Shown here: positions 1 through 64,000 of the stretch, piece after piece | Layout: every line of letters begins with the position of its first letter | How positions within the stretch are numbered: the stretch's first letter is position 1 | NCBI GenBank assembly: GCA_027858855.1 | Contig: JAQIBV010000030.1 | Coordinates: 1 to 64,000, forward strand | DNA from: Spirochaetota bacterium | GTDB taxonomy: Bacteria; Spirochaetota; UBA4802; JAFGJZ01 | Direction: 5' to 3' | DNA length: 64,000 nt | Position numbers and translations under genes: made by a program | Notes under the pieces: generated by a model | Told to the model about the DNA's origin: nothing | Databases searched by the model: none | The model's input: only the letters and a program-made list of their open reading frames with translations

Positions 1-2
1 CT

Positions 3-701
3 AAGGAAGAGAAAGAGGAACTGGTCGCAAATTGCGACCGGTTCGAAAGCCTGAAACATTCAAGTTCTAATCCCTTTGTTTTTACAGAACAAGGTGTTGC
101 AATGCTTTCTGCAGTTTTGCATAGCAAGACCGCTATTGATATTAGTGTAAAGATAATGAAAGCATTTGTGGAAATGAGAAATTTTTTTTTAAGTAATGCT
201 CAATTATTTCATAAGATAAACAGTATTGAATTAACTCAAATAAAACATATAGAGAGCAGTGATAAAAAATTTAAACTTCTTTTTGATGCTCTTGAAAGAG
301 GGCAATTAAAGTCAGTACAAGGAATATTTTATGAGGGCCAAATATTTGACGCTTATAAGCTGATTTCTGACATTTTCAAAACCGCGCAAAAAAGTATCAT
401 CATTATTGATAATTATCTCGATGACACTGTACTGACAATGCTTGAAAAAAAGAAAAAAACGGTCTCGGTAGAACTGTATTCCAAAAATATAACAGAAGTA
501 TTAAAACAGGCTGTGAAAAAATTTAATGAACAGCACGGAAAGATATTTTTAAAACAGATAAAAACAGTTCATGATCGTTTTATTATTATTGATAGACAAG
601 TTATTTATCATTTTGGCGCATCTTTAAAAGACACCGGGAAAAAGGTTTTTGCTTTTTCAAAACTGAATATCGATGCAGAAGAGTTGTTGAAAAAATTGTG
701 A
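3..701 (+). CDS. ORF6N-domain protein with PLD-like C-terminus (5' partial)
   Basis: The reading frame is open to the left window edge, so the start codon lies outside. The first visible residues (KEEKEELVANCDRF, then NPFVFTEQGVAML and a conserved AxxIMKAFVEMR segment) match the C-terminal half of the ORF6N DNA-binding domain found in phage antirepressor-like proteins. The rest resembles the phospholipase-D-like tail common in this family, with FYEGQIFDAY, SIIIIDNYLDD, VHDRFIIID and YHFGASLKD. The usual HxK of active PLD enzymes reads HDR here, so catalysis is doubtful. The gene is followed by a CACGAA-rich repeat and a KilA-N gene, which is typical of prophage-derived or accessory gene clusters. 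Domain assignment is confident, function is not known. Confidence 0.8.
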   Translation, partial: KEEKEELVANCDRFESLKHSSSNPFVFTEQGVAMLSAVLHSKTAIDISVKIMKAFVEMRNFFLSNAQLFHKINSIELTQIKHIESSDKKFKLLFDALERGQLKSVQGIFYEGQIFDAYKLISDIFKTAQKSIIIIDNYLDDTVLTMLEKKKKTVSVELYSKNITEVLKQAVKKFNEQHGKIFLKQIKTVHDRFIIIDRQVIYHFGASLKDTGKKVFAFSKLNIDAEELLKKL

Positions 702-783
702 AAGAAGAGATTAACCACGAAAGGCACGAAAAAAGAAGATGATAAGATGTTTTCGTTTCGAGTGTTTCGAGTGTTTAGTGGTT
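702..783. repeat. CACGAA/TTTCG inverted-repeat spacer, copy 1
   Basis: The spacer starts with AACCACGAAAGGCACGAA, continues with AAGAAGATGATAAGATG and a TTTCG-rich part, and closes with TTTAGTGGTTT, which pairs with the opening AACCAC. The segment after the next gene (1628-1722) has the same order of elements. The two spacers therefore bracket the KilA-N gene. No coding function is seen. Confidence 0.7.
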
Positions 784-805
784 TGAAAGATAAGGGGGGG
801 GGAGC

Positions 806-1624
806 ATGGCTAAGATAAGTGTTTTAGACAAAGAAATTACACTTTTTACTCAAAATAAAGAGGACTATATCTGCCTTACAGACATGGCGCGATTCAAAGA
901 TCCAGAAAGGACAGACTATATTATCCAGAACTGGCTAAGGAACCGTTCAACTATTGAGTTTCTTGGTATTTGGGAGCAATTGTATAATCTGGATTTTAAA
1001 CCCATCGAATTCGAGGGGTTTAAAAATCAGGCAGGTTTGAACAGCTTTGTACTTACCCCAAAACAGTGGATAGAAAAAACATCTGCCATAGGTATAATTT
1101 CAAAGTCTGGTCGTTATGGCGGAACCTATGCCCATAAGGATATAGCGTTTGAATTTGCTTCTTGGATTTCTGTAGAATTCAAGTTGTATCTTATTAAAGA
1201 ATTCCAGCGCCTAAAAGATGAGGAACTCAAACAACTCGGTTGGGATATTCGTCGAAACCTTACAAAAATAAATTATCTTATTCATACCGATGCCATTAAA
1301 CAAAATCTGATACCGCCAAAATTATCCAAAGAACAGATAAATCTTGTCTATGCCTCAGAGGCGGATATTTTAAATATGGCACTTTTTGGGATGACCGCTA
1401 AAGATTGGCGGGAGAAGAATCCTGACTTAAAAGGAAATATTCGGGATTTTGCTGAAATTTCGCAACTTGTTTGTCTGTCAAATCTTGAAAACCTGAATGC
1501 TCATTTTATTCAGGAAGGGTTGCCACAAAATGAGCGATTGTTAAAATTAAACCAGATTGCTATTTCACAGATTAAATTGCTTACAGTGGATAGAGGTATA
1601 AAAAAATTGAAAGATAAAGAATAA
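806..1624 (+). CDS. KilA-N domain-containing protein
   Basis: This 272-residue protein has a KilA-N DNA-binding domain across roughly residues 1-140: YICLTDMAR near 20, NWLRNRSTIEFLGIWE near 45, then TPKQWIEKTSAIGI and GRYGGTYAHKDIAFEFASW, followed by LIKEFQRLKDEE. The C-terminal half carries ADILNMALFGMTAKDW and an LSNLENLNA stretch, seen in many stand-alone bacterial KilA-N proteins. An unusual G-run (GGGGGGGGAGC) lies just before the ATG and may act as the ribosome-binding site. KilA-N proteins are phage-related DNA binders, and the physiological role of this type is unknown. The gene sits between two similar repeat spacers, which suggests that it moved or was maintained as a cassette. Confidence 0.85.
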   Translation: MAKISVLDKEITLFTQNKEDYICLTDMARFKDPERTDYIIQNWLRNRSTIEFLGIWEQLYNLDFKPIEFEGFKNQAGLNSFVLTPKQWIEKTSAIGIISKSGRYGGTYAHKDIAFEFASWISVEFKLYLIKEFQRLKDEELKQLGWDIRRNLTKINYLIHTDAIKQNLIPPKLSKEQINLVYASEADILNMALFGMTAKDWREKNPDLKGNIRDFAEISQLVCLSNLENLNAHFIQEGLPQNERLLKLNQIAISQIKLLTVDRGIKKLKDKE

Positions 1625-1627
1625 CTA

Positions 1628-1722
1628 TGAAGAACACGAAAAGACACGAAAAGACACGAAAAGACACGAAAGAAGAAGATGAAAAGATGTTCCGTTTCGA
1701 TTGTTTCAAGTTTTCGTGGTAA
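1628..1722. repeat. CACGAA/TTTCG inverted-repeat spacer, copy 2
   Basis: Four tandem 10-bp units (AAGACACGAA, 1631-1670) are followed by AAGAAGATGAAAAGATG, a TTTCGATTGTTTC part and a closing TTTTCGTGGT that is complementary to the CACGAA units. It matches the spacer at 702-783 in element order and in much of its sequence, with a different number of CACGAA units. Confidence 0.75.
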
Positions 1723-2030
1723 AAAAGGAATTACAGACGAAATTACAATTCAAACAATAACCCTACCAGGCCGATGCCGCTATGGCTGGAAATTGGCCAT
1801 GGATTGCGTATCTGTGTCAATACCAAAGCTTAATAATTTATACCTACGTATTCCGCTCAATACTGCCACCCATTCCGGATAAATAAATGTATTTCACTCA
1901 AAATGAAATCTATTTTATCGATTCAAAGATCAAACCTTCGCGCATAACCGCACAAAAAAAATACGAATAAACTAAAATTTAATTTAAGATTATTCTCGAA
2001 ACCGCGCTTATAATAGTAGTATAGGCTCAC
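1723..2030. other. Intergenic stretch without a recognisable gene
   Basis: A short open frame crosses the end of the repeat and this stretch (1679-1882), but it starts inside repeat sequence, has no matching family that I recognise and no clear ribosome-binding site. I see no gene or RNA here. Confidence 0.4.
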
Positions 2031-2178
2031 GCGAAGACGCGAAGGCGCTAAGGAAAGATAAAGGGATGTCATGCGAAGGCGCGAAGAAAGGAGAAAGAAA
2101 TGTCATGCGAAGGTGCGAAGGCGCGAAGGCGCGAAGAAATGATAAAGAAATATCATGCGAAAACGCGAAGGCGCTAAG
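2031..2178 (+). repeat. GCGAAG-rich tandem repeats leading into the GxxExxY gene
   Basis: Irregular tandem copies of GCGAAGGCGCGAAG and GCGAAGGCGCTAAGG alternate with AAATGTCATGCGAAGG-type segments. The repeats run into the 5' end of the following reading frame. An inverted counterpart, TGCGTCTTCGCGCCTTCG, lies at the 3' end of that gene (about 2560-2577). The gene is thus bracketed by repeats of opposite orientation, as for the KilA-N cassette upstream but with a different unit. Confidence 0.8.
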
Positions 2179-2605
2179 GGAGATTGAAGAGATTGCGTCA
2201 TTTGTTGTCGATTCGGCTTTCTGGCTTCACAAGGGTTTGGGGCCAGGGTTGCTTGAATCGGTATACGAGGTGGTTTTGGCAAAAATTATAAGTGATCGTG
2301 GTTTGAAAGTTGAGCGTCAAGTCACTGTACCAATCTGTTATCAAGGCATTGAACTAAGAGAAGGGTTTAGACTGGATCTGTTTGTAAACAGTAAACTTGT
2401 TGTTGAGCTAAAATCTGTTGAAACATTTCATCCTGTACATTATAAACAATTGCTTACATATTTACGATTAATGGATCAGCCCCTTGGACTTCTGATAAAC
2501 TTTGGAGCCCCTTTACTGAAAGATGGACTAAAAAGAGTTGTTAATAACCATCATGACTTTGCGTCTTCGCGCCTTCGTGTGCATAAAGATTGTAGAGAAA
2601 TCTGA
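2066..2605 (+). CDS. GxxExxY protein, PD-(D/E)XK nuclease-like
   Basis: The core begins near residue 38 with IEEIASFVVDSAF and contains the family hallmark GPGLLESVYE, followed by RQVTVPICYQG and the PD-(D/E)XK-like pair in RLDLFVNSKLVVELKSVE, then the conserved HYKQLLTYLRLM and GLLINFG. The family belongs to the PD-(D/E)XK nuclease-like superfamily by established domain assignment, and its biological role is not established. The longest frame is 179 residues, about 40 more than usual, because its N-terminus translates GCGAAG repeats (residues such as CEGAKARR). The in-frame ATG at 2105, with AGGAG about 11 nt upstream, is an alternative start. The stop overlaps the start of the transposase remnant. 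Confidence 0.8.
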   Translation: MSCEGAKKGERNVMRRCEGAKARRNDKEISCENAKALREIEEIASFVVDSAFWLHKGLGPGLLESVYEVVLAKIISDRGLKVERQVTVPICYQGIELREGFRLDLFVNSKLVVELKSVETFHPVHYKQLLTYLRLMDQPLGLLINFGAPLLKDGLKRVVNNHHDFASSRLRVHKDCREI

Positions 2606-3018
2606 TGGAATTGAACCGGATTGAACAAGGAATTCGTGTCTTCAGACTGGCTGGATATGATTATTCGTCACCGGGCGCATATTTTATTACAATTTGCACA
2701 AACAACCGTGAAATTTGTTTTGGTGAATTAAAAAATGGTGTAATGATATTCAATAAATACGATGAAAATGTAAAAAATGATGGTTATGGTTGTTTAAACA
2801 ATATACATATTTAAAATGCGATGAATTTTGCGTAATGCCCGACCATTTTCATGGAATTAATAGGCGCATTTAAAACAACCGCGTCAAAAATGATTCATTT
2901 ATCCGGTAACCCATCGTTTCAATGGCAAAAATCCTATTACGATAGAATAATACGCAATAACGATGAATTAAACCGTATACGGAAATATATTATCCATAAT
3001 CCGCAAAATTTGATGTAA
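2605..3018 (+). pseudogene. Decayed Y1 (REP-associated) transposase
   Basis: The first frame (2605-2814) gives the typical start of a REP-associated Y1 transposase: FRLAGYDYSSPGAYFITICTNNREICFGEL. It then runs into a stop. A different frame from 2811 reads LKCDEFCVMPDHFHGIN with the HUH metal-binding HFH, and a further shifted frame reads IGAFKTTASKM and then FQWQKSYYDRII and RIRKYIIHNPQNLM before TAA at 3018. The catalytic tyrosine region (RKYIIHNP) is still readable. At least two frameshifts and an internal deletion after HFHGI leave it non-functional. It lies between the repeat-bounded GxxExxY gene and the Wadjet operon, and it is unrelated in sequence to the intact Y1 transposase gene at 25.7 kb beyond the family level. 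Confidence 0.85.
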
Positions 3019-3085
3019 TTAATGTAATCCCCGAATTTAGATTATTTTTCTTGCCAATTATTCGGTAATAATAGAATTACTTAGT

Positions 3086-4537
3086 ATGGATTTCGATTAT
3101 TATACATTAAAAAGACTTTTTGAAACACATTCATCTATCCGTCTATTAAGAGCTGATAACGCCCCCTTTGTTATTGCTTTTTTGCATGATGTTTTTATAA
3201 AAAATAATATTCATGAAATATTCCACTATCAATTGCTTTCCCGTCTTGATGATTTTTTATACTACCTGAATAACAGTGAAGATGAGCCTCTTTTCTCAAG
3301 AAATGCATCTGCTTACCTTGATGAGTGGTCTTCAGATGATAGGGGCTGGTTGCGTAAATATTACCGTTACGGATCGGATGAGGCCTGCTATGATTTATCA
3401 CCGGCTTCGGAAAAAGTATTGGTATGGATCGGAAAATTATCCAGAAAACATTTTATCGGTACAGAATCCCGGTTAAATATTATTTTTGATCTTTTGAAAA
3501 AAATTGCTTATGGTGCCGAAACTGATACTAATGCAAGAATTGCCGAACTAAAAAAACAGCGTGATACAATAAACAAAGAAATTGATGCTCTTGAAAGAGG
3601 CGAACACGTAATTGCCGATGATGCTGTTTTACGAGACAGCTATATACAGATGGAAAGTACGGCAAGAGAATTATTGGGGGATTTTCGGGAGGTTGAACAA
3701 AACTTCCGGTTTCTTGATAGATCGGTTCGTGAAAAAATTAACAGTTGGAGCGGCAACAAGGGAGAGCTTATTGAAGAAATTTTCGGTGATCGTGACCTTA
3801 TTCTTGATTCCGACCAGGGACGTACTTTTAACGCATTCTGGGATTTTTTGATGTCACCCAATTCACAGGAAGAGTTGACCCGGCTGCTTGAAAATGTTTT
3901 TTCAATAGAAGCCATACAAAAGCTAAAACCCGATAACCGGATTAAGAGAATACATTACGATTGGCTTGAGGCGGGTGAACATACGCAGCGTAGAGTTGCA
4001 AGTCTTTCACAGCAGTTACGACGTTATCTTGATAATCAGGTTTATCTTGAAAATCGTCGTGTTATACAGATACTAGAGTCTATAAGTAGTAACTCGCTTA
4101 AGGTTCGGGATATGCTGCCATCCGGAGATTTTATGAGCATTGATTCAATGACCGCGGATATTGATCTTTATATGGAGCGTCCGCTCTTTTCGCCGCCAAT
4201 TGAAATTAATTTTGATTCTCAAATAACCTCTGCGGAAACCGGTGACATAGATACCTCTCAACTATATGATCAGATAACTGTGGACAAAGTAAAGTTGCGT
4301 AAGAATATCAACACCTTTCTTCTTGAAAAAGGACAGGTTAGCCTTCAAGAGATCGCACAGCGTTATAAACTACAATGCGGAGCGGCAGAGCTTGTTGTAT
4401 ATCTGGTTATCGCTTCAGAAGATGAAAACGCAATTTTTGATGAGAGCGTAAATGAAAGAATAGAGTGGGAAGATGATGAGGGTAATATCCGCAGGGCGAA
4501 TTGTTGCCGTGTTGTGTATTGCAGGGGGAAGTCATGA
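3086..4537 (+). CDS. jetA: Wadjet protein JetA (DUF3375, kleisin-like)
   Basis: This is the first gene of a four-gene defence operon. The 483-residue protein opens with YYTLKRLFETHSSIRLLRADNAPFVIAFLH in shortened form, which is the characteristic DUF3375 start (LxxxHxxxRLLRAxxAPxxxxFL). A central coiled-coil segment (about residues 145-175) and a winged-helix-like C-terminus (LQEIAQRYKLQCGAAELVVYL) follow. In the family, JetA is the kleisin that bridges the SMC dimer, similar to MukF. No strong ribosome-binding site precedes the ATG, but the N-terminus fits the family. The stop overlaps the next ATG by four bases (ATGA), so jetB is probably coupled translationally. Confidence 0.92.
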   Translation: MDFDYYTLKRLFETHSSIRLLRADNAPFVIAFLHDVFIKNNIHEIFHYQLLSRLDDFLYYLNNSEDEPLFSRNASAYLDEWSSDDRGWLRKYYRYGSDEACYDLSPASEKVLVWIGKLSRKHFIGTESRLNIIFDLLKKIAYGAETDTNARIAELKKQRDTINKEIDALERGEHVIADDAVLRDSYIQMESTARELLGDFREVEQNFRFLDRSVREKINSWSGNKGELIEEIFGDRDLILDSDQGRTFNAFWDFLMSPNSQEELTRLLENVFSIEAIQKLKPDNRIKRIHYDWLEAGEHTQRRVASLSQQLRRYLDNQVYLENRRVIQILESISSNSLKVRDMLPSGDFMSIDSMTADIDLYMERPLFSPPIEINFDSQITSAETGDIDTSQLYDQITVDKVKLRKNINTFLLEKGQVSLQEIAQRYKLQCGAAELVVYLVIASEDENAIFDESVNERIEWEDDEGNIRRANCCRVVYCRGKS

Positions 4538-5130
4538 TTACAGAAGAAAATGATACACAGTTTTCATCCGTGCTTGTTAAATTACTTAAAGGAGTAATCT
4601 ACTCGGTTGATAACGATAAATTGTGGGATGAACTTCTAAAGCGACAGTCCGCAGTCAGGGATTATTTTAAAGTGTTGGGTCTTGATGTAATAATTTACGA
4701 AGACGAGGGTTTCGCTTGGTTAAAACAGACCACTTCGCAAGAGGGGGTGGATGAAATACCTCGGCTTATGCCAAGAAGGCAGCTTTCTTTTGGAGTGAGT
4801 CTTCTTCTTGCTGTACTAAGAAAAAAACTTGTTGAGCATGATTCTTCCAGCAGTGAAAGAAGATTGATAATTGACCGTGATGATCTGCTTGAAGATATCA
4901 AAACCTTTTTTCCGCAAGGTACAAACGAGGTCAGATTTAAGCAAAGGTTTGACACATCTATCAATAAAATTGAATCTATGGGTTTTGTTCGATCTATCGG
5001 GGATGATGGTTCCTCTTTAGAGATATGCAGAATTATCAAGGGTTTTGTTGACGCGAGCTGGCTGGCGGAATTTGACACCAGATTACAGGAGTATGTGAAA
5101 TATGCCGGCGCTAAAGAGGTGAATGAATGA
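4534..5130 (+). CDS. jetB: Wadjet protein JetB (DUF4194, KITE subunit)
   Basis: This 198-residue DUF4194 protein corresponds to the MukE-like winged-helix KITE subunit of the Wadjet SMC complex. Visible family features are SVLVKLLKGVIY near the N-terminus, VRDYFKVLGLDVIIYEDEGFAWL, and PRRQLSFGVSLLLAVLRKKLVEH, followed by a domain with RFKQRFDTSINKIESMGFVR. I chose the ATG at 4534, which overlaps the jetA stop as ATGA and has GGGGGAA just upstream, rather than an in-frame start 33 bases earlier inside jetA. Its stop again overlaps the jetC start as ATGA. The strict coupling suggests fixed stoichiometry of the complex. Confidence 0.9.
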   Translation: MITEENDTQFSSVLVKLLKGVIYSVDNDKLWDELLKRQSAVRDYFKVLGLDVIIYEDEGFAWLKQTTSQEGVDEIPRLMPRRQLSFGVSLLLAVLRKKLVEHDSSSSERRLIIDRDDLLEDIKTFFPQGTNEVRFKQRFDTSINKIESMGFVRSIGDDGSSLEICRIIKGFVDASWLAEFDTRLQEYVKYAGAKEVNE

Positions 5131-8100
5131 TTCCGGAACTTGAATTTGAATCGGATAACAGTCGGGCGGGCTTCCGCTTAAAGAAGCTTGAACTCTATAA
5201 CTGGGGTACCTTTGATAAAAAAGTCTGGAGTTTTTCTGTTGATGGAGAAAATGCCCTCGTCACGGGCGATATCGGTTCTGGGAAATCGACGCTTGTTGAC
5301 GCGGTTACAACGCTTCTTGTACCGTCACATCGCATAGCATATAATAAAGCCGCTGGCGCCGAAAGCCGGGAGCGTTCACTTCGTTCTTATGTGCTTGGTT
5401 ATTACAAGCATGAACGCAGTGAAGCGGGGTATGGCACAAAGTCGGTATCGTTGCGTGCGACAGGTACCTATTCGGTTATACTTGCTGTTTTTTATAATCA
5501 AGGCTATTCGCAGAGTGTTACACTCGCACAGGTTTTTTATCAAAAAGAACCGACTGGCCAACCAAGCCGGTTTTACATTGTTGCTGACAGACAGCTTTCC
5601 ATCTTAAAGAATTTTTCTGATTTTGGAAACGATATAAAAACGTTGCGAAAAAGGTTAAAAAACGAGCCGGGTATTGCTGAGGTATGTGACACTTTCCCGC
5701 CTTATGGCGCTGTATTTAGACGCCGTTTTGGACTAGCTAACGAGCAGGCGCTTGAACTCTTTCATCAGACCGTATCGATGAAGTCGGTTGGAAATCTGAC
5801 AGATTTTGTGCGCGGGCATATGCTTGAGCCTTTCGAGATTGCTCCGCGAATAGAGATGCTGATTGAACATTTTGATGATCTTAACAGGGCGCATGATGCC
5901 GTACGTCGTGCCAGGAGGCAGATAGATCTGCTTAATCCAATAATTGCTAATCTTGAAATATACAATGAGCAATCACAGTCAAAAAATGATCATGTAAAAA
6001 AACGTTCTGGGCTTCGGTACCATTTTACAGATATCAAAAAAGGTCTTTTGGAAAACCGGATTGAGCGCTTATGCCGAGAAGCTGATTCATTAAAAAAATC
6101 TGTAGTAAACGGTAACAATCTTCGTGAAAAGCGTCAGCTTGAACGGGACAGATTAAAACAAGATATAGCCGAAAAGGGCGGAAATCGCGTTGAAGAGATT
6201 AAACAGTCAATCGCAAGGCTTGGAAGAGAACGTGATCACAAAAAGAATCGTGCAGCGGAATATCAGAAACTGATCAAAGAACTTGATGTGGACTCTCCTG
6301 ATTCTGAAGAGATGTTTTACAAAATAAAAGATAAAATTAGTGAAAAACTGACTGCGATAAAAAACGATGAAGCCGAGATTCAAAATAACAGGGTGCAGTT
6401 TGAAGTAAGCCTTAAAGAACTGAAAGATTATAAACAAGATATTGAAAGGGAAATTCAATCTCTTGAAAAACGACGCAGCAATATAAGTAGAAGGCAGGTG
6501 CTAATCAGGGATGCTCTTTGCAGCGCGCTTGGTGTCTCTGAAGAAAAATTACCTTTTGTTGGAGAACTTGTAGCTGTTTCTGAGCCCGAAAAATTGTGGG
6601 AGGGAGCCATTGAAAGACTTTTGCACAGTTTTGGGCTTTCGCTACTTGTTCCTGAAGAACTATATTCTTCGGCTTGTGATTGGGTAGATAAGGAAAATTT
6701 GCGCGGCCGTCTTGTATATTTCAGAGTTGCCGGTGATTTTAACAATCTTTTTGAATCGCCGGATAGTTTATCATTAAGAAGTAAAATTCTTGTTAATCCG
6801 GAATCTGCTTTTAGCGGCTGGATCGAGAATGAAATTTCGAAAAGATACAATTTTGTGTGCTGTGAAAATGCCGAACAGTTTAGACACCATGCTTACGCTC
6901 TTTCCATTAATGGGCAGGTGAAAAGATCTGGTAATCATCATGAAAAAGATGACCGTTACGATATTAATGACAGATCACGGTTTATTTTAGGTTGGAATAA
7001 TTTAAAAAAGATTGAATTGTTGCGCATGTCTAAAAGCGATGCTGAAAAAAAGATTAGTGATATCGAATCAAGTATTTCAGATTTAAAAAGACAACAGAAC
7101 AATATAGATAATCAAAAGCGCCTAATGCTTATGATAGATTCTTATACTGATTATGAAGATATTAACTGGAAACCACTGGTTGTTGAAATAGCAGACTATC
7201 AGAAACAGCTTGAGGAGTTTACTTCGTCGTCGGACGTGCTCGCTTCTTTGCAAAAAGATCTGGGTCTGCTTGAAAAGAAGATGCGCGATGAAGAATTGAA
7301 GCTTGACACTTTAAAGAGTGATTTAGCGCGTAATGATGAGAAGCAGAACAACTTTAAAATACTCCTGCAGGAGTGCCGAGTTCAACTTGAAACGGACAAG
7401 GAATTTTGTGTTGATCCCAAAGAGCTGCAAGAATTTGTTGAAGAGATATCAGATAATAAAAAAATAACTATCGAATCTGCAGATAGACTTGAACAGAAGG
7501 TGCGGGAGTTAATACAGTCAAAAATTGACTCTATCGAAAAAAAAATAAAAAGACTTTCGGAAAATATTATCAAGGATATGCACGATTTTTGTCGAGAGTA
7601 CCCCGCCGAGTCTGTCGAGACTGATGCTAGTATTGATGCTGGCCCTGAATACAGCCGTATACTTGAAAATCTTTTAGCGGATGATCTGCCGCGATTCGAA
7701 AAAAAATTCAAAGAGCTTCTTAACGAAAATACCATACGTGAAATTGCCAATTTTCAATCACAGCTTAACAGGGAATGTCAGGATATCAAAGAACGTATCG
7801 AAAGGATCAATTTATCATTAGCCGGTATTGAATACAACCGGGATCGTTATATTCAGCTGGAAGCCTTAGCAAATAGTGATATTGAGATAAAGAATTTTCA
7901 GCATGATTTAAAAGATTGTACCGAAGGAGCACTTGCTGTAAATTTTGACGATCAGGAGAGTGAAAAGCGCTTTGGAAAGGTCAAAGAAATTATTGAAAAA
8001 TTCAGAGGGCGTGATGATAGAAGCGACCAAGATAAACGCTGGACAAGAAAGGTGACTGATGTTCGTAACTGGTTTGTCTTTGCAGCGTCAGAACGTTGGA

Positions 8101-8489
8101 ACGAAGATAATTCTGAATATGAGCACTATACCGATTCGGGTGGAAAGTCGGGTGGTCAAAAAGAGAAATTGGCATATACAGTTCTTGCGGCAAGTCTGGC
8201 TTATCAGTTTGGTCTTGAATGGGGTGAGGTCAGATCGCGCAGTTTCAGGTTTGTTGTTATTGATGAAGCCTTCGGTCGCGGTTCTGATGAGTCGGCCCGA
8301 TATGCCTTGGAACTATTTAGAAGACTGGATTTGCAGCTGCTGATAGTAACTCCGTTGCAAAAAATCAGAATTATTGAACCCTATGTTTCGCGTCTTGGTT
8401 TTGTAAGTAATCCTGAAGGCCGTGAGTCTGTTTTGCGTGAAATAACAATGGAAGAGTATCAAAAGGAAAAAAGTGAAAAGCAGTCATAA
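5127..8489 (+). CDS. jetC: Wadjet protein JetC (SbcC/MukB-like SMC ATPase)
   Basis: This 1120-residue SMC-family ATPase is the motor of the Wadjet complex. An N-terminal ATP-binding half has LELYNWGTFD and a Walker A GDIGSGKST at residues 47-55. Two long coiled-coil arms (about 300-480 and 690-960) flank a hinge-like middle segment (about 480-640). The C-terminal half has the signature GGKSGGQKEKLAYTVLAASL from about 1005 and the Walker B region VVIDEAFGRGSD from about 1043. In studied systems the complex extrudes and recognises small circular DNA, which JetD then cleaves. All nucleotide-binding motifs look intact and I see no frameshift, so the protein should be active. The start overlaps jetB by four bases. 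Confidence 0.93.
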   Translation: MIPELEFESDNSRAGFRLKKLELYNWGTFDKKVWSFSVDGENALVTGDIGSGKSTLVDAVTTLLVPSHRIAYNKAAGAESRERSLRSYVLGYYKHERSEAGYGTKSVSLRATGTYSVILAVFYNQGYSQSVTLAQVFYQKEPTGQPSRFYIVADRQLSILKNFSDFGNDIKTLRKRLKNEPGIAEVCDTFPPYGAVFRRRFGLANEQALELFHQTVSMKSVGNLTDFVRGHMLEPFEIAPRIEMLIEHFDDLNRAHDAVRRARRQIDLLNPIIANLEIYNEQSQSKNDHVKKRSGLRYHFTDIKKGLLENRIERLCREADSLKKSVVNGNNLREKRQLERDRLKQDIAEKGGNRVEEIKQSIARLGRERDHKKNRAAEYQKLIKELDVDSPDSEEMFYKIKDKISEKLTAIKNDEAEIQNNRVQFEVSLKELKDYKQDIEREIQSLEKRRSNISRRQVLIRDALCSALGVSEEKLPFVGELVAVSEPEKLWEGAIERLLHSFGLSLLVPEELYSSACDWVDKENLRGRLVYFRVAGDFNNLFESPDSLSLRSKILVNPESAFSGWIENEISKRYNFVCCENAEQFRHHAYALSINGQVKRSGNHHEKDDRYDINDRSRFILGWNNLKKIELLRMSKSDAEKKISDIESSISDLKRQQNNIDNQKRLMLMIDSYTDYEDINWKPLVVEIADYQKQLEEFTSSSDVLASLQKDLGLLEKKMRDEELKLDTLKSDLARNDEKQNNFKILLQECRVQLETDKEFCVDPKELQEFVEEISDNKKITIESADRLEQKVRELIQSKIDSIEKKIKRLSENIIKDMHDFCREYPAESVETDASIDAGPEYSRILENLLADDLPRFEKKFKELLNENTIREIANFQSQLNRECQDIKERIERINLSLAGIEYNRDRYIQLEALANSDIEIKNFQHDLKDCTEGALAVNFDDQESEKRFGKVKEIIEKFRGRDDRSDQDKRWTRKVTDVRNWFVFAASERWNEDNSEYEHYTDSGGKSGGQKEKLAYTVLAASLAYQFGLEWGEVRSRSFRFVVIDEAFGRGSDESARYALELFRRLDLQLLIVTPLQKIRIIEPYVSRLGFVSNPEGRESVLREITMEEYQKEKSEKQS

Positions 8490-9711
8490 AAAAAGACCTG
8501 TTAAAAAGTGGACCGACTTGAGTGATGTCAGAAATAAGTTAAATCGCATTTGGGAAAGAGGATCGGTTTTGAGGTTTTTGCTTGATCCTGATGATAGTAA
8601 CAGTATTTCTTTGCCGCTGCGTGTTTCACTTGTAGGGCCCTCAGCTACCGAAATGGCGGAACAGTACAGCGATTGCCGGTTCTGGATAACTGAATTTACA
8701 GACAATTGGTCCGAGTTTTCATTTGAGATTGAGTGGAAGGAGAAGGTCAACCGGCAGATTGGTAAAAATAGTATTCCATCTGCTCTTCTGTTCCATGATA
8801 TAGAAATTATTGTCCGGTTTATTTCTAAAAAAAATGAGCTCTTATTTTTTGAAGAATCAACCGCTCTATTATTAGATAGATTGCCGGATTTAAAAAAATG
8901 GATTTTAAAAAAACCTCTTCATTTAACTGATCCGCATATTGATTGGAAGCAATGCGCTTGTCTTCTTGAGTGGCTTTTAAATAATCCACAGCCATCTATT
9001 TACACAAGACAGATACCTGTGCCCGATATCGATTCAAAATTTATCGAAAAACACAGGGGACTTTTGCTTGATATGTATTTAAGTCTCATTGAACCAGGTG
9101 ATAATTACGATAGTGATGAAAAAAAATCTTTTGAAGATTCTCTGGGTTTTAAAAAGAAACCGATATTGGTTCGATTAAAATTTCTTGATTCTGATTTATC
9201 TATAAACGGTCTGTCCGAAGTTACCGTGCGTCATGATGAGCTTAATGGACTTGAACTAAATCCTGATAATGTATTTGTTATTGAAAATGATATTAATGCG
9301 TTAACATTTCCGATGATGCGAAACTCTCTTGTTATATTTGGACGTGGATACGGTTTTAGCTATCTTAAACAGATAAAATGGTTAGATAAAGCAAATATAT
9401 GGTATTGGGGAGATATTGATACCCATGGGTTCAGTATTTTAGACCAGTTTAAAAATATATTCCCGAATAGCAGATCGCTCATGATGGATTATCAAACACT
9501 TATGCGTTTCAGAAACAAGTGGGTTCGCGAATCAAAACCAAACAAGGGAGCGTCTCTTACCCGGCTATCAAAAGATGAAAAAAAAATTTATGAGTCATTA
9601 TCTTCGGATCTTTATGGGGTCAATTTGAGATTGGAACAGGAATTTGTTGATTACATTTATGTAATTGAATATCTACGATCACTGAATTTGGAGTTAATTG
9701 ATGTGAAGTAA
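8473..9711 (+). CDS. jetD: Wadjet nuclease JetD (DUF3322-DUF2220, TOPRIM)
   Basis: This 412-residue protein starts at GTG (8473), overlapping the jetC stop by 17 bases, with AGGA 5-6 nt upstream. The N-terminal DUF3322-type domain covers about residues 1-190. The C-terminal DUF2220 part holds a TOPRIM fold with the glutamate of VIEND at 271 and the paired aspartates of YWGDIDTHGF at 314 and 316. In characterised Wadjet systems JetD is the nuclease, related to topoisomerase VI/Spo11-type enzymes, which linearises circular plasmids loaded on JetABC. The catalytic residues are present. The gene ends about 40 bases before a strong hairpin that separates the operon from the convergent chemoreceptor gene. 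Confidence 0.92.
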   Translation: MKSSHKKRPVKKWTDLSDVRNKLNRIWERGSVLRFLLDPDDSNSISLPLRVSLVGPSATEMAEQYSDCRFWITEFTDNWSEFSFEIEWKEKVNRQIGKNSIPSALLFHDIEIIVRFISKKNELLFFEESTALLLDRLPDLKKWILKKPLHLTDPHIDWKQCACLLEWLLNNPQPSIYTRQIPVPDIDSKFIEKHRGLLLDMYLSLIEPGDNYDSDEKKSFEDSLGFKKKPILVRLKFLDSDLSINGLSEVTVRHDELNGLELNPDNVFVIENDINALTFPMMRNSLVIFGRGYGFSYLKQIKWLDKANIWYWGDIDTHGFSILDQFKNIFPNSRSLMMDYQTLMRFRNKWVRESKPNKGASLTRLSKDEKKIYESLSSDLYGVNLRLEQEFVDYIYVIEYLRSLNLELIDVK

Positions 9712-9748
9712 TATATTTTGAGAGAACTCGTTTAGATTATATGGATTT

Positions 9749-9792
9749 CCCCACATGTATGGAACGGTTGTGACCGTTTCCTACATGTGGGG
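9749..9792. terminator. Hairpin between convergent jetD and chemoreceptor genes
   Basis: Two 20-base arms, CCCCACATGTATGGAACGGT and its near-perfect complement (18 of 20 pairs), enclose a TGTG loop. There is no long U-tract on either side, so it may be a bidirectional terminator-like or REP-like palindrome rather than a classical intrinsic terminator. Confidence 0.55.
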
Positions 9793-9820
9793 GAGATAAA
9801 ACTAATAAGGCTAATAAAAC

Positions 9821-11575
9821 TTAATGAATCTTAAAGAATGCTATTTTCCCTTTTAGGTGATCTGCCATTGAAGAAAGTTTTTCAACGTTACCAGCAATTT
9901 CTTCGGAGCCGCCCGCGCTTGATTGAACCATTTGATTAATATTAGTCATCGATTTCATTATCTCTTCGGCAGCTGTACGCTGTTCATCCGCCGCAAACTT
10001 TACTTCGTCAGATAGATTTTTGAGCTCCATTATACTTAAATTTACAGACTTGTTGGCATCCTGCTGTTCATTTACATCCAGGATTATTTCAGTCATCATT
10101 TTATCGATAGACTCAACACCCTTAATAATTTTACTAATACCGGCAATTGTATCGTCAACATTCCTCATGCCATCAGTAATCTCGTTATTATTTTTTTCTA
10201 TTAGTGATGCAATTTGACTGATGCTTGAGGCAGTCTGATCAGCAAGTTTTGAAATCTCGTCAGCAACAACGGCAAAACCCTTACCCGATTCGCCTGCTCT
10301 TGCTGCCTCAATGGCCGCGTTGAGTGATAGAAGGTTAATTTCTCCTGAGATATCGCCGATTATTTGAATTATATCAGTAACTTCCTTTGAACTTTGTGAT
10401 ATTTCATCCATGCTTGAGTTCATAAGATTTAATGCTTTGCGTCCTGTTTTAGCCTGTTCTGTGATTTGTGTTGATTGCTTTCTTGTTGTTGTAATCCTTT
10501 CAGCCATGGTATCAATTTTATCCGATAATTCTTTTATTAGTGAAATGACTTCATTTAGCTTGTTTTGTTGAATTTGACTGTTGTTTGAAATATTATTTAC
10601 GCCTGCCGTTACCTCTTCCATAGTTACCGTAATTTGTTCAGAAGATGCTGCCTGATTCTGTGTATTCTTTGAAAAACTTGAAGTTGTTTCAAAAAGGTTT
10701 TCGGACGCGATGTTCAGATCATCTGCGACTTCAGAGACTTCTTTTATTACTTCATGCAAATTATTGATAAAATTATTGAAGATAACTCCGAGACCATTGA
10801 TCTCGTCTTTTGCTTCGTCTTGTACCGGATACTTTGCATTCAGATCACCGGAACTTCCTTTGACAAAAACATGGTTAAACATGGACAAGGACTTTAATAT
10901 ATTTCTTGAAATCACAAATGCTATTAAAATTGATAAAACAAATGTAAAAATTACAATTATTGTCGATACTGTTCGGACACTCTTTATCTGTCTGTTACTT
11001 TTAGAGTGATTTTCTCCTGACATTTTTTCGGTGTAATTTTCCAGGCGAGATAAGCTTTGTATGTATTCATTCATTAACGTTACAATACTGTTAATATCCG
11101 CAATACTGCCCTCTTGATCTTTGTTCACCAGCTTTTTATCGACATCAGATATCAATCCAACCCAATTAGTATGTAACTCTTCGAGTTCAAGAATCGTTTT
11201 CTTTATATCTTCGTCAATTACATCATTTTTCATTTTTATGAAGTTACTGCTTATCGTTTCTTCCGGACTTTTCAGTTTGTTGCGTATAATCTCTCTAACG
11301 TTGTTAAACTCTTCTCTTGCTGTCGCGTTTTTAGATTCCAGTAAAATATTGTAAAATTTCACAAATTCATGTTTTGCAGCCATTGAATTCCGTGAGAGTT
11401 GTACAGCTTGATATAACTCCTCTGTGTTTTGGCCGGAGTTGTTTAAAGCCTTTGTTAAAAAAATACTTACAAAAATAAATACTATCAGAATGAACGCATA
11501 ACTTCCAATTAACTTAGTTTTTATTTTTAAGTTCAAAAATATTGGCACTTTGTGCCTATTGTTCTGTGGGGACAT
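9821..11575 (-). CDS. Methyl-accepting chemotaxis protein
   Basis: This 584-residue chemoreceptor has a first membrane segment at about 24-46, a helical periplasmic sensor of about 160 residues (four-helix-bundle size, charged and coiled), a second membrane segment at about 205-225, a HAMP region and a long cytoplasmic signalling domain. The signalling tip is clear: [17 protein letters not shown] followed by [18 protein letters not shown]. It would bind CheA/CheW and control the flagellar motor, with an unknown ligand. No CheR-tethering pentapeptide is present at the C-terminus. The start has GGAGGAG immediately upstream. It is transcribed alone and converges on the Wadjet operon. Confidence 0.92.
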
Positions 11576-11837
11576 AACTCCTCCGTAAAACTAAAGTCAG
11601 GCTTTATTAAGAAAGATATCTTTAAATTATATCATGAAAGGCTGTGATAACAATAATAAGTAGTCACTAGTAATTACATTAGTATGAAAACGTTATTGAT
11701 TATCAGTATATTTTGAAAAATCTTAACTTCTTTGGCGGATATCGGGAGTTGATCTTTTAATAAGTTAAAACACTGAAACGGATATCACAAGAAAAAATCA
11801 ATGATTACTAAAAAGCACATTCACTTTAAGAATTATG

Positions 11838-11900
11838 CCAAAAATAAATATATCCATGATAATAGTATAAGCTTTAACATGGATATATTTTTATTTGTGT
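11838..11900 (-). terminator. Intrinsic terminator of the sugar ABC operon
   Basis: Arms reading ATATATCCATG and CATGGATATAT are separated by about 20 bases. On the minus strand the stem is followed by TTATTTTT. It lies about 55 bases after the yjfF-like stop codon and is well placed to end that operon. A-rich sequence on the other side could also make it work in reverse. Confidence 0.65.
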
Positions 11901-11953
11901 TCAGCCCGTTAATTGAAAGTTCTAAAAATTTGAGTTTCACATGTCTCTTGGTT

Positions 11954-13018
11954 TCAACCGATACCTTTCTTTTTGCGATATGCGATAATTACACTTTGAA
12001 GCAGAATAAAGAAACATAGCATAAGTCCAGTGGTAATACTCTGCCAATAGGGCTCCCTAAGTCCAGATGCGATTACAATATTGCTAAATGTCTTTAAAGA
12101 CATTACACCGAACAGTGTTCCGATTACACTGCCAACACCACCGGTTAATAGTGTTCCTCCGATAATGGAGGAGGCGATTGCCTGTATTTCTGCCTGGTAC
12201 GCGTTACCCGAGTTTCCTGCCCCTGTGTGCAACAGATAGACATAGCCACCGATTCCTGCAAATAATCCGCAAATTACATAGGATAAAAATCGTGTTCGTT
12301 TGACATTTATTCCAAGCATTAACGCGCTTTGATCGCTGCCACCAACCGCGTACAGGTTGCGTCCGAATCGCGTCCATTTAAGAACTACCCAGACAGCCAA
12401 TACAATAATAAAAGCAATTATTACACCCGGTTCAATTCTTGCAGGAATAAAATTACCAGTTTTCCCATAAGAGCCGATGCCGGGAATAACAACACGAAAT
12501 TGCTTAAAGGCAAGAAATGTTTCATTAGTCACGGTGCGCGGAGTACTGCTGACGATTGTTGTCAGTCCTTTAGCAAAAAACATACCCGCCAAAGTGACGA
12601 TAAATGGTTGAATTTTTAAATATGCTACCAGAAATCCCTGAATAAGTCCCATCAGCAGACCTATGCCTAAAGCTAAAATTATTGAGCCAAATATACTGCC
12701 ACTGTAGTCTTCCAGAAATATAACACAGGTCATGGTTATAAGGGCAACCACGCCTCCCACCGAAATATCAATACCAGCAGCTATCATCACTACGGTTAGT
12801 CCGCATGAAATTACAATTAAGTAGGAATTGTTGTTGAAAATGTCCAAAAATTGTTGAGGATTCAGAAAGCCTCCGCCCCACACAATCATGGCAAATATGT
12901 ACATTGTGGTAAAAGCGGAAATCGTTATAGTCAAGAGCAATGCGGTGCTCGAAATAGGCTCTTTGGGTTTTGTGCCAGTCTCTTTGGAAAATAGATTCTT
13001 AAGTTTTCTGATTGCCAT
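11954..13018 (-). CDS. yjfF: Sugar ABC transporter permease, YjfF-like
   Basis: This 354-residue inner-membrane permease of the BPD_transp_2 (ribose/galactofuranose) family has about nine hydrophobic segments after a short cytoplasmic N-terminus. Conserved pieces include GGIDISVGGVVAL-like sequence (AAGIDISVGGVVALI), IQPFIVTLAGMFFAKGL, the AVGG...SALMLGINVKR coupling loop that contacts the ATPase, and SSIIGGTLLTGGVGSVIGTLFG. It is the last gene of an operon in the order binding protein, ATPase, permease, permease, the same order as E. coli ytfQ-ytfR-ytfT-yjfF for galactofuranose. It starts 1 base after the previous stop. The substrate is inferred from gene order only. Confidence 0.85.
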   Translation of the reverse strand: MAIRKLKNLFSKETGTKPKEPISSTALLLTITISAFTTMYIFAMIVWGGGFLNPQQFLDIFNNNSYLIVISCGLTVVMIAAGIDISVGGVVALITMTCVIFLEDYSGSIFGSIILALGIGLLMGLIQGFLVAYLKIQPFIVTLAGMFFAKGLTTIVSSTPRTVTNETFLAFKQFRVVIPGIGSYGKTGNFIPARIEPGVIIAFIIVLAVWVVLKWTRFGRNLYAVGGSDQSALMLGINVKRTRFLSYVICGLFAGIGGYVYLLHTGAGNSGNAYQAEIQAIASSIIGGTLLTGGVGSVIGTLFGVMSLKTFSNIVIASGLREPYWQSITTGLMLCFFILLQSVIIAYRKKKGIG

Positions 13019-13019
13019 A

Positions 13020-14087
13020 TCAATTATTCTCCGTTAGTTTTATCGGTTTTTTGAACAGCCTGTTGCGAAGTTGAATGGCATGTTGTTGAACAACGGGTGA
13101 GCCTATAACAACAATCGCTATAATAACAATTGCCTTGTACGCTTTTACAGCTGTTGATGAAACCTTCATAGCATAAAGTGTTATTGTTAAAGCCTGAATA
13201 ATGTATGCCCCTACCACCGACCCGGCTAATTTGAACTTACCGCCGCTAAGTGCGTTTCCACCGATGGCTACTGCCAAAATAGCATCCATTTCAATATCTA
13301 TAAGAATGGTTTCATGGTTAATCAGTCCTATTCGACAGACATTGATAGCCCCTGCGATTGAAACACAAACGCCAAGAATCATAAACGCCAATAATTTCAT
13401 AAGAACAGGATTGATACCGTTTAATCGGGCAGCCTTTTCGTTAATACCAACTGATTGTATGTATAGTCCAAGATTGGTGAACTTCAAGGCCAATGTAACT
13501 AGTATCCCGAATACAATTACAATAAGAATGGGGCTGGGGATGGGGATGCCGGGAATAAAACTCCCTATATAGCTTAACAGAGGGCTATCTACATTAGGCG
13601 TTGCTCCGCCGTTTATCCAGTATGCTATTGGTCGCCCGGCAGTAAATAGTATTAATGACGCAATCATAGGCTGAATATCAAAGAAAGCAACCAGTGCACC
13701 GTTAAATAATCCAAAAATGATAGCAACAATACAGGCTGTCACAAGAGCCAGAAGAATAATCGGCATTGTGATATCATTCGCGCGAAGGACTCGAACAAAC
13801 ACGCTGCCGGCTATTGCCGCCGCTGCACCAACGCTTATATCCTGTCCCTTTGTTGCTGCTGTTACCAGAGTCATGGCTATTGCTAAAACAGCAAGCTCGG
13901 ATGCTCCGTTTATAATGCTGATTAGGTTACCTGAAAAAACGGTGTTTCCGTAATTATTGGTTATTACGTGTATAGAAAAGAAACTGATGTCTCTGAATGC
14001 ATTAAAAACAATTACCAGGAAAAGCGCGAACAATGGTATAGCCAATTGAGAATGTGACAGTTTTTTAACGTTTAAGCTCTTAAGCAT
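13020..14087 (-). CDS. ytfT: Sugar ABC transporter permease, YtfT-like
   Basis: This 355-residue polytopic permease is a paralogue of the following gene. Family features include GASELAVLAIAMTLVTAATKGQDISVGAAAAIAG, here in pieces, then IQPMIASLILFTAGRPIAYWI, the SVGINEKAARLNGIN coupling loop, and AVAIGGNALSGGKFKLAGSVVGA. It would form a heterodimeric membrane channel with the YjfF-like subunit. Its start overlaps the ATPase stop by 8 bases, and a one-base gap separates it from the next gene, so all three are probably translated from one transcript. Confidence 0.85.
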   Translation of the reverse strand: MLKSLNVKKLSHSQLAIPLFALFLVIVFNAFRDISFFSIHVITNNYGNTVFSGNLISIINGASELAVLAIAMTLVTAATKGQDISVGAAAAIAGSVFVRVLRANDITMPIILLALVTACIVAIIFGLFNGALVAFFDIQPMIASLILFTAGRPIAYWINGGATPNVDSPLLSYIGSFIPGIPIPSPILIVIVFGILVTLALKFTNLGLYIQSVGINEKAARLNGINPVLMKLLAFMILGVCVSIAGAINVCRIGLINHETILIDIEMDAILAVAIGGNALSGGKFKLAGSVVGAYIIQALTITLYAMKVSSTAVKAYKAIVIIAIVVIGSPVVQQHAIQLRNRLFKKPIKLTENN

Positions 14088-15600
14088 CTTGAGTCGCCTC
14101 CCCTGCGATAGTGTGCATAATTTTAGTTTGAGTCATTTCTTCACCCTTCAGTTCACCTACTATTTTACGATCACGCATAACTATAAGCTTTGAACAGGTG
14201 GTAAGCATCTCTCCTATTTCTGATGAAATAAAAGTAACACTGACACCATCTTCAGCAAGCTTAAGCACCAGCTTTTGTATTTCAACTTTTGTGCCAATGT
14301 CAATACCTCGAGTTGGTTCATCCAGAATCAGGTATTGCGGATTTGTAAGCAGCCAGCGCGCAAGAATTGCTTTCTGTTGATTACCGCCGGAAAGAGATTT
14401 TATAGGCGTATCCATAGAGGCTGTTTTAATTCCTAATAATTTGATATACTTGTCTGCAAAGGCTTCCGCCTCGGCCTTGGGAAAAGGGTGAAAAAAGCCC
14501 TTTAAGACCTGTAAAGCAAGTATGATATTTTCACGTACTGACAAATCTTCGATAATACCGTCCCCCTTCCTATCCTCAGGGAGGTATCCGATACCATGTT
14601 TCATGGAGTCCTTAGGGCTGGATATTTTAGCTTCCTTTTCATTTATTCTTATCTTGCCTCTGGTAATTCGATCAGCACCGAATATGGCACGTACACTTTC
14701 GCTGCGGCCGGATCCAAGAAGTCCGGTGAACCCGTTTACTTCTCCTTTTTTAATTTCGAAGTCAAACGGCTTTATCCCTTCAACACTGGATAATCCGAAA
14801 GCCTCATAAACAATCGGGGCATCTTCTCCAACTTCCTTCTTTTTATGATGTTGTAACTCTGAAATTTCATCAAGCTCTTTGCCCATCATTTTGGAGATAA
14901 GATCAAAGCGGGGTAAGTCCTTTATATCGTATGCTCCTATCAGCTCTCCGTTTCGTAAAACAGTTATCCTGTCGCAAATTTCATATACCTGTTCAAGAAA
15001 ATGTGTTATGAAGACGATACCAACACCGCGGGATTTCAAATCACGCATAAGAGAAAAAAGTAATTCAACCTCATGTTCATCCAGTGAGGATGTCGGCTCA
15101 TCAAGAATTAAAACTTTACATTCCATATCGACAGCGCGGGCAACTGCGACCATCTGTTGTACGGCCAGAGAGCATGTACCAAGTTGCCTTGTAGCACTTG
15201 TTGGTATCTTGAGTTTAGTAAGAATTTCCCCAGCTCTTTTTTCTCTTGATCGCCAGTTTATGAAACGATAGTTACCTCGTCCGATAAACATGTTTTCAGC
15301 AACCGTAAGGTTAGGGCAGAGGGTTATCTCTTGATAAACAGTGCTGATACCAGAGTCCTGAGCTTCCTGAGGTGATTTTATTCTGATTTCTCTGTCGATA
15401 CCGTCGATGTTGATCTGCCCTGAATCTTTCTGGTATACGCCGGTCAAAACTTTGACCAAAGTTGACTTGCCGGCTCCATTTTCACCCATCAGAGCGTGGA
15501 TTTCCCCCTTGCAAAGAGTGAAATCCACATTATGCAAAGCACGCACACCCGGAAACGTTTTGCTAATTCCACGCATGGATAAAACAGTGTCATTCTTCAT
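14080..15600 (-). CDS. ytfR: Sugar ABC transporter ATPase, YtfR-like (two ABC domains)
   Basis: This 506-residue protein has two tandem ABC domains, as in the RbsA/MglA/YtfR family. The first has Walker A GENGAGKSTLVK (about 38-49) and Walker B VLILDEPTSSLDEHE. The second has the degenerate Walker A GLLGSGRSESV that is usual for the second half of this family, plus signature LSGGNQQKAILARWL and YLILDEPTRGIDIGT. It powers uptake by the two permeases encoded downstream. It follows the binding-protein gene after about 130 bases that contain a perfect hairpin, which may lower its expression relative to the binding protein. Confidence 0.92.
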   Translation of the reverse strand: MKNDTVLSMRGISKTFPGVRALHNVDFTLCKGEIHALMGENGAGKSTLVKVLTGVYQKDSGQINIDGIDREIRIKSPQEAQDSGISTVYQEITLCPNLTVAENMFIGRGNYRFINWRSREKRAGEILTKLKIPTSATRQLGTCSLAVQQMVAVARAVDMECKVLILDEPTSSLDEHEVELLFSLMRDLKSRGVGIVFITHFLEQVYEICDRITVLRNGELIGAYDIKDLPRFDLISKMMGKELDEISELQHHKKKEVGEDAPIVYEAFGLSSVEGIKPFDFEIKKGEVNGFTGLLGSGRSESVRAIFGADRITRGKIRINEKEAKISSPKDSMKHGIGYLPEDRKGDGIIEDLSVRENIILALQVLKGFFHPFPKAEAEAFADKYIKLLGIKTASMDTPIKSLSGGNQQKAILARWLLTNPQYLILDEPTRGIDIGTKVEIQKLVLKLAEDGVSVTFISSEIGEMLTTCSKLIVMRDRKIVGELKGEEMTQTKIMHTIAGEATQDA

Positions 15601-15641
15601 TGGTTACAAACCACCTTTATGCTTTGGGAATTTTAAAAATG

Positions 15642-15680
15642 GCGACGCAGGTGTGTATGGGAAATACACACCTGCGTCGC
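15642..15680 (-). terminator. Perfect 17-bp hairpin between ytfQ-like and ytfR-like genes
   Basis: Arms GCGACGCAGGTGTGTAT (15642-15658) and its exact complement (15664-15680) enclose a five-base loop. On the minus strand the stem is followed by CATTTTTAAAA. Such hairpins between an abundant binding-protein gene and its ATPase commonly act as partial terminators or mRNA stabilisers. Its role here is inferred. Confidence 0.75.
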
Positions 15681-15729
15681 ACAGTCGTAATGCGAAATTG
15701 TTCTTATCGTTTGAATAAAGGATTAGCTA

Positions 15730-16695
15730 TTAGTCTCCAAGCCCGTAAGTATCGATGTCGTTTTGTGTAATTGTTTTTGCGTCAAAACCCTTCTCTTCAG
15801 AAATAACTTTCTTTGAAGGAATATTTCCGGTTTTAATCATTTCGTCGATTACAGCAGCCTGAAATGGACTACACTGACCGTCATAGTTCCAGTTACCTGC
15901 AAGCAGTTCTCTAAGAGCCCATTTGTTACAGTCAAAGCCCATGATAATTACATCTTTATCAACACCGTGTTTAATACCAGCGTCATCAAGCGCAGCAACA
16001 GCACCCTTTGCCATACCGTCATTTTCCGCGTAAATAACATTAAATTTTTCACCAGAGTTGATTACCGATTCGATAATTTTTTTTGCTTCAGCTTCATCCC
16101 AGGTTGCAGTCTGCTGAACAACCATTTTCATATTGCCGGCAGCAAATTCCTTATCCAACGCAGCTGTACGTCCAATCTGAGCATCACTTCCCATTGCGCC
16201 CTGGATGTGAATAACGTTATACTTGTCAAGATTCTGTGCTTTCAGCCACTTTACAGCTGTATCTCCCTGGTTTGCCATGTCGGAAACAACAGCGGCCGCA
16301 TACAGAGCCGGATCTGCATTGAGCATGCGGTCAAATAGAAATACCTTGATACCTGCTTCTTTGGCTCGTGAAAGAATAGAAGCCCAACCATCTGTAGCGG
16401 CTGCTGAAAGGAAAATATAGTCCACTCCGTCAGTGATAAACTGACTTGCAGCATTCAGCTGTTCATCATTCTTAAGACTGTAGAAAGCTGAAACATCGTA
16501 TCCGTTTTCTTTTGTGAATACTTTTTCAAAGTCCGCCACATTTGCCGCACGATATCCCGACTCAGATGGTGGATTATTGATGATACCGACTTTGATCAGA
16601 TCACTACTGCTTCCTTGTGACTTTTTACAACCCGCTAGTCCAAACAGCAACGATACTGCAACAACCAGAACAAGTAACTTTTTAAGACTCTTCAT
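15730..16695 (-). CDS. ytfQ: Sugar ABC transporter substrate-binding lipoprotein, YtfQ-like
   Basis: This 321-residue protein has a lipoprotein signal (MKSLKKLLVLVVAVSLLFGLAGC, shown in part, with lipobox LAGC) and a Peripla_BP_4 fold. It resembles YtfQ: VGIINNPPSESGYRAANV at the start, FITDGVDYIFLSAAATDGW, VFLFDRML, QGAMGSDAQIGRTAALDKE and YAENDGMAKGAVAALDDAGI. YtfQ of E. coli binds galactofuranose. A furanose or a related sugar is likely here, but this is inferred. I chose the ATG at 16695, which has GGAGG 8 bases upstream, over a longer frame starting at 16722. It is the first gene of the four-gene uptake operon. Confidence 0.88.
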   Translation of the reverse strand: MKSLKKLLVLVVAVSLLFGLAGCKKSQGSSSDLIKVGIINNPPSESGYRAANVADFEKVFTKENGYDVSAFYSLKNDEQLNAASQFITDGVDYIFLSAAATDGWASILSRAKEAGIKVFLFDRMLNADPALYAAAVVSDMANQGDTAVKWLKAQNLDKYNVIHIQGAMGSDAQIGRTAALDKEFAAGNMKMVVQQTATWDEAEAKKIIESVINSGEKFNVIYAENDGMAKGAVAALDDAGIKHGVDKDVIIMGFDCNKWALRELLAGNWNYDGQCSPFQAAVIDEMIKTGNIPSKKVISEEKGFDAKTITQNDIDTYGLGD

Positions 16696-16748
16696 ATACG
16701 TCCTCCAAAAAAATGTTTTCATTGTGTTTTACCTACGTTACTTTTTTG

Positions 16749-16796
16749 ACAGTATTCTGTGAAGAATACTGTAGTATTAACATAACGTATTACAGT
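16749..16796 (-). promoter_or_regulatory. Overlapping ACTGTA/TACAGT palindromes upstream of ytfQ-like gene
   Basis: A perfect 10-bp inverted repeat, ACAGTATTCT-GTGA-AGAATACTGT (16749-16772), shares its right arm with a second, looser palindrome ACTGTAGTA...TATTACAGT ending near 16796. Three similar half-sites starting about 54 bases before the start codon suggest an operator for a sugar-responsive regulator, or a structured leader. No -10/-35 pair could be assigned with confidence. Confidence 0.45.
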
Positions 16797-16800
16797 ATGG

Positions 16801-17357
16801 CACAGTGATTAATAATAATTAAGCCGTGGTAATAATATTCTAATATATTTGTGAGTTTCTTTCAAGTTTTGTGGATAAAAAATGTTTACCCTCAAGTCAA
16901 CTGACTCTACGCGGCTTCTTTTAGCATTCCATCAGTAAATTTTTCATTGCTCATTACTTTCGGGATTAACTCTATAATTGCAGATACTGTGCCAGAATGT
17001 AGTCAGGTGAGTATTTTTGTCTATTTGCGTTAAAATATTATAGAAAACCTAATAATTGTTACTTTTTTCTATAAATTGAGCACTTTGCTTTGTAACTTTT
17101 CGGAATAATTCTATTCAAATGTTTGTTAAGGAGCATGTTAAAAATTATGTAGAGGAAATATGTATAAAAAATGCACATGTTTTATACAATTGTGATAAAT
17201 AATTGCACACAGATCAGGATAATCTTCTTTCTATTTTAAAAAAACCGATTTTTATTCTGCAAATGAACATCAAAATAACCTCCCCACAGACGTGATTAAT
17301 CGCTGAAAATAGTCATTCTTAGATTCAAACTTCGCTGCTTTGCGTGATACTCTTTTC
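16801..17357. other. Intergenic stretch of about 560 bases, no gene recognised
   Basis: AT-rich sequence with many stops in all frames. A minus-strand segment near 16917-17008 reads HSGTVSAIIELIPKVMSN and ends at a stop after KEAA. It may be the end of a decayed gene, but it is too short to assign. Confidence 0.4.
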
Positions 17358-19712
17358 TTATGCTTTTTTTCCCATTGTAGCATTATTACTAGCATTAACA
17401 CCAAAAAGATTTATTAGCGACGGCAAAAGCAGCAGGTCAGTGAGCATGGCGATGATAATTACTATGCTCGAAACAAGACCAAACCAGGAGTTAGGTTTAA
17501 ACGCAGAGAGCGTGTTGGATAAAAAACCGGCTGTCAGGATAAGCGATGTAAAAGCAATCGGCCTGAAAAGCATATCAAAAACATTGCTGACTGCCGGATA
17601 AAAGGCAGACTCGTTTTGAATCTCTTTTTTGTATCTAAAGATAAAGTGTATTGTGTCATCCACAGCGATGCCTATTGCGATAGGCGTAATCATAACCGTA
17701 CCCATGCTAAGAGCGATACCAAATACGCCCATAAAGCCCAGGCCGCAGATTATTGGAAAAATATTAACAGCGATTGCGCAGAGCCCGAGTCGGACTGATT
17801 TAAATATCAGTAAAAGAATAAACGAAATCACAACAAGTGAAACAAGCAGGCTTAAAAGTTGCCCCCTTATAAAAACAGAGTCTACATGATCCCAGAGCAG
17901 GGCAGGGCCGGTTATGGTGCTTTTTATCGAGCCCTCAAACCCTGAGGAATCTATAAGTTTTATAATATCGCTTTTAATTATAGCAGGCTCTGTTTGCGGG
18001 TCGATAACAACGCGGATGCGTGCCGCCGAATAATCGCTGTTTACCCAGGTGTACAGAGTCTCGGTATCATCAGACATCTCGAATAGAAGCATAAGCTGCG
18101 CAACATGGCTATCGCTATGCGGAACACGGTAGTCCTCCGGATCAGCCAGTAGAGCACGATTCATCTGTTTGACAAGTGATACAATAGAATCGGTTCGCTT
18201 GATGCCTTTAATTTTTGCAAGTGACATGATAAATCGGTCTGTTTGTATTAGTGGTGTCGACTGTTTAAAGTAGTCCGTGCGGTCAGATTCGAGGATTATA
18301 TCGATGGTGTCTATCCCACCAAAATTAGCTTCTACAAATTTGAGCCAACGGTTAACCCTGTTTGTATCTTTTAGAAAAGAGTAGGGGTCAGTGCCGGTAC
18401 GTATTAGCATGGATGATATTAATAAAATAATTGTAAACAGTGCAAATACAGCTGTAATTTTTTTTGCGCTATTTGTTACAGTTCTTGATAGAAATAAAGT
18501 GACCTGCTTAATAGCATAATCGTATTTATCCTGCAGATTATTTAAAAACCTGATCTCTACCTTTTTTGGTGTACCCGAAAAAACAGAGATCAGGGGGCCG
18601 ACCAGTATGACCGTATAGATAAACGCCGCGGCCACACCTGCTGCGGCAAATAGTCCAAAACTTTTTAGCTGATTTATGCTACTACAGGCGATCGCAGCGA
18701 ATCCGGTTGCGGTTGTAATGGATGTCAAAAAACAGGGATACAGCGAGTGTTCCATAATGGCGGCTATCCGTTCACGCTTATCAAGCCCGGAGTAAAGCTC
18801 GGGAGTGTAGTAGGCCGAAACAAAGTGAATTGAGTCGGCGACGGAGATGGTTGTTATCAGAGCATAGATCATTGGATCAATAGTCGTCATGGGCGAGCCA
18901 AAGAGAGATTTAAGCCCCAGCGTGGTGGTGACCGAGATCATCATTATTGCACAGGGGATTATTACCCCGGCAACCGATCTGAAGAGTATAAAGAGTATGA
19001 TTACAAGTACAGAGATCATCAGTGGAAAAATATATCCTTCACTCGACTGTACGTGGGCAATCTCCTGCTGTATTATCAAATCACCGGCATAGTGAACCTG
19101 CAGTGGATGACTTGACTTTTTGTACTCTAAACTATTTTTAAAAATTAGATTTTTGATAGTGTTCAGCGTTTTCTCTTTCTGGACATCATCAAGATCCGGC
19201 TGCAGGTTCACGATTGTCATGGCTGCGTTGCCGTTTCTGCTGACGAGCCTTTCGTTGGCAAGAGGGTCATCGAAGATACGCTTTTTGATAAGTCTCACCT
19301 CATCATTGGTTAGAGGCAGATCATCTCCGTCAATAAAGGGATCTATACGGATCTCACCCTTTGCGCCGGTTACCGTACTTGCCGAAAACATATCAATTGT
19401 TTTAGAGACATTTTTTAACTCAGTAATTCCGGATACGATGCTGTATAAAAAGCTTAAAAATTCGTTGGAGTAGGCGTCTTTTGTTTCAAAGGCAATATAT
19501 ATCGTGTCGCCTCCGTCACAGTCTGTAAAAATATCTTCGGCTCGCTCAAACTGAATTAATACCGGATCATCCTTGGGTAGCACCGAGTCGATCTTTGCCG
19601 AAGCCTGCTGTTTTAAAAAACTCATCTGATATCCGAAAAATATAAACAATAAACAAAAAAGTGGAATAATGATAAAACGCAGCTTTATTAAAATCACAAA
19701 GAGCTTTTTCAT
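17358..19712 (-). CDS. RND superfamily exporter, MMPL type
   Basis: This 784-residue polytopic inner-membrane protein has the duplicated RND layout: a first membrane helix at about 12-30, a large periplasmic loop to about 225, a block of five or six helices (about 228-390, with DPMIYALITTISVADSIHFVSAYY), a second loop, and a matching block at the C-terminus with GTVMITPIAIGIAVDDTIHFIFRYKKE, shown here in part. The GxxxDD/SADSIHF-type motifs identify the MMPL/SSD-like branch of RND proteins. Neighbouring genes encode a LolA-like protein, a putative outer-membrane barrel and a DUF3108-like protein. Such operons are thought to move lipids or lipoproteins across the envelope. It is the last gene, 3 bases after the preceding stop. 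Confidence 0.88.
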   Translation of the reverse strand: MKKLFVILIKLRFIIIPLFCLLFIFFGYQMSFLKQQASAKIDSVLPKDDPVLIQFERAEDIFTDCDGGDTIYIAFETKDAYSNEFLSFLYSIVSGITELKNVSKTIDMFSASTVTGAKGEIRIDPFIDGDDLPLTNDEVRLIKKRIFDDPLANERLVSRNGNAAMTIVNLQPDLDDVQKEKTLNTIKNLIFKNSLEYKKSSHPLQVHYAGDLIIQQEIAHVQSSEGYIFPLMISVLVIILFILFRSVAGVIIPCAIMMISVTTTLGLKSLFGSPMTTIDPMIYALITTISVADSIHFVSAYYTPELYSGLDKRERIAAIMEHSLYPCFLTSITTATGFAAIACSSINQLKSFGLFAAAGVAAAFIYTVILVGPLISVFSGTPKKVEIRFLNNLQDKYDYAIKQVTLFLSRTVTNSAKKITAVFALFTIILLISSMLIRTGTDPYSFLKDTNRVNRWLKFVEANFGGIDTIDIILESDRTDYFKQSTPLIQTDRFIMSLAKIKGIKRTDSIVSLVKQMNRALLADPEDYRVPHSDSHVAQLMLLFEMSDDTETLYTWVNSDYSAARIRVVIDPQTEPAIIKSDIIKLIDSSGFEGSIKSTITGPALLWDHVDSVFIRGQLLSLLVSLVVISFILLLIFKSVRLGLCAIAVNIFPIICGLGFMGVFGIALSMGTVMITPIAIGIAVDDTIHFIFRYKKEIQNESAFYPAVSNVFDMLFRPIAFTSLILTAGFLSNTLSAFKPNSWFGLVSSIVIIIAMLTDLLLLPSLINLFGVNASNNATMGKKA

Positions 19713-19715
19713 TTT

Positions 19716-20396
19716 TTATTCTCCAGCTGAAACGATTTTTACAAGTTCGCTCTTTCCGTTACGCGGCATGTTTTCTGTTTTAACAATTATCTGACGGGCA
19801 TCATCTGTTATGTAATAGTAGGCGCTAAAAAACATTTTTTTAATTCCTGTCAGAGTAAAACGGATTTTTTTGCATTCAAAGGTTCCGGCCGGTACGGTTA
19901 CAGTCTCTGTGCCTTCATAGATATATTGCATGGTCATGGTTTCGAGTAGGGGATAGTAGTCGGGCTGTTGCATCTCAAAAACCATTTCAGGATTTTTGGT
20001 AAAATCATGCGTACGTAAAAGCAGAGCGTTTTCGGAGGTGACGAGCCTGTCATAGCGCTTTTCATTGTTTATGGCGTCTCCTGCCCAGATACCGCTTATT
20101 GAAACGCTGTTTGCGTTGTATACAAACGACAGCTCATTGCCTCTGATGTTGTGTTTGACCGTTTGCGGGCGGCCACTGCGGTATGTTTTCACCTGCCATG
20201 ACTCGTTTGCCGAAGTATAGATATAGGTGTATCCGTTATTTGTGTTGCGATAGGTGCAGCTGTTTTGCTCTGTAGTTTTATTTAAGGTTGTCACATAGGT
20301 AAAGGTTTCTCCGTCATTTACCAGTAGCTCTCCAAATATTTCAAACGATATCAGCATAAACACGGTTGCTATGGTTTTTTTGATTGTTCTTTTCAT
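19716..20396 (-). CDS. Exported DUF3108-like protein
   Basis: The protein has 226 residues with a signal peptide (TIATVFMLISFEIFGEL). The body is beta-rich. The C-terminal half has YYPLLETMTMQYIYEGTETVTVPAGTFECKKIRF in pieces, which resembles the DUF3108/LolA-like periplasmic fold where GT-V-VPAGTF-C-K-I recurs. I chose the ATG at 20396, with GGAG 8 nt upstream, instead of an in-frame TTG at 20408. It sits in the four-gene envelope operon between the barrel-like protein and the RND exporter, so a periplasmic or lipid-handling role is likely. The family assignment is moderately certain. Confidence 0.65.
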   Translation of the reverse strand: MKRTIKKTIATVFMLISFEIFGELLVNDGETFTYVTTLNKTTEQNSCTYRNTNNGYTYIYTSANESWQVKTYRSGRPQTVKHNIRGNELSFVYNANSVSISGIWAGDAINNEKRYDRLVTSENALLLRTHDFTKNPEMVFEMQQPDYYPLLETMTMQYIYEGTETVTVPAGTFECKKIRFTLTGIKKMFFSAYYYITDDARQIIVKTENMPRNGKSELVKIVSAGE

Positions 20397-20418
20397 TTGA
20401 TTCTCCAATTTTTTATTT

Positions 20419-21945
20419 TTAATTATAAGTTGTGGAACTCCATTTAAAACTTAAGACTGCGTAAATATAGTTAGACCTGTACAGCGATGCGGTCTCCGCA
20501 TTGTTGTCGATTCTGTATTCGGATGCTGATCTGTCATATCTTAAAGGCAGGCTGTGGCACAAACCGGCTTCAAATATCAGAGCATCCTCTATTGTAAAAA
20601 CGCCTTTAATGTTGCTTAAAAGAGTAAACTGTCGGCATGTGTTGTTATCTGACGCAGTATCGACAGGAATCTCTCCTCCAAGGTTAACCTCAACATCAAA
20701 ACGGTTAACAACTGCGCTCCATCTGTTGTGCAGCATAAGAGTATGACGCTGTCTGGAGTATTGCCCCAGTATCGATTTTGTAATGCTTCGGTAATAGTAT
20801 TTTTGCATATAATCTGCATCAGATACTAATTCGTTATCGGGCATACCCTGGGTATAGTCATCAAAGTACGAGTTGTCATAATCCGGGATATATCTGATAT
20901 TGTACTGAAGGCTCACATAGCCTCTGCTCTCGCGACCGTATGACGTGTCGATACCCATTGTTGATTCTATTTCGCTCTTTCTTCTTCTGTGTTTATTTTT
21001 ATTTATCGATTCTGGCACACTAAGACAGGTTTCACTCCAGAGGCCAAACCTTGATACAGTAATTTTTAGATCTGCTCCAAGGCGATGTATGCTGTCATGA
21101 TAAAGCTGAATTTTCTCAGTCTTGTATATTCCGAATTCATTGTGTGCAAAATCAATATCTGGTGTATAAAACGAGTCGATATCATAAACATAAGAGAGTG
21201 AAAGATCAGCTCCGTTTAAAAAGGCACGTCCTCTAATGGCAAACTTTGTCGATCCAGGATCTCTCGAGTTATCTTTGTATGTGACACTCTTCTGGGAACC
21301 CGCATCAATAAACATCTCACCGTTAAAATAGTCGGTTTCCTTATGTTGTTGCAGAGCATCCGGTGTGTAGGGGATAAGTACGAATTCAAAGTGCAACCGT
21401 GATGATGGAAAGACTTGTAGGGCAGCGGAACTCACGGCCAATTTTTCAGGGCTGTAGGGATTACGGTCGTCACGTGGATTAAGTGTGTCCGTTGGATTGA
21501 GTGAGTCGGCGCTACCCCAGGAGTAGATTATGTATCCGACGTCAAGGCTCATTATTGAATTGCTAAATTTGGCATAGGTTTCTTTCAGTGTAAGATCATT
21601 TTTTATGGTGTCAGGGGAAGAGGAGCTGTTTTTCGTCATATCATGTGTCAGACTGGTATCGGAAAATATCCTGAATCCACGCCGGCGTACATCAAGAGTG
21701 ATGTTGTGACTCGCTGGAGTGCTGCCCTGATTTGTGTATGCATACGCTTTGTTTGTAGTGTTCACGGGAAGCAGAGTCTTATGGGTTCCATGAATTTTGA
21801 TGCTATTGTCCGAATTGCCACTATTGTTATGATTGCTTTGCATATCTTCAAAGAGCGAGTCGTAGGTATCCTGTGCCACAATTGTGTTGCATATAACAAA
21901 CATGAAGATAATTGTCGCTAATATGTTGTCTGGTATGGTTTTCAT
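20419..21945 (-). CDS. Putative outer-membrane beta-barrel protein
   Basis: This 508-residue protein has an N-terminal signal (IFMFVICNTIVAQD) and then alternating hydrophobic/polar beta segments to the C-terminus, which ends SNYIYAVLSFKWSSTTYN. The strand LDVGYIIYSWGSADSLNPTD resembles the DUF1302/DUF1302-like outer-membrane family (YxWGxADxxNPxD), whose genes commonly accompany LolA-like and MMPL-type genes. It begins 3 bases after the upstream LolA-like stop and lies 10-20 bases before the next gene. I infer that it forms the outer-membrane part of the export operon. No cargo can be named from sequence. Confidence 0.65.
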   Translation of the reverse strand: MKTIPDNILATIIFMFVICNTIVAQDTYDSLFEDMQSNHNNSGNSDNSIKIHGTHKTLLPVNTTNKAYAYTNQGSTPASHNITLDVRRRGFRIFSDTSLTHDMTKNSSSSPDTIKNDLTLKETYAKFSNSIMSLDVGYIIYSWGSADSLNPTDTLNPRDDRNPYSPEKLAVSSAALQVFPSSRLHFEFVLIPYTPDALQQHKETDYFNGEMFIDAGSQKSVTYKDNSRDPGSTKFAIRGRAFLNGADLSLSYVYDIDSFYTPDIDFAHNEFGIYKTEKIQLYHDSIHRLGADLKITVSRFGLWSETCLSVPESINKNKHRRRKSEIESTMGIDTSYGRESRGYVSLQYNIRYIPDYDNSYFDDYTQGMPDNELVSDADYMQKYYYRSITKSILGQYSRQRHTLMLHNRWSAVVNRFDVEVNLGGEIPVDTASDNNTCRQFTLLSNIKGVFTIEDALIFEAGLCHSLPLRYDRSASEYRIDNNAETASLYRSNYIYAVLSFKWSSTTYN

Positions 21946-21947
21946 TC

Positions 21948-22720
21948 TTATCTTTCCAGATGGCGTACAGTAAAGATTGACTCATCAAGAGTCGGGTTAA
22001 CTTCAGTTGAAAGCAGTTTGTAGAGCGTTGTATGATTATGTTGGTGATCTTTGATGATCATTTCGTTTATAAAAAGTATGCCTTTGATCTCTTTAAAAGA
22101 GCGAACACTCATCTCTTTGATCAGTTTGCCGGTTTTTTTTCGAAGCACTCTGTCCTGTGTATCAGCCATTGGTTGTTGCTGACCCAGAATCTGGTTTTCC
22201 CATATGGACAGTCGCTGTCGATACTGACAGCGTCAATTACATGAAAGAGCCTTTCGTCAATGATCTCCTGTTTTATATAGGTGTATTTTGCGTCATCGAT
22301 CTTTTTGACTTCGATATCGTAATAACAGATATCTGAGCCTAAAAACCTTCCGCCCTTGCCACCACTGCCGGAACCTGCGATCAGCCGTGATTTACCAAGT
22401 GCCGGTAAAAAAAGATGCTGTTCTTCCCGGTCTTTTGATGGTGTCGATAATAACCTGACACCTGCGATGTCGGCCGGGGCTATGACTTCGATGTAGTTAT
22501 ATTCTTTATTTTTTTTAGATCTGCTTTTTTCAGTAAAGCTTCGATTCAGTTTGCGTCCGCTGCTATCGATAAGCATAAGCGATATGCTTTTTATGGATGA
22601 ATTGGTGCTTTTAAGGTTAAAGTGGTTTTGCATTATGCTGTAGGCGTCGTCATCGCAAAAAAGGTTCTGTGTACTAATGGTACAAAATAAAAAAAGTATA
22701 GTGGTAAAACGTATCATCAT
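21948..22720 (-). pseudogene. LolA-like outer-membrane lipoprotein-sorting protein, frameshifted at an A8 run
   Basis: Two overlapping frames together give one complete protein of about 257 residues. The first (from 22720) has a signal peptide, VIAPADIAGVRLLSTPS, LFLPALGKSRLIAGSGSGGKGG in part and FLGSDICYYDIEV, then FWVSNNQWLIHRTECFEKK and a quick stop. The second continues with RKKTGKLIKEMSVRSFKEIKG, MIIKDHQHNHTTLYKL and DESIFTVRHLER, the normal end of this family. The switch falls at eight adenines (plus-strand T8, 22133-22140). One extra A, or a -1 slip on A-AAA-AAA, restores the full protein. It is the first gene of the envelope operon. It may be a real mutation, phase variation, programmed slippage or a sequencing error. 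I list it as a pseudogene only because the frame is broken as given. Confidence 0.8.
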
Positions 22721-23306
22721 TTTCTCCTGTTATCTTTAATCATAAAAGGAGGATAACCGGTTATCAGCGTTTTTACTTCATTTTTGTCACAAAATGCATC
22801 CCGGAACATACAAGATGCATACAGCGGATGAGCCTTTTTTTGTTCTACCCTGTAGGGGAACAGTCGCATCATTATTTACATAGAATGTAATGTTTATAAG
22901 GGTATGGATTGCCATACGTAATTTTGATTGATAAATTATTTTGCGATGAATTGTTGTTTTAGTTAAAATAGAGTGGACAGATGAATATTGTTGACTTACT
23001 GATAATAGGCCAGTTCGAAAAGCTAACTATAATAAACCTTTTGTTTGATTCTGCAGTAATGATTGGTTGATGAATTCTGTTGTAGGATAATAAGTCTTTT
23101 TAAGTTATAAGTCAGTATGCTAAGAATAATAATATTTCAAATTCTCATTGAATTACGTGGAAATGAAATTTTGGAATATTCGGGCCAACAAAAAAATACG
23201 AAATAGGAAAGTCCTGGTAAACATGAATAAAAAAGTAATAAGACTTCTTTCTTGACTGAAAAAAATAAAATCAAATCATTGTTACTCGAGCAGACATAAT
23301 CAATAG
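22721..23306. other. Intergenic stretch, with a 14-bp palindrome near the LolA-like gene
   Basis: The perfect palindrome GATAACCGGTTATC lies at 22752-22765, 32 bases before the start codon of the first envelope-operon gene. It is a candidate operator for that operon. The rest is AT-rich and shows no gene or RNA that I recognise. Confidence 0.45.
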
Positions 23307-23741
23307 CTACAGAAGCATATCCTGTTTTTTGTTTAATTGTCTGTTTAGTTCGACACTTTTTTTGTGCATGTATAGTGCAAATAGTATTCCAAGGATTTCG
23401 GCAAAAGTTATTATAAATAGAAATATAACGGGTGATTTTATTCCGTTTATTGCGGCACCGAGCGCGGAGCCGAAAGCGATTATCCCAAAGAGGATTGCAA
23501 AGGCGTAGATGCTATTTGTGCGTATTGTTTTAAACATCCACGCGAAGGAGAGTGTTGCAAAAAACCCGATTATAATGGCGGAGAGTATGCTGCGCATAAC
23601 TCCTTCTAACAGTGAATCACCCAGATACAATATTACTGGTATGCCGACTGCACTGCCGATTAGTGCCGAAACCGGTAAAATTATCATCAGCTCTTTAATA
23701 AAAAGAAGCAGAGTCTTTTTGCGTGTGCTGTTTTTATACAT
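23307..23741 (-). CDS. Four-helix membrane protein, partner of LytTR regulator (DUF3021-like)
   Basis: The 144-residue protein has four predicted membrane helices (about 13-38, 47-67, 76-98, 103-125) and a charged C-terminus. It resembles DUF3021 proteins in size and in its position directly after a LytTR gene, with which it overlaps by 8 bases. Paired LytTR regulator plus membrane-protein systems are known, in which the membrane protein restrains the regulator. That role is inferred here from gene order and topology, because sequence identity to a named family is weak by eye. Confidence 0.65.
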   Translation of the reverse strand: MYKNSTRKKTLLLFIKELMIILPVSALIGSAVGIPVILYLGDSLLEGVMRSILSAIIIGFFATLSFAWMFKTIRTNSIYAFAILFGIIAFGSALGAAINGIKSPVIFLFIITFAEILGILFALYMHKKSVELNRQLNKKQDMLL

Positions 23742-24273
23742 CGAGATATTCCTTAAAATCGGCTACATAAGCACGCGAGACTTCAATCTCGTCTCTACCG
23801 TTTTTTAACCGCAATAAAAGTCTTCCGCCAAACCATGGTGAAATATCCTTGATTTCTCGGATATTGATTATGGTTGATTTACTGACTCTAAAAAAACCTC
23901 GATCCGATAGTATCATATCAATCTCGTAAATCTTCTTTTTGACTTGGAGTTCGGTGCCGTCTTTAAGATAGCAGCGGATATCGGTCTTGTGCCCAGAGAT
24001 AAATTCTATATCTTTGATCGGCACAAGCATGATTCGTTCATCTTTGCGGCAGGTGAGCATATTAATATTATCGCCGGCAGTACGTTTTGTACCGGGTGAC
24101 AGGAGCTGTTGCAGCAGTGCAAGCGAACCGGGGCGATAAACTATACAGATTTCCCTGTCGTCCGGGATAGGATTACCCTCCTCGACAATAGCGATTCTGC
24201 TTTGAGCATCCTCTTCGATTCCATTGGCAGTGAGCTCTTCTCTGCAGTTTTTTCCGTATAATGCAAATTTCAT
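23734..24273 (-). CDS. LytTR-family DNA-binding regulator
   Basis: The 179-residue protein has a C-terminal LytTR domain (about residues 75-175): MLVPIKDIEFISGHKTDIRCYLKDGTELQ in pieces, then FFRVSKSTIINIREIKDISPWFGGRLLLRLKNG, and AYVADFKEYL at the end. The N-terminal 70 residues are not a typical receiver domain. I see no phosphoacceptor D-x-P-layout, so this looks like a one-component LytTR protein. The following gene encodes its probable membrane partner. The likely target is its own operon or the adjacent envelope operon, but no LytTR direct repeats were identified. Confidence 0.85.
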   Translation of the reverse strand: MKFALYGKNCREELTANGIEEDAQSRIAIVEEGNPIPDDREICIVYRPGSLALLQQLLSPGTKRTAGDNINMLTCRKDERIMLVPIKDIEFISGHKTDIRCYLKDGTELQVKKKIYEIDMILSDRGFFRVSKSTIINIREIKDISPWFGGRLLLRLKNGRDEIEVSRAYVADFKEYLDV

Positions 24274-24948
24274 AATATGTTTATAAATATATAATATCTC
24301 TCTTTGTTGTCTCTCAAATCGGGACTAAATGAGCAACAAGATGTTTCATTTGTATCCAGTCAATATGAAACCCGTATGTATGTCTAATGAAATTCCTAAA
24401 TGCCAAATACTCGTTTTTTTACCATTAAATGAAAACTCAGTCTCGCATAGGCCGTTTTGTACCCTGTTGATACTTTGCCAGAATACTTTAAGTTTCATTA
24501 ATAAATGATCGTACCATATTACGAAAATTTAAAATTTATCTGAAATTACTGAATCTAAGTATTCTTGAATGATACAGGGTTACAAATCAGATAAATAGTA
24601 GTAAGTATCTTTGTTATTTCAAGTAATTTATTTATGCTGCACTATCAATTTCTGGTTGTCGGCATCGATCACCGTAATAGCTGTGTATGAATGTTAAAAT
24701 GGCCGGAATGAACATATATTGCAGGGCTTTTCGAGAATAGATCTCAGACTCTTTTTTTAGCTATATGTTGTTCGGATTCTGCAGTAACGCGAGGATATGA
24801 AGGTACTGTTTAAACTGTTCAATATGGTTGTCGGCTGAAGGAAGAATAACGTGGCTCGTCGCTCATGAGTAGGTTTTGCCTGGAATCAGTCAGGTTTATT
24901 GAGTCATATCGTTAATTATTCAAACCTGATGTAAGGTGTTTTGGATGT
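24274..24948. other. Intergenic stretch of 675 bases, no gene recognised
   Basis: AT-rich sequence without an open frame of note, tRNA or clear terminator. It lies between the LytTR gene start and the 3' end of a small lipoprotein gene. A decayed gene cannot be excluded. Confidence 0.4.
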
Positions 24949-25362
24949 TCATTCTTCGCTATCATCCTCTGTTGGAACAATATACTCCAGACGAAGGGTA
25001 TATACATAATTATCTGAAATTGTTTTGTATGCATCAAGGTAGGCCTCTTTGACTCGGTCACCATCTTTATAAATTTTGATTTGCAGGTCAGAAGTTGCAC
25101 TGTCTTTGGTTGCTGATATTTCTATAATATCTTCCGCACTGACTTCGCTTTCAAATACATATGAATTGGTTCCGAATTTTTCGGTTTTCATATTCTTGAT
25201 TTTACCATCAATAGTATATGTTCCCCAAAAGGAAGCTTCAGTTTGGGTGCCGGCAGTACAGAGTACCTGAATTTTATAGTTTGCGACTGGTTCTGCTTCA
25301 CAAGAGAAAAGAAGTATACTGATTAGAGCCATGGCGGTTGTAAAGGCAAATCTGATTTTCAT
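24949..25362 (-). CDS. Small hypothetical lipoprotein
   Basis: The 137-residue protein has a lipoprotein signal: MKIRFAFTTAMALISILLFSC, with lipobox LFSC and the cysteine near residue 20. The mature part of about 115 residues is beta-rich and ends in an acidic DDSEE tail. I do not recognise a family. The pattern of short alternating strands with VQVLCTAGT-like and VFESEVSAEDIIEISATKDS segments suggests a small immunoglobulin-like or transthyretin-like fold, which is only a guess. A weak GAGGATC precedes the ATG. It stands alone, upstream of a repeat-rich stretch. Confidence 0.65.
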   Translation of the reverse strand: MKIRFAFTTAMALISILLFSCEAEPVANYKIQVLCTAGTQTEASFWGTYTIDGKIKNMKTEKFGTNSYVFESEVSAEDIIEISATKDSATSDLQIKIYKDGDRVKEAYLDAYKTISDNYVYTLRLEYIVPTEDDSEE

Positions 25363-25455
25363 TGCAGATCCTCATTTAATCATCTCGACTTAGTTAATTG
25401 TAAGTTTGTGTAGCCCTTCTTTTCTGTCAATTGAATAATTATCCGCTTTTGAACA

Positions 25456-25545
25456 GGGACGGTGGTGTTTATTTGAAACAGTGAAACAGTAAAACGGGGA
25501 CGGTGGTGTTTCGGTGATGGTTTGCTCAAATGGGGACGGTGATTT
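25456..25545 (+). repeat. Three GGGACGGTGGTGTTT-type repeats, upstream side of Y1 transposase
   Basis: Copies lie at 25456-25470, 25496-25511 and 25532-25545 (the last reads GGGGACGGTGATTT). All face the transposase in the same direction. Copies in the opposite direction lie downstream of the next two genes (27114-27220), and one more lies at 38915-38930. The core GGGACGGTGG resembles REP-type targets of Y1 transposases. Confidence 0.8.
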
Positions 25546-25743
25546 AAGTGAAATAGTTAAAGTAGGCAAATTGGTTATTTTTCTGATTTTATTAGAAATA
25601 AATAATAGTCTGACTAGATGTAACTGCAGATATTTATTATCCTAATGAAGTATCAAGTGAACATTTAGTGAAAAAAATAAAAAAATTCGCCCTTTTTTCG
25701 AGATTTTACGTTTATAAAAGTAAGCGGAAAATTGGAGAAGAAA

Positions 25744-26382
25744 ATGCGAAAACCAAGAGAAATTCAGGAAGGAGCAACATATCATGTTTGTGCAAAAATA
25801 AACCGAAGTGAAAAGATTTTTGAAAGTGATAAGTCAAATTTCACTATGTTTATGGAGTATATTGATAAAGCTCATGAAAAATATTCATTTAAATTGATAA
25901 ATGTATGTATAATGAGTAATCACGTTCATATGTTAATAATACCGGGAAAGGGTTCTTCGCTTGCAAATATAATGAAATCTATACTTGGTGGATTTGCTCG
26001 AGCATATAATGTTAAGAATGGTATCAAAGGACATGTTTGGTATGATCGTTTTAAAAGCAAAATTGTTGGGCAATTGGAACAGTTTGTTCGAACTCTTGTG
26101 TATATTTCTAACAATCCGATTCGTGCAGCAATTGTTGATCACCCTTTGAAATATTACTATAGCTCTATTTACGCTTTTTTTTCAAATGAAACTACACCAA
26201 TCGTAAAGTTATTACGGCGAATTACGAATGGATTTGATGATTCAGTAAGAGATGTGCTGGGGGTGTTCCTTGAGTCTTTTGATATAAAAAAAGCAGGTAA
26301 TTATGAGCCTTCTCTTAGCTTCCCAGCTGGGAAACCGGGTAGACCCCCAAAAAAGAAAGATACTGCAACACCAAAAAATTGA
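25744..26382 (+). CDS. Y1 transposase of the REP-associated (TnpA_REP/RAYT) type
   Basis: The 212-residue protein has the Y1 HUH transposase fold. It begins RKPREIQEGATYHVCAKINR, carries the HUH pair His60 and His62 in SNHVHMLI, the SLANIMKSILGGFARAYN segment and KGHVWYDRFKSKIV, and has the catalytic tyrosine at 120 in LVYISNNPIRA. Enzymes of this type nick single-stranded DNA at REP palindromes and are usually single-copy, domesticated genes. I chose the ATG at 25744, with GGAG 6-9 nt upstream, rather than the TTG at 25732. GGGACGGTGG repeats bracket it together with the next gene. It looks intact, in contrast to the remnant at 2.6 kb. Confidence 0.88.
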   Translation: MRKPREIQEGATYHVCAKINRSEKIFESDKSNFTMFMEYIDKAHEKYSFKLINVCIMSNHVHMLIIPGKGSSLANIMKSILGGFARAYNVKNGIKGHVWYDRFKSKIVGQLEQFVRTLVYISNNPIRAAIVDHPLKYYYSSIYAFFSNETTPIVKLLRRITNGFDDSVRDVLGVFLESFDIKKAGNYEPSLSFPAGKPGRPPKKKDTATPKN

Positions 26383-26390
26383 ATACTAAA

Positions 26391-26999
26391 CTATATTTTG
26401 CATGCAATCCATTGGAAATTGTTTTTTGTGGTAACAACTTTGGTTTCTTTGCCATCGCAAATATCCCTTAAAATGGAAACGACTTCGATTTCATTATAAC
26501 TGGAGTTTAGTATCATTTTTTTTACAAACTTTGAATAGTCCACTAAATGCCAGTTTTCTGTGCTATCCTTTTTTCCTGTGCGGATTATTTCTTTGGCAAG
26601 TTCAAGTAGGAAGAATTGATCTCTGTTTTTTGAAAGCATGAAAGAGACTATCTCATTGGTGTCTCTGATTCTAATCGATAAAAATCGTAAAAAAGACATT
26701 CCAAGCTGAGAGTTCGATTGATAGTTTACTTCGAAGGCTTCTTTTGTCATACGAATTAGCTGGCAGTCTTTGATCGCTATCGCATTTGCAGATCGTGGTT
26801 TCGAGTCAATTATAGCCATTTCACCGACAAATTCTCCTTCTTCAAGAATTTTGATTTTTTCTTCAATTCCATTAATTATTCGGTTTATGAGAATTTCACC
26901 CTGATGGATCATATAAAGATAATCCGCAGCATCCCCTTCTTGAAAAAGATACTCTCCTTTTTTAACATTAATTCCATAGTATTTAAAAAGTTTGCTCAT
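26391..26999 (-). CDS. Cyclic-nucleotide-binding domain protein without a clear HTH
   Basis: This 202-residue protein has an N-terminal cNMP-binding domain of about 115 residues: VKKGEYLFQEGDAADYLYMIHQGEI in pieces, ILEEGEFVGEMAIIDSKPRSANAIA (the phosphate-binding cassette, with the E and R of GEM...RSA present) and LIRMTKEAFEV. A helical linker and a C-terminal part of about 70 residues follow, without an obvious Crp-type helix-turn-helix, although SYNEIEVVSILRDICDG could be a degenerate one. It converges on the transposase gene with an 8-base gap. It is probably a ligand-responsive regulator, with an unknown ligand and unknown target. Confidence 0.75.
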   Translation of the reverse strand: MSKLFKYYGINVKKGEYLFQEGDAADYLYMIHQGEILINRIINGIEEKIKILEEGEFVGEMAIIDSKPRSANAIAIKDCQLIRMTKEAFEVNYQSNSQLGMSFLRFLSIRIRDTNEIVSFMLSKNRDQFFLLELAKEIIRTGKKDSTENWHLVDYSKFVKKMILNSSYNEIEVVSILRDICDGKETKVVTTKNNFQWIACKI

Positions 27000-27113
27000 T
27001 TTTTTCTCGATTTTTAAATGGATTTTTTCACTAAATTTTGATAAAGGTAAATAGTATGCCTTATTTATTGACGATTATATTTGATTGTCAAGATCAATTA
27101 ATGTCTTTGAATT

Positions 27114-27220
27114 CAGGGACGGAGGTAATACTTTAATCACCACCGTCCCTGAAAAAGTTAAAATCATACAAAAACCACCGTCCCTATTGATATCAGAGTA
27201 CTATAACTACCACCGTCCCT
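27114..27220 (-). repeat. Inverted CCACCGTCCCT repeats, downstream side of Y1 transposase
   Basis: A palindromic pair, CAGGGACGGAGGT (from 27114) and ACCACCGTCCCTG (to 27151), forms a stem-loop. Single copies of CCACCGTCCCT follow at 27175-27185 and 27210-27220. Their orientation is opposite to the copies at 25456-25545. The remaining stretch to the xylanase start is A-rich and includes a low-complexity AAGAAACA run at 27230-27290. Confidence 0.8.
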
Positions 27221-27390
27221 AAAAAAAGTAAAGAAACAGAAAAATAACAAGAAACAACAACATAAGAACAAGAAACAAAATAAAAAAAGTGCTAAAAATA
27301 CCAGTAAATATGCAAAAACTAACACATAAATGCATCTTGCTCAAAGCTATTATTTATTAATTAATGCGTAAAATTAACAAAGAGGTTAAA

Positions 27391-28521
27391 ATGAAAAAGA
27401 TTTTCTGGTTGTTGATGTTTGTAGCCTTATTTTCTTCAGCGGCGTGTGATTCATCGGACTCGGATACTGAAAATGCAAAAGATTATCCAACTTTTCCTGT
27501 CGATAAACTTGTTAAAGATGTTTATCTCGATCAATTTTTCATAGGGGCTGCTGTTAAGTCAACAGAATATGGCCCGGCTTCAGAGGCCTTTGATAATGTC
27601 TACTCAGAACTTTTGCCACATTACAACTCCCTGACTGCGGAAAATGCAATGAAACCGGGGCTCTTGCAGCCTACAGAAGGTAATTTCGAATGGATTGCTG
27701 CCGATCGTATAGTCGATTATGCGGATGATAATGGTATGAAGGTACGGGGGCATGTCCTGGTTTGGCATAGTCAGTCTCCTGATTTTATGGCGAATCTTAC
27801 GAAAACTGCGGCAAAAGCAAAAATGAAGACTCATATAGAAACGGTAATGGGTCATTTCGGTTATAAGATTTATAACTGGGATGTTGTTAATGAGGCAATT
27901 AGTGATGGCGAAGGAACTTACCGAGAATCTTCGTTTTGGTATAAGAACTATGATGGCCCAGAATTCATTCGTGATGCCTTCCAGATTGCCCGTGATTATG
28001 CTGCCGCTGAAGGCATTAAATCAAAATTGATTTATAACGACTACTCTGTTGTAAATAGTGATAAACGTACTCGCATAGTGAAAATGATTAATGACCTGAA
28101 TCTGATAGCAAACGGACTCTATGGTGTTGGTATGCAGGCGCACTGGCGGCTAGATTATCCGTCTGTTGAAGCTATTCAGGAGACCATAGATACTTTCTAC
28201 GATATGGGGCTTGAGGTGCATATAACTGAGCTTGATATTGATTGTTTTGAGGGTGTTGGTAATATTTCGAACGTCGATTTTGATAAAACTCTTTCAGATC
28301 AGCTTGCAAATCGTTACGAAGAACTTTTTGAGCTTTTTAGTAAGAATTCTGAAAAGATCACTTCAGTTACTTTTTGGGGTATTGCGGATGATTATACCTG
28401 GCTGGATTACTTTTACAACAATACATACAATTCGGGTAGCCCATTGAAAAATTATCCCTTTATTTTTGATGAAGATCATAAGGCAAAAGAGGCTTATGTA
28501 AGAATCACCGATATTGATTAA
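27391..28521 (+). CDS. GH10 endo-1,4-beta-xylanase, lipoprotein (copy 1)
   Basis: This 376-residue GH10 xylanase would hydrolyse internal beta-1,4-xylosidic bonds. The signal peptide ends in a lipobox-like SSAAC, so the enzyme is probably membrane-anchored and surface or periplasmic. GH10 landmarks are HYNSLTAENAMKP, VRGHVLVWHSQSPDFM, the acid/base glutamate in WDVVNEAISDGEG, YNDYSV, GVGMQAHWRLDYP, the nucleophile glutamate in HITELDIDCF, and SVTFWGIADDYTWLDYF. Both catalytic residues are present. I chose the ATG at 27391, with AGAGG upstream, over the start at 27364. It is the first of three tandem paralogues and is followed by its own intrinsic terminator. Confidence 0.93.
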   Translation: MKKIFWLLMFVALFSSAACDSSDSDTENAKDYPTFPVDKLVKDVYLDQFFIGAAVKSTEYGPASEAFDNVYSELLPHYNSLTAENAMKPGLLQPTEGNFEWIAADRIVDYADDNGMKVRGHVLVWHSQSPDFMANLTKTAAKAKMKTHIETVMGHFGYKIYNWDVVNEAISDGEGTYRESSFWYKNYDGPEFIRDAFQIARDYAAAEGIKSKLIYNDYSVVNSDKRTRIVKMINDLNLIANGLYGVGMQAHWRLDYPSVEAIQETIDTFYDMGLEVHITELDIDCFEGVGNISNVDFDKTLSDQLANRYEELFELFSKNSEKITSVTFWGIADDYTWLDYFYNNTYNSGSPLKNYPFIFDEDHKAKEAYVRITDID

Positions 28522-28532
28522 CAAACCACCTG

Positions 28533-28563
28533 CGGTCGGGTTTATACCCGACCGTTCTTTTTT
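28533..28563 (+). terminator. Intrinsic terminator after xylanase copy 1
   Basis: Arms CGGTCGGGT and ACCCGACCG enclose TTAT and are followed by TTCTTTTTT. It lies 12 bases after the stop of copy 1 and inside the long frame of copy 2, which supports the later start chosen for copy 2. Confidence 0.88.
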
Positions 28564-28591
28564 CCACTATTGGTTAAAGCACGAGGCTTTT

Positions 28592-29689
28592 ATGAAAAAA
28601 ATTTTATTCGTTCTGTTTCTGGTTTTACTATTATTTGGCTCCTGCGCAAGTTCGGGAGGGAGTTCCAGTGTTGAAGTCTATCCTATTAATGCTTATTTAA
28701 AAGATGTGTATGCCGACTATTTTGATATAGGTGCAGCTGTCGTCTCTTCCGAATACGGAACAAGTAATCTTTTTGATCATCGCTATTTAGACCTTCTACC
28801 GCAATACAGCTCATTAACAGCCGAAAATGCAATGAAGCCTGCAATTATTCATCCAACGAAAACCGGATATAATTGGGCGGCTGCTGATCGCATCGCCGAT
28901 TATACTGTAAAGAATGGCAAAAAACTGCGTGGGCATGTCTTGGTGTGGCACAATCAGACTGCATCCTGGATGACCAAAGGCTCCAAAAAGAGCGTTCGAG
29001 CCAATATGAAGAGCCATATTGACACGGTTATGGCACGTTACAAACATGCCATATACAGCTGGGATGTTGTAAATGAAGCCATTGCAGATGGGGGAGGCGT
29101 CTATCGTGAAGATTCGTCCTGGTTCCAGGCCTATGGAGATGCTACCTATATTCAGGATGCGTTCACTTTTGCCCGTGCGGCTGACCCAGATTGCAAACTA
29201 TTCTATAATGACTACTCTGTAGTCGACAGTGCGAAACGCGATCGCATAGTGAAGATGATTGAAGATCTCAATCTTAAGGCTCACGGACTCGACGGTATCG
29301 GTATGCAGGCTCACTGGCGCCTGGATTACCCCTCTCTGGGTGCTATTCAACAGACAATCGACACATTTCATAATATGGGCCTTGAAATCCATATCACAGA
29401 GCTGGATATCGACTGTTTTGGTGGAATTGGCAATATTGATAACCGTCCCTTTAACAGGGAGCTGGCAGAGCGACTCGCTACCCGGTATGAAGAGATATTT
29501 GCTCTTTTTCGAAAAAACTCCACGAAAATATCATCGGTAACTTTTTGGGGGATTGCTGATGACCATACTTGGCTCGACTATTTTTATAACAGCACCTGGA
29601 ATGCCGGTAGAAAGTTGAAAAATTATCCTTTTGTTTTCGACCGAAATCATAGAGCAAAAAAGGCTTTTAAAGAAATTACAGAATTTTAA
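28592..29689 (+). CDS. GH10 endo-1,4-beta-xylanase, lipoprotein (copy 2)
   Basis: This 365-residue paralogue of the neighbouring xylanases has a lipobox LFGSC after a hydrophobic signal and a Gly/Ser-rich linker. GH10 motifs are intact: SLTAENAMKP, LRGHVLVWHNQTASWM, acid/base glutamate in WDVVNEAIADGGG, YNDYSVVDS, GIGMQAHWRLDYP, nucleophile glutamate in HITELDIDCFGG and SVTFWGIADDHTWLDYF. I start it at 28592 (ATG with CGAGG upstream), because the longer frame from 28514 crosses the terminator of copy 1. The next copy follows 31 bases after its stop. Its 3' end is nearly identical to copy 3 at the DNA level. Confidence 0.93.
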   Translation: MKKILFVLFLVLLLFGSCASSGGSSSVEVYPINAYLKDVYADYFDIGAAVVSSEYGTSNLFDHRYLDLLPQYSSLTAENAMKPAIIHPTKTGYNWAAADRIADYTVKNGKKLRGHVLVWHNQTASWMTKGSKKSVRANMKSHIDTVMARYKHAIYSWDVVNEAIADGGGVYREDSSWFQAYGDATYIQDAFTFARAADPDCKLFYNDYSVVDSAKRDRIVKMIEDLNLKAHGLDGIGMQAHWRLDYPSLGAIQQTIDTFHNMGLEIHITELDIDCFGGIGNIDNRPFNRELAERLATRYEEIFALFRKNSTKISSVTFWGIADDHTWLDYFYNSTWNAGRKLKNYPFVFDRNHRAKKAFKEITEF

Positions 29690-29720
29690 TTGAAAAATAA
29701 AAAATAATCTGAGGAACACT

Positions 29721-30839
29721 ATGAAACTAATCACATTATCAATAATACCAATGTTCCTGTTGGTGCTTTCCATTCTTATCTTTTCTCTCGTGGGCTGCAG
29801 CCCTCCGGATCCATCAGGAACTCCAAAGTCCTTCACTCCCAAAAAGCTGCTGCACGAGGTGTACAGCGATCATTTTATTATTGGAGCAGCAGTAGCATCG
29901 TCCGAATATGGTAGTATGGACTATTTCGATAAAAAATATCCAAATCTGCTGCCTCACTACAATTCGTTAACAGCTGAAAATGCCATGAAACCCGAAGTTA
30001 TTCAGCCTCTCAAAGGCAGTTTTAACTTTGCCCCCGCCGATAGAATTGTTAAATATGCAGCTGCCAACGATCAAAAAATTCGCGGGCATGCGCTTGTATG
30101 GCACAACCAGACCTCTTCCTGGATGACCGAGGGTACAAAAGAAGATGTACGTGAAAACATGAAGAATCATATCGAAACTGTAATGAATCGATATAAGGAC
30201 TCAATATACAGCTGGGATGTTGTTAATGAGGCGGTATCGGATCAGGGCAGCTACCGGGCTGATTCTCCTTGGTATGTTGCGTACGGAGGCCCCGAATATA
30301 TTATTGATGCCTTTAAATTCGCCAAAGAGGTCGACCCGGAATGTAAGCTGGTCTACAACGACTACTCGGTAGTTAGGCCGTCAAAACGATATGATATCAT
30401 GACTATGATAAAAAAGCTCGAACTGCAAAAACATGGATTGAGTGGTATCGGTATACAGGCTCACTGGAACCTCTACTATCCTGAACTTGAAGAGCTTCAG
30501 CGTACAATAGATCTCTTCCATCAGATGGGGCTTGAGGTACATATAACAGAGCTGGATATTGACTGCTTTGATGGAATTGGTAATACAGAAAATCGCAAAT
30601 TTGATAATGATCTTGCCAAAAGGCTTGCCGACCGATATGAAGAGATTTTTGAACTATTCAGAAAAAACAGTGATAAAATATCATCGGTTACCTTCTGGGG
30701 AATCGCGGATGATCATACCTGGCTCGACTATTTTTATAACAGCACCTGGAATGCCGGTAAAAAGTTGAAAAATTATCCTTTTGTGTTTGATGAAGATCAT
30801 CGCGCAAAAGAGGCTTATAAAAGAATCACCGAATTTTAA
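29721..30839 (+). CDS. GH10 endo-1,4-beta-xylanase, lipoprotein (copy 3)
   Basis: This 372-residue GH10 enzyme has the lipobox LVGC and a Pro/Ser linker. Motifs include HYNSLTAENAMKP, IRGHALVWHNQTSSWM, acid/base glutamate in WDVVNEAVSDQG, YNDYSVVRPSKR, GIGIQAHWNLYYP (HWN instead of the HWR of the other copies), nucleophile glutamate in HITELDIDCFDG and SVTFWGIADDHTWLDYF. The ATG at 29721 has GAGGA upstream. It is probably co-transcribed with copy 2, as no terminator separates them. The HWN change is near the substrate cleft in GH10 enzymes and could alter specificity, which is an inference. Confidence 0.93.
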   Translation: MKLITLSIIPMFLLVLSILIFSLVGCSPPDPSGTPKSFTPKKLLHEVYSDHFIIGAAVASSEYGSMDYFDKKYPNLLPHYNSLTAENAMKPEVIQPLKGSFNFAPADRIVKYAAANDQKIRGHALVWHNQTSSWMTEGTKEDVRENMKNHIETVMNRYKDSIYSWDVVNEAVSDQGSYRADSPWYVAYGGPEYIIDAFKFAKEVDPECKLVYNDYSVVRPSKRYDIMTMIKKLELQKHGLSGIGIQAHWNLYYPELEELQRTIDLFHQMGLEVHITELDIDCFDGIGNTENRKFDNDLAKRLADRYEEIFELFRKNSDKISSVTFWGIADDHTWLDYFYNSTWNAGKKLKNYPFVFDEDHRAKEAYKRITEF

Positions 30840-30900
30840 TTTATGGGAAGTTTTAATAACCATATTTCATAAAGAGATCCAAAGTAAATAATCCAAAAAA

Positions 30901-31491
30901 TGGAGGGATGCAAAGAAAAGTTTTTGCTTAAAAAATCTTTTCGAAGCACCCTTCATCTATTCTTCGGGAATCCCCAAATATTCAAACACTATTGATTCTA
31001 CAGCTGATACCGTAACACGTGTTGTTGAAGGAGGCAACGAAATAGGGAATCATTCAAAGGGGTTTGATTCGCTTACTGGTAAAACTGCTGCAGAGATAGA
31101 GGAGTCTGTAAATTATACGACAACTCAGATTGAAAAATATGCCGGTGCCGAACATACTCCTGAATTTTTTCGTGCCCCGAATCTTTCGGCCGATACACTT
31201 ATGTATAATATTATTGATCTGCCATTTGCGAGCGGAATTCTAGCCAACGACTGGACTAATAATGATGAATATGAGCGAGCTAAGGCGATTATTGACAACG
31301 TAAAAGATGGAGTAATAATTCTTTTGCATGACGTACAGCCAAAACCTCATCCGACTCCGGAAGCGCTTGATTATATCATCCCAAATCTGAAGTTAATGGG
31401 CTACGAATTTGTTACTTTGAGTGAACTTTTTGAACGTAAGAATGTGGATCCGACTTCAAAAACGGATGCCATGTGGGTGGTAGCAGAGTAA
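30901..31491 (+). pseudogene. NodB-type polysaccharide deacetylase (CE4), 5'-truncated remnant
   Basis: A continuous frame from about 30892 to 31491 reads the middle and end of a CE4 domain: DSTADTVTRVVEGGNEIGNHS, HTPEFFRAPNLSADTL, IILLHDV and LKLMGYEFVTLSELF. The first NodB motif (TFDDG) is missing, and a stop codon lies just upstream, so the N-terminus has been lost. In the second motif the usual HSxxH reads HSKGF, so one metal ligand is also gone. A frame change near 30950-30965 is possible. The position after three xylanases suggests a former acetylxylan esterase or chitin/peptidoglycan deacetylase. The ATG at 31201 would give only a C-terminal 96-residue piece. Confidence 0.8.
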
Positions 31492-31583
31492 AAAGATAAA
31501 ACCAAGTGATTCCTTAAAACCCGGTTTTATCATCAGGTAATTTGAGAAAAACCGTGTTTGTAACGGACAATTATTGTTGATTG

Positions 31584-31643
31584 TTGATTGAGGGTTTAAC
31601 AGGTTTCTATAATCTTTTCATCCACCCTCAATCAATTTTTTTT
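31584..31643 (+). terminator. Possible terminator after the deacetylase remnant
   Basis: Arms TTGATTGAGGGT (31584-31595) and ACCCTCAATCAA (31624-31635) are followed by eight T on the plus strand. The loop is 28 bases, which is long for an intrinsic terminator. It overlaps the 3' end of the convergent minus-strand gene. Confidence 0.5.
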
Positions 31644-32362
31644 GTTGGTGCACAACGCTGTTTCAGTTGAGCCAGAGCCTGTAGGATTGTGTTATTAGTG
31701 CACCTCTTTTCAATCAATCTGATATGCTCCTCTGATTTTTCTGATAAATCCAGCAAAATAATTGTCAGCAAAAAGATAAACAGTTTTGTAGCGGTGATGG
31801 GCACTTTACGGATGAAACATTCTGTAATTTTATAGGCTCGTTTCAGAACGGTTTCGTCGGCTGTAAATCGATTGATTGTTACCATATTAAAACTTCTGAC
31901 CGAGACATATCGCTTTTCGGTCAAGAGGGCATCCAGCGCCGACCGGAATTCATTAATGGAGGATTCTCCGGTTCGAACTATTGTTTCGGGCTTTTTTCTC
32001 AGGTCGTAATTAAATAGAAACGAAAGTTCCATAATATCGGGTACTACTGTGAATCTATTCTCATATAAGGGGATCTCTTTTTTTGTTGTTGATGCGTCGC
32101 TCTCATTACATGAACATGCAACTCTGTAAAAAACCTGAAGTAAAAAGGTAAAGTGTTCGTTTCTGAACGAACGGAGTCCCGGAAAGATACCATGTTTTTC
32201 TATAAGCGTTTTCAGTAAATTAATATACAAATGATCTTCGATTTCTGATGGAATATGTTTAAAGCATTCAATTCCCTTCTGAATTATATCAAAGTCGGGA
32301 TGCAATGATGGTGGATCATTGAAATACATTCTTAAAAAATCAAGACTCTCTTCTCTGTTCAT
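31628..32362 (-). CDS. Hypothetical helical protein, 244 residues
   Basis: I do not recognise a family. The protein is predicted mostly helical and soluble, apart from one hydrophobic stretch (about 190-210, ATKLFIFLLTIILLDL). It starts MNREESLDFLRMYFNDPP and ends in a basic KQRCAPTKKID tail, with repeated helix pairs reminiscent of alpha-solenoid or helical-bundle proteins. A good TTGACA-17-TATGTA promoter ends only 6 bases before the ATG, with no ribosome-binding site between, so the mRNA may be leaderless. It stands alone between a convergent terminator and a divergent hairpin. Confidence 0.6.
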   Translation of the reverse strand: MNREESLDFLRMYFNDPPSLHPDFDIIQKGIECFKHIPSEIEDHLYINLLKTLIEKHGIFPGLRSFRNEHFTFLLQVFYRVACSCNESDASTTKKEIPLYENRFTVVPDIMELSFLFNYDLRKKPETIVRTGESSINEFRSALDALLTEKRYVSVRSFNMVTINRFTADETVLKRAYKITECFIRKVPITATKLFIFLLTIILLDLSEKSEEHIRLIEKRCTNNTILQALAQLKQRCAPTKKID

Positions 32363-32368
32363 CAGTTT

Positions 32369-32397
32369 TACATATATCAGGTAACATTAAATGTCAA
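32369..32397 (-). promoter_or_regulatory. Sigma-70-type promoter for the 244-residue protein gene
   Basis: On the minus strand TTGACA (32397-32392) is followed after 17 bases by TATGTA (32374-32369). A start site 6-7 bases further on would fall at or next to the ATG at 32362, which predicts a leaderless transcript. Confidence 0.5.
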
Positions 32398-32399
32398 GC

Positions 32400-32425
32400 A
32401 GAAGAGCCGGTTGTCCGGCTCTTCT
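32400..32425. terminator. Perfect 11-bp hairpin AGAAGAGCCGG
   Basis: AGAAGAGCCGG and its exact complement enclose TTGT and are followed on the plus strand by TTTTATTATA. In location it ends transcription from the minus-strand lipoprotein gene upstream only if it works without a U-tract in that direction. It may also block readthrough on the plus strand. It directly abuts the promoter of the next gene. Confidence 0.6.
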
Positions 32426-32557
32426 TTTTATTATAGGAATTTTTGAAATCCATGCTCAAATCAGCAAAATCCATAAATATGTGTAAGTGCTATTAGTGGT
32501 TATCTTTTTAGTCCCTAATAGCCTTTAGTAATTAGAATTACCGATTAATTGTTCTGA

Positions 32558-33775
32558 TTATTTGATAATGAAATTATCCTCATCAAATTCCAGGTCTGCG
32601 ACATCCTTCGGTACCAGAGGCGTAATCGAATCGATATTATATTCAGGCGCCCATGCCGGTGCAGAACTTAGGGTTCCCTCTGATCCATTAAATGTTCCCA
32701 GAAAACCATCGGGTGAATAATATGCCGGATTAACAAGTTCTGTAATAAATATAAAAGCATCCAGATCAACATCCGATTCTTCACCTGCGAACCATTTCAG
32801 TAAGGCATCAATGTCGCCGTCAGTTAAGCTCTCGATGGTCTCACCTTCAAAGTCCAGTTTTGTATGTTCTTCCAGTGCAGATACAGTCAGACCTCCTTCG
32901 CTTAGTGAGTCTTTAAGCTCAGGGTAGTGCAAATCTTTGACAACAGCACTAACGCTGTATTCGTCCCACAATGTGTCGGTATCTGTGACGTCTGCGTGAG
33001 GAAGAGCAAGTTTTAAAACAGCATTTGCGTCAATTTTAGCGACTGCTGTAAACGAGTAGACCCGGGCTTTGGGATCGTTCACATAAAGTTTCGGGTCTAC
33101 GACCGGCGTATAATAGCTGCCCTTGAGCGATATCACGCCATTGCCATCTTCTGTTGCTTCAATCCATACCGTTGTTGGAGAGCCAACTTCTTCTTCATCT
33201 TCGTCTGAAAGATCGACAGCGTAGATATCGAGAGTCTTAATGGTTTCTGTTCCGTCAAAATCAACCTGCAACTTGAATGTATTCGGCTCGTCGGGAATAT
33301 AACGTGCATCAAGTATAATACTGCCGCGATATCCTGTATCGGTAGCACTAAGCAGTACTCTCATGTTCATCTTGGGTTCACCTTCATATAGTGCGTAAAC
33401 ATCAACAATGGTATCATATTCGCCGGTTGGATCCGGTTTCCAAGTAACACGAGCGGGTTCGTCCGCAGCTCCTCCACTGTTGTCCCAGTCTCCCGAGCTT
33501 TCACCAGAATCAAGAATATTTTCCTGAATGCTATAGGTAATCTCTTGCGCTAACTCAGAAAATCCCTCAATCATGCCAATAGTTCCGCGAATTCCTTCAT
33601 AAACTTCATCAGCAATACTATCTGATGTTGACCGGGACTCGACTTTACTGATCGAGTCTGGTAGATTGATAATTGATTCCTCTAGTGTTCGTTGTTTATT
33701 ATCCGTCTTTGTTTCGCTGTCTTCACAGCTGAATAACATGATGGGCAAAATAAGCAGAAATAAATATTTTTTCAT
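32558..33775 (-). CDS. Hypothetical lipoprotein, 405 residues, acidic
   Basis: The protein has a lipoprotein signal: MKKYLFLLILPIMLFSC with lipobox LFSC. The mature part is strongly acidic and rich in Asp/Glu/Thr, beginning EDSETKTDNKQ. Beta-rich segments (TGYRGSIILDARYIPDEPNTFKL in pieces, VSLKGSYYTPVVDPKLYV, FTAVAKIDANAVLKLALPHA) suggest a surface or periplasmic beta protein. I do not recognise a family. I chose the ATG at 33775, with AAGG about 8 nt upstream, rather than an in-frame start at 33808 that lacks a signal peptide. It is a single gene with the MITE-like repeat upstream. Confidence 0.7.
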   Translation of the reverse strand: MKKYLFLLILPIMLFSCEDSETKTDNKQRTLEESIINLPDSISKVESRSTSDSIADEVYEGIRGTIGMIEGFSELAQEITYSIQENILDSGESSGDWDNSGGAADEPARVTWKPDPTGEYDTIVDVYALYEGEPKMNMRVLLSATDTGYRGSIILDARYIPDEPNTFKLQVDFDGTETIKTLDIYAVDLSDEDEEEVGSPTTVWIEATEDGNGVISLKGSYYTPVVDPKLYVNDPKARVYSFTAVAKIDANAVLKLALPHADVTDTDTLWDEYSVSAVVKDLHYPELKDSLSEGGLTVSALEEHTKLDFEGETIESLTDGDIDALLKWFAGEESDVDLDAFIFITELVNPAYYSPDGFLGTFNGSEGTLSSAPAWAPEYNIDSITPLVPKDVADLEFDEDNFIIK

Positions 33776-33921
33776 TTTAGACCTTCCTTCCTGTTGATAT
33801 AGATACATAAAAAATTGAGTCGCGAATATAGATGAAAATTTACAGAGTTACAGGATAAAAAACAACATATTAATTAGGTTTGGTAAATAAAAATTTAGTT
33901 AAAAGAATAATTTTATTTAAT

Positions 33922-34041
33922 AAGGGAACTTCGAAAAATTACCATGTTCCAGAAGGGAACATCGTTTAAGTGCCTATTATAAAGGAATTTTTCGCAAGTT
34001 CCTTGTTGAAAAGTTAATTATTAGAGGTACCCATAATAAAC
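33922..34041 (+). repeat. MITE-like element, copy A
   Basis: The element has inverted ends, AAGGGAACTTCGAAAAATTAC on the left and GGAATTTTTCGCAAGTTCC (33984-34002) on the right, with ACATCGTTTAAGTGCCTATTATAAA between them and a tail TAATTATTAGAGGTACCC. Reverse-complement and related copies occur at 49263-49552 and 50482-50570. It lies between the lipoprotein gene and the ncRNA candidate. No protein is encoded. Confidence 0.75.
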
Positions 34042-34188
34042 TTTTTGAAATGCTTTCATTGTTCAGATAAGAACAATGAAAGGGCGGAATTCGGTACTGG
34101 TTTCAAAGATAATTATCAGCGTTTCTCTGGTATTAAAGATTTATAGAATGTGTATTGATGAAAAAAATAAAAAAAAGTTATGTCACTC

Positions 34189-34217
34189 TTGACGATTTTT
34201 AAATTTGTACTATATTA
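34189..34217 (+). promoter_or_regulatory. Promoter of the ncRNA candidate
   Basis: TTGACG (34189-34194) is followed after 16-18 bases by TATATTAT (34211-34218). The predicted start site is near 34223, just before the first hairpin of the candidate RNA. Confidence 0.6.
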
Positions 34218-34222
34218 TAAAT

Positions 34223-34422
34223 AGAGTCTGGAACAGACGAAAAGAGTTAAGAGGGGTGATCACCAAGCCTCACCCTGGGCAGGTAATTTGCCATACTCAC
34301 TAATCGGTGGAAGATCCAGAAAATGTACTGACGAGCGGGAGGTATGCTAAAGTTTTGAAAGCAGAATTAACGGAACCAACATTTTAAAGGGGTCATTGAT
34401 CGTACGATTGATGACCCCTTTT
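34223..34422 (+). ncRNA. Candidate structured ncRNA of about 200 nt, family not recognised
   Basis: A non-coding stretch is bounded by a promoter (34189-34217) and a strong terminator (34389-34422). Internal pairing is dense: GTCTG/CAGAC (34226-34238), GGGTGA/TCACCC (34254-34275), GGCA/TGCC (34278-34292), GATCACC with GGTG-GAAGATC (34258-34264 with about 34307-34316) and an AGC-GCT hairpin near 34335-34350. TCTGGA (34227-34232) can pair either locally or with TCCAGA at 34315-34320, so two folds are possible. No reading frame of any length starts in it. It is not a tRNA, SRP RNA, tmRNA or RNase P RNA by conserved motifs, and I could not match it to a riboswitch class. The 3' neighbour is convergent, so it is not a leader. 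Confidence 0.6.
34389..34422 (+). terminator. Intrinsic terminator of the ncRNA candidate
   Basis: GGGGTCATTGATCG and its complement CGATTGATGACCCC (with two G-U pairs) form a long stem followed by TTTT. On the opposite strand the A-rich flank (AAA before the stem gives TTTAAAATG) would also allow termination of the convergent chemoreceptor transcript. Confidence 0.8.
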
Positions 34423-34505
34423 CATATAGTCCTGACCTTCAATAAATTGAAGTACCATCTTGCAGATGCACTTCCACATCATTTCAAAAAAATAATTTCT
34501 GTTTA

Positions 34506-36542
34506 TTAAACCTTAAAGAATTTTACCTTGGCTTTCAGGGATTCAGACATTCCGGCCAGTTTTTTTGTATTGTCCGAAACATCCTGAGAGTGGGTTGCGT
34601 TTTTCTGAGACAGGTCGTTTATATCAAAGATAGAACCTGCAATCTCTGATATTGCCCGTTTGTTTTCATCGGCGGCATGCTTGATCCCTTCCGATATTTT
34701 TTGAACCTGTTCAGCACGCTGGGAGACTTCATCGTTTGTTTTTGAGTAGTGGTTCATGAAATTGCTTATTTTTCTGTTCATATCGTTGATAGAGCTGATA
34801 CCGTTTAGAAAATCAGTTATTAGGTGGAGTGTCTCATTGATATGCTTCTGTCCATCACTGATCTCTGTACTGTTCATACGAATAAGGCCATCGATATCCT
34901 TAAGGCTTTTTGCTGTCTGGTCGGCCAGTTTGGAAATTTCGTCAGCAACTACTGCGAAACCTTTACCGGCATCTCCCGCGCGAGCAGCCTCAATAGCTGC
35001 ATTCAGTGAAAGCAGGTTAATCTGTTCCGATATATCATCAATAATAGCGAGAATGTTAACCATGTCCTGGCTCGAGTTAATGAGTTTGTCCATAGTGTGA
35101 TCCATTGTTCGGAGAGTCTCCTCACCGGTAGCGGCTCTCGATTGCAATTTTTCTGTCAGTGAAAAGGTGCTGTTTGTCATATCCTGTATTTCATGAAGCA
35201 TTGTAGAGAGCTCTTTAATCTGTTTATCCAGAAAACTTATGCTATTGTTCTGGGTTTCAGATTCGGTGGCAACATTAACCATACTGGCTTCCATCTCTAC
35301 TACGGAAGCCGATATCTCTTCAGAGTTGGCGGACTGGTTCTGAATATTGGTTGAAAAATCATTAATAGCAGATGCTATCTCGTCGGCCGAATAGGCAACC
35401 TGATTCGTTGAGTGGTTAACGTCTATAATAACATCGCGTGTGATAGTAATAAAATCGTTATATTTTCTGGCAAGCTCCCCGATTACATCTTTACGCTTTG
35501 TAATTTTGGTAGACATGGTGTTGTGAAAGTCTCCCTCAGATGCTGCTGCAAGATATTCCCGCAATGTTGTAATCGGATCTATAATCGTCTTTGCGCTTTT
35601 CGCTCCGTACAAAATGAAAAGAAGTACCATCAAAAAGATAAAAAACAGTGTCAGTGTGAAAACAAAGGTAACCCCACCAACAACTTCAGAATCTTTTACA
35701 ATTAAAACGTATTTCCAGCCGAACTCCCTGGATGTCATGATGCTAATCAGGTATTCTTGCTCATCCTCATCCAGACCTGTAATGCTATCATTTGAAATGT
35801 CTGCGACTTTTTCCAGTCCACTGATTCCTGTCTCAGATATGTTTTTGAAGTTGGTTTCCGGCATTCGGTGATTGACTATAGTAGTGCCATCCGGTTTGGA
35901 GATAACAAGATATCCAGATTTTTCGAAAGTTAAAGATTCTAAAAAGCCGGTTATGCTATTAAAATCAATGTCTGCGAACAATACAGTTTCATCGTCGACT
36001 TTTAGAGCGATTGTCATTAGTGCTATATTCATTTCAGCGTTTAAATAGGGTTCCGAAAAAATAGCTTCAGAAGATGCGATCGCATCTTTAAAAAGCGTAC
36101 TGTCGATATTTGCATGGAGCGCACGTTTTTTATCGGAAGGGTACTGAAAGACTGTCCCATTTTTGCGCACAGAGTATATTCGTTTTATATTAGATTTCGT
36201 ATCGGTAAGAAACGATATTGTGTTTTTAAGCCTAACTGTATCGGTCGAGAAGGTTTCTCGTATTGGTGAATCCTTCTCGGCATAACTTAAGTAAAGCGAG
36301 TCGGAAGATAGAGCTCCTGACCTGCTTACAAGTAATAAGTCCTTTTTGTAGCGATTAACTGTTTCAAGGATAGTCCTGTTAGCGAGACTTACAGAAGTTG
36401 TCGAATTATTGATAAAACTTTTGCGAGTGCTGGTCCGCATCATTCCTGATGTAACAAAAAAGGTAAAAATAACGGGAATAGCAGCCAGAATTATATAGTT
36501 TTTTATTATCTGGAATTTCAAACCGTGCATGTTAAATCTCAT
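34506..36542 (-). CDS. Methyl-accepting chemotaxis protein with Cache sensor
   Basis: The 678-residue chemoreceptor has a first membrane helix at about 14-33, a periplasmic sensor of about 260 residues of dCache_1 type (KSGYLVISKPDGTTIVNH and WKYVLIVKDSEV are typical Cache pieces), a second helix at about 295-318 (FTLTLFFIFLMVLLFIL), HAMP and the signalling domain. The tip reads [21 protein letters not shown], in part, then [14 protein letters not shown]. dCache chemoreceptors usually bind amino acids, organic acids or related small molecules, and the ligand here is unknown. The C-terminus LKAKVKFFKV resembles that of the chemoreceptor at 9.8 kb ([11 protein letters not shown]). It is a single gene, tail-to-tail with the ncRNA candidate. 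Confidence 0.92.
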   Translation of the reverse strand: MRFNMHGLKFQIIKNYIILAAIPVIFTFFVTSGMMRTSTRKSFINNSTTSVSLANRTILETVNRYKKDLLLVSRSGALSSDSLYLSYAEKDSPIRETFSTDTVRLKNTISFLTDTKSNIKRIYSVRKNGTVFQYPSDKKRALHANIDSTLFKDAIASSEAIFSEPYLNAEMNIALMTIALKVDDETVLFADIDFNSITGFLESLTFEKSGYLVISKPDGTTIVNHRMPETNFKNISETGISGLEKVADISNDSITGLDEDEQEYLISIMTSREFGWKYVLIVKDSEVVGGVTFVFTLTLFFIFLMVLLFILYGAKSAKTIIDPITTLREYLAAASEGDFHNTMSTKITKRKDVIGELARKYNDFITITRDVIIDVNHSTNQVAYSADEIASAINDFSTNIQNQSANSEEISASVVEMEASMVNVATESETQNNSISFLDKQIKELSTMLHEIQDMTNSTFSLTEKLQSRAATGEETLRTMDHTMDKLINSSQDMVNILAIIDDISEQINLLSLNAAIEAARAGDAGKGFAVVADEISKLADQTAKSLKDIDGLIRMNSTEISDGQKHINETLHLITDFLNGISSINDMNRKISNFMNHYSKTNDEVSQRAEQVQKISEGIKHAADENKRAISEIAGSIFDINDLSQKNATHSQDVSDNTKKLAGMSESLKAKVKFFKV

Positions 36543-36877
36543 AACTTTCCCCGTGAGTAATTAAATTCATTATGTCTGTATCCTGCGCCTGTAAATATTC
36601 AATAAAACAACAATGCTTTATAGATGCCTGCATTGTTGTCACGTAAGAGGATTTTAATTTTCTGTATTTAAAAAACAAATAGAATCAAACCGATGATTTG
36701 TGTAGCCTCTTACTTTATCTTAAATCATGTTCATCTTCAGAGCTACTGTCGATAAGTGCTCTGAATGGCCTTTTTGTTATACGTAACTATTGCTGACAGT
36801 TGTTGCATGCGAATTGAATCCAAGTAATGACTTATAGCCACTACCGTCAGTTTTCATCATATTTTCAAGTATATAAT
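36543..36877. other. Intergenic stretch without a recognisable gene
   Basis: AT-rich sequence between the chemoreceptor start and the histidine kinase stop. It contains no open frame of note. No repeat or terminator stands out. Confidence 0.4.
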
Positions 36878-38704
36878 CTACTTTTGTATCGTGATTTTCG
36901 TTTTCGTACCATTTTTTGCAACGATTGTTAATTCTGCATTAAGTTGTGATGTCAGTCCCTGAATAAGCTGCATACCTAAGCGTGATCTTTTTTCCATCTC
37001 TTCTTTTATCGGTATTCCTATACCGTTATCTGAGACAATGATTTCAATTCTGTTGTCAAAATCTTTCAATGATACACGGATAATTCCCTTCTGGTTTTCT
37101 TTAAAAGCATGCTTGATAGAGTTGGTCAGAAGTTCATTTATTATCAGGCCAAGCGGTATTGCCGTATCCATCGTAAAGCTAATATTATCGATATTTTTAA
37201 CCATTTCAATTATATTCTGATTTACTGAGTAGCTGTAGAAAAGCTCATCCACAATAGTCGAAATATAGTCCTGCGCACGAACTTCTGTCAGATCTTTTGT
37301 CTGATATATTTTTTCATGAATAATTCCCATCGATCTGATTCTGCTGGAAGTCTCTTTCAGGATGGTCAGTGTGGTTTGATTATTGGTATAGTTGGCCTGC
37401 AGTCCGATCAGGCTCGAGATTATCTGAAGATTATTTTTCACACGATGGTGAATCTCTTTTATCAGAATTTCCTTCTCTTTCAACGATTTAATCAGTTTCT
37501 CTTCCGATTCACGCTCTTTCAGAACAATTGTATTGCTTAAACGTGCAAGCTCCTTGAATTCTGAAAAGATAAGTTCAGAAACATCCATCTCTTCTCTGGT
37601 TTCGGATGCTCGGGTATATTGTCCACTAAAGGCAGAAAACTGGTGTGCGATTCTTTTAGAAATTGTGAAAGCTATATAGACAATGAAAAGAGAAAATATA
37701 AAAATTATTGTTATTAAAATGGTTAATTGCTGCATATAATTAGCATGCAGTCTGCTTTTTTGGGGTTTGATTCCGGAATCAATGTCTTCCAGGTATTTAC
37801 CATAAGCAAGAAACCAGGATTCATCGAAAACAGGATGAATATAGCTTATTTTGTGTTTCGAGTCGAATCCCTCTAACTCAGGGAAGTTATACTCTAAAAA
37901 TCCTCCACCACCACGTGCCGTTTCGATCATTTTCTTTACAACGGGCTCTCCGTCCTTGTCGAGGGCCTCTAGCAGGTTTTGCCCAGGCGCTAGCCCTGCA
38001 AGTGAGAGCCCGGAGTAGGTGGCTGCAAAGAAATAGTTGTCACGCGTACTATTTCGCAGGGAGAAGTAGTCGATGATTTTGGCTCTGATTTTCTGCTCTA
38101 TTTCTGTTTCCGAGACAGATACGCCAATACATATACGCAGCGGTTGAAAGTATCTGGTATAGATGATAGATGGAGAGGTGGATGATCCTGTTTTGACTCG
38201 TCCGGTTGTGTAATAACCCTCTCCCGATTTTTTACAGAAGGCTGCAATATCCAGAGGGTCTGCTTCAGCGACGGTAAAGGGCGTAATTTCTTTGCCCTGA
38301 TCTGACAAAATGAAAACCGGATAACTTTTTGAATGGGTTATGGATGATTTAATTCTATCCACAAGTATCTGTCTCATAGATATAACAGAATTTGATCCCC
38401 ATCGATTCAGATAAATCTCTTCTGCAGCAGCAAATACACTGTTAACAGTGTCGCGGAGTTCAGTACGATAATTATCCTCAGATTCAATACTTAACTGATT
38501 AATATAGGCTACTTCATTCAGTACAGTCTTTTTAAGTACTATTTTTTCGCGTGAATAGTTGTTTTTCTCGATTAAATCTCTGTTCTGCTTGTAGCCGTGT
38601 ATAATCAAAAACAGAGAAATAGCGCCTGGTATCAGAAGAAGTACAAAGCAGATGGACGCCAGAGTGGTTAAACTGTGTCTGCTGAGACTATTTTTTGTGC
38701 TCAT
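36878..38704 (-). CDS. Sensor histidine kinase, HisKA_2 type with Cache-like sensor
   Basis: This 608-residue membrane kinase has a first helix at about 14-36 (ASICFVLLLIPGAISLFLII), a long periplasmic sensor with repeated Cache-like pieces (YYTTGRVKTGSSTSPSIIYTRYF in part, and FFAATYSGLSLAGLAPGQ, WFLAYGKYLEDI), a second helix near 330-350, and a cytoplasmic kinase. The phosphoacceptor site is in EIHHRVKNNLQIISSLIGLQ, characteristic of HisKA_2/HWE-like kinases. The ATPase has NELLTNSIKHAF (N box), SDNGIGI and RLGMQLIQGL. I chose the ATG at 38704, which has AAGGA 6 nt upstream, over the frame starting at 38782. No response regulator is adjacent, so its partner must be elsewhere. Confidence 0.88.
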   Translation of the reverse strand: MSTKNSLSRHSLTTLASICFVLLLIPGAISLFLIIHGYKQNRDLIEKNNYSREKIVLKKTVLNEVAYINQLSIESEDNYRTELRDTVNSVFAAAEEIYLNRWGSNSVISMRQILVDRIKSSITHSKSYPVFILSDQGKEITPFTVAEADPLDIAAFCKKSGEGYYTTGRVKTGSSTSPSIIYTRYFQPLRICIGVSVSETEIEQKIRAKIIDYFSLRNSTRDNYFFAATYSGLSLAGLAPGQNLLEALDKDGEPVVKKMIETARGGGGFLEYNFPELEGFDSKHKISYIHPVFDESWFLAYGKYLEDIDSGIKPQKSRLHANYMQQLTILITIIFIFSLFIVYIAFTISKRIAHQFSAFSGQYTRASETREEMDVSELIFSEFKELARLSNTIVLKERESEEKLIKSLKEKEILIKEIHHRVKNNLQIISSLIGLQANYTNNQTTLTILKETSSRIRSMGIIHEKIYQTKDLTEVRAQDYISTIVDELFYSYSVNQNIIEMVKNIDNISFTMDTAIPLGLIINELLTNSIKHAFKENQKGIIRVSLKDFDNRIEIIVSDNGIGIPIKEEMEKRSRLGMQLIQGLTSQLNAELTIVAKNGTKTKITIQK

Positions 38705-38914
38705 GGTTTCCTTAACGGACAATCTATTTAATAATTTAAAGGTGTTCAGCTTTAATATAGTGCTGTTTTCCTCTTTTCTCAAGAGAGAGTCATAGAAAAA
38801 TCAGATTATTAGCAATAAACGGAAAATGGAAATGGTGAAGGTGGTGAAAGGCAGTGAATAATGAAGAATGAAAAGTGAAAAAGAGGAAAAGTGGCTGATA
38901 TTGGAGTGAATATT

Positions 38915-38974
38915 AGGGACGGTGGTTGTTTTCCCGTACCCAGGGTTTTTGGGGGGATACTGAAAAACCCTGGG
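38915..38974. repeat. GGGACGGTGG repeat and CCCAGGGTTTTT palindrome
   Basis: A copy of the transposase-associated repeat (TAGGGACGGTGGTTGTT, 38914-38930) is followed 8 bases later by a perfect inverted repeat, CCCAGGGTTTTT (38939-38950) and AAAAACCCTGGG (38963-38974), with a G-rich loop. It lies downstream of the porin-like gene and upstream of the histidine kinase gene. The palindrome may be a terminator for the porin transcript, although no U-tract follows on the minus strand. The stretch 38705-38913 shows no gene. Confidence 0.65.
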
Positions 38975-39006
38975 TTTGCCGGAATATGTTGAAAAATATT
39001 AGAAAA

Positions 39007-40176
39007 TCACAGATATGCCTGAAACTGCATAATGATCTTATTTTCGCCATCCATATCGCTGTTGTTGCCGACTGGAAGTTCGTATTGAAGTGTGGCTTTT
39101 GCATGGTGGTCATCAATGAAGTAGTTAGCACCAACAATTAACTTGGTGAAGGTGAAGTCCTTGTTGTTGTCGGCACCCAGAGCGTTGCTGTAACTGAAAC
39201 GAGTGAAGCCCTGTAAAGAATTTGCTACAAGCATTCCAGCCTGTACATGAAAACCGATAGAGTCGGTGTAGTCAAGTTCTTCATAATTAGCTGCCACATT
39301 AGGATTGTTGGCACTGTATAAAAATGCAAGGTCAAAGGCAAAGGCGTTTGTTGAGCGCCAGTCGGCCTGGATTGACACATCGGCGGTTACGGCAAAATAG
39401 TTCTTGAATTTGCCATTTTCCTGGGAGTCACTGACTGATGGCTGAAAATCGAATCCCATACCTAAGGCGAAAATGTTCCGTTTTCGTAGATAGTTCTCGC
39501 TGTATAAATAACCCTCTTCCGGATCGATAAAATTAAATTGCAAGCGATTGGTAAAACGGGGCGTGTCACTGGAGTTGCGGGTAAATTCTTCTCCATCCTC
39601 CTCGTACTGAACTACCTCGCGGCCTAATCCCTCAAAAATACCTGAACGGTACTCAACAAGCTTGTTGAATAGAAAACCACGTGCCATTATGCCGGTATCA
39701 CGACCATTGTCGGTATAGGAATAGGAGGGCAGGGTGTCTCTGTTAACAGAGACGCCCAGAGTCGTAGCCGCTGATATCAGGGCATTGCGGGATACCGGAG
39801 CAATCATGCGACCAGCGAAAATTTGGAATTGTTCCATAGCCCTGTAGTGAATAAATGCGTCCTGTGTATAAAATGGTGCATGAACCTCCTGGTCCTTTTC
39901 CGGAACGAAGTCGTCGGTCTGAAAAAGGAAAAAGACCTTTTCGGCAACCTGTCCGTTAAATATCAGGCGGTTGTGATTCATGACAAACTCTTTCGGGGTC
40001 GATTTGTCATTAAAAGTTGTTTGGAAACCGGTCTGCAGAAAATAGTGCATTTGAATCCAGCGATATTTACTGAGAAGAAGCCGTGCCTTTGTTACATCTT
40101 CTTCGGGTGAAAATGTGGCAGAATACAGCGGCGACAGAGAAAACATTATTAGGATAAGAAGTAGCTTGAATTTCAT
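39007..40176 (-). CDS. Porin-like outer-membrane protein (phosphate-selective porin O/P type)
   Basis: This 389-residue beta-barrel candidate has a signal peptide (MKFKLLLILIMFSLSPLYSA). The mature sequence has the alternating strand pattern and the segments FFLFQTDDF, DAFIHYRAMEQFQIFAGRMIAPVSRNAL in pieces, RFTNRLQFNFIDPEEGY and a C-terminal KIIMQFQAYL ending in an aliphatic residue after aromatics. The layout, with FQIFAGRMIAP, resembles the phosphate-selective porin O/P family, although the substrate cannot be told from sequence. I chose the ATG at 40176, with GGAGG 6 nt upstream, over the frame from 40191. It is a single gene. Confidence 0.72.
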   Translation of the reverse strand: MKFKLLLILIMFSLSPLYSATFSPEEDVTKARLLLSKYRWIQMHYFLQTGFQTTFNDKSTPKEFVMNHNRLIFNGQVAEKVFFLFQTDDFVPEKDQEVHAPFYTQDAFIHYRAMEQFQIFAGRMIAPVSRNALISAATTLGVSVNRDTLPSYSYTDNGRDTGIMARGFLFNKLVEYRSGIFEGLGREVVQYEEDGEEFTRNSSDTPRFTNRLQFNFIDPEEGYLYSENYLRKRNIFALGMGFDFQPSVSDSQENGKFKNYFAVTADVSIQADWRSTNAFAFDLAFLYSANNPNVAANYEELDYTDSIGFHVQAGMLVANSLQGFTRFSYSNALGADNNKDFTFTKLIVGANYFIDDHHAKATLQYELPVGNNSDMDGENKIIMQFQAYL

Positions 40177-40591
40177 TAAATCCTCCAGCATTTTGTGTTT
40201 GCGTCTTGTACGTGGCGGGATACTCCCTGGTACGGTACGGAATTAATACAGATCCGATTGAATAGATAGTTACTGAATCACCGAAATGATCATTTGTATT
40301 GTACAGACCGGGCACTACTATTTGGCAAGAAAAATTTTTTATAACCAACAGGCCGGTTGAAATAAAAAAGTTGTTGAAACTATACACGTTCAATTAAGAA
40401 GTATTAATTCGAAAATTGGCCATTGGGCTGTCATTTAGGATAAATTACTGGCGTTTGATTAAAACTCATTCTTTTAAAGATTATAATAGAGAATTTTGAA
40501 AAATTTCTATGATTTTGGAACGGTTTTACTAAGCGTTTTTGTTTTTATTATAGATGGCAACCTGCTCGCCTCAATTATTGTGGAGAATGTC
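40177..40591. other. Divergent intergenic stretch between porin and TonB-C-like lipoprotein
   Basis: About 415 bases that must hold the promoters for both divergent genes. No clear -35/-10 pair, operator or RNA could be assigned. Confidence 0.4.
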
Positions 40592-41092
40592 ATGAAAAAA
40601 GCTTTACCGGGAGTCATGCTCTTCCTGCTACTCCTGCTTTTCGCATCTTGTAAAACTGTCGATCCTCTTGTTAAGGCGAACAGTGATTTCCTTTCAAATA
40701 GCTCCGGAGAAACTTTTCGTGTAGTAATGATGTCGGATCGCTATCTTGTTGAGCAGAAAGCCTACAGTTCTAATATGTCGCGTCAGGAGGATCCTTCCGG
40801 TGATGATTATTTCATGGAGCGCATGAAAAGGCTGGATGTTGTTAATGAGACAAGAGAGGGGCTGATTAAGGTTTGGGTTTATCCCGACAGTGGACGTCTG
40901 ATGAAGGTAAGGTTTCTCGAATCTACCTATATTCAGGAGATAGATAAACTGATAATCGACGATATCCAGCGTTGGACCTTTAATTATAATCGGGGGATCC
41001 ATCCTCTCGTTTTTACGGTTCGTTATCGTGTTGTACTCAGAAAGATGCTTTCTGATGCCGAGATTCTCGATGAACTGGAAAAACAACAGTAG
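40592..41092 (+). CDS. Lipoprotein with TonB C-terminal-like domain
   Basis: The 166-residue protein has a lipoprotein signal ending in the lipobox FASC at about residue 20. The C-terminal part (about 85-160) has the pattern of a TonB C-terminal domain: GLIKVWVYPDSGRLMKVRFLESTYIQEIDKL in pieces, DDIQRWTFNYNRGIHPLVFTVRYRVVLRK. TonB-C domains couple inner-membrane energy to outer-membrane receptors, and stand-alone lipoprotein forms also occur. No membrane helix of TonB type or ExbB/ExbD genes are present, so the role is unknown. I chose the ATG at 40592, with GGAGA upstream, over a frame starting at 40496. The stretch 41093-41248 before the next gene shows nothing. Confidence 0.6.
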   Translation: MKKALPGVMLFLLLLLFASCKTVDPLVKANSDFLSNSSGETFRVVMMSDRYLVEQKAYSSNMSRQEDPSGDDYFMERMKRLDVVNETREGLIKVWVYPDSGRLMKVRFLESTYIQEIDKLIIDDIQRWTFNYNRGIHPLVFTVRYRVVLRKMLSDAEILDELEKQQ

Positions 41093-41248
41093 GGCATGTT
41101 CTGAAGCCTTCTTTTTATCTTCAAAAAAAACTGCATATAACGGAAAAAAGGTCTGCTGCATAATTGTGGTGGACTTTTTTTTTCCTTTCATTATGTTAAA
41201 TTATGCAGCTCTTTATCCTCCGAACTTAAATAATATCAGGATGCAATT

Positions 41249-44200
41249 ATGGAAAACAAAAGTGTCAAAAACGATGAAATTTGCGGCTTGTGCCGTTTTG
41301 CGTTAAAAGATGAACATCTTGTACAGGCTCGCTATGTCAAGAAGGAGGTATCCCGCGCTTTTGAAGAGGGGCGGGCGTTTCCTTTTGAAATACGAAAAGA
41401 GCTCGTTGATGACATGCGTTTTGATAGATTTATTCCTACATATCATGAGCGTATAATAGATATACGTAATTCTATTTATGAAAATCTTGGCGAAGAGGAT
41501 GGCTATTCAACTACCCGGCTGATTAAGGATACTCGTCTGGCTGAACGGTTATACAGTGCTGTCTTTTTTGTGCACAGAGCTATTGCGGATGGAGAGTATA
41601 ACTCGCTTCCTGATCGCCGTTTTGTCATTCTGAAGGAACTGCCGGGCAATCCTACTCTTTATCATGTTTCCAATGAAACTACAGTAATTTCTCATGTTGG
41701 TCAGGGGCCATACTGGGCAGAACTTCCAACCCTCTATCTTGGCCTTAAAACTTTCGATATTCTGGATACTGAATACAAACGTGGTGAAACAGCTCTCTTT
41801 GAAGCTTTTAAAAAATTGCTGAAAATTGAAGAGCGGGCTATAGAGACCGGTTTTTCACATGTTGAGGTCTATCCGGCAGAGTATTCGATTGCGTTGAACA
41901 ATCTGGTTAATTCGCTGATTGAGTATACAGGGCAAACTGAGCTTCGTACGCATGATACAGCTGAAAAGCGTGAAACAAAACCCTTTTCATCAAAAACGCG
42001 CGATAAATATCTTGAGATGCTCAATGCACGCTACTTTCACGAACCCTCCCATTTTGATTATGCACAAAATCTTAAGGCTGTTGATGGCATTGCCCGACTG
42101 GCTCGCAGGTATCGCATTAATGGCGATCGTGAATCACTACACCAGTGTGTAAGGCTTCTCGTCTCCGCATCGGGACACGATATTCATGAAATTCGTAACC
42201 GTGCGAATATCATCCTGGAGCGGCTATTCGCGCCCAAGGAGTATGATGCACCACTGGCGACAGTATTTTATAATCTTCAGGCAGGTGATACCTTCAATTT
42301 TTCTTTGAAGCTCCCGGCTTCATCCAAAGGTTATATTTTGCGGATCTATAATTACTCCTGCGATGAAGAGTTTTTTGCTGATGACGATATAGATTACAAG
42401 GATTACCCCATGCATACAGATGAGGATGGCGAACTGTATAAGGTAGCTGTCCCTCTAAACCGTTATGGCCATTATGACTTTCTTGTATTCAAAAAAAAGT
42501 CACACAAGCTGGAGTGGATCGATCAGTATGGCGCAAGCGGACGTATTAATGTAATGCCCGATGTCCGTGGCGAGATTATTCTCGAGATTTTTACAGATAT
42601 TCACGGTCATACCAAGCTCTACTGGCATGATGAGACAGGAAATCCAGGGCTTGTGTATAATGAAAATGGTGAAGTTATCCGTACTGGAACATTTGCCGAC
42701 ATAACAATGCACCTTGCCGATATGAAAAGACGCTACTCTATTTCTACTATATATGTTCTGGGCTGCCAGAAACGAGGTAGCCATTCCGAAGACTGGGCCG
42801 ACGGTGCTACTTCTCCGTCGCCATTTTCTCCTGAGAGTCTGACTGAAATTGAAGAATCTTTGGGAGGTGCCGAACAGTTTGCGGAGCTTGTCCGGCAGGC
42901 GCATCTGAATGATATTAAAATAATTGTGGATATTATTCCGCACCTTAACCGTCACAGCAGTGAACTTTCTGAAGAGAATGTCGTTTACTGTTATGGAGAT
43001 GACGGAGGGGTCTATCCCCGTTCGGCCACAGATGGCCGTTATGGCAGCTGGGATGACGGCAAACTTTTAAACTACCGTCGTTTTGAAGTCTGGGAATGGG
43101 TGTACCGTTCTATCGAGACTCTTGTCGAGAATTTTGGAATAGATGGTATAAGGTTCGACTCGGCTCATGCCGTGCCTATAATGATGAAACGTAACAACTA
43201 TCCTTTTGTATATGATCATAATCGCAGTCATGAAGAGATGGTCGAGGGGCGTATTATCCTGAACGACCGTTGGGATGACCACTTCATAACGACCGGATTC
43301 TATGACTGTCAGTGCCGGGACTCTATTGCGGTTCCATTTCATCAGTTTTTAATGTATGGCATTCAGCGTATTTTACGTAAATATAAAAAAGATTTCTTTT
43401 TATACATAGCGGAGTGTTTCTGGGGGCACGAGCGATTTCTGGCCCGTTCCGGTATCGTTCCCTATAATGCATCATTCTTTAAGGTCTGTGAGAATATCTC
43501 TCATGGTAAATCTGATGTTCGTGAGATTTACCATATTTATGACTCCTACTATCCCTCTGTTTTGCCGCAGGGAACCGAGCTTCTGGGGATTTTTGGTAAT
43601 CACGATGAACGACGGGCACTGAATACCTTTGGTCAACATGGCCTGCGTGCCGCGATTGCGCTAACATCTTTTCTCAGTAATATCATTATGGATTACGAGG
43701 GAAGTGCCGAGGGTGAGGGATGGAAAGTCTATCTGGATAATATTTATGTGAACTGGAATCAGTTTGAGTTTGCCTCCCACCGCAGTGTAGAGCGATTCTA
43801 TCGTGATATTTATCGCTTTCATCGCGACAACCGTGGACGAGGGCATCTGCTGTGGGCCAACAACGATATGGTTGCAGCAGCTCTAAAACCTTCATCTAGC
43901 GGATTCTGGGTTGGGGCCTTTAATTTTGCCGACAGCAACCAGACTGTTTCGATACAGTTTGATAACCCGGTTCTGCAGATAGCGGATGATGACTTTTTCA
44001 GGGTTGTCGATCCGGTCTACTCTAAAATTACTTCTAATTACAGTTATTTCAGCGGTAAAGAACTTAAGGTGTCCCGTGTTAATACTATTGTCTCATATGT
44101 AGACCGTGTTAAACTGCTTAAACTGGAAAAGTCGAATGTTGGTACACTCGATTACCCGCTCTATTTTAATGATTCGTTTTATCGTCTCTGTTCAATATCT

Positions 44201-46129
44201 TCCGGAGATAAGTTCCTCTCTAATTTTGCATTTTGCGAGCTGTCCGACAGTGTTGCCGATAGTGCACAGTTTGTCAGATTCCTGCAGAACAACCTGATTC
44301 CTCATTTCTGGGACGAATCGCGTTATATGCTTTTTCTGGGTCTAAAACGTGCCGTCTACTATTTTTATAAACATGGAGTTTTAACCGGGGATCAAGTCTT
44401 CTCTCTCATTGAACAGTTGCAAGCATCGAAAGACAGCAAAATCGTGGAAATCGGAGAGGTTCTGCATAAACAGAATTCGCGGGGTGAAATCGTCTTTATG
44501 TCTTCCGAGACGGACCCTTTTTCGAAAAGTGGAGGACTCGCGAATGTTGTATATGAATTGCCGCGTGAGATGGCCAAAATGGGCGAAAAGGTCTATGTAA
44601 TCAGTGGTTATTATCGAAAAGGCGATCCGAAGGCAGTTCTCAAGATGACCGAGAACGCCAAGAAGTATAAGGTTGCCTATACTGGTAAGAATGTGCGCTT
44701 CAAAATTATGGGGACGGAGTATGAAGTGGGAGTCCATACTGCCGATGTTAATGGCGTTACCTATTATCTACTCGATCACTACGAACTCTTCGATGGACTC
44801 TATTGGGGGGTTACTTCAGAAGAGAAGCTTCGCAGGCGCATTGGATTTGCCCGTGCCTGTGCAGAGGTTATATGCACCTTCGGTCTACAGCCATACTTCA
44901 CCTTTACCAATGATGCTTTTGCGGCACTCTTCAGCGGTATTGTCAGAAGTGATCCTAATTATAGTCTGCACCCATCTTTTGCAGAAAACACCTATCTGCA
45001 TATCATCCATAATGGAGGCTGGCAGTATTTTGATGCCTACGAACGCTTTGAAAAGGGCTTTGATCTTTTTTCACTGTTTAATCTTGAGGGGTGGAAGGCT
45101 GGTAATTTTCTTGATCCTGTACATGGCAATCGCATTAACTGCATGGCTGCCGGTGTTCGTTTTTCGGATCGTGTAATTACGGTTAGCCCATCCTATGCTC
45201 GTCAGATCGAGTATCAGAGTGATGGACTGGAACATATTCTTTCAAACGTGCTGGGAATCAGTAATGGAATTGGTGATGATCTTTATACCCGCATTAAATA
45301 CCGGTTTGATTCAAGCGGATTTATAGAACGCAACTACAAGGGCTTCCGAAAGGCTGTTCGAGCAGATAAAAAGCTTACAGCTCTTATTCAGAAGCGTTAT
45401 CCTGAAATTCTGGAAGGTATAAAGGCTGTCGAGTCGATAGCGGATGAAAAACGATGCTATATAGTCAGCCGTGTGATGTATAAGATGCTGCTTCAGTTTG
45501 AACGCGGTCTTTATATCGATCCGGATAAGGTTCTGTTTTGTATGATTCACCGTATAACCGAGCAGAAAGGTTATCAGCTTCTGCTTGATACTTCCGAGGG
45601 GATATTCAAGACTCTCGAGATGCAGGGGGTAATGGGTGGATCTGTTTCAGCCGGTGATAATTCCGGGGACACGATAGCTCACGGACTATGGTTGTTGAGC
45701 CAGTATTATCCTAAAAGTGCAGATGTAGCTATCGGTTTTCAGGATGTCAGTGTTCCTCTTATGGCCTCCGATATCTTTTGTATGCCGTCCATGAATGAGC
45801 CGGGTGGTATTTCACAGCTTGAAGGCTTTTTATGTGGTTGCCTGCTTGTTGCCCGTGCCACTGGGGGGCTTCGTGATACAGTATTTCCGATTCGTAAAAA
45901 CGGTGATGTCATTGAAGGTAACGGTTTCCTTTTCTCTGACTATTCGGGCTGGGCCTTTTACGATGCGATGGAGCGTGCTGTAAACTTTTTCCGTGAAAAC
46001 GATGAAGATACAATATATAAAGCTCGAATGAATGCATGTAACAGTGTATTTTACTGGGATATTGCAGCCCGTCAATACCTCGAAAATATCTACAACATGA
46101 AAGAGATTGTTCGCGTTATTGATCAGTAG
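41249..46129 (+). CDS. Alpha-amylase-like (GH13) and glycogen synthase (GT5) fusion
   Basis: This 1626-residue fusion has an N-terminal helical region (1-330), a carbohydrate-binding-like beta domain (about 340-450), a GH13 barrel and a GT5 glycogen synthase. In the barrel the nucleophile is Asp637 in GIRFDSAHA, the acid/base is Glu722 in YIAECFWG and the third acid is Asp786 in GNHDERR. The GT5 part starts near 1080 with VFMSSETDPFSKSGGLANV (ADP-glucose-binding SKSGGL, Lys1093) and has HIIHNGGWQYFDA and EPGGISQLEGFLCG with ATGGLRDTV. It would elongate alpha-1,4-glucan and act on it with the amylase half. All key residues of both halves are present. It is a single gene, and its stop overlaps the 3' end of the convergent next gene by 14 bases. 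Confidence 0.9.
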   Translation: MENKSVKNDEICGLCRFALKDEHLVQARYVKKEVSRAFEEGRAFPFEIRKELVDDMRFDRFIPTYHERIIDIRNSIYENLGEEDGYSTTRLIKDTRLAERLYSAVFFVHRAIADGEYNSLPDRRFVILKELPGNPTLYHVSNETTVISHVGQGPYWAELPTLYLGLKTFDILDTEYKRGETALFEAFKKLLKIEERAIETGFSHVEVYPAEYSIALNNLVNSLIEYTGQTELRTHDTAEKRETKPFSSKTRDKYLEMLNARYFHEPSHFDYAQNLKAVDGIARLARRYRINGDRESLHQCVRLLVSASGHDIHEIRNRANIILERLFAPKEYDAPLATVFYNLQAGDTFNFSLKLPASSKGYILRIYNYSCDEEFFADDDIDYKDYPMHTDEDGELYKVAVPLNRYGHYDFLVFKKKSHKLEWIDQYGASGRINVMPDVRGEIILEIFTDIHGHTKLYWHDETGNPGLVYNENGEVIRTGTFADITMHLADMKRRYSISTIYVLGCQKRGSHSEDWADGATSPSPFSPESLTEIEESLGGAEQFAELVRQAHLNDIKIIVDIIPHLNRHSSELSEENVVYCYGDDGGVYPRSATDGRYGSWDDGKLLNYRRFEVWEWVYRSIETLVENFGIDGIRFDSAHAVPIMMKRNNYPFVYDHNRSHEEMVEGRIILNDRWDDHFITTGFYDCQCRDSIAVPFHQFLMYGIQRILRKYKKDFFLYIAECFWGHERFLARSGIVPYNASFFKVCENISHGKSDVREIYHIYDSYYPSVLPQGTELLGIFGNHDERRALNTFGQHGLRAAIALTSFLSNIIMDYEGSAEGEGWKVYLDNIYVNWNQFEFASHRSVERFYRDIYRFHRDNRGRGHLLWANNDMVAAALKPSSSGFWVGAFNFADSNQTVSIQFDNPVLQIADDDFFRVVDPVYSKITSNYSYFSGKELKVSRVNTIVSYVDRVKLLKLEKSNVGTLDYPLYFNDSFYRLCSISSGDKFLSNFAFCELSDSVADSAQFVRFLQNNLIPHFWDESRYMLFLGLKRAVYYFYKHGVLTGDQVFSLIEQLQASKDSKIVEIGEVLHKQNSRGEIVFMSSETDPFSKSGGLANVVYELPREMAKMGEKVYVISGYYRKGDPKAVLKMTENAKKYKVAYTGKNVRFKIMGTEYEVGVHTADVNGVTYYLLDHYELFDGLYWGVTSEEKLRRRIGFARACAEVICTFGLQPYFTFTNDAFAALFSGIVRSDPNYSLHPSFAENTYLHIIHNGGWQYFDAYERFEKGFDLFSLFNLEGWKAGNFLDPVHGNRINCMAAGVRFSDRVITVSPSYARQIEYQSDGLEHILSNVLGISNGIGDDLYTRIKYRFDSSGFIERNYKGFRKAVRADKKLTALIQKRYPEILEGIKAVESIADEKRCYIVSRVMYKMLLQFERGLYIDPDKVLFCMIHRITEQKGYQLLLDTSEGIFKTLEMQGVMGGSVSAGDNSGDTIAHGLWLLSQYYPKSADVAIGFQDVSVPLMASDIFCMPSMNEPGGISQLEGFLCGCLLVARATGGLRDTVFPIRKNGDVIEGNGFLFSDYSGWAFYDAMERAVNFFRENDEDTIYKARMNACNSVFYWDIAARQYLENIYNMKEIVRVIDQ

Positions 46130-46565
46130 CAGAAATCGAAAAGGGGATAAGGCGGTTAATTACTGTTTCAACAGTGCGGTATTCTTCATCACCATCTTTT
46201 TCAGGTAATCCGCCGATTGTGATTTCGGCAGTGCGCTTTCTTACAGTTATATTCTGAATTCTACCAGATCCACCCTCTATCATGGGGGTGGAGGGGCTTT
46301 CCTCATCCGGTAACTTAAACCCGAAAATTTCGATTCGAATATGGCCTCCAATAAACAGAGTTTTCACTGGCGATTGCAGAATTTTACGAAAAACAGGCGG
46401 TTCATAGACTAGTCTGAGTGTGAGCTTTCTGTATTCACCGTACGATATGAACGAGTTTTTGAAATTCATTAGTCCAAGTGCGTTTATCCACTCCTGATAA
46501 TAGGAGATCTGCCGATTAAAAATAATTTTATAAAAAAAACGAACTGCCGCACTTGATTGATTCAT
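46116..46565 (-). CDS. Hypothetical protein, 149 residues
   Basis: I do not recognise a family. The protein is soluble with a beta-rich central part (KLTLRLVYEPPVFRKILQ, KTLFIGGHIRIEIFGFKL) and an N-terminal helical region (SSAAVRFFYKIIFNRQISYYQEW). The pattern could be a small PilZ-like or DUF-type domain, but no RxxxR or D/NxSxxG motif of PilZ is visible. It converges on the amylase-synthase gene with a 14-base overlap of the 3' ends. Its start has no strong ribosome-binding site (AGGAAGAAACC). Confidence 0.5.
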   Translation of the reverse strand: MNQSSAAVRFFYKIIFNRQISYYQEWINALGLMNFKNSFISYGEYRKLTLRLVYEPPVFRKILQSPVKTLFIGGHIRIEIFGFKLPDEESPSTPMIEGGSGRIQNITVRKRTAEITIGGLPEKDGDEEYRTVETVINRLIPFSISATDQ

Positions 46566-46872
46566 GGTTTCTTCCTGTTTATAACGGCTTTGGGATTACT
46601 TTTGATACCGGGTAGCAAGAGCTATTGTCAACTAGGAAGTTAAGAATTGGTCGTAAAACGTGTAAAAGCGCCAGACTATTTCGCTTTGAGGATAGCGCAA
46701 ATAGTCTGGCTTATTAATGAAAATTCCGAAATAAAGGGTATATTTCCCTGATGCCGGTGGATCTTAACTATACAGATAAAAATCCCGAGATTTAATTATT
46801 TATTGACAATATGTCGCTATATTTTTCAGTGACATCTGTTGTTTCTGGTATACAGAAAACAAGGAGAACCTT
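46566..46872. other. Divergent intergenic region with a 17-bp hairpin
   Basis: A near-perfect inverted repeat, GCCAGACTATTTCGCT and AGCGCAAATAGTCTGGC with one bulge, lies at 46670-46710. It sits between two divergently transcribed genes, so it may be a 5'-leader structure, operator or mobile palindrome. A TTGACA at 46802-46807 has no properly spaced -10. The rest shows no gene. Confidence 0.6.
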
Positions 46873-47298
46873 ATGTTTATACGAAAATCAAAAATTGAGA
46901 TGCTGATTCAGAAAGAGCGGCAAAAAGAGTTTGCCCGGTCAACGGCTGAATATGACAAGATGCTCAAGAAAACTGCTTCCGAGCTTACACAAAAGCATGA
47001 GACTGACCTGAAAGAGATAAAGCGTCTTTACGATAAAGATATTAAAAGCAAACAACAGGAAATTATTCAGCTAAGACAGGAATTAAGTAAAAACCATGAG
47101 CTTTATCAGCGAATTCGCCAACGGGAACTGGAGCTTGATAATCTGAGTGCCAGCTTCGATACTGTATTAAATGAAATGAACATTAAGGTGCAGGAGTCGA
47201 TTCAACCCTTTTACCGAATACGTGCAAAGATAGAGACAACCAAGCGTATTTCTGATAAACGTGATAATAAGGTGCAGTCTATCTTTCAGGCTATGTAA
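46873..47298 (+). CDS. Coiled-coil protein, 141 residues
   Basis: The protein is almost entirely coiled coil from residue 1 to about 120: heptad-rich KERQKEFARSTAEYDKMLKKTASEL in pieces, KEIKRLYDKDIKSKQQEI and ELELDNLSASFDTVL. No membrane segment or signal is present. No named family fits. AAGGAG lies 7 nt before the ATG. It ends 8 bases into the 3' end of a convergent ECF sigma factor gene. The two genes may have been brought together by chance, since they converge. Confidence 0.7.
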   Translation: MFIRKSKIEMLIQKERQKEFARSTAEYDKMLKKTASELTQKHETDLKEIKRLYDKDIKSKQQEIIQLRQELSKNHELYQRIRQRELELDNLSASFDTVLNEMNIKVQESIQPFYRIRAKIETTKRISDKRDNKVQSIFQAM

Positions 47299-47845
47299 CG
47301 GTGTCGGGCCATTTGGAAAGCGAACCAATCAGAGAGGCTTCTTCAAATGTAATGCCGTTTTCCCGCATGTTTCGAGCCAGAAGTTCTTTTGCTCGTGATA
47401 AACGTGACTTGACCGTACCGACTGAAACTCCTGTTTCGATTGCGATCGATTCATAGCTGAATTTTCTGTAAAAGTAGAGGATAAGCACTTCTGCATATTC
47501 ATCTGGCTCTATGGTTAGCATCATATCAAGAATCTCTTCCCGGGCGCTGTTTTTCACAAACTTTTTTTCCGGGTCTTCGCTTTCTCTGCTGTTTTGCGGA
47601 ATTAACCTCTCGGCTCTTTCGTTGTTCCGGTACAGATCGTTACAGTAGTTGATTACAATTCTTTTCAACCATGGGTAGAAAAGATCTTCCGAGCGCAGTT
47701 TTGATCGGTTGTCGTAAGCACGCAGCATTGCCTCTTCAAGGGCATCTTCAGCATCAAAGCTGTTCCCCATTTTAAGGTTGGCAATCTTTAGCAGTGCCAT
47801 TTTGTATTTTAATGCTTCATTGAAAAAATCTTCTTTGTTTAACAT
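47291..47845 (-). CDS. ECF-type sigma-70 family RNA polymerase sigma factor
   Basis: This 184-residue ECF sigma factor has region 2 with FDAEDALEEAMLRAYDNRSKLR and WLKRIVINYCNDLYR, and region 4 with YFYRKFSYESIAIETGVSVGTVKSRLSRAKELL, whose GVSVGTVKSRLSRA is the typical recognition helix. Region 3 and a region 1 are absent, as usual for ECF factors. No anti-sigma factor or second regulator lies next to it, and its downstream neighbour is convergent. Its target promoters are unknown. The regulation may be transcriptional or through a distant partner. Confidence 0.9.
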   Translation of the reverse strand: MLNKEDFFNEALKYKMALLKIANLKMGNSFDAEDALEEAMLRAYDNRSKLRSEDLFYPWLKRIVINYCNDLYRNNERAERLIPQNSRESEDPEKKFVKNSAREEILDMMLTIEPDEYAEVLILYFYRKFSYESIAIETGVSVGTVKSRLSRAKELLARNMRENGITFEEASLIGSLSKWPDTVT

Positions 47846-48175
47846 TCGAATCGTCCTGAATGAATTATTGACAGATCTGTCTTTACCCTCTTGTGGGAAT
47901 AACAGTATATAGGTCCAAACTATAGTAATTTAGCCATCGCTCTTTTATGTTTTTACCAGACAGGAATACAAGAAAAATTTTAATCACAACTTTTCGCCTG
48001 CTATTTTCCTCATCTCATACTTTAGTTCAGGTCTGGTTTTTTTAAAATAGTTGCGCTCGATACCGGAAATACATAGTTTTGAAACAGTTGATCTTCTTAA
48101 TGAAGGCTTGGTTGTTATAAATATTTAATACCTGATTTATAATATGATCAAAAAAACGGATGTTCAGGATATAAA
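47846..48175. other. Divergent intergenic region, no gene recognised
   Basis: About 330 AT-rich bases between the sigma factor start and the glycosyltransferase start. No clear promoter or RNA could be assigned. No gene fits. Confidence 0.4.
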
Positions 48176-49252
48176 ATGGTGTCAGTGACAGTCGTAGTTC
48201 CAACTTATAAAGAGGCTGAAAATATTCCAGTCCTTGTAAAAAGGCTTTGTGCTGCATTTGCTTCGAGCCAGCATAATTGTTCAATAATAATTGTTGATGA
48301 TAATTCCCGTGATGGTACGCAAAATATTGTAACGAATCTTTCGTCGGAGTATCCGGTTAAGTTGCATTTACGTGAAAAGGAGCGTGGGCTCTCTTCGGCT
48401 GTTTTAGCTGGCTTTGAACGTGCAGATGGTGAGATTTTTGTCTGTATGGACGCTGATCTCTCACATCCGCCTGAAAAGGTAATCGAAATGTGTGACATCA
48501 TTAGTAGCGGGGAAGCTGACTTCGTTATAGGAAGCCGTAATGTTCCTGGCGGTTCAGCCGACAGTTTTAATTTTTATCGCCGGAGCAATGCCTTTCTCGC
48601 ACGTATGCTGGCTTTTCCACTTGCCAGAATCAGTGATCCAATGGCCGGTTTTTTCGCCTTTCGGTCGCAACTATATACTACTGACCTGATTTCACAATTG
48701 AATCCGGTTGGTTGGAAGATATGTCTTGAAATACTTGTAAAAATGAACCCGGGGAAAGTGCGAGAAATTCCTATAATCTTTGAAGAGCGTCTGTACGGTT
48801 GCAGTAAATTATCTTTTAAGGAACAGATAAATTATCTTATTCATTTGAAACGGCTCTATTGTTACAAGTTTAAGGGAATAGCCCGCTTTGCTGTTTTTTC
48901 TCTTGTTGGTGCGTCTGGGATTGCTGTTGACCTGGGTGTTGTTTACGGGGGTGTTGAAATTGTCGGTGTACCTTTTAAATTTTCACGTATAGCGGGGATT
49001 GCGTCAGCTATGACGACAAATTACCTCTTAAACCGTTTTTTCACATTTGAAGAGCGTCCGGCGCGCGGTTTTTTTCTTGCCTATTTGGGATTTGTGATTG
49101 TATGTTCTCTGGGAGCCCTTCTTAACTGGCGCGTCTCTCTCTATTTTCATGATGTGATGTCGCTTCATTACATGCTTGCATCCTTAATCGGAATCATCGC
49201 TGGTACTTTAATCAATTTTTCGGGTAGTACTTTGTTGGTTTTTCGAAAGTAG
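48176..49252 (+). CDS. Polyprenyl-phosphate glycosyltransferase (GT2) fused to GtrA-like domain
   Basis: This 358-residue protein has an N-terminal GT2 (dolichol-phosphate mannosyltransferase-like) domain with VVVPTYKEAENI, IIVDDNSRDGT, the metal-binding DxD in FVCMDADLSHPP, and GSRNVPGGS. The C-terminal third is a GtrA-like four-helix membrane domain: FAVFSLVGASGIAVDLGVVY, TNYLLNRFFTFEE and ASLIGIIAGTLINFSGSTLLVF in pieces. It probably transfers a sugar from a nucleotide donor to undecaprenyl phosphate, with GtrA helping to flip the lipid-linked sugar. GT2-GtrA fusions are known. It is a single gene with no surface-polysaccharide cluster adjacent. Confidence 0.88.
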   Translation: MVSVTVVVPTYKEAENIPVLVKRLCAAFASSQHNCSIIIVDDNSRDGTQNIVTNLSSEYPVKLHLREKERGLSSAVLAGFERADGEIFVCMDADLSHPPEKVIEMCDIISSGEADFVIGSRNVPGGSADSFNFYRRSNAFLARMLAFPLARISDPMAGFFAFRSQLYTTDLISQLNPVGWKICLEILVKMNPGKVREIPIIFEERLYGCSKLSFKEQINYLIHLKRLYCYKFKGIARFAVFSLVGASGIAVDLGVVYGGVEIVGVPFKFSRIAGIASAMTTNYLLNRFFTFEERPARGFFLAYLGFVIVCSLGALLNWRVSLYFHDVMSLHYMLASLIGIIAGTLINFSGSTLLVFRK

Positions 49253-49262
49253 AGCAGATAAA

Positions 49263-49552
49263 TAATATTGGGAATCTCTAATAATTAGCTTTTTTAAAGG
49301 AACTTGCGAAAAATTCCTTTAAGCTAAAATTTTGCGCTGTCCTTAAAGCGCAAATATTTTAGCGCTTTTTCGAGCGTTGCGAGAAAAATTATCAATAAGC
49401 AGAAATATTTGCGCTATCCTTAAAAGCGAAAGATTTCTGCGTTTTTTCGAGCCCTGCGAGAAAAATTATCCTTAATAGGCACTTTAACAGTGTAACCTTC
49501 TGAAATTTAGAAATTTTTTTAAAAATTCTTTGGTAATTTTACGAAGTTCCCT
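49263..49552 (-). repeat. MITE-like element, copy B, enlarged by a 2 x 76-bp tandem insert
   Basis: In reverse orientation to copy A, it starts with ATTGGGAATCTCTAATAATTA, then GGAACTTGCGAAAAATTCC, and ends with GGTAATTTTACGAAGTTCCC. Between TTCCTTTA and ATAGGCACTT, which are adjacent in copy A apart from two bases, lie two imperfect tandem units of 76 bp (49322-49397 and 49398-49473), each with a GCTAAAAT...ATTTTAGC-type hairpin and ending GAGAAAAATTATC. The element ends 20 bases before the patatin-like start codon. Confidence 0.78.
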
Positions 49553-49571
49553 AGTGTTTAACGGTATTATT

Positions 49572-50432
49572 ATGAAAAATTATGATTACCCCCTGATTCT
49601 TGAAGGTGGAGGTTTGCGCTGTACTTTTACGGCCGGTATTCTTGAATATTTTCTTAAAAATTCAATTCAATTTTTAAATGTGTATGGTGTATCTGCCGGC
49701 GCCGGTGTTGCTGCAAGCTATATCTCCGGTCAACGGGGACGTAATTTTCGTGTGAATGTTCAGATGCCCTCTGACCCGCGTTTTGCCGGTTTTCGCAATT
49801 TTTTCAAAGAGGGCTCTTTTTTTGGAATGAATTTTCTGTATAATGAAATACCTAACAAAATTGATCCCTTCGATTATGAGACCTATTTCTCTACTCCTGT
49901 TTCTTTCACAGTAGTCGTTACTTCACTGGATACTGGTAAGCCGGTATATCTAACAAATAATAAAAATGATAAAAATTATGCAATGAAACTTTTGACAGCA
50001 AGTGGAAGCATTCCGCTGCTAGCCCCACCAATCGAAATAGATGGTTCCTGGTATTATGATGGTGGAGTCGGTGACTCTATTCCTTTAGATCAAGCGTTGG
50101 AAACATACGATAAAGCTGTTGTTATTCTGACCCGTAAGCGTGGTTACCGGAAAAAAGCACAAAAGATGAAGCCATACATTAAGTACAAATTCAGACACTT
50201 TCCAGAATTTGCTCAAGCTTTGATTTCGCGTAACGATAAGTACAATTCGCTTCTTGATAAAATTGATCTTCTTGAGAAACAGGGGCGAATTTTTGTTATC
50301 GCCCCAGAAAAGCCGGAACTGATCGTAGGGCGTATGGAGCGTAAATTTCTACGTCTTGAAGCCTTTTATAATTATGGTCATGAACTTATTTCCGAACGCT
50401 ACTCAGACCTGCAAAACTTCCTTCAATCGTAA
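49572..50432 (+). CDS. Patatin-like phospholipase family protein (YjjU-type)
   Basis: This 286-residue protein of the patatin/YjjU (COG4667-like) group has the oxyanion loop EGGGLRCTF near residue 11, the nucleophile Ser41 in GVSAGAG and the catalytic Asp163 in YYDGGVGDSIP, which together make the Ser-Asp dyad. It would hydrolyse acyl esters of lipids. The C-terminal half (ETYDKAVVILTRKRGYRKK, IFVIAPEKPE) fits the YjjU layout. No signal peptide is visible, so it is cytoplasmic. I chose the ATG at 49572. The longer frame starting at 49530 runs through the end of MITE-like copy B. Copy C lies downstream, so the gene is flanked by inverted element copies. Confidence 0.85.
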   Translation: MKNYDYPLILEGGGLRCTFTAGILEYFLKNSIQFLNVYGVSAGAGVAASYISGQRGRNFRVNVQMPSDPRFAGFRNFFKEGSFFGMNFLYNEIPNKIDPFDYETYFSTPVSFTVVVTSLDTGKPVYLTNNKNDKNYAMKLLTASGSIPLLAPPIEIDGSWYYDGGVGDSIPLDQALETYDKAVVILTRKRGYRKKAQKMKPYIKYKFRHFPEFAQALISRNDKYNSLLDKIDLLEKQGRIFVIAPEKPELIVGRMERKFLRLEAFYNYGHELISERYSDLQNFLQS

Positions 50433-50481
50433 TATGCAGCTTCTTCTGGTTTCCACTGATGAATAGCAGGATAATTACATC

Positions 50482-50570
50482 AGGTAACTTCGGAAATTTA
50501 CAAGCTTTTAGAATGCAACCCTGTTGAAAATCCAATTATTAGAGATTGCCATCATTAAAAAAACTTTCGG
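50482..50570 (+). repeat. MITE-like element, copy C (internally deleted)
   Basis: It starts AGGTAACTTCGGAAATTTAC, close to the left end of copy A, lacks most of the central part and the right inverted end, and continues with CTGTTGAAAATCCAATTATTAGAGATTGCC, in pieces, which matches the tail of copy A. Orientation is as in copy A and opposite to copy B. The rest of the stretch to 50790 shows no gene. Confidence 0.6.
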
Positions 50571-50790
50571 GTAACACGGATATTTTTATATGCGTTATAA
50601 CCCTGGTATTTTGTTTGCTATCACATTCATCATGGTGTATATTGGGTAACAGATATTAAAAGAGGGACTTTTTGAAACCATTATTTTACAAAGTCGCTTG
50701 CTCAAAACTCCTTTTTGATAATGGGGTAGCGGACAAACGACTCTAAGTAAAGAGATTTTCCGGAGTGCCCTGAAATAAAAGGAGAAACTG

Positions 50791-51894
50791 ATGAGCAATA
50801 CTGTTTGGTGGGCTTTTGACGAGGTCGAAAATTTTATGTATGAAGGTTTCAGAGCAATTGGTGTTCCCGAAGAGGAGGCCACTGTTTGTGCTGATGTTCT
50901 TATCACCGCAGATAAACGTGGTATAGATTCGCATGGAGTCGGCAGGTTTAAGCCGATATATCTTGATCGGATTTGGGCCGGAATTCAGGAGCCAGTTTCC
51001 AATGTTGAGGTAGTCAGTGAAACCGAAACAACAGCTGTAATTGACGGCCATAACGGCATGGGGCATTATATTGCAAAACGTGCCAATGAGATGGCAATTG
51101 AAAAAGCCAAACAGTCGGGTGTTGGCATCGTTGCTGTCAGAAACTCCACACACTACGGGGCGGCCTGCTACTATCCGCTGATGGCGGTAAAGGAGGGTTG
51201 TTTCGGATTGACTACGACAAATGCACGCCCTTCGATTGCACCAACATGGGGCGTCGAAAATATGCTTGGAACAAACCCCATGACATGGGCCTTCCCGACG
51301 GATGAAGACTTTCCTTTCGTACTCGATTGTGCAACATCAGTAACCCAGCGTGGAAAAATTGAGTATTATGGTCGCATGGATAAGGAGCTACCATCAGGTT
51401 GGGTTATCGGACTGGATGGTAAATATAGAACCGACACGAAACAGGTTCTTACCGACCTGACACAGGGAAAGGCTGCGCTTACACCGCTAGGTGGTCTTGG
51501 TGAGCTTACTGGCGGTTATAAAGGTTATGGTTATTCTATTGTAGTTGAAATTCTTTCCGCTGCATTGTCAGACGCTTCATTCCTGAAGTCGTTAAACGGA
51601 TTTGATGAAAGTGGAAAGAAGATTCCGATTCTTCTGGGGCATTTTTTCATGGTAGTTGACATAAGCCGTTTTTTGCCGGTGGAACGTTTCAAGAAGATAA
51701 CTGGAACCATGATGCGTGATCTTCGTTCATCACAAAAGGCTCCCGGATCTGACAGAATATTCACGCCCGGCGAAAAAGAGTACGAGGCCTGGGTTTACCG
51801 TAAGGACAAAGGCGTGCCTTTCAACGATGCGTTGATAAAGTCATTTACGGAAGTAAAGGAAAAACTGAATATTAATATAGAGTTACCGTTCTAA
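50791..51894 (+). CDS. Malate/L-lactate dehydrogenase family oxidoreductase (Ldh2-type)
   Basis: This 367-residue NAD(P)-dependent oxidoreductase belongs to the Ldh_2/MDH2 family, not to the classical Rossmann LDH/MDH. Typical pieces are ADVLITADKRGIDSHGVGRF near 30-50 (with the conserved SHG), NGMGHYIAKRANEMAIEKAK, GIVAVRNSTHYGAACYY, GLTTTNARPSIAPTWG, MLGTNPMTWAFP and GGYKGYGYSIVVEILSAAL. Family members reduce 2-keto acids or oxidise 2-hydroxy acids such as malate, lactate, ureidoglycolate or 2,3-diketo-L-gulonate. The substrate cannot be told from sequence. AAGGAG 7 nt before the ATG supports the start. Three 58-bp repeats and a LacI-fold sensor kinase follow. Confidence 0.9.
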   Translation: MSNTVWWAFDEVENFMYEGFRAIGVPEEEATVCADVLITADKRGIDSHGVGRFKPIYLDRIWAGIQEPVSNVEVVSETETTAVIDGHNGMGHYIAKRANEMAIEKAKQSGVGIVAVRNSTHYGAACYYPLMAVKEGCFGLTTTNARPSIAPTWGVENMLGTNPMTWAFPTDEDFPFVLDCATSVTQRGKIEYYGRMDKELPSGWVIGLDGKYRTDTKQVLTDLTQGKAALTPLGGLGELTGGYKGYGYSIVVEILSAALSDASFLKSLNGFDESGKKIPILLGHFFMVVDISRFLPVERFKKITGTMMRDLRSSQKAPGSDRIFTPGEKEYEAWVYRKDKGVPFNDALIKSFTEVKEKLNINIELPF

Positions 51895-51900
51895 GTGCAA

Positions 51901-52074
51901 TTCGACTGTTAAAGTAGAAACTGCTTTCTCCCCGCCTCTGGCGGGAGAAATATTACAGTTCGACTATTGAAGTAACAACTGCCTTCTCCCCGCCTCTGGC
52001 GGGGGAAATAGTGCAGTTTGACTATTGAAGTAACAACTGCTTTCTCCCCGCCTCTGGCGGGGAGAAAAATCACG
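51901..52074 (+). repeat. Three tandem 58-bp repeats with GC-rich hairpins
   Basis: Units begin at 51901, 51959 and 52017, each with TTCGACTATTGAAGTAACAA-type sequence and a hairpin. The third has 12-bp arms TTTCTCCCCGCC and GGCGGGGAGAAA (52041-52067) around TCT. The first unit has one G fewer in the stem. The array lies between the dehydrogenase stop and the sensor kinase start (36 bases away). No T-tract follows, so they need not be terminators. Confidence 0.88.
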
Positions 52075-52110
52075 ATTCTAATTGATGAAACAATCTGTTT
52101 CGGAGGATGA

Positions 52111-54399
52111 ATGAAGACTAAGACACCCCGAGTCTGTCTTATGCTAGAAAAGATGGACAATGGAGAGACCTTTCTTGATGCTGTGTGGAAGAGTACTATC
52201 CATGAAGCTGTTGAGTCGGGTATTAACCTTGTCGTTTTCGTTGGTCAATTCGTTGGTACTCCAAGCATTGAAGAGGTTGCTCAGTCATCAGTTTTCAAAC
52301 TGGTGAACTCTTCTGTTTTTGACGGATTCGTAATTTGCGGTTCGGCATTTAACCAGATGGACAAGAATCTTCTTTCCGTTATCCGAACAGAACTGCCCTC
52401 CATTACCGGTGTGGTAACATCACATCCAATACCGGGACTCAGTTCGGTAATTGTTGACAATGAAAGCGGTTTGCGCGATATGATGCGTCACCTTATTGAC
52501 GATCATGGATACCGGCGAATTGCCTTTATCAAGGGGCCGGCTAATAATGATGAAGCCGAATCCCGTTTTAGGGTCTGGCACGAAGAGGTAGAGCGTGCCG
52601 GGTTGCCAGAGAGCCTTCAACTTGTTGTGCAGGGACACTTCAATGCACGCAAGGCTCCCCAAGCTTATTCGGATCTATGTGCCCTACCTGGCAAGATGCC
52701 CCGGGCGGTAGTTGCCTGCACCGACAGTATGGCTCTTGATATTTATGAGCGCTTAATTGCTGACGGATATCGAGTGCCAGAAGATGTCGCAGTAACCGGT
52801 TTTGATAATATCGGACGCGGGCTTTACGTTTCATGTCCGCTTTCTACTGTGCACCAACCCATTGGCGAGACAGCAGCCAGGGCCGTACAGCAGCTTTTGC
52901 ACGAGATTAAATTCGGCGATGGTGCGGTTGATATCGCGCTACCATCCACTGCTGTGTATCGCCGCAGCTGTGGTTGTCATCCGAATTCACTGGGCGGAAC
53001 AAAAAGCGAAGATCCTCTTCCCAGTCTTGATGCCGACTCTACGACTATTGAATCAATTCTGCAGTCGCAGTCTGTCGGTTTGGATGATATCGTATCGATA
53101 CGCAGGTCTATTTCGGGTATGCATCAGAAATACTGGAATGTGCTGGAGCTTCTTGAACTTTTTAACTCATTTGTAAGGGCTACCGCTGTAATAAAATCGG
53201 TTCAGGAATTATCGCCCATTTTACATCACTGGTTACCCCGTTTCGGAATTACTAAATTCTGTCTGGGGGTCTGTGCTTCAGAGTCTGGCGGCTTTACATC
53301 TTTCAGCGTGCAGCCGATCGAGAATAAGTTGCTGGTTAATCCACCGGATAAATTTCTGCTTATTGCTGCCAACCCAGTCCCCGAAGGTGCAGTCGAAGGT
53401 AAGACCGTATACTCAGCCGAAAAGCTTGCCCCTGGTGGCTGGTTCGAAAAGATCGACGGTACTCCATTCGTCTGTTTCCCTCTTACGGTTGGTGAAAACT
53501 GGTATGGCCTGGTTCTTCTTGAAATTTACGGCGATGACTCTATACTCTTTACCGGCATACAGAACCATCTCGCTACGATACTGGACCGAGAGTACAATCT
53601 TGAAAAGACTCTAAAGATGGCAATTGAAGAACAGACTCGAACTTATAGTGAGCATGAGAAGCTGAATGCTCTCTCCTCCCTGGTTCGCGGTATGGCACAC
53701 GAAATGAATACCCCGTTAGGTAGTGGTATTACAAGCAGTTCCTATCTGTCAGAACAATCAAAGTTGTGCGTCGAGGAACTTGTTTCTGGTAAAATCAGCC
53801 GTCAAACACTGGAAGAACTTTTATTTGGCGTCAGCGATGCATCTGGAATAATTAGAAATAGTTTCAATCGTATCACTCAACTGGTGAACACCTTTAAAGA
53901 GATTGCAGTTACCGAATCGGTCAAGTCTCCACAGAGCTTTGATCTGGCTTCATTAATTCGCAGACATGTAGGTATGAAGTTTCGATATCTGGAAAATAAT
54001 CGTATATCAACACATTATGACATGCCTGAAACGGTTGAGGTCTACTCATACTCAGACACCTTCTGTAAAATTATTGATCAGCTGTTGAATAATGTGGTGC
54101 AGGGCAACCTTGAAAGTCAGAAAGACTGCGTGGTGTCTATTTCATTGCAGCCAGATATAACAAATCCCGAATTTTTATTGCTTACAGTTGCTGATGATGG
54201 TGTGGGAATAGCTGATAAAGAGCTTCCGCATATTTTTGAGCCATTTTTCACAACCTGGCGTACCCGTGGCCATTGCGGTCTGGGACTGCACATCGTCTGG
54301 AATCTGGTTAAGCATCTGCTATTGGGAGACATTCATTGTAGATCCGAAATTGACGAGGGAACTTCTGTTGTAATTAAATTCCCTGTTTCTGTTGTTTAA
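52111..54399 (+). CDS. Soluble sensor histidine kinase with LacI-type sugar-binding domain
   Basis: This 762-residue protein has no signal peptide or membrane helix. Residues 1-285 form a LacI/GalR-type periplasmic-binding-like fold without the usual DNA-binding HTH: FDGFVICGSAFNQ, GYRRIAFIKGPANNDEAESR, in part, RAVVACTDSMALDIYERL, VTGFDNIGRGLY, ending RRSCGCHPNS. A GAF-like region (about 350-500) follows, and the kinase at the end has His530 in MAHEMNTPLG, N box DQLLNNVVQ, VADDGVGI, FEPFFTT and GLGLHIV. It probably senses a cytoplasmic sugar or related metabolite and phosphorylates a partner. GAGGATGA lies before the ATG. No response regulator is adjacent. Confidence 0.85.
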   Translation: MKTKTPRVCLMLEKMDNGETFLDAVWKSTIHEAVESGINLVVFVGQFVGTPSIEEVAQSSVFKLVNSSVFDGFVICGSAFNQMDKNLLSVIRTELPSITGVVTSHPIPGLSSVIVDNESGLRDMMRHLIDDHGYRRIAFIKGPANNDEAESRFRVWHEEVERAGLPESLQLVVQGHFNARKAPQAYSDLCALPGKMPRAVVACTDSMALDIYERLIADGYRVPEDVAVTGFDNIGRGLYVSCPLSTVHQPIGETAARAVQQLLHEIKFGDGAVDIALPSTAVYRRSCGCHPNSLGGTKSEDPLPSLDADSTTIESILQSQSVGLDDIVSIRRSISGMHQKYWNVLELLELFNSFVRATAVIKSVQELSPILHHWLPRFGITKFCLGVCASESGGFTSFSVQPIENKLLVNPPDKFLLIAANPVPEGAVEGKTVYSAEKLAPGGWFEKIDGTPFVCFPLTVGENWYGLVLLEIYGDDSILFTGIQNHLATILDREYNLEKTLKMAIEEQTRTYSEHEKLNALSSLVRGMAHEMNTPLGSGITSSSYLSEQSKLCVEELVSGKISRQTLEELLFGVSDASGIIRNSFNRITQLVNTFKEIAVTESVKSPQSFDLASLIRRHVGMKFRYLENNRISTHYDMPETVEVYSYSDTFCKIIDQLLNNVVQGNLESQKDCVVSISLQPDITNPEFLLLTVADDGVGIADKELPHIFEPFFTTWRTRGHCGLGLHIVWNLVKHLLLGDIHCRSEIDEGTSVVIKFPVSVV

Positions 54400-54525
54400 T
54401 AGAAAAAAGGTTGCTCAAAATAGTAGCATAGTTAGTCAGGGATTAGAGTATGAGATGTACAACCATCCTAAGTATTGGCTTCAAGTTCTTGAAACTTAAA
54501 ATCCATTAACATAATGAGAGAAAAC

Positions 54526-55143
54526 ATGATGACAGATTTTATTAAATCGACACTATTATTACTGGTTTTACTTAACCCATTTTTGGTAATTATTTACCTT
54601 ACTGATATTATGGCAAAACTGGATGGTGCAAAATTCCGTAATGTTCTGATCCGAGCCGGATTGATTGCGGTTGTTGTTTTCTGTAGCTTTGCAATATTGG
54701 GAACTGCCATATTCTCTCAGGTCTTTCAGGTCGAATTTGCTTCGTTTCAGGTTTTCGGGGGTGTTGTTTTCCTTCTTATTGGACTGCAGTTTGTTTTCAA
54801 AGGGCCAAATGCCATCGAGGTATTGCGGGGCGAGTCTGAACATATTGCAGGTGCTGTGGCAATGCCGGTGCTTATAGGCCCGGGTACAATAAGTGCCAGC
54901 GTTGTTATAGGAGAAAGGCATAATGTTCTTGTGGGATGCGCTGCTGTTATACTTGCTACTACACTTTGTATAATTACAATATTTGCATTAAAAAAACTGC
55001 ATGACTATGTTCGCTACAGAAGAGAAGCTCTGATTCAGCGGTATATAGAAATTGCCGGACGTATCACCGCTCTCTTTGTGGGTTCTGTTGCGATTGAGAT
55101 GATGTTCCAGGGGCTATTTACCTGGTTGAAAAAAATATCGTAG
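54526..55143 (+). CDS. MarC-family integral membrane protein
   Basis: The 205-residue protein has six predicted membrane helices and MarC-family pieces: TLLLLVLLNPFLVIIYLTDI, GTAIFSQVFQVEFASFQVFGGVVFLLIGLQFVF in pieces, and AVAMPVLIGPGTISASVVIG, with the conserved PLxxGPGxI region. MarC was once called a multiple antibiotic resistance protein, but this is not supported experimentally, and the transported substrate is unknown. A start 12 bases upstream (54514) is possible. I chose 54526 with GAGAG upstream. It stands alone, convergent with the hybrid kinase gene. Confidence 0.85.
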   Translation: MMTDFIKSTLLLLVLLNPFLVIIYLTDIMAKLDGAKFRNVLIRAGLIAVVVFCSFAILGTAIFSQVFQVEFASFQVFGGVVFLLIGLQFVFKGPNAIEVLRGESEHIAGAVAMPVLIGPGTISASVVIGERHNVLVGCAAVILATTLCIITIFALKKLHDYVRYRREALIQRYIEIAGRITALFVGSVAIEMMFQGLFTWLKKIS

Positions 55144-55169
55144 TTGACGATGGGCTATCACGAAGTGCT

Positions 55170-58100
55170 CTACAGGTTGAACATATTTTTGATTTTTGCA
55201 GATAGCTCCGGTAAGGAATAGGGTTTTTGAATAAAGTCAAGAATCCCACTCTCCATTACGCTCTGTATTCTTTCATCATGCTTGAAGCCTGATGAAAGAA
55301 TAACTTTTACAGAGGGGTCAATCTCTTTCAGCTTTTCAAAGGTCTCTTTGCCCGACATTCCCGGCATAATCATATCCAGAATAATACCATTAATTTTATC
55401 ACGGTTTTCAGTGTATAATTTTATCCCTTCATCACCGGTGTGTGCGGTAATAACCTGATAACCGCACTCCTCAAGCATTGCCTGCGATGTAGTCCTGAGA
55501 ATCTCTTCATCGTCAATAACAAGTATAAGTCCGCTTCCTTTTTCTATGGTCATTTTCTTATGTTTTTTCGGGCGTGGTGCTGTTGAGGATCCAATTCGTG
55601 GAAATAAAATAGAAATTGTTGTTCCAGAATTTTCTTCCGAATAGACATGGATGGAACCCCTGTGTTTGCTTATTATGTTATAGACCATTGATAGTCCAAG
55701 ACCACTGCCTTTGCCTTTGTCCTTGGTTGTGAAAAATGGGGTGAAGATCTTTTCCATATCACTTTTTTTTATCCCGACACCTGTATCCTGAATAGTAATT
55801 TTGATGAGTCCGTCTTCGAATTTCCCATCAGGATCATCTGTTTGTGTAAGGGTTATGGTGAGTGATCCGCCCCACTGGTCACCCTTTGGCCGCATTGTTG
55901 TCATCGCATGAGTTGCGTTTATGCAGAGGTTCAGAAATACCTGCTCAATCTGGTTATTATCGGCATTTATTAGGGCCGGAGTATCAAGATATGTTGTGCT
56001 GATGTTCACCGAGCGGTCAAAGGTGGTTTTAGCCATTTCGACTACTGTTTTAATGGATCTGTTTAAATCAATAGTTGTAAATACAAAATCCTGTTTATGC
56101 GATATGGTTAACAGCTGGCGCACGATACTTGCAGCCTGTTCTCCACTCTGCTCAATTAGTGAGATGTAGTTTAAAAGCAGATCTTTCTCTGTCTCCTCCT
56201 CGTTTAACAGACGATTCTTCAGCAACGATGCGGTTCCGATAATCCCACTCAAAACGTTGTTAAAGTCATGTGCCAGGCCACCGGCCAGAGTCCCGACGGC
56301 TTCCATTTTCTGTGATTGAATCAGTTGATTCTCATTCCTGATTTTCTCTGTCTCGTCCCGGAACACAAGAACGACACCCAGAAGTGAGCCGTCTTCACGA
56401 ATAATCGGGGCGGCGCTGTCACTTATGCGATACTCTTTTCCGTCGCGGGATAAAAGGAGTGTGTCTGTCTCTAGTGTTTTTATTTTACGGTCTTTGATAA
56501 CCTGAAGAACAGGGTTTTCAAGAGTCGTACGTTCGTTGACGTTTACAATTTTGAATATATCTTCCAGAGGAAGGCCTGTTGCGGAGTTGTTGTCCCAACC
56601 CGTCAGCTTTTCTGCAACAGGATTCATTCGTACCAATGTTCCATTATTATCGGTAACAACAACAGCATCACCTATAGAGTTCAGCGTAATACTCAGGTTC
56701 TCCTCGTTCTGCTTTATCAGGTTTTCATTCTTTTTCCTTTCAGAGATGTCCCTCATTATTGTCGAGAAGTAGTCGATTGATGCGTCATCCCTGGTATGGC
56801 ATACAATTACCTGTGAGACGGGTATCTCTTTGCCCTCTCTACTCAAAATGGCCGACTCTCCGTGCCAGGTTCCATTACGTGATGCTTCAAAGTATCCCTC
56901 ATGTTCAAGAAGATCCCGTGCCCACTCTGGATACAGTTGTGTAAGATTAATGGCGGAAAGTTCAGTATTAGGAAACAATTTTTTTAAAGAGCTGTTCATG
57001 TACAGGATCTTCTTTTCGTTTCGGTACATACAGATCATGTCACTGGTGTTTTCAAGAATTGCTACAAGTCGTTTTTGTTCTGTTATCTTCTGTAAAATGG
57101 CATCTCTCATGTTTTTGAACGAAATAGCAAGCACTCCCAACTCGTCATGTGTATGAATAGGTATTGTTTGGTTAAGTTTACCTGAGGCTACAGCAGTGGT
57201 TGATTTTATCAAATTATGTATGAATTTTATACCAGGGCGACTGAAGTAGACGGTGAGGCCAAAAGTGATAAGTAATACGGTTATTGCAACACCGAGAACA
57301 AGCAGAATAGTTTTAAGTATGAGAAACTTTTCGGTTATGTATCTAATATTCAGTGAAACATGACCAATAATCTGCTCCCCATTCATAAGTGCGGCTTGGT
57401 GTTGGTAAAAAAGGGCGTTATTTATATAGACTTTGTTCATTTCGATTGACGATGTGTCCGAGTCATAGGTTAAAAGATCATTAAGCTCATTATTAAAGGA
57501 ATAGGTCTCTCCTTCAAGTGTTCCGCTACTTAGCCTCTGCTCTGAAAAGAAATTTACCTCTGTTTCTGTGAATTTCTTATAGAATTTGGTGTCGGCATCA
57601 TCAATAGTATACTCGGCTACCAACAGGCCGATCGGATCAGTCAGATATAACAGTGGTATTCTTGTCTGTATTCCTAGTCTTCCCTTTCTTGTGAAAAATG
57701 AGACTTCACTGTTTCGTGGAAAAGGTTTTTTATAGCTATCAGAGAGGTACCGGGGAAGCGGCGTGAAGTCAATTGGTTCGTCACTAAAGAGTACTGCTAA
57801 CATATCTTCTTTTTCTGATAAGTCAAGATAGGTGTCGCGGCCGGATTGAGATTTGATGTATAAACCGGAGGTTCTTCGTTCTTTATTTAAGGTGGTGTAA
57901 TGCGCAAGAAGTCTTCTGTCATAGGTGTAGAGTCTCAGGTTTGTCAGCTTGCTAAGTTGAGCAAATTTTCTGAATTCATCTGAAACTGGCTTCAGTAACC
58001 CTGTGATATAAAGTCGCGAACTAATAATTTCAGGATTATGTGCGTAATTGATCAGGGAGTTTTCAAACAGGCTTTCATTTGCGAGCAACTCTTCTGTTGC

Positions 58101-58382
58101 TCGTGAATAGTAGTCCTTTTTGTGGTTTAAGTCACGAGCTATGAACATGCCTGCTTTAAGGATCTTTCCCCGGGAATCCTTATGAATTCTTTGAATAGTG
58201 ATTAAAAGGAAAGCGGACGAAAGTGTAACAACAGAAAGAACAACAACAAGAGAGCAGAGAAGAAAAATCTTGGTCTGAATAGAGAGAGCTTGAGGGAAAA
58301 AACGAATGATCGCCCGTTTAATAACTCTTTTCCTCCCCTTATTGAATGGGGCTATAAGGTTTAAGAATTCTTTTTTAATCAT
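55170..58382 (-). CDS. Hybrid sensor histidine kinase with receiver domain
   Basis: The 1070-residue protein has a membrane helix at about 38-60, a large periplasmic sensor, a second helix at about 365-390, HAMP ([15 protein letters not shown]-like region), two PAS domains (about 445-555 and 565-690), HisKA with phosphoacceptor in [16 protein letters not shown], an ATPase with [24 protein letters not shown] and a C-terminal receiver with ILVIDDEE and the phosphorylated Asp in [11 protein letters not shown]. It overlaps the 3' end of the upstream binding-protein gene by 8 bases at the ATG chosen (58382), while a GTG at 58388 is possible too. The pair forms a sugar-type periplasmic sensing system analogous in layout to LuxP-LuxQ. 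Confidence 0.9.
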
Positions 58383-59436
58383 AACCACAACCGGATCGGG
58401 AATCGGTACCTTCTGTTGGTGCTGAAAAATAGTTCTGTCTCAAAGTGGCTGCTTTCTGCTGTGTTTGGTTGTGAATTTTATTTGAAATGTTTTTTACCCT
58501 GCCTGATGTTAAAAGAGAAGATTCTATTCTAATTAACCCGACACCCGGCCTGAGAGTATAACCTTTTTTAAATAGGCGAAGAGCCTCGAGTCCCAGAAAA
58601 GTCTGTGAGTAGATGGTGTTGCTCATTGTTGCATCGATATAACCACTGCCAATTGCCTTTATGACGGATGGCGCCTGTCCGAAGGTTACACAGTGGATAC
58701 GACTGTTTTTCTGTCGGCTTAGCAGGTTCGATACTACTTCTGATCCGGAGGATGTCGTCGCGATGATGCCGTCAATACTGCTGCCGTATCGGTTCATGAA
58801 AGATTCAATTTCCTGTTCAGCTATTCTGTGCTCATCTGTTTGGCTGATTATTTTCTCCAGTGTTATTGCAGGGTGATTCTTCAGATAATTAACTGTTGTT
58901 TCAAGATATTCATGTGTAGAGTAGTCATTGATTGCTCCGGTTATTAGTAAAAGGGATCCTCGCCGGTCCATGCGGTTAACAAGATATTTCAGTGCGGTTG
59001 TTACTCTTTCATCCGGTATGTCGGTAATATGCAACCGTGCATTAATTCTGTTTTTCTCTCCGCCACCAATAATAACTACAGGTGTATTCTGTGAATTGAG
59101 CATGTCTAATGTTTCCGAAAGAGCAGGAGTTGAATTTCGGTAGATTACAAATCCATCGTATCCGGCATGAGCAAAGCCGGTTACCAGAGATTCTGTCACT
59201 CTGAAATCATAATTTGCAGCAGCACGGTATGTTACCTGGATTCCTGTACGTATTTTGAAATCAAGAGCTGCTTTTTGTGCCTCGACAAAGGGGGGGCGCA
59301 TCAATCCGATAACAGCGAATCTGCAGTTGCTAGTTTTATGGATGTCACCGTAAATTATCTGATCCGGGGTTACTGTACCGGGAATAAAAAACAATAGCGC
59401 AGGTAACAACAACAGATACAGGTGGTTAAGGCGCAT
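58375..59436 (-). CDS. Periplasmic binding protein (sugar-type, Peripla_BP_4), kinase partner
   Basis: The 353-residue protein has a signal peptide (MRLNHLYLLLLPALLFFIPG) and a LacI/ribose-type periplasmic-binding fold: RFAVIGLMRPPFVEAQKAALDFK in part, GYDGFVIYRNST, TPVVIIGGG, DERVTTALKYLVNRMDRRGSLLLITGAIND in pieces, IDGIIATTSSGSEVV and GSGYIDATMSNTIYSQTFLGLEAL. There are no ABC permease or ATPase genes nearby. Because it precedes the hybrid kinase with an 8-base overlap, it probably presents its ligand to the kinase sensor and does not support transport. The C-terminal 50 residues after the fold are basic and Gln/Ser-rich. The stop is TAA at 58375. Confidence 0.85.
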   Translation of the reverse strand: MRLNHLYLLLLPALLFFIPGTVTPDQIIYGDIHKTSNCRFAVIGLMRPPFVEAQKAALDFKIRTGIQVTYRAAANYDFRVTESLVTGFAHAGYDGFVIYRNSTPALSETLDMLNSQNTPVVIIGGGEKNRINARLHITDIPDERVTTALKYLVNRMDRRGSLLLITGAINDYSTHEYLETTVNYLKNHPAITLEKIISQTDEHRIAEQEIESFMNRYGSSIDGIIATTSSGSEVVSNLLSRQKNSRIHCVTFGQAPSVIKAIGSGYIDATMSNTIYSQTFLGLEALRLFKKGYTLRPGVGLIRIESSLLTSGRVKNISNKIHNQTQQKAATLRQNYFSAPTEGTDSRSGCGYD

Positions 59437-59531
59437 TGCTCCTCCGCCGATGAAAATGGATATTTCGGTATCTCAAATATAGTCAGATAAGCCGGAAGGG
59501 GCAACAAATATTTCAGTTGTGTGGGTTTAAA

Positions 59532-60563
59532 TCAAAATGCCGTTTCTATCCAGCCCCCACCGAGCACAGCACCGGCTTCATCGTACAGTACGGCAGCCTG
59601 TCCGGGGGAAATCTGCATGGTAGCTTCATTAAAAGTAAGTCTAAGCCTGCCGTCTGCCATTAATTCGGCCACAGCATCAACTGGTGGTTGTGTAGAGCGT
59701 ATCTTTGCCTTTACAGGTATTGTATTAAATTCGGTTGACTTCATGAAGTTCACATTAGAGGCAATCAGTCCTTTCTTAAAGAGATCCTGCTTCGGGCCGG
59801 TTACGATGCGGTTTTCTGAAGCAATAATATCGGTTACGTAGAGAGGCTCTGTGTGAGATATTCCAAGCCCGCGGCGCTGACCTATGGTGTAGCGGTGAAT
59901 TCCACAATGCTCTTTCAAAACTTTACCGTCGGATGTGGTTATCTGTCCCGTGCGAATGTCTGGAACTTGCGATTCGATAAATGAGCGATAATCATTGTCC
60001 GGGATAAAACAGATCTCCTGGCTATCCTTTGACTGTGCTGCCGGAAGGTTCCGCTCAATTGCAATTGCACGGATCTCATCTTTCGAGTAAGCAGCCAGTG
60101 GAAAGCGGATGTGGGCAAGCTGATCCTGGGTCAGGTCAAAAAGGAAGTATGACTGGTCACGAACCGGGTCGTCGGCCCGTGAAAGATAAAGCCGAGGACT
60201 GTTATGATGTATTGCTGCATAGTGGCCGGTTGCAATAGTCTCGAATCCGGCATTCAGTGAGTGTTCAAGAATCAAACCGAATTTTATATGTCTGTTGCAT
60301 CGTATACAGGGGCTTGGTGTCAGACCGTTCATATAGTTCTGAATAAAGGGCATGATGATTTGTTTGTGAAACTCTTCGCGCAGATCCAGCACAAAGTGGG
60401 GAATCGAGAGGTACTCGGCACATCGCTTTGCATTCTCTACAGCCGAGTCACCCCCGTCGTACATAAGGGCGGTGAAACCTGTTACATCATACCCTTCAGA
60501 TTGCAGCAGTGCGGCACAGACTGTCGAGTCAACGCCTCCACTCATGGCAACAGCAATTTTCAT
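59532..60563 (-). CDS. mnmA: tRNA-specific 2-thiouridylase MnmA
   Basis: The 343-residue enzyme installs the 2-thio group on the wobble uridine of tRNA Glu, Gln and Lys. It has the PP-loop SGGVDS at residues 8-13, which activates U34 by adenylation, the catalytic Cys86 in TPSPCIRCN, and the second cysteine Cys185 in SQEICFIP that forms the disulfide with the persulfide-bearing cysteine. GHYA and RDQSYFLF are also present, and the beta-barrel C-terminus ends QISPGQAAVLYDEAGAVLGGGWI in pieces. The length is near the family norm. It is followed 31 bases upstream on the same strand by the large exported protein gene, whose stop may overlap its transcription unit. Confidence 0.93.
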   Translation of the reverse strand: MKIAVAMSGGVDSTVCAALLQSEGYDVTGFTALMYDGGDSAVENAKRCAEYLSIPHFVLDLREEFHKQIIMPFIQNYMNGLTPSPCIRCNRHIKFGLILEHSLNAGFETIATGHYAAIHHNSPRLYLSRADDPVRDQSYFLFDLTQDQLAHIRFPLAAYSKDEIRAIAIERNLPAAQSKDSQEICFIPDNDYRSFIESQVPDIRTGQITTSDGKVLKEHCGIHRYTIGQRRGLGISHTEPLYVTDIIASENRIVTGPKQDLFKKGLIASNVNFMKSTEFNTIPVKAKIRSTQPPVDAVAELMADGRLRLTFNEATMQISPGQAAVLYDEAGAVLGGGWIETAF

Positions 60564-60595
60564 TGTATAGGCCCCTTGTTTACAGTTTTAAACTT

Positions 60596-62962
60596 TTATC
60601 TGCTATGTTCCAAAGAGTTAAAAACTGTGTCAATACGGTTATGGAAAAATGGGTATCTTTTTTTTGTGCTTACCCCAGTTACCAGAACTATCTGATCTTT
60701 GTCCCGATATGCGTAAATTTTTGCTATGTTACCGGCTTTATCTCGGCCAATCTTCCAGATATAGAGAGTCTCTCCGCGGTTTGCCCAGCCAAGCTGAATA
60801 ACTTTGAATCCCGACTGCTGTAACCAGAGGTCGACTGCTTCCGATTCGGAAGTAGTCGCTATTGTACCGACGCTCAAACGGGTATTGTCCAGGCTGTTTT
60901 CGTATCGGATAGACAAACCCCGGGGAATAGGGTGAGTTCCAAAGGGCTTCCAGCCTTCTGGTATGTAGTAGCTCAAGCCTAACTCTTCAGAGACAACTTT
61001 TTTGTTTTCGGTAAAGGTTGTCGAGTCGTTAGAACTCTTTTCCCATACTTTTACACGGTATAACTGCTTGATTTTCTGCATCAGTCGCTGATCAATCTCT
61101 GCATAGTTATGCTCATTGATTGTCCAGCCGTTTATCTTTGTCGAGAATTCACCATTAAGTTTTTTCCGGATGGCATAAAGTTCCGCCGTTTCCCCAGGAA
61201 GGTTGACCGTGATACCCTTGGCTCTGTAATAGTTATTTAATTTCACGAAGCGCACAATATCATATGTGATAGCATTCTTTAAAAACTTTTTAGCTTCCCG
61301 TTCATCATCAATTTTATTATTGCTGACTGGCACAAGTGGAATGATAGAACCTGATTCAAGACTATCCTTAACATCTTTGGTTATGAGTCCTTTTTGCAGC
61401 TTTTCGTCGATACTGCTGTAGGTGCGTATGTAGAGGGCCAGATAATCTTTTGCATGGTTCAGATCTTTGTAATAGCGGTAATAGTTTTTTATGATTTCTG
61501 ACAGAAGTGATAACTCAGAGGTGGCATTGTTGTCACTATCATTATTTCTGCTAAGCTGGTCTTTACGCTCATCAGCCCTGATCTTTTTTTGTGCCAGACC
61601 TGCCAGGTGAGGGGCTGTGGTTAGTGCGCTTTTGGCTTTCTCTTTAAGCTCGTTGCGTCGTTGAAGGGCATTTTTAACCTTTTTGGCCGAGAGCGCATCC
61701 CGGTATTCCGGTAATAGTGTTATGCTGTGACCAAGATATTTTATGTGGTTGGGGTAGGTATCACAGTTCTGCAGAAAAACTGTCCCTTCGCTTTTATCCT
61801 TTGTCAGCAGTTCTTCAAAAAAACCGAGGTATGCCTGTACAGCATCAAAACGGTGCTGAATATTCCTGTTTATAATATCCGTGTCGTTACTTCTTAAACT
61901 GTGATGAAGCTTTATGTAGTTTGCAGTCCGGTCGATATATCTGTTTACAAAGTCAGTCTCTTCCCAGGAGAGCTTGTATTTTGTGATCATCGATAGCCCT
62001 GATGTACGCATCTTTTCTACGGTCTCTTCAACTGGTGCTGTGGCTGCTATGTGGGTTCTGCGTTCACGGTTAAGGGCCTGGGTTATTATCCTTGTTCTCT
62101 TTGTCTCCTCTTCTGTGATTGCTAAAGGGAAAAGATGTCGCTCAAGGGCAATTGGCGAATGGATGAAAAGCAGAGCCTGGTTTATAGAAATTGTTGAATC
62201 ATTTATTTGTATAGTTCGGATGCGTGTGCATTCTAAATCAATAGCATACCAGATGTCACGCCATGCTGGTGTTTCTGTTAAGAAAGTTTTTTGGGGCAAA
62301 AGAAGGGATACCGTTTTTTCTGATTCAAGACTCGTTCGAGTCTCCTGTCGCAGTAAAGAGATTAAAGAGGCTTTCGATTTTTCTTTACCAACGACCTCTT
62401 TTCTGAACTTCGAAAAGGTTATGGCTTTGACCTCTGCATAAATTTCAGGCTGTTTTTGTAGCAGTGTACTTAGAATCAGTTCGTAATTTAAACTTTTGGC
62501 AAGCCGTGGTTGAACAGTCTTGTCGCTAATAAGCTTTTTTTCTTTATTGGTAAGGGTAGGGAAGAAATGGCTGATTTGCTGTGAAACCGACTCTTCAAAG
62601 ATACCTGATGCTTGTGCAATTGCAGCAGGATCATGAAGAAGTTTAAGAGATAATCGTAAAAACTCGGAGGCAAAGATGGAGTCAAAACTGCTGTCAAATG
62701 CAGACTTGATTCGGCTTTTATCCATCATAAGTTTAACCGTGCCTGGCTCTTCGTTCATGTCGGTAAAAAATGAGTTGCTTGAGCGAAGGTCGTATTCAAC
62801 GGCTTCTGCTATTATCGGATAGAAGCTTTTTGACTCTATTTTGCTCTTCTGTTGGCTCAGATCGGTAACTCTCTTTTGCCACCAGGAAGCTCGTTCATTG
62901 GCCTTAAGAGGTGAAATAACTGTAATAAGAGTTATAAAGAGGATCAGGTGTCTGATTTTCAT
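60596..62962 (-). CDS. Large exported protein of unknown function, 788 residues
   Basis: I do not recognise a family. After a signal peptide (MKIRHLILFITLITVISPLKA) there is a long, mostly helical, charged region (about 20-650) with many Lys/Glu/Arg and no membrane segments. The last 135 residues look beta-rich (LGLSYYIPEGWKPFGTHPIPRGLSIRYENSL in pieces, and IYAYRDKDQIVLVTGVSTKK), similar in look to PsbP/DUF1795-like stress-associated folds, which is only a guess. I chose the ATG at 62962, with AGGAG 7 nt upstream, over the frame from 63067. It lies immediately before mnmA on the same strand. A helical coat or adhesin-like role is possible. Confidence 0.6.
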   Translation of the reverse strand: MKIRHLILFITLITVISPLKANERASWWQKRVTDLSQQKSKIESKSFYPIIAEAVEYDLRSSNSFFTDMNEEPGTVKLMMDKSRIKSAFDSSFDSIFASEFLRLSLKLLHDPAAIAQASGIFEESVSQQISHFFPTLTNKEKKLISDKTVQPRLAKSLNYELILSTLLQKQPEIYAEVKAITFSKFRKEVVGKEKSKASLISLLRQETRTSLESEKTVSLLLPQKTFLTETPAWRDIWYAIDLECTRIRTIQINDSTISINQALLFIHSPIALERHLFPLAITEEETKRTRIITQALNRERRTHIAATAPVEETVEKMRTSGLSMITKYKLSWEETDFVNRYIDRTANYIKLHHSLRSNDTDIINRNIQHRFDAVQAYLGFFEELLTKDKSEGTVFLQNCDTYPNHIKYLGHSITLLPEYRDALSAKKVKNALQRRNELKEKAKSALTTAPHLAGLAQKKIRADERKDQLSRNNDSDNNATSELSLLSEIIKNYYRYYKDLNHAKDYLALYIRTYSSIDEKLQKGLITKDVKDSLESGSIIPLVPVSNNKIDDEREAKKFLKNAITYDIVRFVKLNNYYRAKGITVNLPGETAELYAIRKKLNGEFSTKINGWTINEHNYAEIDQRLMQKIKQLYRVKVWEKSSNDSTTFTENKKVVSEELGLSYYIPEGWKPFGTHPIPRGLSIRYENSLDNTRLSVGTIATTSESEAVDLWLQQSGFKVIQLGWANRGETLYIWKIGRDKAGNIAKIYAYRDKDQIVLVTGVSTKKRYPFFHNRIDTVFNSLEHSR

Positions 62963-63144
62963 GGTACGCTCCTGTGTCTGCAACCGGGTCTGGTATAGGG
63001 CTTTTGGATAAGAAGCCTCTATATGAATGTCGGATAGTTCTGTGAATTGGTGAAGAGAATAAGGCATAAGTATAATCTGTTTGACAGATGACGAATAAAT
63101 GAGTCTGATAACGGGATAAATTTAAGAATCAGAGGAGTAATAAC

Positions 63145-63876
63145 GTGCGTGCAGCAATTTTTATTGACGGAGCATACTTTCTAAATTTTTACAAAAAATA
63201 CGATGCGGTTCCCAAATACGAAGATCTTGTTGATTATTTTTTAAAACCGCTTCGAAAAACAGCTCAGCTTGACCTTTTACGCTGTTATTTCTATTATTGT
63301 GCGCCCTGGATGTCTGTCGATCCAAGTGATAGCGAAAAAAGACGTATGGAAGAGCATGATATCTTCATGGAGGAGATAGACAAGCTGGAACGCTGGTCAG
63401 TGCGTTTGGGAAAATTGCGTCGCCGCTGGGATGGTCATAAGGAGCTTTTTGAGCAGAAACGGGTGGATGTCCTTCTGTCTGTGGATATGGTACGCCATTC
63501 AGCTGCTGGACATATACAGCATGCAATTGTCGTTGCCGGTGACAGTGATTTTATTCCAGCCGTCGAGGCCACTAAAGAGTCGGGCGCTACCGTAACACTC
63601 TGGTATGGTGATGAAAATACCGTTCATAAGGATCTGGTCAGTCTTGCTGATTGTGTGAATCAGATGAACATAAAGAAGATCCCGAGGCAGAAGATAAAGG
63701 CTTCTAAAAAAATGGAAAAGCAGCGCGAAATGCTTAAACAAAAACAGCAGGAAGCGCCAGTAGTTCCGGTTGTCGCACCTGTAAGAAAGAATACCGGAAA
63801 TAAACGCAGCTATTCAAAACGACGCAGAAGTCCTAACAGTTCGAACAGTTCTAATATAAACAATTCAAATAGTTAA
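63145..63876 (+). CDS. NYN-domain protein (LabA/DUF88-like, PIN-fold RNase family)
   Basis: The 243-residue protein has a NYN domain at residues 1-175: AAIFIDGAYFLNFY with the first acidic residue, KRVDVLLSVDMVRHS with the second and third, and HAIVVAGDSDFIPAVEATKESGATVTLWYG with the final aspartates. This is the conserved acidic set of PIN-like nucleases. The C-terminus is low-complexity and strongly basic, then Ser/Asn-rich (KRSYSKRRRSPNSSNSS), a likely RNA-binding tail. It probably cleaves or binds RNA. AGAGGAG lies 9 nt before the start, which is GTG at 63145. It overlaps the stop codon of the following convergent gene by 4 bases. Confidence 0.85.
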   Translation: MRAAIFIDGAYFLNFYKKYDAVPKYEDLVDYFLKPLRKTAQLDLLRCYFYYCAPWMSVDPSDSEKRRMEEHDIFMEEIDKLERWSVRLGKLRRRWDGHKELFEQKRVDVLLSVDMVRHSAAGHIQHAIVVAGDSDFIPAVEATKESGATVTLWYGDENTVHKDLVSLADCVNQMNIKKIPRQKIKASKKMEKQREMLKQKQQEAPVVPVVAPVRKNTGNKRSYSKRRRSPNSSNSSNINNSNS

Positions 63877-64000
63877 TCTTTATTTTCTGGAAATTGTTTT
63901 AAGAATTCAATCAGGACTTCGTTGAAAGGTCTGGTTTTACCCTCATTTACAAATTTTCTATAAAGCGTTTTCATGTGCTCGCAAACGGCTTCCCTGTCTG
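63873..64000 (-). CDS. 3' end of a hypothetical protein gene (partial)
   Basis: A minus-strand frame open to the right window edge ends at TAA (63875-63873). The visible last 41 residues read DREAVCEHMKTLYRKFVNEG, then KTRPFNEVLIEFLKQFPENKD. They are helical and charged. I cannot assign a family. The stop overlaps the stop of the NYN-domain gene by 3 bases. Confidence 0.55.
   Translation of the reverse strand, partial: DREAVCEHMKTLYRKFVNEGKTRPFNEVLIEFLKQFPENKD

Follow-up and report, generated by a model that had tools for sequence, protein, structure and literature searches.

The segment 34,225–34,422 on the + strand of the window, that is, of the whole stretch of 64,000 nucleotides analysed here, on balance probably encodes a small regulatory RNA of ~200 nt that is transcribed independently, is specific to one genus and acts in trans. 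The preliminary description had proposed an unrecognised structured non-coding RNA with its own promoter and terminator, and the analysis supports this; none of the searches found the element outside a single genus. Taken from the source genome by itself the finding would be weak, and it is conservation that decides; every claim on the RNA rests on two sequences, that of the source genome and that of a sister species of the same genus (G001).

The RNA body (34,225–34,386, +; start at ~34,225 predicted from the -10 box) lies in a gene-free segment of ~160 bases inside 34,189–34,422, between a promoter-like pair and a strong hairpin, and no open frame of at least 60 aa overlaps it. Its G+C content is 44%, vs 28% in the adjoining intergenic region. 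The downstream neighbour is a convergent gene for a methyl-accepting chemotaxis protein with Cache and MCPsignal domains (34,506–36,542, -; Pfam PF00015, 2e-37), and the same receptor gene adjoins the element in G001 (locus L005, 8248–10287). Immediately 5' of the receptor gene and in the same orientation lies a gene for a Cache-domain HisKA_2-type histidine kinase (36,878–38,782 in the window, 6153–7988 in L005), and kinase and receptor form a conserved sensor pair adjoining the RNA in both species. On the other side, the divergent neighbour (32,558–33,808, -) encodes a lipoprotein-like protein of unknown family without a Pfam hit, whose counterpart in G001 occupies the same position and is 51% identical in its N-terminal part. 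Upstream of the RNA promoter, hairpin-forming inverted repeats were observed at 33,916–34,010 and 34,053–34,082, with 25-nt arms 76% complementary around a smaller hairpin and with perfect 12-nt arms (CTTTCATTGTTC/GAACAATGAAAG); in G001 these repeats' stretch is not kept. Farther away, an open frame at 30,892–31,491 (+), adjoining a GH10 xylanase gene, resembles by eye the C-terminal portion of a polysaccharide deacetylase, and the expected N-terminal portion is absent. A 96-aa ORF inside it gave no Pfam hit, and the frame is possibly a truncated gene.

G001 is the sole other genome found with the element (BLASTN 82% identity, E 6e-50); the same element sequence is present on contig JAFGRW010000058.1 of a Spirochaetes MAG. 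Conservation in related genomes, the absence of which would have spoken against the preliminary description, extends in G001 from the promoter through the terminator, and the element also keeps its place and orientation with respect to the receptor and lipoprotein genes. Upstream of the promoter region identity is 35%; within the unit, the 5' domain reaches 76%, the 3' region 92% and the terminator 89%. Hardly anything can be aligned between the terminator and the receptor stop codon. Between the 5' domain and the 3' region lies a variable linker (34,323–34,336, +), of equal length in both species, with only 1 of 14 bases identical over 34,324–34,337 (7%). By comparison with the 92% of the 3' segment, the receptor coding sequence is only 59–76% identical between the two species. 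Since conservation starts at the promoter and ends at the terminator, with flanks that cannot be aligned, the conserved block looks like the outline of an independent transcription unit.

The putative promoter region (34,166–34,224, +) comprises an A-tract and a TTATGTC box, a TTGACG -35 element (34,189–34,194) and the -10 box TATATTAT (34,211–34,218), which can be read as TATATT or TATTAT and gives, together with TTGACG, 10 of 12 consensus matches. The pattern alone is not above chance in the scan, with 6 found vs 4.7 expected. The TTGACG promoter of the preliminary description is nevertheless present and conserved, with 89% identity to G001 over 34,189–34,224 and 83% over the entire region. 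The A-tract and TTATGTC box (34,166–34,188), just 5' of the -35 element, are common to both species and could be a UP element or a regulator site. At the other end, the strong terminator claimed earlier corresponds to a nearly symmetric hairpin (34,386–34,425), which has 18-nt arms (34,386–34,403/34,404–34,421) that are 89% complementary and form a 16-bp stem in folding. The U-run on the + strand is short (UUUU here, UUUC in G001), and for this reason the hairpin was missed on that strand by the scan for consensus terminators. Because of its near symmetry the hairpin may also end the receptor gene, and it probably serves both transcription units, the RNA (+) and the convergent gene (-).

The 5' structured domain (34,228–34,319, +) consists of a closing stem and a three-way junction in both species. 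In the alignment fold, the closing stem (34,228–34,232/34,315–34,319) is followed by an extension (34,233–34,237/34,304–34,308), an inner helix (34,244–34,247/34,295–34,298) and the two hairpins of the junction (34,254–34,259/34,270–34,275 and 34,278–34,282/34,288–34,292). The folding energy of the aligned domain is -27.6 kcal/mol vs -11.2 ± 2.9 for column shuffles that kept conserved and variable columns apart (z -5.3 to -5.6), and none of 1000 shuffles was as good; the calculation was repeated with 500. The single sequence folds only moderately more stably than its shuffles (z -2.7 to -2.8). Every pair of the domain forms in both species and none is broken. Compensating base changes, the test proposed at the outset, were found in the form of three double changes (A-U to G-C twice, U-A to C-G once), along with three one-sided pair changes across the whole structure; with two sequences the compensatory changes are not significant by themselves, at least three occurring in 105 of 1000 refolded 5'-domain shuffles and in 54 of 500 in a separate run. 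On the minus strand the folding is weaker (z -2.5 vs -5.3 on the + strand), and a G-C to G-U change preserves its pair only on the + strand. As judged from the comparison of the two species, a 5' fold on the + strand is conserved.

The preliminary description also noted two alternative pairings of TCTGGA (34,227–34,232). Both are indeed possible in the window, either with TCCAGA at 34,315–34,320 (P ~0.45) or with the local CAGAC (P ~0.54). In G001, however, only the long-range TCTGGA/TCCAGA pairing forms (P ~0.84); the local hairpin segment GTCTGGAACAGAC reads GTTGCTGGAACGGG there, and the TCTGG/CAGAC hairpin is impossible. The proposed regulatory switch between competing folds is consequently unsupported and was rejected: by this comparison, evolution has kept one fold, not two.

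The 3' region (34,337–34,386, +; GGGAGGTATGCTAAAGTTTTGAAAGCAGAATT...) is the most conserved part of the unit and includes 22 consecutive bases identical to G001. Its alignment folding is no better than that of shuffles (z -0.3), and a possible hairpin (34,351–34,357/34,362–34,368) is without structural support. Because its sequence is conserved without structural conservation, the 3' segment is probably the working part of the RNA, and because no gene lies downstream of it on the + strand, the RNA would act in trans. When duplexes were predicted with the start regions of the three genes nearby, no target was consistent between the two species. A Csr-type sponge, considered on account of GGA triplets, was rejected, as only ~4 are present, none of them in hairpin loops, and one is lost in G001. 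Likewise, a hammerhead read from CTGACGAG was discarded because G001 does not conserve it.

Searches of Rfam with both species, at gathering as well as relaxed thresholds, returned no family match, only chance matches to unrelated families. This agrees with the earlier reading that the segment matches no SRP RNA, tmRNA, RNase P RNA or familiar riboswitch class. A covariance model built from the two sequences (R1) scores them at 190–193 bits. Applied to 46 genomes of the class and to 393 sampled from the phylum, it revealed no other member, only low-scoring hits. Those in G012, G234 and G333 fall within protein genes, that in G383 largely so, and all were rejected. Neither the sister genus nor the remainder of the order yielded a homologue, and phage and plasmid collections gave no match; a BLASTN match of 27 bases in G022 (L003) falls in a coding-looking stretch and was set aside. 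A DNA-pattern scan of 84,980 genomes yielded four stretches, and the model gives a score to just one of them, the contig of G001 itself. Nine IMG/VR contigs carry the 17-mer GGTGGAAGATCCAGAAA; the best (L032) has it inside a protein gene, where it encodes the same VEDPE, and L036 and L033 are weaker partial matches, and these too were rejected. Pipelines that search long GC-rich intergenic regions report comparable orphan motifs, one of which was judged an unlikely riboswitch from its orientation to neighbouring genes (PMC8632094). At 44% G+C beside 28%, the present RNA would suit such a search, while its narrow distribution would make detection hard.

Several other explanations of the segment were weighed against the trans-acting RNA. 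A divergent housekeeping RNA missed by Rfam, such as 6S or SRP RNA, is the least probable of them and very improbable indeed. Its size is near that of 6S RNA, but there is no covariance-model match to 6S RNA (RF00013) at the site, and a long end-to-end stem with a central open bubble does not form, as the 5' domain closes on itself at 34,228/34,319; the genuine 6S RNA is encoded on another contig (G000:C59), in keeping with the initial view that the resemblance ends at size. The source genome's own tmRNA (G000:C50) and RNase P RNA (G000:C1) are likewise on other contigs, the site matches neither model (RF00023, RF00010), and ARAGORN detected no tmRNA in the window. The SRP models (RF00169, RF01854) find no match at the site and none in the whole genome, which leaves some room for a divergent SRP RNA, but no helix-8 motif was seen in the candidate. 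The small-SRP model gave 1 weak hit in 29 related genomes, while the same search succeeds in 12 of 14 controls, and the SRP RNA of the order may have diverged, or the first filter of the search may have lost it. Since relatives whose SRP RNA is equally unrecognised lack the candidate, the latter is not taken to be the SRP RNA of this lineage. It is also doubtful, to nearly the same degree, that the segment is the 3' untranslated region of the convergent receptor gene, or a 3'-derived sRNA of it, with the minus strand as the functional one. The near symmetry of the terminator, ~85 bases past the receptor stop codon, would allow this; however, the folding and the G-C to G-U change both favour the + strand, and it is the promoter in the + direction that is conserved and not the stretch from receptor stop to terminator.

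The 5' domain resembles a compact junction aptamer, and an orphan riboswitch-like element, either the relic of a leader whose gene was lost or one that controls only its own short transcript, was considered, and is unlikely. A 6-bp alternative helix, CAUACU/GGUAUG, between the domain and the 3' segment is possible in both species, but it is at chance level, as several alternative 6-bp helices are common to both. Moreover, no riboswitch family matches, and the downstream gene (34,506–36,542, -) is convergent here as well as in G001, which rules out a leader or riboswitch acting on that gene, as had been recognised from the start. Slightly less improbable, though still with a small share of our confidence, is a small-protein messenger or dual-function sRNA, since one frame covers the unit, encoding VITKPHPGQVICHTH-stop and then VEDPENVLTSGRYAKVLKAELTEPTF-stop and ending just before the terminator. 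The stops are at the same positions in both species (the internal one TAA/TAG), third codon positions carry most changes (17/36), and several differences are synonymous (4 vs 5 non-synonymous in the first frame, 3 and 1 in the last part of the second). Permutation tests on the conserved coding parts nevertheless gave weak values of 0.06 and 0.15, and the value of 0.0008 obtained with the second frame as a whole is exaggerated by the linker, in which every codon differs between the species. In-frame GTG starts have no properly spaced Shine-Dalgarno sequence, and GGGAGG is directly adjacent to an ATG whose frame has just four codons; in tblastn, the order contained matches to the second peptide in the two species only. 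About as small a chance is given to a new structured-RNA family in one spirochaete genus, in which the three-way junction would present the nearly invariant 3' segment, with its perfect Shine-Dalgarno-like GGGAGGU, as a protein- or ribosome-directed device and not as an ordinary pairing sRNA. As the element is kept in one sister species and found nowhere else, a local regulatory RNA is probably the better description than a new kind of machine.

For the local regulatory RNA, we propose that RNA polymerase would start at ~34,225 from the sigma-70-type promoter and stop at the hairpin 34,386–34,421. The 5' three-way junction would probably protect the RNA and serve as a protein-binding platform, and the 3' segment (34,337–34,386), carried on the variable linker, would act in trans by pairing with target mRNAs or in a protein-bound form. 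The candidate has much in common with intergenic trans-acting sRNAs, namely a sigma-70-type promoter, a length of ~200 nt, a structured 5' part, a conserved 3' segment, a terminator hairpin and a narrow range; unlike them, it has a short U-run, which also sets it apart from typical Hfq-bound sRNAs, and it has no sequence relation to any Rfam sRNA. With 6S RNA (RF00013) it shares size and independence as a unit but not the end-to-end rod with a central bubble, and with three-way-junction riboswitch aptamers a compact junction domain at the 5' end and a terminator hairpin after it, but neither a downstream gene nor a family match. SgrS/SgrT-type dual-function sRNAs are similar in combining a possible short frame with a structured RNA, but the candidate has no convincing ribosome-binding site or coding signal. 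Judged by these features, it looks like an uncatalogued, lineage-specific intergenic sRNA. Its narrow range limits the wider meaning of the candidate; it provides a tested example of an sRNA gene read from raw sequence, and adds, from a spirochaete lineage that has been little studied, an sRNA candidate with comparative support.
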